A stretch of 31,608 bases of DNA from a virus. Positions 1 through 31,608 of the stretch are shown one piece after another. Within the stretch, counting starts at the first letter, position 1, and every line of letters starts with the position of its first letter. The DNA lies in IMG/VR virus record IMGVR_UViG_3300013004_000011, positions 1-31,608 of that record. One strand, given 5' to 3'. The notes beneath the pieces are model-generated. The model ran no database searches. It saw only the letters and a program-made list of their open reading frames with translations, and had not been told where the DNA came from. A program made the position numbers and the translations under genes.

Positions 1-123
1 TCCACTTGAACCATTTTTCACAATCGAAGTGTCCCACGAATTGAAAATGTTTGTGGCATTCATGATGTGGTTGTATTCAGTAAAGTCCAAGTCCTCTAAT
101 TTGGCATCGGAAATCTTTGCAAA
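1..123. repeat. Terminal direct repeat, left copy (circular assembly overlap)
   Basis: These 123 bases are identical to the last 123 bases of the window. The long tail gene stays in frame across the join. The simplest reading is the overlap left when a circular or circularly permuted genome is assembled as a linear contig. A true short terminal repeat is less likely because the repeat sits inside a coding region. Confidence 0.95.
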
Positions 124-501
124 AAGGTCAGCAAGTTCCCCGTGCATTGAACACTCATACTCAATTTGGTTCAGGTCATTAACCTTAATCGACAACAAAC
201 GGATAAAACCTTCTATTTGGGTTACTTCATCCACGGTAAGCAGCGCATCGGCTTTCAGGTTAGGGTTAAAATCTGGGCTGAAATTGGTGGATGTCGTGTT
301 TCGGATAGATAGGTTCAAATCAAACAAGTGGGTGAACAGCTTGTTGTTTGTCTTTGTACCGGGCAGGGTGAACGTCTTTGTCCAATCCGATGATCTGCTT
401 TCGGGTTCACGGATGTCAGCAATGGACTTATTTATCTGTATTCCAAAATCGGTGGGCAAATCCACGCTATGCCCACCGCATACTAATCTTACGTTGTTCA
501 T
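1..501 (-). CDS. Large tail/tip protein, N-terminal part (continues at 31485)
   Basis: This is the 5' part of a gene split by the window ends. It starts with ATG at 501, where the start overlaps the stop of the preceding 398-aa tail protein as ATGA, so the two are probably translationally coupled. The protein begins MNNVRLVCGG and continues without a stop through position 1, which equals 31486. The joined product is 923 aa. The N-terminal region carries no motif I can name. Position after the chaperone, gp10-like and 398-aa proteins and before the tape measure suggests a tail tip or baseplate component. The function is inferred from context. Confidence 0.85.
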   Translation of the reverse strand, partial: MNNVRLVCGGHSVDLPTDFGIQINKSIADIREPESRSSDWTKTFTLPGTKTNNKLFTHLFDLNLSIRNTTSTNFSPDFNPNLKADALLTVDEVTQIEGFIRLLSIKVNDLNQIEYECSMHGELADLFAKISDAKLEDLDFTEYNHIMNATNIFNSWDTSIVKNGSSG

Positions 502-1694
502 GCGTTCTGTAACCTTTCAGGTTCTGTATATTCTACGGTTATTTGCAGGTTATTCGGGCCGTCAATGTAATCAAAAACCTCATAATTTGTGTCTGTGATA
601 TTGACCGGGATGTCACCCAAGAAAACCACAGGCGAAGCAATCAAATCTTGCAGCCATTCAAACTCAACTTCATTCAGCCAGTTTGTGTTCAGGACAACCT
701 GCTTTGTCTTTTCGGTAGCATAGGAAGTCATGCCGTGCTTTGTTTTGTCATACGCAAATGTGTTGCCTGTCAGCGTGTAGTTATTGCGTTTGAACTGCTT
801 TCTGCTCACGCTGTATTTGTCACGCGATACCATGCTGCAACGCACACTTTCAAAGCCACCCAACGGGTTCAGGAAGTAAAGATATTGCGGCACATATTTG
901 CTGCATTCTTCCACCACATCAAAGCGGTATATTTCGCTGAAATTGCCACCAATCGTCTGGGTAAATTGAATGGTGTAATATGCCGTTCCAACAGGCACAA
1001 CGCTGCCGGGTGTTCCCGATGTCAACTCCCCTGCTGTGAGTGCGTTTAACTGAACCACACCTGCACCAAATCTAACCATGAATTGTGATGTGTCTGCTGT
1101 GCTTGGAGTCCAAGGCAGCTTCAAATAACTTGTGGCAATGACTGAACCTGCGGCATTGTATGCTATCACCTTTGGTTCGATGTTAAAACCGAGCAGCAAA
1201 AAATAAAGGTAGTCGTACTGCTCACGGGTCACAATCCTTGGCCGCACACGTGTGAGAAATTTGGCTGAATTGGGTGTGACATTTATCTTGTAAGTGTCGG
1301 GTGTTTCACTTCCGTACAGATTAAACAACCCGTTCCACACATATTTACCCGTGTCGGATGCAAGGTTCAGGTATTCAGTACCGCCATATTCCTCGCCAAA
1401 TTCAACTGAATATGCAAGGTAGCTATTATTGCACTTGCTGATTGCTGTCAGGTTTTGGGTAAAATCGTAGGTAACATAGTTTTGAAGGATGCGGCTGATA
1501 TTAAACACACCTTTGTCGGTAGTTCCGTGAAATATCGGGGCTTTCAGTTTGGCAATGGTCGTGCCTGATGCGTTTTTGATTACCGCAATAAACTTGAAAT
1601 TTGCCTGTGCGTAGTTGGTCGAAGTGACCACGTATGAAACATCCGAATAAACCGGGGCGACATCATTCGGCTCGGTATTGATTGTAATTGCCAT
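498..1694 (-). CDS. Tail structural protein (distal tail/baseplate-like)
   Basis: This 398-aa protein is rich in beta-strand-type sequence and has no membrane segment or enzymatic motif. It lies between a gp10-like protein and the 923-aa tail protein, and its stop overlaps the next start as ATGA. Phages of Bacteroidota commonly carry a protein of about this size and character at this place in the tail module. I infer a distal tail or baseplate component; a tail-tube role is possible. The start ATG is preceded by a hairpin (stem GTAGG/CCTAC, 1706-1721) and the box TACTTTTT six bases upstream, a pattern seen before several structural genes here. That pattern supports the chosen start. Confidence 0.75.
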   Translation of the reverse strand: MAITINTEPNDVAPVYSDVSYVVTSTNYAQANFKFIAVIKNASGTTIAKLKAPIFHGTTDKGVFNISRILQNYVTYDFTQNLTAISKCNNSYLAYSVEFGEEYGGTEYLNLASDTGKYVWNGLFNLYGSETPDTYKINVTPNSAKFLTRVRPRIVTREQYDYLYFLLLGFNIEPKVIAYNAAGSVIATSYLKLPWTPSTADTSQFMVRFGAGVVQLNALTAGELTSGTPGSVVPVGTAYYTIQFTQTIGGNFSEIYRFDVVEECSKYVPQYLYFLNPLGGFESVRCSMVSRDKYSVSRKQFKRNNYTLTGNTFAYDKTKHGMTSYATEKTKQVVLNTNWLNEVEFEWLQDLIASPVVFLGDIPVNITDTNYEVFDYIDGPNNLQITVEYTEPERLQNA

Positions 1695-1700
1695 TACTTA

Positions 1701-1721
1701 AAAAAGTAGGTTTTAGCCTAC
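1701..1721 (-). promoter_or_regulatory. Hairpin plus TACTTTTT box before the 398-aa tail gene
   Basis: On the minus strand, GTAGG, a six-base loop and CCTAC are followed directly by TTTTTT and, six bases after the box, the start ATG. It sits just after the stop of the gp10-like gene. It could be a weak terminator, a late promoter box, or both. It has no TTTG element 19-21 bases upstream. Confidence 0.5.
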
Positions 1722-2306
1722 CTATGTAGTGAGAACCTCACTTGTAACGTATGCCGTTATGGGTTTACCCAAGGCATCTCCCAAGTGCTGTGCGATTGCA
1801 TCTATATTGGCAGGGGTCATCACATCGCCTATAAAATTAGCGCCCTTGTAACCGAACCGCTTTATCGTTCCTTTGGATGCAATCTTTTTGGCGATTGCTA
1901 ATGCCATAGATTTACGGGCTTCCAAAACAGATTGTGTGCTTTGCTCTTTTGATTTACGGACAGGAATACCCTTTGCACTTATCCATTCCTCAATGGATGC
2001 AATCGGTGGCCGTTTGCCTTTGCCCCTGCCTTGGTCAGCCCACAAATAATAATTGGCCATTTCAATAGGCACGGTCACTCCGTTGGCATTTTCCTGAAAG
2101 TCACCGATGTTGACACTTGACCGCAGGTTTTTGGTAGCGACTAATTTCTTTTCTGTAATGTCTTGCCGCAACGCATCCACCAATCTTTGAGCCACACCTA
2201 AAACAAGGTCAGCAAGTAATGAATTAGGCATGGGGCTGTCGGCAATTCCGAACTTGTCCAGCAACCCTTTGTTGATTGCATCCAGTTGCGCTTTGGTAAT
2301 GTTCAC
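1722..2306 (-). CDS. HK97 gp10-like / tail completion protein
   Basis: The protein has a central segment around YYLWADQGRGKGKRPPIAS followed by IEEWISAKGIPV and a C-terminal GTIKRFGYKGANFI stretch. This pattern is typical of gp10-like or tail completion proteins of Bacteroidota phages, which help join head and tail or terminate the tail. I place the start at GTG 2306, giving about 194 aa. The upstream in-frame ATG at 2366 would force 20 residues to be encoded by a strong 12-bp hairpin. The GTG follows the box TACTTTTA by five bases, like other starts in this genome. The length and family fit are good; the precise role is inferred. Confidence 0.72.
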   Translation of the reverse strand: MNITKAQLDAINKGLLDKFGIADSPMPNSLLADLVLGVAQRLVDALRQDITEKKLVATKNLRSSVNIGDFQENANGVTVPIEMANYYLWADQGRGKGKRPPIASIEEWISAKGIPVRKSKEQSTQSVLEARKSMALAIAKKIASKGTIKRFGYKGANFIGDVMTPANIDAIAQHLGDALGKPITAYVTSEVLTT

Positions 2307-2315
2307 ATCTATAAA

Positions 2316-2394
2316 AGTAGAAAACCCCTTGCGATGACAAGGGGTGGGGTTTTCTACATGAGCCAATAAATTTTATATTAAGTATGCCATCGCA
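2316..2394 (-). ncRNA. Candidate structured small RNA / leader R3 ending in a 12-bp hairpin
   Basis: A promoter at 2398-2428 predicts a transcript starting near 2394. The RNA contains a perfect 12-bp stem, GTAGAAAACCCC with GGGGTTTTCTAC (2346-2357 with 2317-2328), followed by TTTTAT. Its first ten bases (2394-2385) can pair with ten bases in the hairpin loop (2339-2330): nine Watson-Crick pairs and one G-U. This gives a pseudoknot or a switch. A second stem, CCCCTTG/CAAGGGG, competes inside the loop. The next start codon, GTG 2306, follows immediately. It could be a free small RNA ended by the hairpin or a cis attenuator of the gp10-like gene. No known family was recognised. Confidence 0.5.
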
Positions 2395-2397
2395 CTA

Positions 2398-2428
2398 CAA
2401 ATATACAACTTTATATCTAATATGCAAA
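2398..2428 (-). promoter_or_regulatory. Promoter, Bacteroidota type, for R3
   Basis: On the minus strand, TTTG (2428-2425), exactly 19 bases and TATATTTG (2405-2398) match the -33/-7 consensus of the Bacteroidota primary sigma factor. It lies in an intergenic stretch between a terminator and the R3 hairpin. Confidence 0.75.
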
Positions 2429-2438
2429 TTTATTTTTG

Positions 2439-2477
2439 AAAAAAAAAGTAGAAACCCCGACACAATGGCCGGGGCTT
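2439..2477 (-). terminator. Intrinsic terminator after the tail chaperone genes
   Basis: On the minus strand, AAGCCCCG (2477-2470) pairs with CGGGGTTT (2459-2452), with one G-T. CTAC and a run of nine T follow. It lies about 95 bases after the chaperone stop. The tail of the hairpin (GGGGTTTCTACTTTT) closely resembles that of the R3 hairpin 110 bases further on, so the two may be duplicated elements. Confidence 0.65.
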
Positions 2478-2482
2478 CATCC

Positions 2483-2519
2483 GTAGGGGGTTCGAACTCC
2501 TATCCTCACCAATGGTGAG
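2483..2519 (+). other. tRNA 3'-end-like fragment
   Basis: The plus strand contains GGGGG TTCGAAC TCCTA followed by TCCTCACCA, which looks like a tRNA T-arm, acceptor 3' strand and CCA. No matching acceptor 5' strand, D-arm or proper anticodon arm lies upstream. The other strand also shows a T-loop because TTCGAA is palindromic, but the hairpin that would be its anticodon arm has a three-base loop. It may be a tRNA remnant, an old attachment-site core or part of an RNA structure. It is not called as a working tRNA. Confidence 0.35.
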
Positions 2520-2571
2520 ATGTTACCCTTTGCCGCTATTCATTCACGGTTACACCAACGGTATTTCAAAC

Positions 2572-2883
2572 TTACAACATTTCTTGCAAAAGTGCAATCT
2601 TATAAACGGTGCTATCTTTGGCAGACTTTGCCGACTGCGCTGCTGTGTTCAGCCGTTCAGTCCTTGCCCTGTCCTTTTCTGTTTGGAAACTGACTGCGTT
2701 TAAGAACTCAACCAGCGGCATATTCAAAAAGAAATCCCATTTGGTGCGGTCACCCCCTGCAATGTTGTCCACCATTTTCAGCCAACTGATGGCTGGTCGG
2801 TCTTTTCGTCGGCTATCTTCTTCAACTTCTCCACTTCCTGCTCTAAATATACTTGGGTAGCTTCGAGTAATTGTGGCAAGCAT
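2572..2883 (-). CDS. Tail assembly chaperone, -1 frame extension (gpT-like)
   Basis: This open frame lies in the -1 frame relative to the preceding 197-aa chaperone and overlaps it by 106 bases. It is probably made as a C-terminal extension by programmed ribosomal frameshifting, as with lambda gpG/gpGT and many siphoviruses. A slip anywhere in the overlap gives a 266-aa fusion. The unique segment includes WLKMVDNIAGGD and PLVEFLNAVSFQTEKDRAR, a type of sequence I associate with the second chaperone product in Bacteroidota phages. The frame opens at least as far back as the T9 run. Independent initiation at ATG 2883 cannot be excluded. Confidence 0.65.
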   Translation of the reverse strand: MLATITRSYPSIFRAGSGEVEEDSRRKDRPAISWLKMVDNIAGGDRTKWDFFLNMPLVEFLNAVSFQTEKDRARTERLNTAAQSAKSAKDSTVYKIALLQEML

Positions 2884-3371
2884 AGAGAAAAAAAAAGCGT
2901 GTAGGCATACGCAAATGATATCGGCATCCGTTCCCTGAACTGGGCAGCAATTTTTTCAAAGTCATCTGTCTTGACTTCCTTCCGCTTGGGTGGGAATATC
3001 CGGTAAGGCACACACAGGGCCGCCATGATCATGTGCAAGTTCTGCACCCATTTGTCCTTTTCAGCAAACAAGTCTTGCACCATGATAAATTGGTGCGCTT
3101 GTAAGTGATGCTGATTGGCTGCGAATTTATACAGCGTGTTGCCGATGCGGAAGCTACCCACATTTTTTGCGGTAGGTAACTCTGCCATGAATGCAAGTTT
3201 CGCTAGTGCTGCCGTGATGTCTACAATGCGCATCTCCTCGATTGTGTCCAGTTTTTTATTAGATAAAATGGACAATGTTTTGAGCTGATTGTCAAAACTC
3301 GGCTCTGTCAATAGCTGCAATTCCTGAAACTGCGCTATGCTGATTTCATTCCAATTCTTTGGTAATTTCAT
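2778..3371 (-). CDS. Tail assembly chaperone (gpG-like)
   Basis: A 197-aa, mostly helical protein follows TerL and a 26-aa mini-gene whose stop overlaps this start as ATGA. Size, position upstream of the tail genes and the overlapping -1 frame all fit the tail assembly chaperone that coats the tape measure during tail assembly. The 0-frame product ends with a charged helical segment around residues 170-197. A run of nine T (codons 159-162) provides a T TTT TTT slippery heptamer that would give a 266-aa fusion. Function is inferred from organisation, since I cannot run a profile search. Confidence 0.68.
   Translation of the reverse strand: MKLPKNWNEISIAQFQELQLLTEPSFDNQLKTLSILSNKKLDTIEEMRIVDITAALAKLAFMAELPTAKNVGSFRIGNTLYKFAANQHHLQAHQFIMVQDLFAEKDKWVQNLHMIMAALCVPYRIFPPKRKEVKTDDFEKIAAQFRERMPISFAYAYTLFFSLCLPQLLEATQVYLEQEVEKLKKIADEKTDQPSVG
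2889..2895 (-). other. Candidate -1 ribosomal slippery site (T TTT TTT)
   Basis: Within CTT TTT TTT TCT of the chaperone gene, the heptamer T TTT TTT is in the correct frame for a -1 slip after codon F161. Reading would continue as TTC TCT ATG into the downstream frame. The site is earlier than usual, 36 codons before the 0-frame stop. A weaker alternative is the GAC GAA AAG ACC stretch closer to the stop. Confidence 0.5.
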
Positions 3372-3448
3372 TTTACAAATTTATACCACAAATGTATGGC
3401 TGTTGTTTTGATTATTTCGTATATGGCTATGGTAAATAGTATTTTCAT
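3368..3448 (-). CDS. 26-aa mini-protein between TerL and the tail chaperone
   Basis: This short reading frame exactly fills the gap between TerL and the chaperone. Its ATG overlaps the TerL stop as ATGA and its own stop overlaps the chaperone start as ATGA. The product begins MKILFTIAIYEIIKTTAIHL and is hydrophobic in its first half, with basic residues near the end. It could be a small membrane-associated peptide, or simply a coupling peptide that carries ribosomes to the chaperone start. No homologue is known to me. Confidence 0.55.
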   Translation of the reverse strand: MKILFTIAIYEIIKTTAIHLWYKFVK

Positions 3449-4632
3449 ATTATGACAAATACCCCTTTCTTATTCTTTTGGCTGCAATACCGGGCAAGTG
3501 CCAACGCACAAACTGCATCATCGTGCAGCCCTGATGGTGCAGAATACCGCAACCCGGTTGCCGTGTGTTCAAATTCAAAGTTCCGCATCTCATCTGCGAT
3601 TATTCCTTCGGGAAACTTAATCAGTCCAGCGTGAACGTCTGCGGTCAACTGCTCCATCATTTGCTGCTTTGATACCGATGTGAACTTCACCCCAACGGAA
3701 CGTGGACAATGCCGTTGTATTTTCTCAACAATAGGGTCACCCACGCCCGTGCTATCGATTGCCGCAGGGGTGTTGCCTACTACCCTGATGATGTGCTGTT
3801 CTGTCTGCGCCCAGTCCTTTTGAAAGCGGTCAAAATAGCAGACACGATATTCGGAGTCAAGGCCAATGATCACCGTGTAGTCGCTGTACTTTGCAAGGTC
3901 AATGCCATACCACTCAATAGGTGCGGTGGAAATCGGTGCGATACACTGCGAAATGTAGCTCAATCCAAATGGGTTGCTGCCATCCTCGGTAGGTTCGGCC
4001 AAATACAACTCACTGAATATGTGCTGCGGCAAGTCACGCTTCGCCTGTTCCACTTCCTCTAATTTAAGCACACCTGCATTGACTGCGTCATAAGCGGTTA
4101 TTTTGAAAAAGCCGTAGTTCGGCTCACCCATCCTTGCCCGTTCACTCAACCTGTAACCCCAGTTCTTTTTGCCTTTCACGTTGCCGATTAGCTTTGCCTT
4201 GCCTTCGGTTTTGGTAAGGGTGGAACGCAGGGCATACCACGCATCCTCTCTCGCCCGTGTGAACTCATCAAACACCGCAGCATAGACATCGTCACCATAA
4301 AGGTTGTCGGGCTTGTCTGCTGATTTAAATTCAATTATCCCCCCGGTTGGAAGGGTTAATCTTAACTTGCTTTCATTCACCTTGAAAAAGTCACGCACGG
4401 TTACCTGATTACGCATCCGCCTGAATGCTATCTCGGCCTGTTGATACACGGGAGCCACCCACCAAACAGACTGGTTTTCTTTTAGCTTCAATGCCTGTTC
4501 AAACAGCCAAATGATATGACTCGCTGTCTTGCCTACTTTCGTGGCAGCAGCGGTCACGGTGTACCTATCTGGGCTGTCAAGTATCGCCCGTTGGTAATCC
4601 GTTACGAATGGCCGGGTGTAACTAATGTGCAT
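3445..4632 (-). CDS. terL: Terminase large subunit
   Basis: This 395-aa packaging motor drives DNA into the prohead and cuts it. The ATPase domain has a Walker A-like segment TAAATKVGKT (residues 28-37) and a Walker B VFDE (120-123). The RNase H-like nuclease domain has its acidic residues in IDLAKYSDYT (D245), AAIDSTGVGD (D293) and LHDDAVCALA (D371/D372). It is somewhat short but has both domains. The start at 4632 overlaps the end of the upstream glycosyltransferase by 31 bases. The small subunit lies three genes upstream, separated by two small proteins and the glycosyltransferase. The identification is firm. Confidence 0.95.
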   Translation of the reverse strand: MHISYTRPFVTDYQRAILDSPDRYTVTAAATKVGKTASHIIWLFEQALKLKENQSVWWVAPVYQQAEIAFRRMRNQVTVRDFFKVNESKLRLTLPTGGIIEFKSADKPDNLYGDDVYAAVFDEFTRAREDAWYALRSTLTKTEGKAKLIGNVKGKKNWGYRLSERARMGEPNYGFFKITAYDAVNAGVLKLEEVEQAKRDLPQHIFSELYLAEPTEDGSNPFGLSYISQCIAPISTAPIEWYGIDLAKYSDYTVIIGLDSEYRVCYFDRFQKDWAQTEQHIIRVVGNTPAAIDSTGVGDPIVEKIQRHCPRSVGVKFTSVSKQQMMEQLTADVHAGLIKFPEGIIADEMRNFEFEHTATGLRYSAPSGLHDDAVCALALARYCSQKNKKGVFVII

Positions 4633-5660
4633 TTATAAAATTCCAATCGGTCTTTATTTATGGCTTCAAGGTTGTGGTGTTGATTGCAGTAAATTTTATT
4701 GGCTTCACCCCTGATTTGGTTTGCAATCGGTTGGCTATCCATTGCCTGTTTCATTGCTTTGTACCATTCATCAGGTGTGTTCAAACAGAACTTCACCCCG
4801 GCATTGTTTAGGTGTTGCAGGTATGGTTCAACCCCCGATGCGATAACCGGCAACCCATACGCAGCCGCTTCGATTATTTTTAGTTCGGATTTGCAGCTAT
4901 TCCACTCGTTTTGTTCCAATGGTGCAAGTGCACAATCAAACAGGCGGTAAAAATTGCCGTACTCGTTTGGCTGCTGTGCATGGCTGACCAATACCTGTGG
5001 CCGCAGCACCGGATTGTTGCCATTGAACTTGTACAGGATGCTATCCCAAATGTAGTTATTTGCCATCCATCCGCACAAAACAAAGCGGACATTGTCATGC
5101 TCATTGCAGATGCGTTCGATTGCTTCCGATAGTATCATGATGTCATTGCTGTGAGTAAGTCCACCCACCCAGCCAAAGGTGAAATACTCCCGTTCCTGTG
5201 GGGTTGAAAGCCATTGGTCGTCTGTCAGGTCCAGGGCGTTCGGTAGGACCTGCACATTGCAGTTGTACTTCGCTATCTTTTGGGCCAAATAATCTGTGGT
5301 CGTGGTCACACCATCAGCATACCGGATGCCGTCAATAATTTGCTGTTTCAGCTTATGTTCCCGGAAGTACTTATATGTCGGGTGGTGTTTTGGCAATACC
5401 CAATAGTCGTCAATGTCCACGATGTATTTGATATTGTTCTTTGCCAAATAGTGGAGTATCTCGTAGTGGTTCTCTCCCAGCCACCTGTTGAAGATGACAA
5501 GGTCGTAGTTAAATAAATGCGGTATTCCATTGCGTTCAAAGTTTTGGGATATGCTGACGGTTATGTCATCAGGGTAATCAATTTGCAATCGTTTCAGGGG
5601 TGTGTACAGGCGGTGGTATTCAACTCCACCCATGCCTTCCCATAGGGCTAATACTTTCAT
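4602..5660 (-). CDS. GT4-like (GT-B fold) glycosyltransferase
   Basis: A 352-aa protein with features of group 1 glycosyltransferases: an N-terminal half ending in a DIDDYW segment, then FGWVGGLTH, and a C-terminal nucleotide-sugar site SELKIIEAAAYGLPVIAS with the expected glutamate and glycine. It transfers a sugar from a nucleotide donor; the acceptor is unknown. It sits inside the packaging module, between the small terminase and TerL, and is co-transcribed with the late genes. Its ATG overlaps the stop of a 45-aa basic protein as ATGA. Plausible roles are decoration of virion proteins or change of host surface glycans during infection; the first fits late expression better. Both are inference. 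Confidence 0.85.
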   Translation of the reverse strand: MKVLALWEGMGGVEYHRLYTPLKRLQIDYPDDITVSISQNFERNGIPHLFNYDLVIFNRWLGENHYEILHYLAKNNIKYIVDIDDYWVLPKHHPTYKYFREHKLKQQIIDGIRYADGVTTTTDYLAQKIAKYNCNVQVLPNALDLTDDQWLSTPQEREYFTFGWVGGLTHSNDIMILSEAIERICNEHDNVRFVLCGWMANNYIWDSILYKFNGNNPVLRPQVLVSHAQQPNEYGNFYRLFDCALAPLEQNEWNSCKSELKIIEAAAYGLPVIASGVEPYLQHLNNAGVKFCLNTPDEWYKAMKQAMDSQPIANQIRGEANKIYCNQHHNLEAINKDRLEFYKCTLVTPGHS

Positions 5661-5794
5661 TTCATCATCTCCTTTATTTCTGCAAATAGCCGCCTGATTT
5701 CGGGTGACTTGATTTTAAGACAGGCCACTTGTAATTTTATTGTGCGCCTTTCTTTCGTGCGTTTCAGCCGCCTTCTTTGTGCTGTGTATTTCAT
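5657..5794 (-). CDS. 45-aa highly basic mini-protein
   Basis: This short gene fills the space between a 63-aa protein and the glycosyltransferase. Its start overlaps the upstream stop as ATGA and its stop overlaps the downstream ATG as ATGA. The first 20 residues contain many Arg and Lys (RRRLKRTKERRTIK), so nucleic-acid binding is possible. An AAAGGAG sequence precedes the glycosyltransferase start near the end of this gene. It is below usual gene-calling length limits. No family is recognised. Confidence 0.62.
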   Translation of the reverse strand: MKYTAQRRRLKRTKERRTIKLQVACLKIKSPEIRRLFAEIKEMMK

Positions 5795-5982
5795 TCGTAT
5801 GTTTCTGTAAAATATTCGTATGCGTTCAGGTCATCGTCAATCATGGTGGCGTTGACCGCATCCATAATCTGTTGCCGTTCCATTGCTTTGGCCTTGTTTA
5901 TTACCGCAGTTGCCTGTTCAATAGATAAACTTTCTTTCAGGTTTTCAAGCAACCATTCAACTGCTGTCTGTTTATTGCCCAT
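5791..5982 (-). CDS. Small conserved phage protein (63 aa)
   Basis: The 63-aa product carries the pattern TAVEWLLENL, then AKAMERQQIMDA and a tyrosine-containing end (YFTETYE). I know this pattern from many small proteins of Bacteroidota phages and prophages, with no assigned function. The start overlaps the end of the small terminase gene by 11 bases and the stop overlaps the next mini-gene as ATGA. It is probably helical and cytoplasmic. Confidence 0.75.
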   Translation of the reverse strand: MGNKQTAVEWLLENLKESLSIEQATAVINKAKAMERQQIMDAVNATMIDDDLNAYEYFTETYE

Positions 5983-6334
5983 CGAGATTTAAAGTTATTT
6001 TGATTTCGCCTGTGACCGTCTGGTTTACATCGGCCGTTTCTTTCGGTTTGCCGTACACCCTTGAAAGCAAAGTTTCAATGGAATACAAGCTGCCCTTTTC
6101 AAGTGACTTTCGCATGGCGTTGGCAATGGTCTTTTCCAGCACCGTTGCCTTCGGGTTCTGCCACACTTCTTTCAGCTCATCCAAGTCCATTGACAACATC
6201 GCCTGAATTGTGTCGTTTATTTCAGCAAGTTTGTAGCCCTGCTCTTTCAAAAGGGTCACATACTTTTTTGGTCTGCCGTTTGGATTGGCTACCTCGCCTT
6301 TTTTGAATGGTGTTAAATTTTGTTCGTTTGCCAT
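5972..6334 (-). CDS. Terminase small subunit-like protein
   Basis: The 120-aa product begins with a FKKGEVANPNGRPKK segment, a signature of DUF5681-like proteins that commonly sit beside TerL and act as or with the small terminase. The N-terminal Gly/Pro/Lys-rich stretch is followed by helices and a C-terminal LLSRVYGKPKE segment, also typical of the family. It follows the ParB-like gene, the usual neighbour in such phages. The family assignment is good; recognition of packaging DNA is inferred from it. Confidence 0.75.
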   Translation of the reverse strand: MANEQNLTPFKKGEVANPNGRPKKYVTLLKEQGYKLAEINDTIQAMLSMDLDELKEVWQNPKATVLEKTIANAMRKSLEKGSLYSIETLLSRVYGKPKETADVNQTVTGEIKITLNLDGQ

Positions 6335-6352
6335 ATCTTCACTATTTGTTCA

Positions 6353-6772
6353 CTATTTTCCACAAGTTGGACACATTTCTTTTTCTTCGGGTTCATCCTT
6401 GATTTCGGGTAAGTCAATTCCCCATGCAATGAGTTCCTCTGCATCCCACTCGTTTGCCAATTCATCCCAATTCCACTCCCCGAAAGATACGTTGTCTTTG
6501 ATTAGAAATTCGTCACGCTGTTTGGATGTCCATTCGTCTGCTAAAATGATGGGAACTTCTGCCGCCCCGATGTCGCAAAGTGCCTTATATCTCATGTTAC
6601 CGCCAAGGATTGTGTAACCCCCAAAGTCGGAAGTAACGCAAACCAATGGCCGGGCTGTGAGCATTTCAGGAAACTCAATTAAAGAACGCTTCAATTTGGC
6701 GAACTTATCCGCATTGATTGTCCGAGGGTTATTCGGGTTGGGGTGAATATCTATGAGTTTAACCCACAGCAT
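6353..6772 (-). CDS. ParB-like nuclease domain protein
   Basis: A 139-aa protein with the ParB/sulfiredoxin-like fold pattern: NPNNPRTI (residues 12-19) and the phosphate-binding-type segment ILGGNMRYKA (55-64). The C-terminus ends with a CPTCGK motif, perhaps half of a metal site. In phages such stand-alone ParB-like proteins are often next to terminase genes, sometimes fused to a DNA methyltransferase; here there is no fused domain. It overlaps the upstream methyltransferase by 14 bases. A role in DNA processing or packaging is an inference. Confidence 0.82.
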   Translation of the reverse strand: MLWVKLIDIHPNPNNPRTINADKFAKLKRSLIEFPEMLTARPLVCVTSDFGGYTILGGNMRYKALCDIGAAEVPIILADEWTSKQRDEFLIKDNVSFGEWNWDELANEWDAEELIAWGIDLPEIKDEPEEKEMCPTCGK

Positions 6773-7376
6773 AGATGCGTACGTTTCTGTTTATGTGATT
6801 GTCAGGAACAAAACCAAACTGCTGCATCAAATGGTCAAGCCCAGCATGGCTGAAAATTGTGCAATGACCAACGGCTGGTTCAATGTATTCGTCATGTTCG
6901 GTCAGCCAATCTGCAAATGATGTTTCAATCATAATCTTACTTCCGGGGTGGCAGAACTCTTTTATTTCGGCCAACTCGGCAAATGGTGCGGTCAGGTGTT
7001 CAATGACTTCGGTCAGGACGATGACATCATAGTCCTTTTTAAGGGATAAAACATCGGCATAATATCCGTTATAAGGATCATAACCATCACAGTCAATACC
7101 AGCATCCTGTATAAAAGTAAGCATTAAACCAGTTCCACAACCGTAATCCAAAATGGTCGGATCGTGTTTGCCTGATATTTGCCTGATGCGGTCTAACCGG
7201 GTTTGGTTTAACTCATCGGCATTGCGTTCATCTTCTTTGCCACCGCCTACCATGCCTGATTGGTCTAACTTTTTGCAGAAGATATTAGCCAAGTTATCGG
7301 TGTAGTATTGCACCCCACCTTTGGCAAATGCCTTTTTGGCTACCTTACCCGTGATGGGTGATTTAGTTTTGCTCAT
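6759..7376 (-). CDS. Class I SAM-dependent methyltransferase
   Basis: A 205-aa protein with motif I ILDYGCGTG (residues 75-83), an acidic residue in GYDPYN after strand 2, and VIEHL (124-128). This is the pattern of Methyltransf_23/UbiG-like enzymes that usually methylate small molecules or sugars, not DNA. It lies between two genes with glycosyltransferase character in the same operon and overlaps its neighbours by 14 bases on each side. A joint role in modifying a glycan is plausible. The substrate cannot be read from the sequence. Confidence 0.82.
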   Translation of the reverse strand: MSKTKSPITGKVAKKAFAKGGVQYYTDNLANIFCKKLDQSGMVGGGKEDERNADELNQTRLDRIRQISGKHDPTILDYGCGTGLMLTFIQDAGIDCDGYDPYNGYYADVLSLKKDYDVIVLTEVIEHLTAPFAELAEIKEFCHPGSKIMIETSFADWLTEHDEYIEPAVGHCTIFSHAGLDHLMQQFGFVPDNHINRNVRIYAVG

Positions 7377-8124
7377 ATTTTGATTTTAAAATCTGTGTCA
7401 AGTTCATTATTGTCCAAGCACCAAACCCATTGTCACCCGTTGGGATGACGTTATGGGCAGTCGGGCAAATTTCAACTACTCTGGGATGCTTCATGACTTC
7501 GGCTATTGCATAGGCCATTGATTGATTGCCTACAAATAACTCACAGCCCTTGATTATGCCGCACAGCTCCGCAAAGTCTTTTACTTGGATGTGAGAAATG
7601 TCGGGCAGTTTGGCCGAAATGATGCGGTATTCATCGGGCAATCCCACAAATGAAATTCTGTCCTGATACCTGCGCAGGATGGAATAATCAAAAGTCGGGT
7701 TGTGATAACGGGATGTGCGGTTTAAAATGATTTGGTTTTGCCCTATCGGATCAACTGCAAAGCTAATCGGCTCGGCAAGGTTGCAGGTCAGTTCTGGGTA
7801 AATGTGAAAATACCACTGGCTGATGTGGCCTGTGTAATTATGAAACTTTCTGAATAGGTTAAAATTGTAATCACATTTTACCGCTTCATCAGTGATTGTA
7901 CATTTGCCTATAAAGTCCGTAGACATCAAAAGTGGCAAAAGCATTTCAGCCATTTGATTATTCATCTGCACCTTGCCCATCGGGTGATTGAAATTGTATT
8001 GCGCTGGTACATCCACTTGTAAATAAAGGTGAACCTTGCTATCGTGCAACCGGGATGCTGCTCTCATTGCTGGGAGTGAGTAAATCAAATCCCCTGCGTT
8101 GCCGCCATGAATAATACTAACCAT
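7363..8124 (-). CDS. GT9-like (heptosyltransferase-type) glycosyltransferase
   Basis: The 253-aa product begins with HGGNAGDLIYSLPAMRAA, the pattern at the N-terminus of GT9 enzymes such as LPS heptosyltransferases. Near the C-terminus FVGNQSMAYAIAEVM resembles the donor-site loop of the family. It is shorter than cellular GT9 enzymes (about 320-350 aa), so part of the N-terminal domain may be reduced. It overlaps both neighbours. A role in glycan modification with the neighbouring methyltransferase and the GT4-like enzyme is inferred. Confidence 0.72.
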   Translation of the reverse strand: MVSIIHGGNAGDLIYSLPAMRAASRLHDSKVHLYLQVDVPAQYNFNHPMGKVQMNNQMAEMLLPLLMSTDFIGKCTITDEAVKCDYNFNLFRKFHNYTGHISQWYFHIYPELTCNLAEPISFAVDPIGQNQIILNRTSRYHNPTFDYSILRRYQDRISFVGLPDEYRIISAKLPDISHIQVKDFAELCGIIKGCELFVGNQSMAYAIAEVMKHPRVVEICPTAHNVIPTGDNGFGAWTIMNLTQILKSKYEQN

Positions 8125-8323
8125 TGAGTGCTTCCCTGTAAAGTTTTTTTAGTGCATCAAACATACAACTGCGACACGCTGGGAATGGTTGGCCGTACAA
8201 CTGCCTATGTACCTCGTTCAGTTTGGCATAGTACCCAGCTTCAAGTGAGTATGTGCCGGTCTTGTTTATCCTCTCAATATGCGACTTCAAGTCAAGGCAA
8301 AGTGAACGCTGTTCAGGTGTCAT
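8117..8323 (-). CDS. Small hypothetical protein with CxxC
   Basis: I choose the ATG at 8323 (68 aa) because it overlaps the stop of the preceding 28-aa gene as ATGA; an in-frame ATG 24 bases upstream is less likely. The protein is helical, with a PACRSCMFDALKKLY segment near the C-terminus that could bind a metal or form a disulfide. It resembles unassigned small proteins of Bacteroidota phages. It overlaps the GT9-like gene by 8 bases. Confidence 0.68.
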   Translation of the reverse strand: MTPEQRSLCLDLKSHIERINKTGTYSLEAGYYAKLNEVHRQLYGQPFPACRSCMFDALKKLYREALNG

Positions 8324-8406
8324 ATGCGAGTCATTATAAAGTAACAAACACAGGGTAAAACAACCCCCATAGCGATGCCAGTCAATGTGATTTCAATTAG
8401 TGTCAT
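8320..8406 (-). CDS. 28-aa single-span membrane mini-protein
   Basis: This short gene starts on ATGA shared with the stop of the 84-aa membrane protein and ends on ATGA shared with the next start. The product begins MTLIEITLTGIAMGVVLPCV and is hydrophobic for about 20 residues, with TRI at the end, so a single membrane helix is likely. It may form part of a small membrane complex with the upstream protein. No family is recognised. Double coupling and composition support it as a gene. Confidence 0.6.
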   Translation of the reverse strand: MTLIEITLTGIAMGVVLPCVCYFIMTRI

Positions 8407-8657
8407 AGGTATCGGTCAATTAAGGCCCCAAATATAGCACATAATGCACCATAAATAACTCCGTACAATCCAAATTGAACGGTAAACCATACCAGTCCTA
8501 TCCACCAAGATAGGCAAAAGCCGCACTCAAATGGTTTGATTGTCTTTCGGTAACGGCTGTCAAGCGCATAGACAAATGAAATCATCGGTGGGAAAAAGTA
8601 ACGGGATAGCAGAACGCACAATGCGGCCACTCCCAAAATGTCAGTCATCGTATTCAT
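8403..8657 (-). CDS. Small membrane protein with ECGFC motif
   Basis: An 84-aa protein with hydrophobic segments near residues 5-30 and 48-78 and a central PFECGFCLSWWIG motif. The CxxC followed by WW between membrane segments is a recurring feature of small phage membrane proteins of unknown role. It overlaps the sigma-like gene upstream by 17 bases and is coupled by ATGA to the 28-aa membrane peptide. It is unlikely to be the main holin, because the lysis genes lie at the other end of the late block. Confidence 0.7.
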   Translation of the reverse strand: MNTMTDILGVAALCVLLSRYFFPPMISFVYALDSRYRKTIKPFECGFCLSWWIGLVWFTVQFGLYGVIYGALCAIFGALIDRYL

Positions 8658-9237
8658 TGTATTTTTCTTTTATCTGGGTTTTGATTGCGTTTATGATTTG
8701 GCTGATCTCCCGGTAATTGATTTTCGTTTCACGGGCCATCAATGCCATGCTTTGTTTGTCTTCCCATAGCTGCCACAGCTTTACCACATACCACTCACTT
8801 CGGTTAAAATGGTTTGCCACCTCTTTGAAGTTTACAGATTGCACCGCTTCTTGTTTTTTACGCAGGTGGGTTTCATCGTAGTCCTCGGCTTCCTCATCGT
8901 ATTCATCCGGTAGCGGATCCATTGAACGGATAAAGTCACGATAAAACTTTGTGTAACGATTGCCGTTGACCGCATTGCATCCCACCCTGACAAGGTAATA
9001 AACAAGTCCATTGCTTTGGTGCAGTTGTATCAGGCGGTCGGCATCCATTTCACAGCAGATAAGCAAAAGGTGTTGTTGTAGGTCGGCAGCGACATGGCTT
9101 CCAATTTTATTGCAGAAGTCAGGCAGCCACTTGGAGTTGGCAAGTTCAATCAGTATCTCTGTGCGCTTGTTCAAGTTTAAGGGCGTGAACTTTTTTGAGC
9201 CAATCTTTGAATGACTTGTTATCCCCATACCGGGCAT
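8641..9237 (-). CDS. Sigma factor-like HTH protein
   Basis: The product has an N-terminal helical part (WLPDFCNKIG), an acidic stretch near residue 120 and a C-terminal helix-turn-helix-like half (FKEVANHFNRSEWYVVKLW, then MALMARETKINYREISQIIN). Proteins of this layout, resembling sigma-70 region 2/4 remnants, recur in Bacteroidota phages and may control late transcription. The frame opens with ATG 9237, overlapping the HNH gene by 92 bases. A TTG at 9174 would give 177 aa and an N-terminus closer to what I expect. As the second late gene, a regulatory role is attractive but unproven. Confidence 0.62.
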   Translation of the reverse strand: MPGMGITSHSKIGSKKFTPLNLNKRTEILIELANSKWLPDFCNKIGSHVAADLQQHLLLICCEMDADRLIQLHQSNGLVYYLVRVGCNAVNGNRYTKFYRDFIRSMDPLPDEYDEEAEDYDETHLRKKQEAVQSVNFKEVANHFNRSEWYVVKLWQLWEDKQSMALMARETKINYREISQIINAIKTQIKEKYNEYDD

Positions 9238-9415
9238 GGTCTCTCCTGCACAAAGCCATCAGGTTTTCAATGACATCAGCGTGTTTGCTTCCACCCATAC
9301 CCCGGGCTTCGATATGGTGAATGTCCACAGCTTGTGCGCCACATACCTCGCAAGGGATGAAATCGGTCTTGTCATACCCGAAATGGTCAAGGTATACCTT
9401 GGTATGCTTCTTCAC
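9146..9415 (-). CDS. HNH endonuclease
   Basis: An 89-aa protein with a complete HNH core: a zinc-type CEVC (C22, C25), DIHHIEARGMGG with the catalytic histidine pair (33-34), and NLMALCRRDH (N51, C56, H60). Small HNH proteins close to terminase genes often assist DNA packaging or cleavage in siphoviruses. Here it is the first gene of the late block. The start is GTG 9415. A weak box AAACTTTG lies 4 bases before it, reminiscent of the leaderless early starts. A homing nuclease role is less likely because no intron or disrupted gene is visible. Confidence 0.88.
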   Translation of the reverse strand: MKKHTKVYLDHFGYDKTDFIPCEVCGAQAVDIHHIEARGMGGSKHADVIENLMALCRRDHARYGDNKSFKDWLKKVHALKLEQAHRDTD

Positions 9416-9454
9416 GGCACAAAGTTTATTCGTAAATAGTCGATATTTTTATAT

Positions 9455-9463
9455 TGTGGATAA
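9455..9463 (-). promoter_or_regulatory. Perfect DnaA box (TTATCCACA)
   Basis: The minus strand reads TTATCCACA, the strongest-binding version of the bacterial DnaA box. By eye no other perfect copy was found; TTATCCACT near 31347 differs at one base and lies in a coding region. Its position in the divergent AT-rich spacer makes chance less likely. Confidence 0.6.
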
Positions 9464-9491
9464 CTTTTACACAAATAATTTAACAAAAACT

Positions 9492-9522
9492 ATTGCAAGT
9501 ATAGAAAAGTATATTACATTTG
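9492..9522 (+). promoter_or_regulatory. Early promoter, leaderless type
   Basis: ATTG (9492-9495), 19 bases and TACATTTG (9515-9522) resemble TTTG-N19-TAnnTTTG. CAGC and the start ATG at 9527 follow, so transcription would begin at or next to the start codon. Confidence 0.65.
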
Positions 9523-9526
9523 CAGC

Positions 9527-9745
9527 ATGGAAAACACAAAAACACCTTTTGAACTGGGCTATGAGGCCAGTCAGCAATTTAACTATTGGGAAACAAATGG
9601 CGAAAATCCTTTTGAACTGAACTCCGATGAATTCAAAGAATGGGAAAAGGGATGGCAATGGTACATCACCCAGACGATTGAATGGGAACGTGACGAGCAA
9701 AGCGACATTGATTACCACGAAAGACAGGAGTATTGCAATGACTAA
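9527..9745 (+). CDS. RMF/CrpP-like small protein
   Basis: A 72-aa acidic protein with the pattern FELGYEASQQF, NPFELN and EWEKGWQWY. It resembles the spacing in ribosome modulation factor (RMF/CrpP) family proteins: a Gly-Ala helix, an Asn-Pro-Phe turn and a Trp-x-x-Gly-Trp helix. RMF dimerises ribosomes in stationary phase. The family also includes many phage and plasmid proteins of unknown role. It is the first gene of the early block with its own leaderless-type promoter, so it is likely made soon after infection. It lacks the basic charge of classical RMF, so ribosome binding should not be assumed. Confidence 0.6.
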   Translation: MENTKTPFELGYEASQQFNYWETNGENPFELNSDEFKEWEKGWQWYITQTIEWERDEQSDIDYHERQEYCND

Positions 9746-10517
9746 CATAATGAAAAAAGAAGTTTTCAAACCTCGTTTATTTAACGACCACTTCCAAAAC
9801 TACAAAACGTATGGCATACCAAAAGCCCAGTTAATTATTGCCGACATTCCTTACAACATAGGAAAGAACGCATACGGTAGTAATCCGTCATGGTATGTTG
9901 ATGGTGACAACTCAAACGGTGAAAGCGAACTTGCCGGGAAAGAATTTTTTGATACGGACAAGGATTTCAGGATTAGCGAGTTTCTGCACTTCTGTTCAAC
10001 GATGATGGTTAAAGAACCAAAAGAAACCGGGAAAGCACCGTGCATGATTGTTTTCTGTGAGTTTGAGCAGCAGTTTGAGTTAATACAGAAAGCACCAAAA
10101 TACGGACTGAAAGGATATATTAACCTTGTATTTCGCAAAAATTTCTCAGCGCAGGTGTTAAAAGCAAATATGCGAGTAGTTGGTAACTGCGAATATGGAT
10201 TACTTCTTTACCGTGATAAATTGCCAAAGTTCAACAACAATGGAAAAATGATTTTTAACTGTTTTGATTACCCACGTGATACAGAACGGGAAAAAATACA
10301 CCCAACACAGAAACCAGTTCGTTTGCTGCAACATTTAATTGAGTTGTTCACAGACCCGGGCGAGGTTGTAATTGACCCATGCGCAGGTAGTGGCAGCACA
10401 TTATTGGCAGCAGCACAAACATTCCGCAAAGGTTATGGCTTTGAGATTAAGAAAAACTTTTTTAAGGAAGCCAACGAAAAAATGTTAAAAAATATACAGC
10501 CAAATTTGTTTTTCTAA
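9738..10517 (+). CDS. DNA methyltransferase (beta-class, N6-adenine/N4-cytosine)
   Basis: From ATG 9738 the product is 259 aa; the start overlaps the end of the RMF-like gene, and ATG 9750 is an alternative. The catalytic motif IV is ADIPYNIG (36-39 DIPY), HPTQKP is at 188-193 and the SAM-binding motif I, DPCAGSGS, is at 213-220. This order, catalytic before SAM-binding, is that of beta-type amino-methyltransferases (PF01555). No restriction endonuclease lies nearby, so it is an orphan enzyme that may protect phage DNA from host restriction. DIPY instead of DPPY is a known variation. The target sequence cannot be told from this. Confidence 0.9.
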   Translation: MTNIMKKEVFKPRLFNDHFQNYKTYGIPKAQLIIADIPYNIGKNAYGSNPSWYVDGDNSNGESELAGKEFFDTDKDFRISEFLHFCSTMMVKEPKETGKAPCMIVFCEFEQQFELIQKAPKYGLKGYINLVFRKNFSAQVLKANMRVVGNCEYGLLLYRDKLPKFNNNGKMIFNCFDYPRDTEREKIHPTQKPVRLLQHLIELFTDPGEVVIDPCAGSGSTLLAAAQTFRKGYGFEIKKNFFKEANEKMLKNIQPNLFF

Positions 10518-10536
10518 AATCTTTGTTATATAATTG
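10505..10536 (+). promoter_or_regulatory. Promoter for the R1 RNA
   Basis: TTTG (10505-10508), 20 bases and TATAATTG (10529-10536) match the Bacteroidota promoter with one change in the -7 box. It overlaps the last codons of the methyltransferase gene and predicts a start near 10543. Confidence 0.55.
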
Positions 10537-10542
10537 CATATC

Positions 10543-10672
10543 GGAATAACAGGAATTAGACCCCCTGCCGAGAACCAAGCAAATGAGAAAAAATATAATC
10601 AACACCCACGCGAGTAAAAGGTCGGCTATCTTGGGGCCGGGTCTAACCTTTGAAAGTGTGGGTGTTTTTTTT
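10543..10672 (+). ncRNA. Candidate structured RNA R1 with terminator-like end
   Basis: The spacer after the methyltransferase holds four complementary pairs. TTAGACCC (10556-10563) pairs with GGGTCTAA (10639-10646). GCCGA (10567-10571) pairs with TCGGC (10622-10626). CCAAG (10575-10579) pairs with CTTGG (10630-10634). AACACCCAC (10601-10609) pairs with GTGGGTGTT (10658-10666), followed by a T run. The second and third cross each other, giving a pseudoknot. The fourth crosses the first, so either the fold is knotted or two states compete. The next gene starts right after the T run. It has its own promoter. It does not match any RNA family I can recall. Confidence 0.6.
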
Positions 10673-10882
10673 ATGAATATTTACAAACCCACACCATTAC
10701 CAGTCGCATATTGTGACGAGCAAATCGCAGAACTTGAACTGCGCAAAGAGTATGAAAATTACAGGCGAGAAAATCAGGTCATCACGTTATTACAATGTGA
10801 GTACTTATGGATGAAACTTGACCTGCAAATCATCTATTACAACCAGTGTAAAAAATTAACCTTGAAAGGACAAAAACAATGA
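10673..10882 (+). CDS. Small hypothetical protein
   Basis: I choose ATG 10673 (69 aa), right after the T run of R1; an in-frame ATG at 10583 would place 30 codons across the RNA structure. The product is mainly helical and charged (AELELRKEYENYRRENQ), with aromatic residues in the C-terminal half. The stop overlaps the start of the helicase loader-like gene as ATGA, so the two are coupled. Position suggests a link to replication. No family is recognised. Confidence 0.6.
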   Translation: MNIYKPTPLPVAYCDEQIAELELRKEYENYRRENQVITLLQCEYLWMKLDLQIIYYNQCKKLTLKGQKQ

Positions 10883-11475
10883 GCAAAGACCCAGCATTTC
10901 TTTTTTATTCTAGCGATTTCCTGACCGGAACAATGCTATTGACTATGGAACAAAAAGGAAAATACATTACCCTGCTATGCCTACAACACCAAAAAGGCAT
11001 ACTGACTGAAAAAGATATGTTACAGATATGTGGCACATATGATGAAGATATATTTTCAAAGTTTGTAAAGGATGAAAATGGTAACTACTTGAACGAAAGA
11101 TTGTCTGCGGAAGTTGAAAAACGTAAGGCATATTCCGAAAGCAGGAGAAACAACAGAACCAAAAAAGATATGAATAACATATCTAAAACATATGTTGTAC
11201 ATATGGAAAATGAAAATGAAAATGTAATTGTAAATAAAAAAAGAAATACAAATACAATACCCACACTCGAAGAATTTTGCGAATACGGGATGAAAGGACT
11301 GAAACCCGGTTATCGTTACCCTATTGAAGCCAAATACAATCAATGGGTGGAAGCTGGGTGGGTTGATGGTCACGGCAAAAAGATTAAGAACTGGAAAACC
11401 AAACTTTCAAACACCATCCCATTTTTGAAACCTATGGAAGTTGAACAGGCGAAGGCCATAAAATATTTAGAATGA
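10879..11475 (+). CDS. Replication protein / helicase loader-like
   Basis: The 198-aa product begins with DPAFLFYSSDFLTGTMLLTMEQKGKYITLLCLQH-type sequence, the pattern of Lin1244/DUF1376-like N-terminal domains of phage replication proteins. A low-complexity Asn/Lys/Glu linker (about residues 95-125) leads to a C-terminal part with a YNQWVEAGWVDGHGKKIKNWK segment, common at the end of replisome organisers. It lies directly before dnaB and overlaps its start (ATGA type), as helicase loaders do. The N-terminal domain probably binds DNA and the C-terminal part the helicase; that is inferred from family and position. Confidence 0.75.
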   Translation: MSKDPAFLFYSSDFLTGTMLLTMEQKGKYITLLCLQHQKGILTEKDMLQICGTYDEDIFSKFVKDENGNYLNERLSAEVEKRKAYSESRRNNRTKKDMNNISKTYVVHMENENENVIVNKKRNTNTIPTLEEFCEYGMKGLKPGYRYPIEAKYNQWVEAGWVDGHGKKIKNWKTKLSNTIPFLKPMEVEQAKAIKYLE

Positions 11476-12707
11476 TAGAACAACAAATACTCGGAACATG
11501 GCTGCAAGGTAAGCAGCTGGATTTAACCGCAACGGTACGCAGCGAATGGTTCACCGTACCCAAATATCGCACCCTATGTTTGACCATTCAGGCGATGTAC
11601 CTAAATAACGAACACATAGACAACGTGGCGGTGGTAATGAAGCACCGTGACATGGCAATGGACATCGCAGGGTTAAATAATTACTACACAGGAGAAAGCA
11701 TTACTCGGTTGGTTTCAATGTTGCATCAGGAATACATACGTAAAACCCTGACTATTGACTTGACAAAAATTGTCAATGACCTGACCAACGGAAGTGAAAT
11801 AATGCAGTCCATGTCGGAAGTTCAAAAAACTATTGATGAAATACAACTGAACGAAAACGGACAAGCTGTTGACCTGATCACTCTACTTGGTGACCGCTTC
11901 GACAACTTGGAGAAACGAAGCAAATCCGAAATCAAAACTATTGGATTGCCAACTGGGTTCACCAAATTGGATAAGTACATCGGGGGCTTTGTTCCCGGTG
12001 AAAATGTGGTAGTTGCAGGTCGGCCCGGTATGGGTAAGACAGCATTTGCAGTCAGCATCGGGATTGCCCATGCAAAACTGGGTGGCAGGGTTATAATGTT
12101 TAGCATGGAGATGAGCAAAGAACAACTTGCTGACCGCATACTTTCATCTTTGGGCCGGGTGGACAACCTGAAAGTGAGAAACGCTGATGTGAACGAATTT
12201 GAACTTGAAAATATCGCCCGTGAATTACTGCTGATTGACTACAAATTTCAAATTGAGGACAGCACTATGCTGGACATAGCTCAAATAAAAACCCGAATTA
12301 AGACCATGAAAGTAAAACCCACGCTGGTAATCATTGATTATATGCAACTGGTCAAAAGCACAGGCGGTAAAAACCGGGAGCAGGAAATAGCCAACATATC
12401 CCGGCAATGCAAACTCATTGCCAAAGAATGCGGATGCACCGTAATGCCATTATCCCAACTTAATAGGGGAACAGAGGAAGGAAACAGCCGCCCAAAATTG
12501 GCAAACCTACGAGAGTCCGGTGCCATTGAACAGGATGCCGACACGGTGTTATTCCCTTACCGCCCTGATTACTACGAAGCCCAAAAGAATGGCGGCAATC
12601 CACCTGAACTTGAAGATGCTGAACTCATTATCAGCAAGTGTAGAAATGGAATGACAGGAACGCTGCAATGCAATTTCATGGGTAAAACAGTTGAATATAT
12701 TTTCTAA
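11472..12707 (+). CDS. dnaB: Replicative DNA helicase, DnaB type
   Basis: A 411-aa hexameric 5'-3' helicase of the RecA fold. A shortened N-terminal domain (about 1-130) is followed by GFTKLDKYIGGFVPGE, Walker A GRPGMGKT (183-190), FSMEMSKEQLADR, Walker B VIIDYMQL (286-293), LSQLNRG (328-333) and LRESGAIEQDAD (346-357), with the arginine-finger region following. All motor motifs are intact. It is somewhat shorter than cellular DnaB (about 470 aa) because of the N-terminal domain. No primase or polymerase gene is seen, so the phage must use host enzymes at the fork. Confidence 0.95.
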   Translation: MIEQQILGTWLQGKQLDLTATVRSEWFTVPKYRTLCLTIQAMYLNNEHIDNVAVVMKHRDMAMDIAGLNNYYTGESITRLVSMLHQEYIRKTLTIDLTKIVNDLTNGSEIMQSMSEVQKTIDEIQLNENGQAVDLITLLGDRFDNLEKRSKSEIKTIGLPTGFTKLDKYIGGFVPGENVVVAGRPGMGKTAFAVSIGIAHAKLGGRVIMFSMEMSKEQLADRILSSLGRVDNLKVRNADVNEFELENIARELLLIDYKFQIEDSTMLDIAQIKTRIKTMKVKPTLVIIDYMQLVKSTGGKNREQEIANISRQCKLIAKECGCTVMPLSQLNRGTEEGNSRPKLANLRESGAIEQDADTVLFPYRPDYYEAQKNGGNPPELEDAELIISKCRNGMTGTLQCNFMGKTVEYIF

Positions 12708-12731
12708 ATATAAATAATTAAACTATATTTG
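12701..12731 (+). promoter_or_regulatory. Early promoter, leaderless type, before the DnaA-like gene
   Basis: TTTC (12701-12704), 19 bases and TATATTTG (12724-12731) are followed by CAGC and ATG 12736. The spacing to the start codon is identical to that of three other early genes. Confidence 0.68.
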
Positions 12732-12735
12732 CAGC

Positions 12736-13191
12736 ATGAGAACACAATTAAAAGCACCACAGCACAACAGCAGGACAACATTTCGCCAAAGTGAAATCGA
12801 CAGAATGAAAGAAGTAATCAGACACCAGCAAATCCGCATCAGGGAATTGGAAACCGTGCTAAAAGTACAGGACATTGACAAGGATGATGAGCATATAAAG
12901 GCCACACACCTTGCAATCAGGTCGGTATTTCCGTACTATCAGCCCGAATTTATCAAAATCAAAGCCCGTAAACGTGAGGTGTTGGAATTGCGGCAGATTT
13001 TCATTTGGATTTTGCGGCATAAAACTTCGTTATCGTTGAAGAAAATCGGTCAATTATGCGGTGGCCGTGACCACTCCACAATGATACACAGCATTGAAAC
13101 GGTGGACAACCTGATGACTTTTGACAAATCATTTGCCCGGAAGGTGGAAGCGGTGAAAAATGCTTATCAAACATTTGCAGAACAGATATGA
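12736..13191 (+). CDS. Stand-alone DnaA domain IV-like DNA-binding protein
   Basis: The 151-aa product has a helical, charged N-terminal part (about residues 15-55, coiled-coil-like). A C-terminal domain follows with LSLKKIGQLCGGRDHSTMIHSIETV (109-120 GGRDHSTMIHSI). This is the DnaA signature that contacts the DnaA box. There is no AAA+ ATPase domain. It could bind the perfect DnaA box in the divergent spacer to direct phage initiation, or compete with host DnaA. It has its own leaderless-type promoter and overlaps the next gene by ATGA. The domain call is firm and the role is inference. Confidence 0.85.
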   Translation: MRTQLKAPQHNSRTTFRQSEIDRMKEVIRHQQIRIRELETVLKVQDIDKDDEHIKATHLAIRSVFPYYQPEFIKIKARKREVLELRQIFIWILRHKTSLSLKKIGQLCGGRDHSTMIHSIETVDNLMTFDKSFARKVEAVKNAYQTFAEQI

Positions 13192-13769
13192 AAGAATTTT
13201 ATTTTGACCAGCATTCAATAATTTGTCCATGTGGCAAAGAAACAAAAGCAAAAGGTTGGGATAAGTTTTGTGAAATAAACCCCGAAAGATTTTTGTTTTT
13301 TGTTGGGACAAAATTTGTCCTAATCACTTACCACTCCTGCATGGGTGCTTATGATGAATATGATTTTAAGAAAATTTTGATACAAAAAGTTATTGATGAC
13401 AGTCAAATTTTTGATTACTACGAAATTGTAAGAAGTTCAAACCTCAAAGATACATTGCAAGATTTTCGCATAAGAAATCAATCTTTGAGAAAAAACATTC
13501 AGCAAGTAAATTATATTTATTCTGATTTATGCGGTAAAGAATATGCAATAACTACACAAGTAGATTATTTGGACTGGCTTTGCAATCAGGATGAAATTGA
13601 TAAAAATTATACCGAAGCAAAAAACATGATTACAAAAAATCAATATGATTGGTTGCTTCCACAATTACAAAAACTATACATTGCAAATAAGGTTTACAAT
13701 GAAAACGAAACCGAATATTGCAAGAGCATTGACCACATAATACAAGAAATCAATCAATACATAAAATAA
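13188..13769 (+). CDS. Hypothetical protein, AT-rich
   Basis: A 193-aa protein with a CPCGKETKAKG segment near residues 13-23 and a CMGAYDEYDF stretch near 52-61, followed by helical sequence with many Asn, Lys, Ile and Tyr. Its start overlaps the DnaA-like stop as ATGA. Base composition is visibly more AT-rich than that of the replication genes around it, which suggests a separate origin. I recognise no family. Two cysteines close to the N-terminus might bind a metal. Confidence 0.65.
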   Translation: MKEFYFDQHSIICPCGKETKAKGWDKFCEINPERFLFFVGTKFVLITYHSCMGAYDEYDFKKILIQKVIDDSQIFDYYEIVRSSNLKDTLQDFRIRNQSLRKNIQQVNYIYSDLCGKEYAITTQVDYLDWLCNQDEIDKNYTEAKNMITKNQYDWLLPQLQKLYIANKVYNENETEYCKSIDHIIQEINQYIK

Positions 13770-13770
13770 A

Positions 13771-13983
13771 ATGGAAACTACAAAAAAAGTAAATTCAAAA
13801 GAATTGCTCAAACACGCATTCAACATGATGATGATGTTGAAATCAAAAGCTATTTCAGTAGAAGAAGCAAAAGCACAATCTAATCTATTAAAGCAATCCA
13901 ACAATCTGTTGAAGTATGAATTAGACAGGGCTATTGCGGTGCAGAAATTCGAACATTTAGAAATTCGTAACATTGAAGAATAG
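13771..13983 (+). CDS. Small helical protein (70 aa)
   Basis: The product carries a run of four methionines and the segment KAISVEEAKAQSNLLKQSNNLLKYE, which looks like an amphipathic helix. Small proteins with this layout are frequent in Bacteroidota phages and prophages near replication genes, with no known function. It begins one base after the AT-rich 193-aa gene and is itself AT-rich, so the two probably travel together. Confidence 0.65.
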   Translation: METTKKVNSKELLKHAFNMMMMLKSKAISVEEAKAQSNLLKQSNNLLKYELDRAIAVQKFEHLEIRNIEE

Positions 13984-14003
13984 TTTTTTTAAGTTTAATT
14001 TAC

Positions 14004-14011
14004 TATATTTG
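14004..14011 (+). promoter_or_regulatory. Early promoter -7 box, leaderless type, before the SSB-like gene
   Basis: TATATTTG is followed by CACC and ATG 14016. The expected -33 position holds only a T run (13983-13990), so it is a perfect -7 box with a weak upstream element. Confidence 0.62.
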
Positions 14012-14015
14012 CACC

Positions 14016-14327
14016 ATGTTAATACTCGATATATGTTTAAGTGACTTGCCCAGTGAGGCAATCACTACCGGAAAGAACGGAAAGAAGTACATCAAGCTCG
14101 TATGTGCTGAAAGAAAGACCGAAGGAAAATTCGGTGAGACTCACTACATTGCCCTGTCGCAAACCAAAGAAGAACGGGAAGCGAAGAAACCTGCAACCTA
14201 TGTTGGGGGTGCTAAAAATGTAAGTTACAAAAATGTAACACCTAGCAAAAGCGGTATTCCTGATGCAGTAAAAGAGGAGTATGCGAACTCAATGTACAAC
14301 CAAAACAGCAACGATTTACCGTTCTAA
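14016..14327 (+). CDS. SSB-like single-stranded DNA-binding protein (putative)
   Basis: A 103-aa protein that ends in NDLPF, close to the acidic-Pro-Phe tip through which bacterial SSB proteins recruit partners. The first 70 residues alternate hydrophobic and polar residues as in a small OB fold (ILDICLSDLP, KKYIKLVCAER, THYIALSQTK). It is followed by an unstructured, Asn/Ser-rich tail as in SSB. It has a leaderless-type promoter and lies in the replication and recombination block. It is shorter than typical SSB. The tail is the main evidence, so the assignment is moderate. Confidence 0.55.
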   Translation: MLILDICLSDLPSEAITTGKNGKKYIKLVCAERKTEGKFGETHYIALSQTKEEREAKKPATYVGGAKNVSYKNVTPSKSGIPDAVKEEYANSMYNQNSNDLPF

Positions 14328-14575
14328 TGCAAAACAAAATCATTGAAACCTGCGACCAAATATGCTCAATGTTGGTGGAAAAGAATGCCAAGTATGGAAA
14401 CTCCGCACTGGATCCGGTGCGAGTTTTCTCAAAGGCATCCACAACAGAGCAGTTGCTTGTCCGCATTGATGACAAGTTAAGCCGCATCAAAACAACCGGG
14501 ATGGAAGCACCTGATGAGGACACTTTGAATGACCTTATCGGCTACCTAATTCTACTTAAAATCGCAACGAAATGA
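14327..14575 (+). CDS. DUF1599-like (nucleotide modification-associated) protein
   Basis: The 82-aa product carries EKNAKYGNSALDPVRVFSK and VRIDDKLSRI, the pattern of the DUF1599 / nucleotide modification associated domain 1 family, often found in phages and sometimes compared with MazG-like folds. The function is not established. A role in nucleotide metabolism or DNA modification is proposed for the family. The start overlaps the preceding stop as TAATG and the stop overlaps the next start. Confidence 0.8.
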   Translation: MQNKIIETCDQICSMLVEKNAKYGNSALDPVRVFSKASTTEQLLVRIDDKLSRIKTTGMEAPDEDTLNDLIGYLILLKIATK

Positions 14576-14766
14576 CACACGAAGATAAACGCAAACACTT
14601 TATTGAACACGCCCGTAAAGGGATGAAAATGCAGGTGGTTGATGCCTGTAAAGGTGTGGCAAGTTATGCCACCGTGATAAAGGCATTGAACAGCAGTAGC
14701 AAGTACAAAAGCAAAAAAGAGCAGCAGGTTATTGACACCGCCTTTGATATTGTGAATGTCAACTGA
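14572..14766 (+). CDS. Small HTH transcriptional regulator-like protein
   Basis: The 64-aa product consists of helices with a central segment DACKGVASYATVIKALNSSSKY that looks like a LacI- or phage-type helix-turn-helix, and a conserved-looking end (VIDTAFDIVNVN). It overlaps its neighbours on both sides, so it belongs to an early operon. It could be a regulator of early transcription. No partner operator repeat was found. Confidence 0.6.
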   Translation: MTHEDKRKHFIEHARKGMKMQVVDACKGVASYATVIKALNSSSKYKSKKEQQVIDTAFDIVNVN

Positions 14767-14938
14767 AACAAGGGGATATAAAACTGTTGTTTATTGGAAA
14801 GACCAGATGATGTCGTTTGAGCCGGTGCCTGATGACGAACTTGAAAAGACACTCAAAAAATATCGGAAGAAAGGATTTAACGCTGAACCGATTTCGGATG
14901 ACCTGATAAAAAAAATTGCAGAAAGTTTGAAAATATAA
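14756..14938 (+). CDS. Small hypothetical protein (60 aa)
   Basis: The product begins MSTETRGYKTVVYWKDQ and has a charged, helical C-terminal half (DDELEKTLKKYRKKGF). It overlaps the HTH gene by 11 bases. No domain is recognised. The end of this gene contains the TTTG element of the next promoter. Confidence 0.55.
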   Translation: MSTETRGYKTVVYWKDQMMSFEPVPDDELEKTLKKYRKKGFNAEPISDDLIKKIAESLKI

Positions 14939-14956
14939 AAACTTATACTATATTTG
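14926..14956 (+). promoter_or_regulatory. Early promoter, leaderless type, full consensus
   Basis: TTTG (14926-14929), 19 bases, TATATTTG (14949-14956), then CATC and ATG 14961. This is the best match among the four early leaderless-type promoters. Confidence 0.75.
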
Positions 14957-14960
14957 CATC

Positions 14961-15185
14961 ATGGAAACACAAATAAAAGTCACACACACAGGCAGTTATT
15001 CTGCCAAATTTGAACACGATGATGTCACCTACAACATTGACTGGGAAGATGACAGCAACACCATTTATTTCATTCAGGAATTCGCACCCGGTCAAGATGG
15101 CCGCAAATGCGTCAGCATCCCTGCTGAAATTCTGCCAACCTTAATCAGGATTTTAGGCACAATCCACACGGACAATTTAAAATAA
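14961..15185 (+). CDS. Hypothetical protein (74 aa)
   Basis: A 74-aa, mildly acidic protein with beta-type sequence (AKFEHDDVTYNIDWEDDSNTIYF) and a C-terminal helix (EILPTLIRILGTIH). It has a full-consensus leaderless-type promoter of its own and precedes the Rad52-like gene by 40 bases. It may be a DNA mimic or a recombination accessory, but nothing in the sequence decides this. Confidence 0.6.
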   Translation: METQIKVTHTGSYSAKFEHDDVTYNIDWEDDSNTIYFIQEFAPGQDGRKCVSIPAEILPTLIRILGTIHTDNLK

Positions 15186-15225
15186 CAAGGCAAAATCAAG
15201 ACAAACACTTTAATATTCCAAGGAT

Positions 15226-15702
15226 ATGAATGAAACACTAACCGCACCAATCCAGCCAAACGAAATCGAATGGAGGGTGCAATCAGTTACCAGCACAGGC
15301 AAAATGATTGTCGTGCCGTACATTAACAACAGATGCGTAATGCAACGCTTTGACGCTGCCTTCGGCCCTACAAATTGGACATCCGAATTTAGGGAAATCG
15401 GCAATGGCTTCATCTGCCGTTTGACGATACATTATAATGACGAAGAAGGTTTTGTAAAAAAAATCTACCGTGAAGATGGTGCATCCAAGACCAACATCGA
15501 ACCTGAAAAGGGCGGTATTTCGGATGCAATGAAACGGGCTGCGGTGCAGTTTGGTTTGGGCCGATGCCTGTACGATTACCCCAAGGTATTCATCGAATGC
15601 AACGACAAGTATATCCCGGACTGGGCCCAAGACAAACTGACCAAGCTGGTGGAGTGGGTTAATCTCGGTAACTTCAAGGAAGTAATAATATTGAAGCCAT
15701 GA
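15226..15702 (+). CDS. Rad52/Rad22-like single-strand annealing protein
   Basis: The 158-aa product has the pattern of Rad52-family phage recombinases: EIEWRVQSV at the N-terminus, FDAAFGPTNWTSEF, then SDAMKRAAVQFGLGRCLYDYP near the C-terminal part. Such proteins anneal complementary single strands during recombination-dependent replication and repair. The SSB-like gene lies upstream and the stop overlaps the next start. No partner exonuclease is recognised. The length is near that of other compact phage Rad52 proteins. Confidence 0.85.
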   Translation: MNETLTAPIQPNEIEWRVQSVTSTGKMIVVPYINNRCVMQRFDAAFGPTNWTSEFREIGNGFICRLTIHYNDEEGFVKKIYREDGASKTNIEPEKGGISDAMKRAAVQFGLGRCLYDYPKVFIECNDKYIPDWAQDKLTKLVEWVNLGNFKEVIILKP

Positions 15703-16103
15703 TGGACATCGTGAATTTATTATTTGATGTAGAGGAAGGCAACGCATCCGCTTTGGATGCGTTCTGCCACCTCACCCGGTTGGAAAAGCAAATCAAAGCC
15801 GCCAAAGAGCAGATACAATCACAGGCCATTAACGAAGCACAGATGTACGGCAAGACATTTCAGCACATGGGCTTTGAAATCCAATGCCGTTCCGGTGCAG
15901 GTCGCTGGAAGTTTGACCACCTTGATGAATGGTCAGCTGCTAAAATGAAGATGAACACCATTGAAGACCTTGCTAAATGGGCATACAAGTCGGAAGAAAA
16001 AGGGGTGTTGCCTGTTACCGATGATGGGGATATCATTCAACCTGCTGTGTATGTGGCAGGAAGTGACACGATTGCATTGAAGGAGATTGGTCATGCTGAA
16101 TAG
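15699..16103 (+). CDS. Hypothetical protein coupled to Rad52-like gene
   Basis: A 134-aa protein with an N-terminal coiled-coil-like helix (FCHLTRLEKQIKAAKEQIQ) and a C-terminal part with GRWKFDHLDEW and MKMNTIEDLAKWA. Proteins with the GRW-x-F segment are common next to recombination genes in Bacteroidota prophages, with no assigned role. It overlaps the Rad52-like gene by 4 bases (ATGA), so it may act with it. Confidence 0.68.
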   Translation: MMDIVNLLFDVEEGNASALDAFCHLTRLEKQIKAAKEQIQSQAINEAQMYGKTFQHMGFEIQCRSGAGRWKFDHLDEWSAAKMKMNTIEDLAKWAYKSEEKGVLPVTDDGDIIQPAVYVAGSDTIALKEIGHAE

Positions 16104-16275
16104 ACGTGAAACCCCCAAGTCAATAGAACAATGGCAGCCACCATGCGAGGATGAAGTAACAGAAGCACAGCCATACGATTACACCCAAATGCCTGATGAC
16201 ATCCCCAGCGTAGATGAGTGGTTCAAAATCAGGGTGTGGCAGGATGAATTAAACGGCACAGCCCTGACAAATTAG
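16093..16275 (+). CDS. Small hypothetical protein (60 aa)
   Basis: ATG 16093 lies inside the end of the previous gene, giving 60 aa; a TTG two codons upstream is possible. The product is acidic with several Pro and Trp residues (EQWQPPCEDEVTEAQPYDYT, SVDEWFKIRVWQDEL). No domain is recognised. It ends just before the R2 promoter box. Confidence 0.55.
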   Translation: MLNRRETPKSIEQWQPPCEDEVTEAQPYDYTQMPDDIPSVDEWFKIRVWQDELNGTALTN

Positions 16276-16288
16276 ATGGTATTTGGTT

Positions 16289-16296
16289 TAGTTTTG
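16289..16296 (+). promoter_or_regulatory. Promoter -7 box for R2
   Basis: TAGTTTTG matches TAnnTTTG exactly and predicts a start near 16300. No TTTG is found at the usual upstream distance, so the promoter is incomplete or uses another factor. Confidence 0.42.
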
Positions 16297-16299
16297 TAT

Positions 16300-16378
16300 A
16301 TTGCCCCTGCCTTGTTAGCATTCATCGACTTTTTGGTGGATGTTAGCAATCGCAGGGGCTAACTACTTTTATAGATAG
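16300..16378 (+). ncRNA. Candidate structured RNA / leader R2 upstream of the metallophosphoesterase
   Basis: GCCCCTGC (16303-16310) pairs perfectly with GCAGGGGC (16352-16359). GTTAGC occurs twice (16314-16319 and 16342-16347) and either copy can pair with GCTAAC (16358-16363), crossing or competing with the first stem. The end, TACTTTTATAG, leads to the start codon at 16379. It shares the octamer CCCCTGCC with R1. The alternatives suggest a switch or an H-type pseudoknot. No known family is recognised. Confidence 0.52.
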
Positions 16379-17245
16379 ATGATAAAAGAAACAAAACGCA
16401 TCTCTCGCAATATACACGCTGTGTATTGCGAGAAACAAATCAATCTGCTTTTAATGTCGGACTTACACTGGGATAACCCCAAGTGCGACCGGGTGCTGCT
16501 AAAAAACCACCTCGATGAAGCGGTAAAACGTGATGCAAAAATCATCCTGAACGGTGACACCTTTTGCATGATGCAGGGAAAGTACGACCCAAGACGTAGC
16601 AAGAAAGACATCCTGCCGGAGCATAATAAGGCCAACTACATTGATGCTGTTATCCAGGATGCGGTTAATTGGTTTGCTCCATACAAAGACCACATTCTCG
16701 TTGTTGGTTATGGAAACCACGAAACAGCTATTTTGAAGGCACTTGAAACCGACCCGATACAAAGATTTGTGGACTTGTTCAACACAACGCACGGAGCCGA
16801 AATTCACGCTGGCGGTTATGGTGGGGTGGTTGATTTTAAATTCCAATTAAGCCAAGACAGCCATCGCAGGAAGTGGACACTCCGATACTATCACGGCTTT
16901 GGTGGTGGTGGTATTGTTACCAAAGGTGTAATTCAAGACCAGCGCATGATGAGCTTCATGGAAGGTTACGATTGCATTTGGCAGGGCCACGTTCACGAAT
17001 TGTACCACCACATTAACCCGGTGGAAGTTTACGACAGCCACCAAAAGAAAATCAAAATCCGGGATGTTCACCAAATCAGGACATCGAGCTACAAAGAAGA
17101 ATACGAGGATGGTTTTGCAGGGTTCCACATTGAAAGGGGGAGACCACCCAAACCCCTGGGAGCCATGTGGCTAACACTCAGTACATCATTTTCAGATACC
17201 AAAGTCATTCCTGAATTTTCCTTTTGCCAAAAAATGTATGTTTAA
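16379..17245 (+). CDS. Calcineurin-like metallophosphoesterase
   Basis: A 288-aa protein with the complete metal-binding set of the family: SDLHWDN (D28, H30), NGDTF (D60), GNHET (N113, H114), RYYHGFGG (H172) and QGHVHE (H204, H206). It should hydrolyse phosphoester bonds with two metal ions; the substrate could be nucleic acid ends, cyclic nucleotides or proteins. It is encoded at the end of the early block, behind the structured leader R2, and its stop region overlaps the next start. A role in DNA metabolism or in removing host signal nucleotides is possible; neither is shown. Confidence 0.88.
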   Translation: MIKETKRISRNIHAVYCEKQINLLLMSDLHWDNPKCDRVLLKNHLDEAVKRDAKIILNGDTFCMMQGKYDPRRSKKDILPEHNKANYIDAVIQDAVNWFAPYKDHILVVGYGNHETAILKALETDPIQRFVDLFNTTHGAEIHAGGYGGVVDFKFQLSQDSHRRKWTLRYYHGFGGGGIVTKGVIQDQRMMSFMEGYDCIWQGHVHELYHHINPVEVYDSHQKKIKIRDVHQIRTSSYKEEYEDGFAGFHIERGRPPKPLGAMWLTLSTSFSDTKVIPEFSFCQKMYV

Positions 17246-17501
17246 AACACCATTATGCCTTGAAGTAATCGCAGGAGATGAAATGGAAGATGCCCTGTAT
17301 GAAATGGGGATTGCGCCTTCCGAAGTTGATTTGTACCAAGAGCCGACATTTCCTGTCTGTTTGTACAAAATTGACTGCATGATGCCTGACAATCGTAGCA
17401 CAGCAAAAAAGCCGCTGACAATTATTGTATGCGGTGAGTTGACTTACATTGTCAAGTTTTCAATAGAGCATTTGATTAACTTGGTGGATGTCCACCGATA
17501 G
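17238..17501 (+). CDS. Hypothetical protein, last early gene (87 aa)
   Basis: The product begins MFKTPLCLEVIAGDEMEDAL and ends IVKFSIEHLINLVDVHR. The middle has several cysteines (VCLYKIDCMMP, IIVCGELTYI). It overlaps the metallophosphoesterase by 8 bases. Its last codons and stop lie inside a terminator hairpin. No family is recognised. Confidence 0.62.
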   Translation: MFKTPLCLEVIAGDEMEDALYEMGIAPSEVDLYQEPTFPVCLYKIDCMMPDNRSTAKKPLTIIVCGELTYIVKFSIEHLINLVDVHR

Positions 17502-17505
17502 TTTT
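17483..17505 (+). terminator. Terminator at the end of the early block
   Basis: GGTGG-ATGT-CCACC is followed by GATAG and TTTTT. The TAG in the spacer is the stop codon of the last early gene, so the hairpin is partly coding. Confidence 0.6.
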
Positions 17506-17513
17506 TACGCAAA

Positions 17514-17560
17514 GCATTGAGTAATTTTGCTCAATGCAATGAGCAATTTTAGCAAATTTT
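17514..17560. terminator. Inverted-repeat cluster between converging blocks
   Basis: GCATTGAG (17514-17521) pairs with CTCAATGC (17530-17537). An overlapping GCTCA/TGAGC pair and the near-palindrome AGCAAATTTTGCT follow. It lies between the last early gene and the end of the lysin gene, so it probably separates transcription from both sides. U runs are short. Confidence 0.5.
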
Positions 17561-17562
17561 GC

Positions 17563-18192
17563 TTATCCGAATGTGCAAAATAGTGTGAAATCAATGGTCT
17601 GCCCCTGATTAAATCGCTTCACAATTTCGAACCAATGCTTATCAGGTACCACTTGACACCCTGCTGACCACTTATTTACCCAATCCCCAAGCCCAGCACG
17701 ATGAAAGTTGATGCCAAACAACCCGAACTGCGTCACCTTTTGGTCAATTTGCCTGTCTTTTGTGCCATCCCGGTAGATAGTAATGGGCAAAATCTGCTGA
17801 AAATAAGGCGCACCAAGCCACAAATTAGACCATTTTGCACCCGTTACAAAGCGGTGTGAACCGACAACCTGCTGTTCAGCGGCCACAGCCGTGCCATTTA
17901 TCCCACCAACGGTGAGGGGATTGTACACATAAAAGTCACCAGCGGTGGTGGAAGCAGGGCAAACATAGACAATTTGCCCGTATTTGTAGACTACGCAGTA
18001 ATCTTCAAAGTTATTTGTCAGCTTATCATCTGTGCGTAGCCACACAATACCATGATATTGCGGCAACCATTTGCGTTTTTTCAGCTCATTGGCTATGTAG
18101 TTGGCGAGTGCTTCGGTTGATTTCGGGCCCATAACCCCATCCGTTTTCAGGTTTGCCCCGTTTTGGTTCAGTAGTTCTTGCAGTGCTTTCAT
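17563..18192 (-). CDS. Endolysin: peptidoglycan-binding plus L,D-transpeptidase-like domain
   Basis: I place the start at ATG 18192 (209 aa) because it overlaps the spanin-like stop as ATGA. The N-terminal 45 residues (LQELLNQNGANLKTDGVMGP) look like a PG_binding_1 domain. The C-terminal domain ends with INFHRAG...NKWSAGCQVV, a His (164) and Ser-Ala-Gly-Cys (176-179) set resembling the catalytic HxnSxGC motif of YkuD-like L,D-transpeptidases. Phages use such folds as cell-wall lytic enzymes. There is no signal peptide, so it would need the neighbouring holin-like protein to reach the wall. It is the last gene of the late block. Confidence 0.75.
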   Translation of the reverse strand: MKALQELLNQNGANLKTDGVMGPKSTEALANYIANELKKRKWLPQYHGIVWLRTDDKLTNNFEDYCVVYKYGQIVYVCPASTTAGDFYVYNPLTVGGINGTAVAAEQQVVGSHRFVTGAKWSNLWLGAPYFQQILPITIYRDGTKDRQIDQKVTQFGLFGINFHRAGLGDWVNKWSAGCQVVPDKHWFEIVKRFNQGQTIDFTLFCTFG

Positions 18193-18704
18193 TTGGCTAT
18201 GAATAATAATGATGATAAGATTGCGATATTTCGCCACGCATTTCGTTTCCTACGCAGTTTTGTGTTGTCAGCGATACATTGTTCCATTTGTTCTTTTTGA
18301 GTGGCTGTAATGGCTTCTAAATGCGTAATCGCACTATCCTGTAATTTAATGACCTGCTCTTGGCTGTAAATCACCACGCTATCATCGGAAATAATCTCCC
18401 AGCATAGCTTATTTTCATCAATAATGGAAATGAGTTTGACCGTGTCTTTTTGCAGTTCGTTAATGGTCAGGGTGTCATGGACATATTTTGTCCTAATTTG
18501 ACGGAGTGTTTTTATCTTTTCGGGGCGGTTAATCAGCAGCGCAGCATATTCGTTTTTGATGCTGTCAATTTCGGCATTTAAACTATCTACCAGTCCTGTG
18601 TCTGCCTGTGGTTTTTGTTGTGTCGGGCAATGCCCAAAGACAAGCACAATACCAAGTACACCACAAAGCACAAAAAGCCAATCACTTCTTTTCATCCTCC
18701 GCAA
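18189..18704 (-). CDS. Spanin/Rz-like membrane protein (putative)
   Basis: A 171-aa protein with an N-terminal hydrophobic segment (LFVLCGVLGIVLVFG, residues 10-24), a long charged helical middle with coiled-coil character (about 40-140), and a C-terminal hydrophobic segment (IAILSSLLFIA). It lies between a holin-like gene and the endolysin, as Rz proteins do, and is coupled to the endolysin by ATGA. The cysteine just after the first hydrophobic segment (GHC) could be a lipidation site, which would make it an outer-membrane or unimolecular spanin. The assignment rests on topology and context. Confidence 0.6.
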   Translation of the reverse strand: MRRMKRSDWLFVLCGVLGIVLVFGHCPTQQKPQADTGLVDSLNAEIDSIKNEYAALLINRPEKIKTLRQIRTKYVHDTLTINELQKDTVKLISIIDENKLCWEIISDDSVVIYSQEQVIKLQDSAITHLEAITATQKEQMEQCIADNTKLRRKRNAWRNIAILSSLLFIAK

Positions 18705-18960
18705 AGAAGTTAGTCACGAATTTACCCACCGCACCGCATACACCTGAAATCAGCATCAATTTTGGATGGTCAAGGTTAAGCCCGGCAACGAACAAAGATG
18801 CAGCTGCAATGCTGTCACCCAAAACCCTAAAACGCTTGGGAGTGGGTTGGAAATAGTTTTTAAGTTTCATCTTCCTTGTCCTCGGTATGGTTTTGCTGAC
18901 TTGTGTTTGTTCGCTGACTTCGTGTGTCTGCCCAGTTTCCGTTTGCTTTTCGGTTGCCAC
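18682..18960 (-). CDS. Holin-like protein
   Basis: The 92-aa frame starts with GTG 18960, preceded at close distance by AAGGAGATAG, one of the few clear Shine-Dalgarno sites in the genome. After a polar N-terminal stretch (TETGQTHEVSEQTQVSK), two hydrophobic segments (IAAASLFVAGL and LMLISGVCGAVGKFV) end in a charged tail. Two-span topology and position before the spanin-like and endolysin genes suit a holin. An internal ATG would give a 62-aa form; dual starts are known in holin/antiholin pairs, so both could be made. Confidence 0.6.
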   Translation of the reverse strand: MATEKQTETGQTHEVSEQTQVSKTIPRTRKMKLKNYFQPTPKRFRVLGDSIAAASLFVAGLNLDHPKLMLISGVCGAVGKFVTNFFAEDEKK

Positions 18961-18972
18961 TTTACTATCTCC

Positions 18973-19131
18973 TTACTTTTTGCCATATTTAAAGAACTTG
19001 TAAATGCCAATGCAGGATAAAACAAGGGCAGCGGTGAATGATAGGAATTGAATAATCGGAAGCAACTTTGCAGCAGCCCCGGCCAACCACAACAGCCAAC
19101 TACCTACGATTGTTTCAGTTTCGTTTTTCAT
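18973..19131 (-). CDS. Small membrane protein in the lysis cassette (52 aa)
   Basis: I choose ATG 19131, which overlaps the previous stop as TGATG, giving 52 aa; an in-frame ATG at 19191 would overlap the upstream gene. The product has two hydrophobic segments (SWLLWLAGAAAKLLP and FLSFTAALVLSCIGIY) and a basic end (KFFKYGKK). It could be a second holin, an antiholin or a pinholin-like protein working with the next gene. Confidence 0.62.
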   Translation of the reverse strand: MKNETETIVGSWLLWLAGAAAKLLPIIQFLSFTAALVLSCIGIYKFFKYGKK

Positions 19132-19382
19132 CAGGGAAACGGCGGTGCTGGTTTGGGAACATACGGAATAAGCGGCAGGTTTTGCACCCACATAAAATCA
19201 GGGTTAATGCACTGACTGATTTCTTCAACGGAGATTACCCACCTATCGTCATTGTCCTGAATGGGGTTGAAGTAGCTGTCATCCATGTACCATTGACCAA
19301 TGAGTAAATCTTTGTCAGTTTCAGTCAACAGCCCAACATAAAGGGCATAATCTTCGGGTGCTATTTCGGATAGTTTATACAT
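19131..19382 (-). CDS. Hypothetical protein after the fibre-like gene (83 aa)
   Basis: The product has an acidic body with several Trp and Tyr residues (IGQWYMDDSYFNPIQDNDDRW) and a Pro-rich tail (IPYVPKPAPPFP). It overlaps the fibre-like gene by 8 bases and leads to the small membrane protein by TGATG. Its place beside the fibre-like gene suggests a structural or assembly role such as a fibre chaperone. No family is named. Confidence 0.62.
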   Translation of the reverse strand: MYKLSEIAPEDYALYVGLLTETDKDLLIGQWYMDDSYFNPIQDNDDRWVISVEEISQCINPDFMWVQNLPLIPYVPKPAPPFP

Positions 19383-20190
19383 TGCGAGAAAGGGTTGTTT
19401 GGTATGCTTGTACTGCGGTGTAAAAATTAGCGGCTTCGGTGTCGGTTAGGCCATTACCTAACGCAGCAAATGCACATTCTTTGTTTGAATACTCAACAGC
19501 TGATGTTCCAGATGAATTTATTGCACCTAAATAAATATTAAAATTATTAAATCCTGATACATAATTATTTGTATTTGTTACTAATAAATTACCGTTAAAA
19601 TGTAATTTTAATACATTGCTTGCTGTTCTTGTTCCTATTTGAAAACCTAATGTATTGCTATTGTTTATACGAGCTGAATTTGCTGGATAACTACCTCCTA
19701 CAATTGATTTTTCAGAATTACCATTATAATAATAATGAAGTGAAAATTGCAACCCTGAACCTGATACGCCAATTTCACCTGAATTATTTAAAATCTGTGT
19801 TCTTGAATAATAATTAAATGAAAATGAATTAGCTGAAAAATTAGTTTGTAATTTTAAAAAACTATTTGCAAAAGCATTTGTACCGTTTGGTTTTGCGCCG
19901 TTTGAGTTGTGAGTCCATCCACCATTAAACACCAATCTAAACGCAGCATCTAAATCACGAGGGTCTTTTAAATTCCATTTGTGAGTTGATGAAGTTCCAC
20001 CAACAAAAGGATATATGGCTTTCATTTTTGTCCAAATGGAATAACCTTTCAAGTCAGTTACCAAATTATTGATAGCTAATTTTTGTGTTTCATCTGTAAT
20101 GGCTGCTGCATTCACAAAGGCCAAAGCATCCGCATCCGAAGGTGTATATTCACCACCTGCTACAAATGACCGAACACCTATTCTTATCAT
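19375..20190 (-). CDS. Fibre-like / LamG-like structural protein
   Basis: A 271-aa protein. The N-terminal part carries AFVNAAAITDETQKLAINNL and KAIYPFVGGTSSTHKWNLKD, a pattern seen in many Bacteroidota phage structural proteins. The C-terminal 170 residues are rich in Asn, Ser and aromatic residues with beta-type spacing, consistent with a concanavalin/LamG-like jelly roll. The DNA for this part (about 19500-19870) is strikingly AT-rich compared with the genome. A receptor-binding role is suggested by the beta-rich variable-looking domain and by the position after the connector genes. The start overlaps the upstream stop as ATGA. Confidence 0.65.
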   Translation of the reverse strand: MIRIGVRSFVAGGEYTPSDADALAFVNAAAITDETQKLAINNLVTDLKGYSIWTKMKAIYPFVGGTSSTHKWNLKDPRDLDAAFRLVFNGGWTHNSNGAKPNGTNAFANSFLKLQTNFSANSFSFNYYSRTQILNNSGEIGVSGSGLQFSLHYYYNGNSEKSIVGGSYPANSARINNSNTLGFQIGTRTASNVLKLHFNGNLLVTNTNNYVSGFNNFNIYLGAINSSGTSAVEYSNKECAFAALGNGLTDTEAANFYTAVQAYQTTLSRNV

Positions 20191-20456
20191 ACGTTATACG
20201 CTACGATGCTGCCGCTTGTCAATGTGATGCTGCTGAAATAGTCACCTTCGGGGATTGAAATGAAAGTGCCTTGTTTCAGGGTGATGCCTGTCAGTCCAAG
20301 GGTTGTCATTACACTTGCCGCATTTTTGTCAAGGGCAGCGGAAACAACCGCATCTGCGTTAACCACAAAACCCTGCCAACGGCCGGTGTTTGCGCTTGTT
20401 CCTGAAAGGACTTTGCAGCCCGTGAAACCACTCATAAATTCTGTTGCTGTACTCAT
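20187..20456 (-). CDS. Small beta-rich structural protein (89 aa)
   Basis: The product is rich in Ser, Thr, Gly and Val with segments such as TLKQGTFISIPEGDYFSSITL and SGSIVAYNV, typical of small virion proteins such as decoration, spike or fibre-attachment proteins. It contains no charged helices or enzyme motifs. It lies between the connector-like gene and the fibre-like gene and is coupled to the latter by ATGA. The exact place in the particle is unknown. Confidence 0.62.
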   Translation of the reverse strand: MSTATEFMSGFTGCKVLSGTSANTGRWQGFVVNADAVVSAALDKNAASVMTTLGLTGITLKQGTFISIPEGDYFSSITLTSGSIVAYNV

Positions 20457-20457
20457 T

Positions 20458-20922
20458 TTATTCTATTGTTGGGAATGTTAAATTGTTATTGGGGGTGTCG
20501 CAGTAATCTCTCAAATTTGGACAATGGTATTCGATAACGGCTGCAACTCCGCTAACGATGTCCGTTTGTGCGTCATAAAAAGGGGTAATGCTGTCGTTTA
20601 TTACCCATGTTCCTGCGATGTTGTTTCGGTACACGTACCGCAGCATGGAGTAAATGTCCAACATGACCGTGTGCATATCGCTAATGCGTTCTACTGCATC
20701 GGTAAAATCTTCTCTGTGCCTGTCAGCAATGGCAACCGCAAAGCGATAAATCACTTTGTCAACGGTCACCTGTGAACCATCAGGAAAAATCCGCATCAAC
20801 GGATAAAGCTGCTCACCGCTTGTATTGATGTTTGGCTCAATATTTACGATGGTTGCCTTTATCTGCTTGTGGTTGTTTCCCGCAGTTTCCAGAGCTTCCA
20901 GTAGTTGGTTGATTGTTACCAT
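20458..20922 (-). CDS. Neck/tail completion-like protein (154 aa)
   Basis: The product has YPLMRIFPDG, a segment FAVAIADRHREDFTDAVERISDM and a C-terminal AAVIEYHCPNLRDYCDTP. This order is common in proteins that follow the connector gene in Bacteroidota phages and probably act at the head-tail joint. The position directly after the DUF6712-like connector supports this. A 45-base spacer separates the two genes. Confidence 0.65.
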   Translation of the reverse strand: MVTINQLLEALETAGNNHKQIKATIVNIEPNINTSGEQLYPLMRIFPDGSQVTVDKVIYRFAVAIADRHREDFTDAVERISDMHTVMLDIYSMLRYVYRNNIAGTWVINDSITPFYDAQTDIVSGVAAVIEYHCPNLRDYCDTPNNNLTFPTIE

Positions 20923-20967
20923 TGAGATAGAGTTTCAGTTTGTTTTCGTTTTTCTGTCTTACTTTAT

Positions 20968-21519
20968 TCATGAGAAAAATCCACGCAGGAATTTGTAATC
21001 ATCATCTTCACCCAGATAAAACCCACCAAATAAGTATTGGTTCTGTGGGTTAATCACGTCAAGCCCACTCGCAGGGTTTTGATATTCTGGGAACAATGTG
21101 TCGTTTTCAGCAAGGTACAAACGCAATCTTTCAGCGTAGTATTCCGCCTTGTTTTGGTAACGCTGCTCAATCATGCGAAGCTGGTCAACATCCACCGCAT
21201 TTGCATTTTCTGCGCCACGACTTGCCGCTGACTTATTCATCATTTTGTAGGTCAATGGCAGCATTGAGTCCAAAATCACGTAATGGTACAGGCAAGGTGC
21301 AACGTATTTGTTGACCAATGTCAGGTAGTTACCACCAAGCCCAGCACCGTTGATGTCATCACAAATCTTGTCATAAAGGGTGCTGCCCAAAATATCACGG
21401 ATATAAACATCCTGTGCGGTACGCATGGCAGTTTGAAGCAACTTACTATCGACATTCTCATCGATAGGGGTGTTCTTTTTTACATCCTGCTCACTTACGA
21501 AATATGCGAAATTAGCCAT
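20968..21519 (-). CDS. Head-tail connector (DUF6712-like)
   Basis: A 183-aa helical protein with LLQTAMRTAQDVYIRDILGSTLY near residues 28-50 and LYHYVILDSMLPLTYKMMNK near 77-96. This pattern is typical of DUF6712-type head completion or connector proteins that follow the portal in Bacteroidota phages. The start overlaps the portal stop by 8 bases. It would sit below the portal and form the neck. Confidence 0.75.
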   Translation of the reverse strand: MANFAYFVSEQDVKKNTPIDENVDSKLLQTAMRTAQDVYIRDILGSTLYDKICDDINGAGLGGNYLTLVNKYVAPCLYHYVILDSMLPLTYKMMNKSAASRGAENANAVDVDQLRMIEQRYQNKAEYYAERLRLYLAENDTLFPEYQNPASGLDVINPQNQYLFGGFYLGEDDDYKFLRGFFS

Positions 21520-23263
21520 TTGATTTTCTCCTTACAATTCTTTGTTTCCATTCGTGTCTGCAATGCGGTATGTGCAAAGGTGGGTCAGTATTTGGCACGG
21601 TGTACCAACCACCACGTCTTAACCATACGGAATAATCCATGATTTGCGACATTTCCTCAATTTCATCACGAGTGTAAAGTTTACCCATTTGCATCATGCG
21701 GACACAAAACTCACGACTTTTTCCACCGGGTTGCAATGGCAACGCATCAGGATCTAAATCGTACTTGTATCGCAGTTCAAGTTTGGGCAGTTCGGTATCA
21801 GCAATCTCACCCCGGCCGATGTCGGTAATTTTGATAGCATTGTTTGTCCAGTTAATTTTACCGCTGTCCTGCAAAGTTTTCAAAATCTTTATTACTTCTT
21901 CTTCGCCTATTTTTGTGGCGGTGGATATGTCTTTCAATGTGGCTTTTTCATCGGAATTAACAACTGCCAGTACTCTTTTTTCTTTGGTGGTAAGTTCAAA
22001 GGTCAATTTCACTTCTTCAAATTCGCTTTCATCAGCCCCAAATTTGGCAAAAGTTTCTAAATCCTTATCCGACCATTTGTGAAATTCGCAAGTGTGACCG
22101 TCAAACTTTTGCGCCTGAATGGTTGTGTTTTGCAATCCGAGTGCTTCACGTGCTTCCTCACGGCTTACAATGCCAAATTGATACAATGCAACGTAATCAA
22201 CTCCGAGAAAATCGCTGTCTTTGGTGGTTAACTCGATGCCGGGATAAACGCTTTCAAGTGTATGTTGTAGGCAAGTGTCAACTTTTACTTGACGCTTGTT
22301 AACGTATGACTTATGGAACAACTCGTATGCCTCAATCATTTCATTACGCTGACCAAGTGCGCCTTCTGTTGCATAACCGAGCAGAATTTTCGGGAAGTTG
22401 TGGCCGATGAATATTTCATCCTGCACCGTTTCATTCAGTTGCAGGAATTGCTTGTCCATGTCGGAAGGTTGCAGGTGTGCAATCTCTGCCGACTTTTCGT
22501 TCATCTCATTGAACTGAATAAGCACACCACCTGCGTTGTCTGTGCCGGTTGTTTTTTGTTTGAATTTCCTTTCAAAATTGTAGGCAATCTCCTCGGTCGG
22601 TTGACCTTTAAACAACTGAACCAGTGTGCCGTTTGCAAAGCCGTTGCGAATGTTGTTGTTGTGAAAGTTGGCTATCTCAACATCAATTTCAATATACTGC
22701 AAACAATGCTGATAAGGTGGCAGCGGGTAAACACCCAAGGCAGGTGCGTATTCTCGGAAGTAGTACAACTGCACTTCCATTGGTTGGGCCTTTTTCGGGT
22801 TAAAAGGTGCATAATGATTGATGTCCTCTTGCTTGGCTTTTTTCCAATCTTCTGCATACATATACACATCATGGTCAAGTGTGCGCACGTTGCTGAAATC
22901 TACATGGTAAAGTGCCGAAACCTGTCCTACTTTGTTGTAGTGTACCTCATAAGCAAAGCCGTTGAACAATTCGTAGTCCAGAGCCAGTTTATTTTTGAAC
23001 TCCTGAATACCCTCATAAGGGTTCACGTAATCAATTACCTTAACTGCGCTGGGGTTGCCATCCACCAAGGTTTCTTCTCCTGCCACAAAACGGGCTTTTT
23101 GCCTTACAATCGCCCCGTGTTTTGGGCTTCTGTTGTAAAATTCAAGTAACGTATCAGGAAAATCGTTCTTTTCCCCATAGGTCACGATGCCTTTATTCTT
23201 GTTTTCCTTGAACTTTGGCAACTTTGACTCCGTGAAATTTATGCGTAATAGGTCAAAACTCAT
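21512..23263 (-). CDS. Portal protein with C-terminal winged-helix and CRHxW segments
   Basis: The 583-aa product has the portal core: PDTLLEFYNRSPKHGAIVR, YELFNGFAYEVHYN, a clip/stem region and FPKILLGYATEGALGQRNEM, with REEAREALGL near residue 380. The portal forms the dodecameric ring at one capsid vertex. Beyond the core, residues of about 420-485 look like a winged helix (EKRVLAVVNSDEKATLKDIS, then EEVIKILKTLQDSGKI). The last 90 residues end in HIPHCRHEWKQR, resembling the C-terminus of Mu F-like minor head proteins. This looks like a portal fused to extra domains. The next upstream gene overlaps its start by 4 bases. Confidence 0.88.
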   Translation of the reverse strand: MSFDLLRINFTESKLPKFKENKNKGIVTYGEKNDFPDTLLEFYNRSPKHGAIVRQKARFVAGEETLVDGNPSAVKVIDYVNPYEGIQEFKNKLALDYELFNGFAYEVHYNKVGQVSALYHVDFSNVRTLDHDVYMYAEDWKKAKQEDINHYAPFNPKKAQPMEVQLYYFREYAPALGVYPLPPYQHCLQYIEIDVEIANFHNNNIRNGFANGTLVQLFKGQPTEEIAYNFERKFKQKTTGTDNAGGVLIQFNEMNEKSAEIAHLQPSDMDKQFLQLNETVQDEIFIGHNFPKILLGYATEGALGQRNEMIEAYELFHKSYVNKRQVKVDTCLQHTLESVYPGIELTTKDSDFLGVDYVALYQFGIVSREEAREALGLQNTTIQAQKFDGHTCEFHKWSDKDLETFAKFGADESEFEEVKLTFELTTKEKRVLAVVNSDEKATLKDISTATKIGEEEVIKILKTLQDSGKINWTNNAIKITDIGRGEIADTELPKLELRYKYDLDPDALPLQPGGKSREFCVRMMQMGKLYTRDEIEEMSQIMDYSVWLRRGGWYTVPNTDPPLHIPHCRHEWKQRIVRRKSNG

Positions 23264-23637
23264 CCGATGTGGTGTTGTTTAATAGTGGTGTTTACTTCGT
23301 GGTCGTTAAATGCGGTATGTGATGCCGTTACATAGGCCAATCCCCTATCAATTTCCTGTGATGCAAGTAATGGATTGGTATTGCTTGGGGAAGTTTGTGC
23401 GTACAAAGCCCAATAATGTGTACCAACGGCCAATGTTTTTGCGGTGCTGCTGCCCTCTACAAATGAAAAAAGTTGGTATCTGTTGGGTGCTGTGCTGGTA
23501 TCGGTCACAATAAATGCCTTTTGTTCCTGCGACATTTCGGACTCAAACACGAGCAGATAGTACACGGGAGAAACGGTCACCTTTTCTCTGCCTGTGATGA
23601 TCAATTCGGGTGTTCCTGCTTTGGTTATGTACAGCAT
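23260..23637 (-). CDS. Small structural protein before the portal (125 aa)
   Basis: The product is beta-rich without enzyme motifs (YYLLVFESEMSQEQKAFIVTD, AKTLAVGTHYWALYAQTSP). It is coupled to the portal by a 4-base overlap and begins just after a strong terminator, so it starts a new transcription unit. A box TACTTATA lies 8 bases before its ATG. It is probably a virion or assembly protein; the role is unknown. Confidence 0.62.
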   Translation of the reverse strand: MLYITKAGTPELIITGREKVTVSPVYYLLVFESEMSQEQKAFIVTDTSTAPNRYQLFSFVEGSSTAKTLAVGTHYWALYAQTSPSNTNPLLASQEIDRGLAYVTASHTAFNDHEVNTTIKQHHIG

Positions 23638-23670
23638 CCTATCTATATAAGTAGGTAGTTTCTATGTTAA

Positions 23671-23699
23671 ACAAAAAAGGCCGCCAAATGGCGACCCTT
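23671..23699 (-). terminator. Intrinsic terminator after the 170-aa structural gene
   Basis: On the minus strand, AAAGGGTCGCC (23699-23689), ATTT and GGCGGCCTTTT form an 11-bp stem with two G-T pairs, followed by a T run. It lies 26 bases after the stop and ends the unit that encodes the 170-aa protein. Confidence 0.8.
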
Positions 23700-23724
23700 T
23701 CTGCATGAAAACACTATGAAAAAA

Positions 23725-24237
23725 TCAAAGACCCAGCGAAGTTACAACAGCGGCCTGAACTTTCAAAGGTAAATCTGTCTCTTTGTGGAGAAAATTTAAT
23801 ACATGACCTTTGAAGTCACCGAACGCTTGTCCGAAGTTGGTTTCACTTTGCTGCAACTGAACACCGTAGTCAGCACCCAGCAGCCAGTAGTCACCACTTG
23901 CATCAAGGGCAATGGCTAACATTCTGTTCTGCGCGAGAAGTTTAATCTCGTTGCGCTGTGCGGTAGTCACTTTGTGCAAACGTGCAACCAAGTCAGCTTC
24001 GTAAAACACAGTTCCGTTTTCGGTAGAAGGAATGGTTCTCCAAGTCATGGAGCCAGTTTCCTTTTCAAGCTCATATTTGAAGTAGCTTTTGCCACCACTC
24101 AAAGTGTGGGCAGAAACTTCGCCTGATGATTTGGTTAATGTAGATTTAGCATCGAATTCCACGAGCCAAATATTTTTGATACCTGCGGCTGCGGTTTTGC
24201 AGTCCAAGGTAAATCCAGTTGTTAATACACAAGCCAT
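23725..24237 (-). CDS. Abundant-type structural protein, possible major tail protein (170 aa)
   Basis: The product begins MACVLTTGFTLDCKTAAAGI and ends FLHKETDLPLKVQAAVVTS, with alternating beta-type sequence. It is bracketed by two strong terminators, directly after the capsid gene, which suggests its transcript level is set separately, as for very abundant virion proteins. A tail tube or major tail protein is the first guess, since no other candidate of suitable size exists. A head decoration protein is the alternative because the neighbours are head genes. Confidence 0.6.
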   Translation of the reverse strand: MACVLTTGFTLDCKTAAAGIKNIWLVEFDAKSTLTKSSGEVSAHTLSGGKSYFKYELEKETGSMTWRTIPSTENGTVFYEADLVARLHKVTTAQRNEIKLLAQNRMLAIALDASGDYWLLGADYGVQLQQSETNFGQAFGDFKGHVLNFLHKETDLPLKVQAAVVTSLGL

Positions 24238-24252
24238 ATTTTTTTATTTATT

Positions 24253-24284
24253 AAAAAGGGGGGTAGGGTTTTTCCCCACCCCCC
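24253..24284 (-). terminator. Intrinsic terminator after the capsid gene
   Basis: On the minus strand, GGGGGGTGGGG (24284-24274), AAAAA and CCCTACCCCCC form an 11-bp, nearly all G-C stem followed by TTTTT. It is the strongest terminator seen in the window and lies 28 bases after the capsid stop. Confidence 0.88.
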
Positions 24285-24312
24285 GGGTTAAACTTTCTCT
24301 ATTCGGTTAAAA

Positions 24313-25260
24313 TTAGAGTGTGAAAAGAACAACTTGCTCAGGGTAAGCAACCTGACATCCGTATTTGAAAGCGGTGTGAAATTGTACTCTGCGCTCGAAA
24401 GGATTGAAGATAAATTCAAACTCTTCTTCTTCGTTCATCATGTCAGTACCCAAGAAGAAATTGCTCCACAGACCAGCAACGATTTTGTTTGTGCCGTTCA
24501 TACCGTGCAGACCGTAAATCTTAATGCCACTGATAGGGTCAACGATTTCCATCTCTGCGATTTCGTTTGCAGGGTAGTGGAACAGATTAGAAGTTACCAA
24601 CCACTGTCTGTAAAGACGGAAAGTATCTGTACCCATAGCAATCATCAGGTCAGGTTTTCCAAGCACTTCAGCAGGGATAACGCTGTAAATGGTAGTGATG
24701 ATGTCATCGATGTTAGAAGCAGTGATAGAAGCGTAAGCGTTAGCAACGTTACCTTTGATAGGGTCACCCGCACCACCGAAACCGAGGTCTCCGAGGATAG
24801 TCAGGAAGCCATCCCAAAAGCCGTTGTTTCCAACACCACCTGTGGTATCACCCTGCCAAATTGAAGTTTCGATAGCTTCGGCCATTTTAGCGGCTTTTTC
24901 AGCTCCGATTTGTTCGGTGAATACACCCATGTCGATAGCTTCACCAGCGGCAAGAGCTTTCTGTGTGTATTTGGTTTCAAGGTCTTTGGGGCACAAAGTT
25001 TCCTGAACCTTAACTTTTCCAACGGTCAGGGTGCGCTTGGACAGGGTAGTGTTGCCACTGGTCTGATAAGAGCAGCTGTCAGATTGGAAGTAAACGTCTG
25101 AAAACAGCAGGGGCAGTATTTCAGCGGATTTGATACCGGGGAGAACCTGTCCAGCACCCTGCAACAGACGTGCAGTTTTGGCGGTGAACATCGCTTTGGT
25201 CAGAAGGTTTAAGCTCTCTTCTTTGGTGTAATTGGTGAGACCTGTTACGTCAAATGCCAT
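24313..25260 (-). CDS. Major capsid protein
   Basis: A 315-aa protein with an N-terminal helical part, then AETSIWQGDTTGGVG-type sequence near residue 134, FLTILGDLGF, KPDLMIAMGTDTFRLYRQWL near 200-220 and a C-terminal FNPFERRVQFHTAFKYGCQVAYPEQVV. This fits an HK97-fold major capsid protein of Bacteroidota phages. It follows the protease and scaffold-like genes, as expected for the head module. A very strong terminator lies immediately downstream, consistent with high expression. Identification rests on pattern and context. Confidence 0.85.
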   Translation of the reverse strand: MAFDVTGLTNYTKEESLNLLTKAMFTAKTARLLQGAGQVLPGIKSAEILPLLFSDVYFQSDSCSYQTSGNTTLSKRTLTVGKVKVQETLCPKDLETKYTQKALAAGEAIDMGVFTEQIGAEKAAKMAEAIETSIWQGDTTGGVGNNGFWDGFLTILGDLGFGGAGDPIKGNVANAYASITASNIDDIITTIYSVIPAEVLGKPDLMIAMGTDTFRLYRQWLVTSNLFHYPANEIAEMEIVDPISGIKIYGLHGMNGTNKIVAGLWSNFFLGTDMMNEEEEFEFIFNPFERRVQFHTAFKYGCQVAYPEQVVLFTL

Positions 25261-25269
25261 GATTTTATT

Positions 25270-25836
25270 TTATTTTTTGATTGATTTGATTGCGGAAACA
25301 AAGCCAAAGAAATTTTCCTCTTTTTCGGGTTTAACTGAACCGAATGGCTTTTTAGTCGGCTCAGGGGTTTTGGCTGCGAACTTTTCAAACACGCTGAAAG
25401 TTTCTTCAACTTTACCCAGTATGTTTACAAGTGCAGTTTCAAGGGTAGCGATTTTCGCTGCCAGTTCTTCGTTAGCGGCTCTCAAAGCATCGAACTGCTC
25501 CAATGATGCAAACTGATTTTCAACCTCAACCTCAACTTCTGCTTCGGCTTCTTTGGTTTCAATCATTTCAACCACACCATCTTTGGTTCTAACCAAAAGA
25601 CCAGTGGTAGTTTCATGCACTCCATCAGGAGCAGGAACGATGCCCTCTTCGCCTTTAACATTCAGGAGCATTCCGGCTGCAAGTTCCTCACCTTCAAAAA
25701 CTACGATAGTTCCGTCAACCAAAGTCAACTCACCAAACGCAATCTCGGCAGGAGCTTCGCTGAAACGCTGCTTTACCTCTGCCATGAATGCGGCAAGAGA
25801 TAACTTCATTTCGGCTAATTCTGATTTAAATTCCAT
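25270..25836 (-). CDS. Scaffold-like / head assembly protein
   Basis: I place the start at ATG 25836 (188 aa), which follows the box TACCTTTT by 7 bases; an in-frame ATG at 25872 would overlap the protease gene. The product has a helical N-terminus, an acidic Glu/Val-rich stretch (EAEAEVEVEVENQF), a coiled-coil-like segment (ALRAANEELAAKIATLETALV) and a Lys/Pro-rich end. Location between the protease and the capsid gene, high charge and coiled coil suit a scaffolding protein. The GELTLVDGTIVVFEGEELA repeat-like part is also seen in head proteins. Confidence 0.7.
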   Translation of the reverse strand: MEFKSELAEMKLSLAAFMAEVKQRFSEAPAEIAFGELTLVDGTIVVFEGEELAAGMLLNVKGEEGIVPAPDGVHETTTGLLVRTKDGVVEMIETKEAEAEVEVEVENQFASLEQFDALRAANEELAAKIATLETALVNILGKVEETFSVFEKFAAKTPEPTKKPFGSVKPEKEENFFGFVSAIKSIKK

Positions 25837-25864
25837 ATATCTTAAAAGGTAGATTGATTTTAAC

Positions 25865-27016
25865 CTATGCAAAATTTTTCAGCATGGCGGTTATTTCACG
25901 CATCATTTCAAGGACTTCATCCTGTTCTTCCATGTCAAACAATCCCTCAACTGAAAATCCTTTCCATTCGCCATCCTTAACTTTTGCCCAAATTTCCTCA
26001 TTGTCTATTAAATAGGTCAAGAACCACGAGCCATCCTTTGCATCTTCATACCCGGTAGGTGGCATCACACCACGTTTGCGGTCAATGAAGTATGACTCAA
26101 TCATGTGAACACCCTCTTTAACCGGGTTGGCATGGTCGGTATTGACTGCTTTATAGGCATCGTTACGCACAAACTTCTTTGCTATCTTCCAAATGGTGTC
26201 GGCATCGAATGTCACGTAGTACTCACCCCTGATGTCATCGTAGCGGTAAATGGGTAAATCGGCTAACATTGCCGGTCCTGTCACGATGCGCTTTTCTTCG
26301 GACTGCACAGAGTATGCCTGTCTCATGTCTATTTGTTGCAATTTGCGACTTGCCCATTCAATACCTTCATCACCACCCCAAGCCAACCACATCAGGCGGC
26401 CACATCCATCCCCTAATTCCTTGTCGCTGTTCTGTCTGTGCCTTTCAAACCCTGCCATCCTTGCAATCGTGTCACGGGTGATGGCTTCACCATTGGCTAA
26501 CTGGTTTGCCCTGATTTTGCCAACTGCTGTGCCACAATCACCCCATCCATTTTCTTCTGCCCAACGGAGTGCAACCTTTGCATTTTCTTTGGCCGCTTCG
26601 GGGTAGTCATCATAGCTTTCAAATTTCTGCAATTCGTCTTTGTGGTATAGGTATTCACTATCTGCTGTATGTGTTGCGCCAGTCATTAACCTACCATCGG
26701 CATCTTTATGCGTTGGCCCTTCATACAATTTACCATCTTTGGTATAATGTGGCATACCTTCTGCAAATTTATCTTTGCTGCTCCATTTGGAATAACACAC
26801 GGCTGCGGCTTGGTCTTGCTCCATGCCTTCGCCAATCATTACCGGGATGCAACGGCTGATAAATTCATCCTCGGTTTCGTTTGCTGTTGGGTCAACGAAT
26901 TGCTGATTGAACAGCATGAAGTCTTTTTGTGTGGCTGGTCGGTCAACGAGAGAAACAAAGTCCACGCCTGTTTCGTCATCGTCATTGACCACAATTTTGT
27001 ACACTGGTAATTCCAT
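25865..27016 (-). CDS. XkdF-like prohead protease with extra N-terminal modules
   Basis: The start is ATG 27016 (383 aa), giving MELPVYKIVVNDDDETGVDF; it follows the box TACTTTTA by five bases. Three modules are visible. A short N-terminal part with DFVSLVDRPA is followed by EDEFISRCIPVMIGEGMEQD. The middle has YPEAAKENAKVALRWAEENGWGDCGTAVGKIRANQLA and GCGRLMWLAWGGDEGIEWA. The C-terminal domain (about residues 230-350), with VNTDHANPVKEGVHMIESYFIDRKRG, has the His/Ser pattern of XkdF-like S78 serine proteases. The middle module recurs in phage proteases and its function is not known to me. It should process the capsid or scaffold during head maturation. Confidence 0.8.
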   Translation of the reverse strand: MELPVYKIVVNDDDETGVDFVSLVDRPATQKDFMLFNQQFVDPTANETEDEFISRCIPVMIGEGMEQDQAAAVCYSKWSSKDKFAEGMPHYTKDGKLYEGPTHKDADGRLMTGATHTADSEYLYHKDELQKFESYDDYPEAAKENAKVALRWAEENGWGDCGTAVGKIRANQLANGEAITRDTIARMAGFERHRQNSDKELGDGCGRLMWLAWGGDEGIEWASRKLQQIDMRQAYSVQSEEKRIVTGPAMLADLPIYRYDDIRGEYYVTFDADTIWKIAKKFVRNDAYKAVNTDHANPVKEGVHMIESYFIDRKRGVMPPTGYEDAKDGSWFLTYLIDNEEIWAKVKDGEWKGFSVEGLFDMEEQDEVLEMMREITAMLKNFA

Positions 27017-27032
27017 AATTATAAAAGTAGGT

Positions 27033-29213
27033 TTAAACGACACTTGTATTTCTTAACCTGCGGACACGGGTCTGCGTTTTGGTGATGTCACCTTCAAGAA
27101 CATACACCCTGCCCATGCCACCAAACTGCCCTTCTTCTGGTAACGCACCGCCTGTGAGTGGGGTCATTGCACCGGGGGCAGCACCTACCGCACCAACGCT
27201 ACCGCCACCGCCACCACTTGCACTACCGCCACGCAAAATATCCCTTGCACGTTTTGCGTTACTTAATACCATTGCCAATCCTGATGCGTACACGGCAGCA
27301 CCTGCAATCTGTGGGCCGGGCGGTGGAACCTGCATTGCAGTTAAGGTTTTTGCTGTGTTACGTGCTTCAACTATTGTAGCTGAAATTGCCTTTGCTGTAT
27401 CGGCTGCAATAGCTGCGAGTGCGAATGCCTTTTGTGCATCACTGCCCTCTTTCATAAGCCCCGCCATTGCATTGAAAACATCGGCAGCACCTTGCAAAGA
27501 CCTTTCACGTATGTTTTGTATGGCTTCCTCTTTTCGCTTTTCATCCTCTTTTTGCTTATCGCCTATCTCCTTTCGCTTTTGGGCAAGTTGCAATTCAAGG
27601 GCAGCAACTTCCTCTCCATTTTCTTTGCGGATGCGGATTTCATCCTTTAACCTTTTTACTTCTAAATCTGCTGCGGCTGCGTTCAGTTCTTCGGTTGTGA
27701 GATTTTTGTCATATAATGCCGCTTCCTGTTTTTTGTAGAAATCGTTTAACGCTGTAATTTCTTTGTCATTGGCTTGTTTTTTCCATGCTGCCAAATCTTC
27801 TTCCGATTTCTTATCTTCTGCTGCTTTTTTCGCATTGGCATCTTTGGCTATTTTGGCAATTTCATCATTGAATATTTTTTCGGCTGCAATATATTCAACA
27901 GAACCTTCCTTAAATCCTTTGACACTGGCTGTAAATTTACGCTTGGCAAGTATTTCGTCACGTTCAACTTCGGTTTTACCCACCAATTCAGCATCTAATA
28001 TCAGCTGCTCGGAACGCTTTTTTAATTCATCTTGCCTTGCTTTTTCATCCTGTGCCGCTTTTTCTGCTGCTCTGGCTGCATCTTCTTGGGCTTTTTTCCT
28101 TTTTTCGATTGCAGTCTTTGCCTTTTCCTGATTTTCCAACGCCTTCGCTTCATTTGGAAATCCTGCCTTTAATTGCTTGTCGTAAAGACCCTGCGCTTGG
28201 GTAACTTCCTGCTGTGCGGTTTGCAGATTTTTCAAACCCCTTTTGCCCAACTCCTGCGCACCTTTGTCTATGCCCATTAACGCACCAACTGCCCCAGCGT
28301 AAAAGTTATCCCATGAAGAAGTCTGCTCGTCAAGGTCGCTGTTTTGCAACTCCAATAAACGCTTGGTTTTTTCCTGCAATATTTGGGCTGCTGCTTCTGT
28401 CCTTGCCCTTTGTGCAATTACCAATATATTTTCTTTGGTGCGGTCAGTCAATGTTTTCATCGAGTCCGCATTGTCAAGGTTTATGTCATTGGTTTCAATC
28501 CCTGCTTCCTTTAACTTTTCAAGAGCAAACTTCCTTTCTGCTTCCGACTTGGTGGTGTCCTGAACTATGCTATTGTAGAAGTTTAAATCATTTGCTTGTG
28601 TTCTTGTGGCCTGACCAGCAATGTTAATTTGGTCATTCATCTTCTCCATTTCGGACTTGGCAAATCCAAGCGAAACGGCAATCTCATCCCAGTATGCCGC
28701 AACGGTTGCAAGTCCTGTCAAAAGCAATCCAAGCCCGGTAGCCATGAAAACTTTTGATGCGGTGGTCATTTCTTTGAATGCCTTTACTGCATCTTGACCA
28801 AGGGTTGTGAATTGTTTTTTTGCCGCATCCAAACCTTCCAATCCCTGTGCGAATGCCATTGCACCCTGCACTTTTAAAAGGGCTTTTTGCACATCTTCGC
28901 TTTCAGCACCAAACAAAGCCATTGCACCTTGTGCAGCTTGGAAGCCATTTGCAACACCTTTGGCAATGGTGTTTATTCGGTTGAATTTGTCGGGGTGCAA
29001 CGCCTGAATTTTCTCATTCAGGTCATCCATTTGGTCTTTCAGGTCTGCAACCCTTTTGGCTGCTTCAAGTGCCTGTGGTGAAAACTCCCCAAACTTTTGC
29101 GACATCGCTGCCGCTTCTTGGGTTGCTTCCCTGATTTGTGCTTTCAGCGACTTAACGCTATCCGTGCCTTTGGTTTTGGCTTCTAAATTTATTGCTACTG
29201 TTGTTGTTGCCAT
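27033..29213 (-). CDS. Tail tape measure protein
   Basis: A 726-aa protein, the longest single unbroken gene except the wrap-around tail protein. It has the composition of a tape measure: long Ala/Lys/Glu-rich coiled coils (about residues 355-610), a hydrophobic segment near 160-178 (VFMATGLGLLLTGLATVAAY), a second near 640-690 (FALAAIAADTAKAISATI, AAVYASGLAMVL), and a Gly-rich stretch (GGSASGGGGGSVG) near the end. It sets tail length and is injected at infection. It begins one base after the wrap-around gene. The order is unusual because the tape measure follows the tail tip-like genes rather than preceding them. Confidence 0.92.
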   Translation of the reverse strand: MATTTVAINLEAKTKGTDSVKSLKAQIREATQEAAAMSQKFGEFSPQALEAAKRVADLKDQMDDLNEKIQALHPDKFNRINTIAKGVANGFQAAQGAMALFGAESEDVQKALLKVQGAMAFAQGLEGLDAAKKQFTTLGQDAVKAFKEMTTASKVFMATGLGLLLTGLATVAAYWDEIAVSLGFAKSEMEKMNDQINIAGQATRTQANDLNFYNSIVQDTTKSEAERKFALEKLKEAGIETNDINLDNADSMKTLTDRTKENILVIAQRARTEAAAQILQEKTKRLLELQNSDLDEQTSSWDNFYAGAVGALMGIDKGAQELGKRGLKNLQTAQQEVTQAQGLYDKQLKAGFPNEAKALENQEKAKTAIEKRKKAQEDAARAAEKAAQDEKARQDELKKRSEQLILDAELVGKTEVERDEILAKRKFTASVKGFKEGSVEYIAAEKIFNDEIAKIAKDANAKKAAEDKKSEEDLAAWKKQANDKEITALNDFYKKQEAALYDKNLTTEELNAAAADLEVKRLKDEIRIRKENGEEVAALELQLAQKRKEIGDKQKEDEKRKEEAIQNIRERSLQGAADVFNAMAGLMKEGSDAQKAFALAAIAADTAKAISATIVEARNTAKTLTAMQVPPPGPQIAGAAVYASGLAMVLSNAKRARDILRGGSASGGGGGSVGAVGAAPGAMTPLTGGALPEEGQFGGMGRVYVLEGDITKTQTRVRRLRNTSVV

Positions 29214-29214
29214 T

Positions 29215-31608
29215 TTATTTGTTTGTTAATGCGTACCATTCTGTTCCATCACATACTAAACAAGCCGTTCCGTAATGATTATTTATTGTGTAATTAGCTG
29301 CTCCGTCAATCAACTGGTCTGCGTATGCGTCAATGGTTAGCGTTCCCTGCGCACCTTTTTTTACAATCCAATATAATTTGTTGGATGCGGTTGATGCGTC
29401 AGGTAATGTCAATGTGTGGTTTCCTGTTCCAAGCGAAATAATTATATCATCATGCAATCCAAGTGTATAATTCCCAGTAGGGAAAGCAAAACGATTTGTG
29501 CCAAAATTATTTGGTGTCATCAACTGCCCTTGCAGCCACACTTCGTCAGCCCCTACATTCTGCACACCCTCACCAATAACCACGCTGCGTTCACTATCGG
29601 GAAGGAATGACGTGCCGCTTGTCGCAAAGGCAGCATTTGCCCTTCCGTAGTTGGTCACCGCATCCCCTGCAACAATGCCATCACCCACCGCATTGAAGTC
29701 ACCCAGCGAAAACCCTTTGTTTTGGATTACTTTGCCGGGAAGGTTGCCGCCACCAATCGGGTCTTTTTCGGTTTCCTGTGTGTCACCACCGCCACCACTT
29801 GACTGCGTACCACCACCGCCCACGCTTCCTGTTGTTGCTGTGAATGTAGGCCCGGTTTTAAGGAACAGAAACTCGCAGATGTTTACCGATGGGTTAATCG
29901 GGTCATAGTCCTCAATTTTGTTTAACCGGAAGTAATTGCCATCGAAGAAATACAGGTCACGGAATGACAGCTTTTCCATGTCAGCAGGAGTAAGGTAGAA
30001 ACTGCCCTTTACAATCTTGCTGTCTTTGTCCGTGATTTCATTGATGTACTTTCTCCAATACGCATTATAAAGATTGTTGTTCGTTACGGGTGTACCTGAC
30101 TGCAAACCGATGTAACGGGGCAGACCGAAATTGATGTCGGTTGTGGAAGCCAACGGGTCATCCAAGTGGCCCATGTATGGGTATTTTGTTTCAATTGTGA
30201 AGGGTGGAGCAATGCTAAATCTTTGTTTTCCTTCGGTTGCGTAATAACCTGCACAGGTTTTCACCTTGTATTGCAGTATTCTTAAACTTCCTGATTTGGT
30301 GCTTTCGGATGCTGTCTGAATTTCGGGCAAGTATTTATCCAATTCATTTGTGGGCTTGACAATCAATGTAGGTACAAATCCCACTTCGATTTTCTTTTCC
30401 TCTTTCACGAAATCATTTTGAACCAGTATCTGTCTGTCACCATAAACCCGTGCAAAATCCTCTTTGTAGTTTTTATTGCCGTCATCTTCACCCTCTTTGT
30501 AGGTAAATAAATATTTACCCGCTTCGAGTTCACCCATCGGAGTGATTTCAAGTGGCTGTGACAAATCTCTTTTTTCTGTCCAATCCCTGACCGTATTGAT
30601 CAAAAATTCTTCACGGGGTAAAATAACCAGTGTTTTGTCAATTTCTGTGGCTTCGATGTAAAGGTTAAACATAGTAAAAATCCAACGCATAAACTCACGC
30701 TGTTTAGTTTCTACACCTGTAAAGAACCCAGCCAAGTCCATTGTATCGCCAAGGCCGTAGCTACTTTCTACGATGGTATTGTAAAACTTTGATGTGTTGT
30801 TTATGGTCACACTTGCCCCGGTTAACTGAACACCACCACCGCCTTGTTTTGGTACTAAAATACGCACATAAAGTTCATCGTTTTTTTGTAGCTTAATTCC
30901 TGAAAATACAAGGGTGTTATTTATTGTAGCGTTACCCGCTGCATTATTTACTGTCCATATTTGGCCGTTACGCACCGCCCTTCCATTTATCCATATTTGA
31001 AAGTTAAGTGTGTCCTGACCATTGGGTGTTAATCCACTTGCCGAACCATTGATATACAAGTTGAAATCATAGTTTTGATTAAAGAAATCATTTGTAAATT
31101 CTGATGTCGATGTATTCCACTGATTACTTGGGTCTGATATTTCAATAGGAAACGGCATAATAGAACCAAATGTCGCTGATGTGTATGTTGTAGTTCCTGA
31201 TGCTTTTGCTTCAAACTGCCTATTCTGTATCTGTGTTTCTGATAATATTGGCATTCGTGAAGGACATGGCATTACCAATCTTTTGAACTGCGCTGTGTTG
31301 AAAAATGAACCACTTGAATAGCTGTACCCTGCTCCGCTGAATATTTTATCCACTACGGTTTTCCCATAAATGTACGGAGTGGTATCGTTCAAATCTAATT
31401 TCTTATAATCGGCATAGATGCCCGGGTCAACCCAGCCATAAACATACCCCTCGCCAATAGGTGCGCCACCGCTAAAATTTACATATCCACTTGAACCATT
31501 TTTCACAATCGAAGTGTCCCACGAATTGAAAATGTTTGTGGCATTCATGATGTGGTTGTATTCAGTAAAGTCCAAGTCCTCTAATTTGGCATCGGAAATC
31601 TTTGCAAA
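29215..31608 (-). CDS. Large tail/tip protein with adhesin-like C-terminus (C-terminal part)
   Basis: This is the main part of the 923-aa protein that begins at 501. A methionine at 31575 is internal and is not the start. Around residues 720-750 there is a Gly/Ser-rich linker with runs of four glycines. About 160 residues follow that resemble the end domains of phage appendages, with a pattern near TLPDASTASNKLYWIVKKG followed by a TIDAYADQLIDG segment. That pattern is common in tail fibre or tip C-termini exposed to solvent. The gene ends one base before the tape measure start. A role as tail tip or receptor-contacting protein is an inference; only the long structural body and the linker plus beta-rich C-terminus are visible. 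Confidence 0.82.
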   Translation of the reverse strand, partial: FAKISDAKLEDLDFTEYNHIMNATNIFNSWDTSIVKNGSSGYVNFSGGAPIGEGYVYGWVDPGIYADYKKLDLNDTTPYIYGKTVVDKIFSGAGYSYSSGSFFNTAQFKRLVMPCPSRMPILSETQIQNRQFEAKASGTTTYTSATFGSIMPFPIEISDPSNQWNTSTSEFTNDFFNQNYDFNLYINGSASGLTPNGQDTLNFQIWINGRAVRNGQIWTVNNAAGNATINNTLVFSGIKLQKNDELYVRILVPKQGGGGVQLTGASVTINNTSKFYNTIVESSYGLGDTMDLAGFFTGVETKQREFMRWIFTMFNLYIEATEIDKTLVILPREEFLINTVRDWTEKRDLSQPLEITPMGELEAGKYLFTYKEGEDDGNKNYKEDFARVYGDRQILVQNDFVKEEKKIEVGFVPTLIVKPTNELDKYLPEIQTASESTKSGSLRILQYKVKTCAGYYATEGKQRFSIAPPFTIETKYPYMGHLDDPLASTTDINFGLPRYIGLQSGTPVTNNNLYNAYWRKYINEITDKDSKIVKGSFYLTPADMEKLSFRDLYFFDGNYFRLNKIEDYDPINPSVNICEFLFLKTGPTFTATTGSVGGGGTQSSGGGGDTQETEKDPIGGGNLPGKVIQNKGFSLGDFNAVGDGIVAGDAVTNYGRANAAFATSGTSFLPDSERSVVIGEGVQNVGADEVWLQGQLMTPNNFGTNRFAFPTGNYTLGLHDDIIISLGTGNHTLTLPDASTASNKLYWIVKKGAQGTLTIDAYADQLIDGAANYTINNHYGTACLVCDGTEWYALTNK
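31486..31608. repeat. Terminal direct repeat, right copy
   Basis: This is an exact copy of the first 123 bases. Removing one copy gives a circle of 31,485 bp. The offset between the copies keeps the minus-strand tail gene in frame, which supports real circularity of the assembly. Confidence 0.95.

Follow-up and report, generated by a model that had tools for sequence, protein, structure and literature searches.

What lies in front of the replication genes of this virus, and how could it act on them? The window, that is, the whole 31,608-base stretch of an IMG/VR record analyzed here, carries tailed-phage genes for a portal, a terminase and a head protease, and also encodes a DnaB-like helicase, a DnaA-type HTH protein, Rad52 and an exonuclease. 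Family searches among the window proteins tested detected no integrase. The spacer at 10518-10672 has a DNA methylase gene on one side and a 69-codon gene on the other. An initial annotation had proposed that this spacer encodes a structured RNA not described before, with stems that cross and an end resembling a terminator, ahead of replication genes, and the data presented here supported that proposal. The genes downstream of the spacer are listed below.

10673-10882, + strand: small ORF, 69 amino acids, first gene of the replication operon
10879-11475, + strand: DUF1376/primosomal-like protein (DUF1376, E=4e-4, below the Pfam cut-off; PHROG primosomal protein, E=4e-5)
11472-12707, + strand: DnaB-like helicase (DnaB_C, E=7e-75)

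The product of the small ORF at 10673-10882 had no Pfam or PHROG match and could be placed in no known family. It belongs to a conserved family of proteins of about 64-76 residues (MNIYKPTPLPVAYC...), which opens the replication operon in many phages. Elsewhere in the window, the genes at 12736, 14016 and 14961 begin 4 nt past TATATTTG promoter elements (TATATTTGCANC-ATG), and their transcripts are probably leaderless.

The spacer had been described as having a promoter of its own, and both elements of a Bacteroidota-type promoter were present.

10505-10536, + strand: Bacteroidota-type promoter (TTTG at 10505-10508, 20 nt, then TATAATTG at 10529-10536)

The -7 element TAnn(T/A)T(T/C)G was matched upstream of the RNA element in 50/50 distinct relatives, and TTG in the -33 zone was present in 48 of them. 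We infer that transcription starts at about 10541-10543, and the element extends over about 10541-10672. Antisense control from a promoter of the TAnnTTTG type was also considered and was rejected, as the opposite strand of the element lacked one in all 50 relatives; in the next 150 nt, such a promoter was present in only 8/50.

Relatives were gathered with a covariance model, after a protein search with the DUF1376 product and two pattern scans of the DNA of viral contigs. The data comprised 101 copies in viral contigs, representing 50 distinct sequences, with covariance-model scores of 67 to 158 bits, and a later search added more diverged members (L293, L339-L341, L343, L347 and L348) at 58-63 bits. 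The element lay immediately 5' of an ORF in 100 of the 101 copies, and this ORF was the first gene of the replication operon each time; the contig of the remaining copy, L098, ends just past the element. The next ORF was the small ORF (about 64-76 codons) in most copies and the DUF1376 gene itself in seven loci, and the helicase gene followed in most loci of sufficient length. DUF1376 was not found in some loci that keep the RNA. When 395 Bacteroidota genomes were searched with the covariance model, no convincing host-encoded copy was detected; the sole match (L286, 33.8 bits) was short, AT-rich and at about chance level over 395 genomes, and was discarded. A pattern scan of genome contigs returned 89 stretches, with no real member among them. 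The RNA is carried by a family of freshwater viruses whose hosts are probably Bacteroidota.

The fold was analyzed in an alignment of the 50 distinct sequences. One architecture fits everything: the loop of a 5' hairpin pairs into the internal loop of a long terminator hairpin, and a linker strand pairs with the apical loop of that hairpin. Its parts in the window are as follows.

10541-10544/10568-10571, + strand: P1 of the 5' hairpin, UCGG/CCGA, paired in 98% of cells
10550-10553/10564-10567, + strand: P2 of the 5' hairpin, CAGG/CCUG, paired in 100% of cells
10556-10563 with 10639-10646, + strand: pseudoknot 1, P2 loop UUAGACCC with GGGUCUAA
10575-10579 with 10630-10634, + strand: pseudoknot 2, CCAAG with CUUGG in the apical loop of the terminator hairpin
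10601-10611, + strand: terminator stem d, 5' arm AACACCCACGC
10656-10666, + strand: terminator stem d, 3' arm GUGUGGGUGUU, with the U8 run at 10665-10672
10612-10616/10652-10655, + strand: internal loop with GAGUA facing GAAA, unpaired and near-invariant in the alignment
10617-10621/10647-10651, + strand: inner helix e, AAAGG/CCUUU
10624-10627/10635-10638, + strand: inner helix g, GGCU/GGCC

Thirty-two named base pairs over six helices were tested for covariation. The data showed that 22 of the 32 pairs had changed on both sides, in comparison with 11.6 after shuffling (0/500 shuffles reached 22), that 97.0% of cells were paired, in comparison with 84.7%, and that 173 cells were double-changed, in comparison with 35, while sliding the partners by 1-3 columns reduced pairing to 29-45%; each of the controls used here (shuffling, sliding or swapping) preserves either column composition or relatedness, never both. 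Covariation was seen in all six helices tested, and independent double changes are too numerous for chance to be tenable as an explanation of the fold. In P2, three of the four pairs had changed on both sides (for example CACG/CGTG and GCAG/CTGC), and in helices e and g together this was the case for 9/9 pairs. The seven pairs counted in stem d were paired in 100% of cells, and five of them had changed on both sides. For pseudoknot 1, four pairs had changed on both sides and the seven inner pairs were kept in 50/50 sequences. Since the linker varies in length, pseudoknot 2 was scored outside the alignment columns: in 50/50 sequences the linker pairs with the apical loop over at least 5 bp, and more than 10 different pairing sequences occur, including CCAAG, CAGAG, GGAAG, GGACA, GAAGA and TGTAAG. 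The mean longest match was 5.78 bp for a sequence's own partners, in comparison with 4.26 when partners were swapped between sequences.

The terminator hairpin had a fold z of -3.97, and in the window sequence alone the values were only modestly unusual, at -1.66 for the interval of the initial annotation and -2.36 for 10541-10672; it is the comparison of relatives that is decisive. Free-energy folding of four diverged members gave the same two hairpins, with the strands of both pseudoknots in loops. The AGUA/GAA part of the internal loop presumably resembles the loop E (bulged-G) motif, which we name as a candidate only.

The four complementary segments listed in the initial annotation all exist, and compensatory changes well beyond the controls were found for every one of them except GCCGA/TCGGC. 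The 8-bp pair TTAGACCC/GGGTCTAA was supported by compensatory changes, and the 5-bp pair CCAAG/CTTGG corresponds to pseudoknot 2, found in all 50 sequences. The 9-bp pair AACACCCAC/GTGTGGGTGTT was likewise supported and is followed by T8, but it is in fact 11 bp long with one G-U pair. The GCCGA/TCGGC helix was rejected: its score was reached by 80/500 shuffles and its outer pair failed in 18/42 sequences. Its GCCG strand belongs to P1 at the base of the 5' hairpin (TCGG/CCGA), and its CGGC strand belongs to helix g inside the terminator hairpin. The two competing folds that had been suggested are not needed, as the diverged members keep the pseudoknot partners in loops of one common fold. Four helices (P1, P2, e and g) had been missed, and so had a leader ORF.

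10583-10882, + strand: leader ORF, 99 codons, AUG at 10583, in frame with the small gene at 10673

The next gene had been described as starting directly after the T run. An ATG is indeed present at 10673, but the longer ORF from 10583 reads through the hairpin in frame. Its AUG, which lies between the linker strand of pseudoknot 2 and the terminator stem, was invariant in 50/50 sequences, and its distance to the stem was 18 nt in 43/50, 17 nt in four and 19 nt in three; the stretch 5' of the AUG varies in length among the 50. Diversity at the AUG was zero, while the rest of the linker was mostly at 0.4-0.7, apart from an A usually present just after the AUG. Read from this AUG, the frame stayed open as far as the hairpin's end in 50/50 sequences, in comparison with 0/50 and 1/50 for the other two frames, and frame +1 stops at once in most sequences because of the A after the AUG. 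The leader frame runs in frame into the next gene in 43/50, ends at a TGA overlapping the next gene's ATG in 4/50, and is out of frame in 3/50, where it ends 35-44 nt inside the next gene; thus in all 50 the ribosomes would get past the hairpin. On initiation, a ribosome occupies about 15-17 nt past the start codon, so the stem would start just at the ribosome edge. Close pairs of sequences differed by 19 nonsynonymous and 3 synonymous changes in the leader frame, and the frame differs between groups inside the element; therefore, the leader peptide is not conserved, and a peptide with a meaning of its own was rejected. No codon runs and no regulatory codons were found in the leader ORF among the 50 sequences. 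The AUG, the open frame and the spacing form the pattern that translation through the hairpin would require.

On balance, the RNA is probably a cis-acting, translation-coupled attenuator, that is, a leader RNA of the phage replication operon, and our confidence in this reading is moderate. Transcription would begin at about 10541; the 5' hairpin would fold first, followed by the long terminator-type hairpin ending in U8, and the two pseudoknots would fasten the 5' domain to the internal loop and the apical loop of the terminator hairpin. By default, most transcripts would be expected to stop at U8. The hairpin ends 6 nt 5' of the next start codon and should therefore mask it in transcripts that read through. 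The invariant AUG is in the one A-rich stretch predicted to be unstructured, and a ribosome starting there would have its downstream edge against the stem. By translating onwards, this ribosome would disrupt the pseudoknots and melt the hairpin, leading to transcription read-through, to coupled translation of the replication genes, or to both. The act of translation would matter here, not the peptide. The sequence comparison shows the fold, both pseudoknots, the invariant AUG with its open frame and fixed spacing, the promoter-like and terminator-like sequences and the constant genomic position; we infer promoter use, termination at U8, blocking of the start codon, relief by translation and the signal setting the switch, and the RNA looks like an undescribed switch turning viral replication genes on.

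The sequence around the 3' end is consistent with an intrinsic terminator: a GC-rich hairpin is followed directly by U8 at 10665-10672 and by the ATG at 10673, and every related design has a T-rich tract past the 3' arm. However, some of these tracts are interrupted (TTTTGCTTT, TATTTACTTTT), so some of the terminators may be weak, which counts against the attenuator. The AUG could also be conserved for tertiary structure instead of translation.

RNAs of other designs occupy the same slot in relatives that are more distant. In type ii (14 distinct sequences), a 5' strand pairs with a strand of the terminator loop in many versions, such as GCGTACCC/GGGTACGC, GACTATCCG/CGGATAGTC and GCTCGTTCG/CGGACGAGC, and a 13-codon ORF, MK..LNP..TALP, has a conserved start and stop, with its AUG about 18 nt before the stem. 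This second design was seen upstream of DUF1376 at L054, L057, L060, L061, L064, L069, L073-L079 and L081, with a fast-changing pairing and an ORF that ends in Pro-stop. In types iii to vii, a 5' segment, usually a hairpin loop, pairs over 7-8 bp with the terminator loop, and the sequences differ each time. These types have no conserved AUG, so translation cannot be a universal part of the mechanism. Further designs with 7-8 nt pairings were observed at L024, L035, L045, L066, L333-L336, L311, L315, L337, L338, L342, L350 and L365, and the first loops in many further designs read GUNNNAG, with a variable three-base core. The longest match between the 5' segment and the loop exceeded that in letter shuffles over 19 representatives (combined p about 2e-18), which were chosen from a filtered list plus the classes above and are in some cases mutually related. 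A 5' segment is pinned to a terminator loop in several dissimilar folds, which points to a shared mechanism, and the sharing of a promoter, a terminator hairpin and this pairing by unrelated-looking RNAs in one slot argues for the attenuator.

Cultured Flavobacterium phages (lillamy and elemo) and Polaribacter phages (Danklef) have the same layout, unannotated, before a small ORF and replication genes.

L368, 1750-1870: leader in a cultured phage
L369, 1660-1785: leader in a cultured phage
L367, 1015-1130: leader in a cultured phage

The pairs in these phages are GTGAGACG/CGTCTCAC in the lillamy type, TGAGAGC/GCTCTCA in elemo and GGTGGAA/TTCCACC in Danklef. The loop sequence was constant within each group of cultured phages, so rapid change is not universal. 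Since these cultured phages have laboratory hosts, a possible switching of a terminator by loop kissing is directly testable.

Searches against Rfam 15 gave 0 hits at the gathering threshold over the window, in agreement with the initial annotation, which had named no matching family, and permissive searches with the window and four related or analogous leaders gave noise of 10-19 bits. No earlier description was found in the open-licence literature on kissing loops, terminators, phage leaders and structured RNAs. Judged by sequence comparison, the structured RNA is real and previously undescribed, and it is a new RNA family of the attenuating-leader kind outside any Rfam family. Regulatory RNAs of Bacteroidota-infecting phages are little described; the new family, which apparently forms part of a wider class, has a fixed position, as the leader of the replication operon.

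Control of RepZ in IncI/IncB plasmids involves the RepY leader peptide and a pseudoknot between stem-loop I and stem-loop III. This RepY/RepZ leader of IncI plasmids appears closest in logic, since a 5' hairpin loop pairs into a second hairpin and a leader ORF between them reaches the start of the replication gene. However, the element described here has no antisense promoter of the TAnnTTTG type inside it (0/50), a terminator-like U tract, two pseudoknots and a pairing partner inside the hairpin, and it is hosted by a phage; the likeness is one of logic. The IsrK leader of prophage Gifsy-1 has its own terminator, which gives a short RNA and a read-through mRNA, and a coupled upstream ORF (PMC4825925). 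It is similar in being a phage leader with its own terminator-like end and an upstream ORF tied to the next gene, whereas IsrK is enterobacterial, controls an antiterminator and has no reported pseudoknot of such a kind. In the part of the same source that treats satellite phage P4, self-complementary segments in the replication-operon leader (CI RNA, seqA-seqC) control premature termination (PMC4825925). Such segments in the leader of a replication operon are shared with the present RNA, but CI RNA arises by processing of the transcript and its pairing partners are flanking segments, whereas in the present RNA the loops of the terminator itself are paired and the U8 run points to an intrinsic terminator. 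Attenuators of the trp type also have a leader ORF just before or in the terminator hairpin, but here the peptide is not conserved and regulatory codons are absent. No antiterminator helix was seen in the minimum-energy folds of four diverged members.

An unlikely explanation, although one to be taken seriously, is that the terminated 130-nt RNA accumulates as a trans-acting small RNA and, by analogy with known phage RNAs, pairs via its self-complementary loops with the leader on further transcripts of that phage, in which case the variable pairing sequences would set self-recognition. The sharp 5' and 3' ends and the full structure also fit a stand-alone small RNA, which counts against a cis attenuator. 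Both partners of each pairing lie within the same RNA, pairing strands have been replaced on both sides with unchanged flanks (L091 in comparison with L201, and L018 in comparison with L014), and P4 CI RNA and IsrK act from the leader of their own operon (PMC4825925). However, intramolecular pairing should win at ordinary concentrations, and the cultured lillamy/mumin-type phages all have one loop sequence. With no integrase among the tested proteins, classical lysogenic immunity is not indicated. Moreover, the alleles look like mosaic exchange because the upstream DNA is even more divergent: between L018 and L014, the downstream DNA was 99.9% identical, the element 77% and the upstream DNA 57%. 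The constant place before the operon and the invariant AUG with its open frame favor the cis-acting leader over a stand-alone small RNA.

Sharp identity shifts were seen on both sides of the element for L006 in comparison with L005 and for L018 in comparison with L014. Among these two pairs, identical downstream DNA occurred with differing elements, and an identical element occurred with differing upstream DNA. The alleles look as if they had been exchanged between genomes, on mixed evidence.

It is improbable, though analogy suggests it, that a phage replication protein, a ribosomal protein or a host protein governs termination or translation by binding the pseudoknotted RNA, with the AGUA/GAA internal loop as an example of a possible binding site. 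T4 gp32, for instance, acts on a pseudoknot in its own leader. The near-invariant unpaired GAGUA and GAAA and the constant position before the replication operon are consistent with this, but the downstream proteins change (DUF1376 is missing in some loci) while the RNA stays, and unrelated RNA folds occupy the same slot. We consider a metabolite riboswitch whose expression platform ends in the terminator highly improbable: a complex pseudoknotted fold does precede a terminator and a start codon, but no Rfam aptamer matched, few invariant unpaired bases exist beyond GAGUA/GAAA and the AUG, no alternative antiterminator helix is evident, and the folds in the slot differ between related phages. 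An ordinary terminator combined with an N-terminal extension of the small protein, with the structure as a by-product of coding, can practically be dismissed, for although the frame continues into the small gene in 43/50, the peptide shows no conservation, its frame varies from group to group inside the element, the small gene is absent in seven loci, and the compensatory changes in both pseudoknots contradict such an origin. A type III toxin-antitoxin RNA was considered because a terminator lies between the RNA and the gene, and was dropped, the RNA being single-copy and none of the downstream proteins RNase-like.

A broader proposal covers the RNA described here and the other designs together, and we regard it as doubtful: Bacteroidota phages might have a large, structurally diverse class of replication-operon leaders, in which a short terminated RNA senses its own kind and allele-specific, self-complementary kissing loops, located in the 5' hairpin and the terminator, tune termination on other genomes of the same allele. 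If such self-sensing were true, it would be a control of copy number or superinfection built on a terminator and not on an antisense transcript. At L032, L034, L047 and L063, where no RNA was seen, an HNH endonuclease-like ORF with a VNHKDGNKLNN-type motif takes the leader's place upstream of DUF1376.
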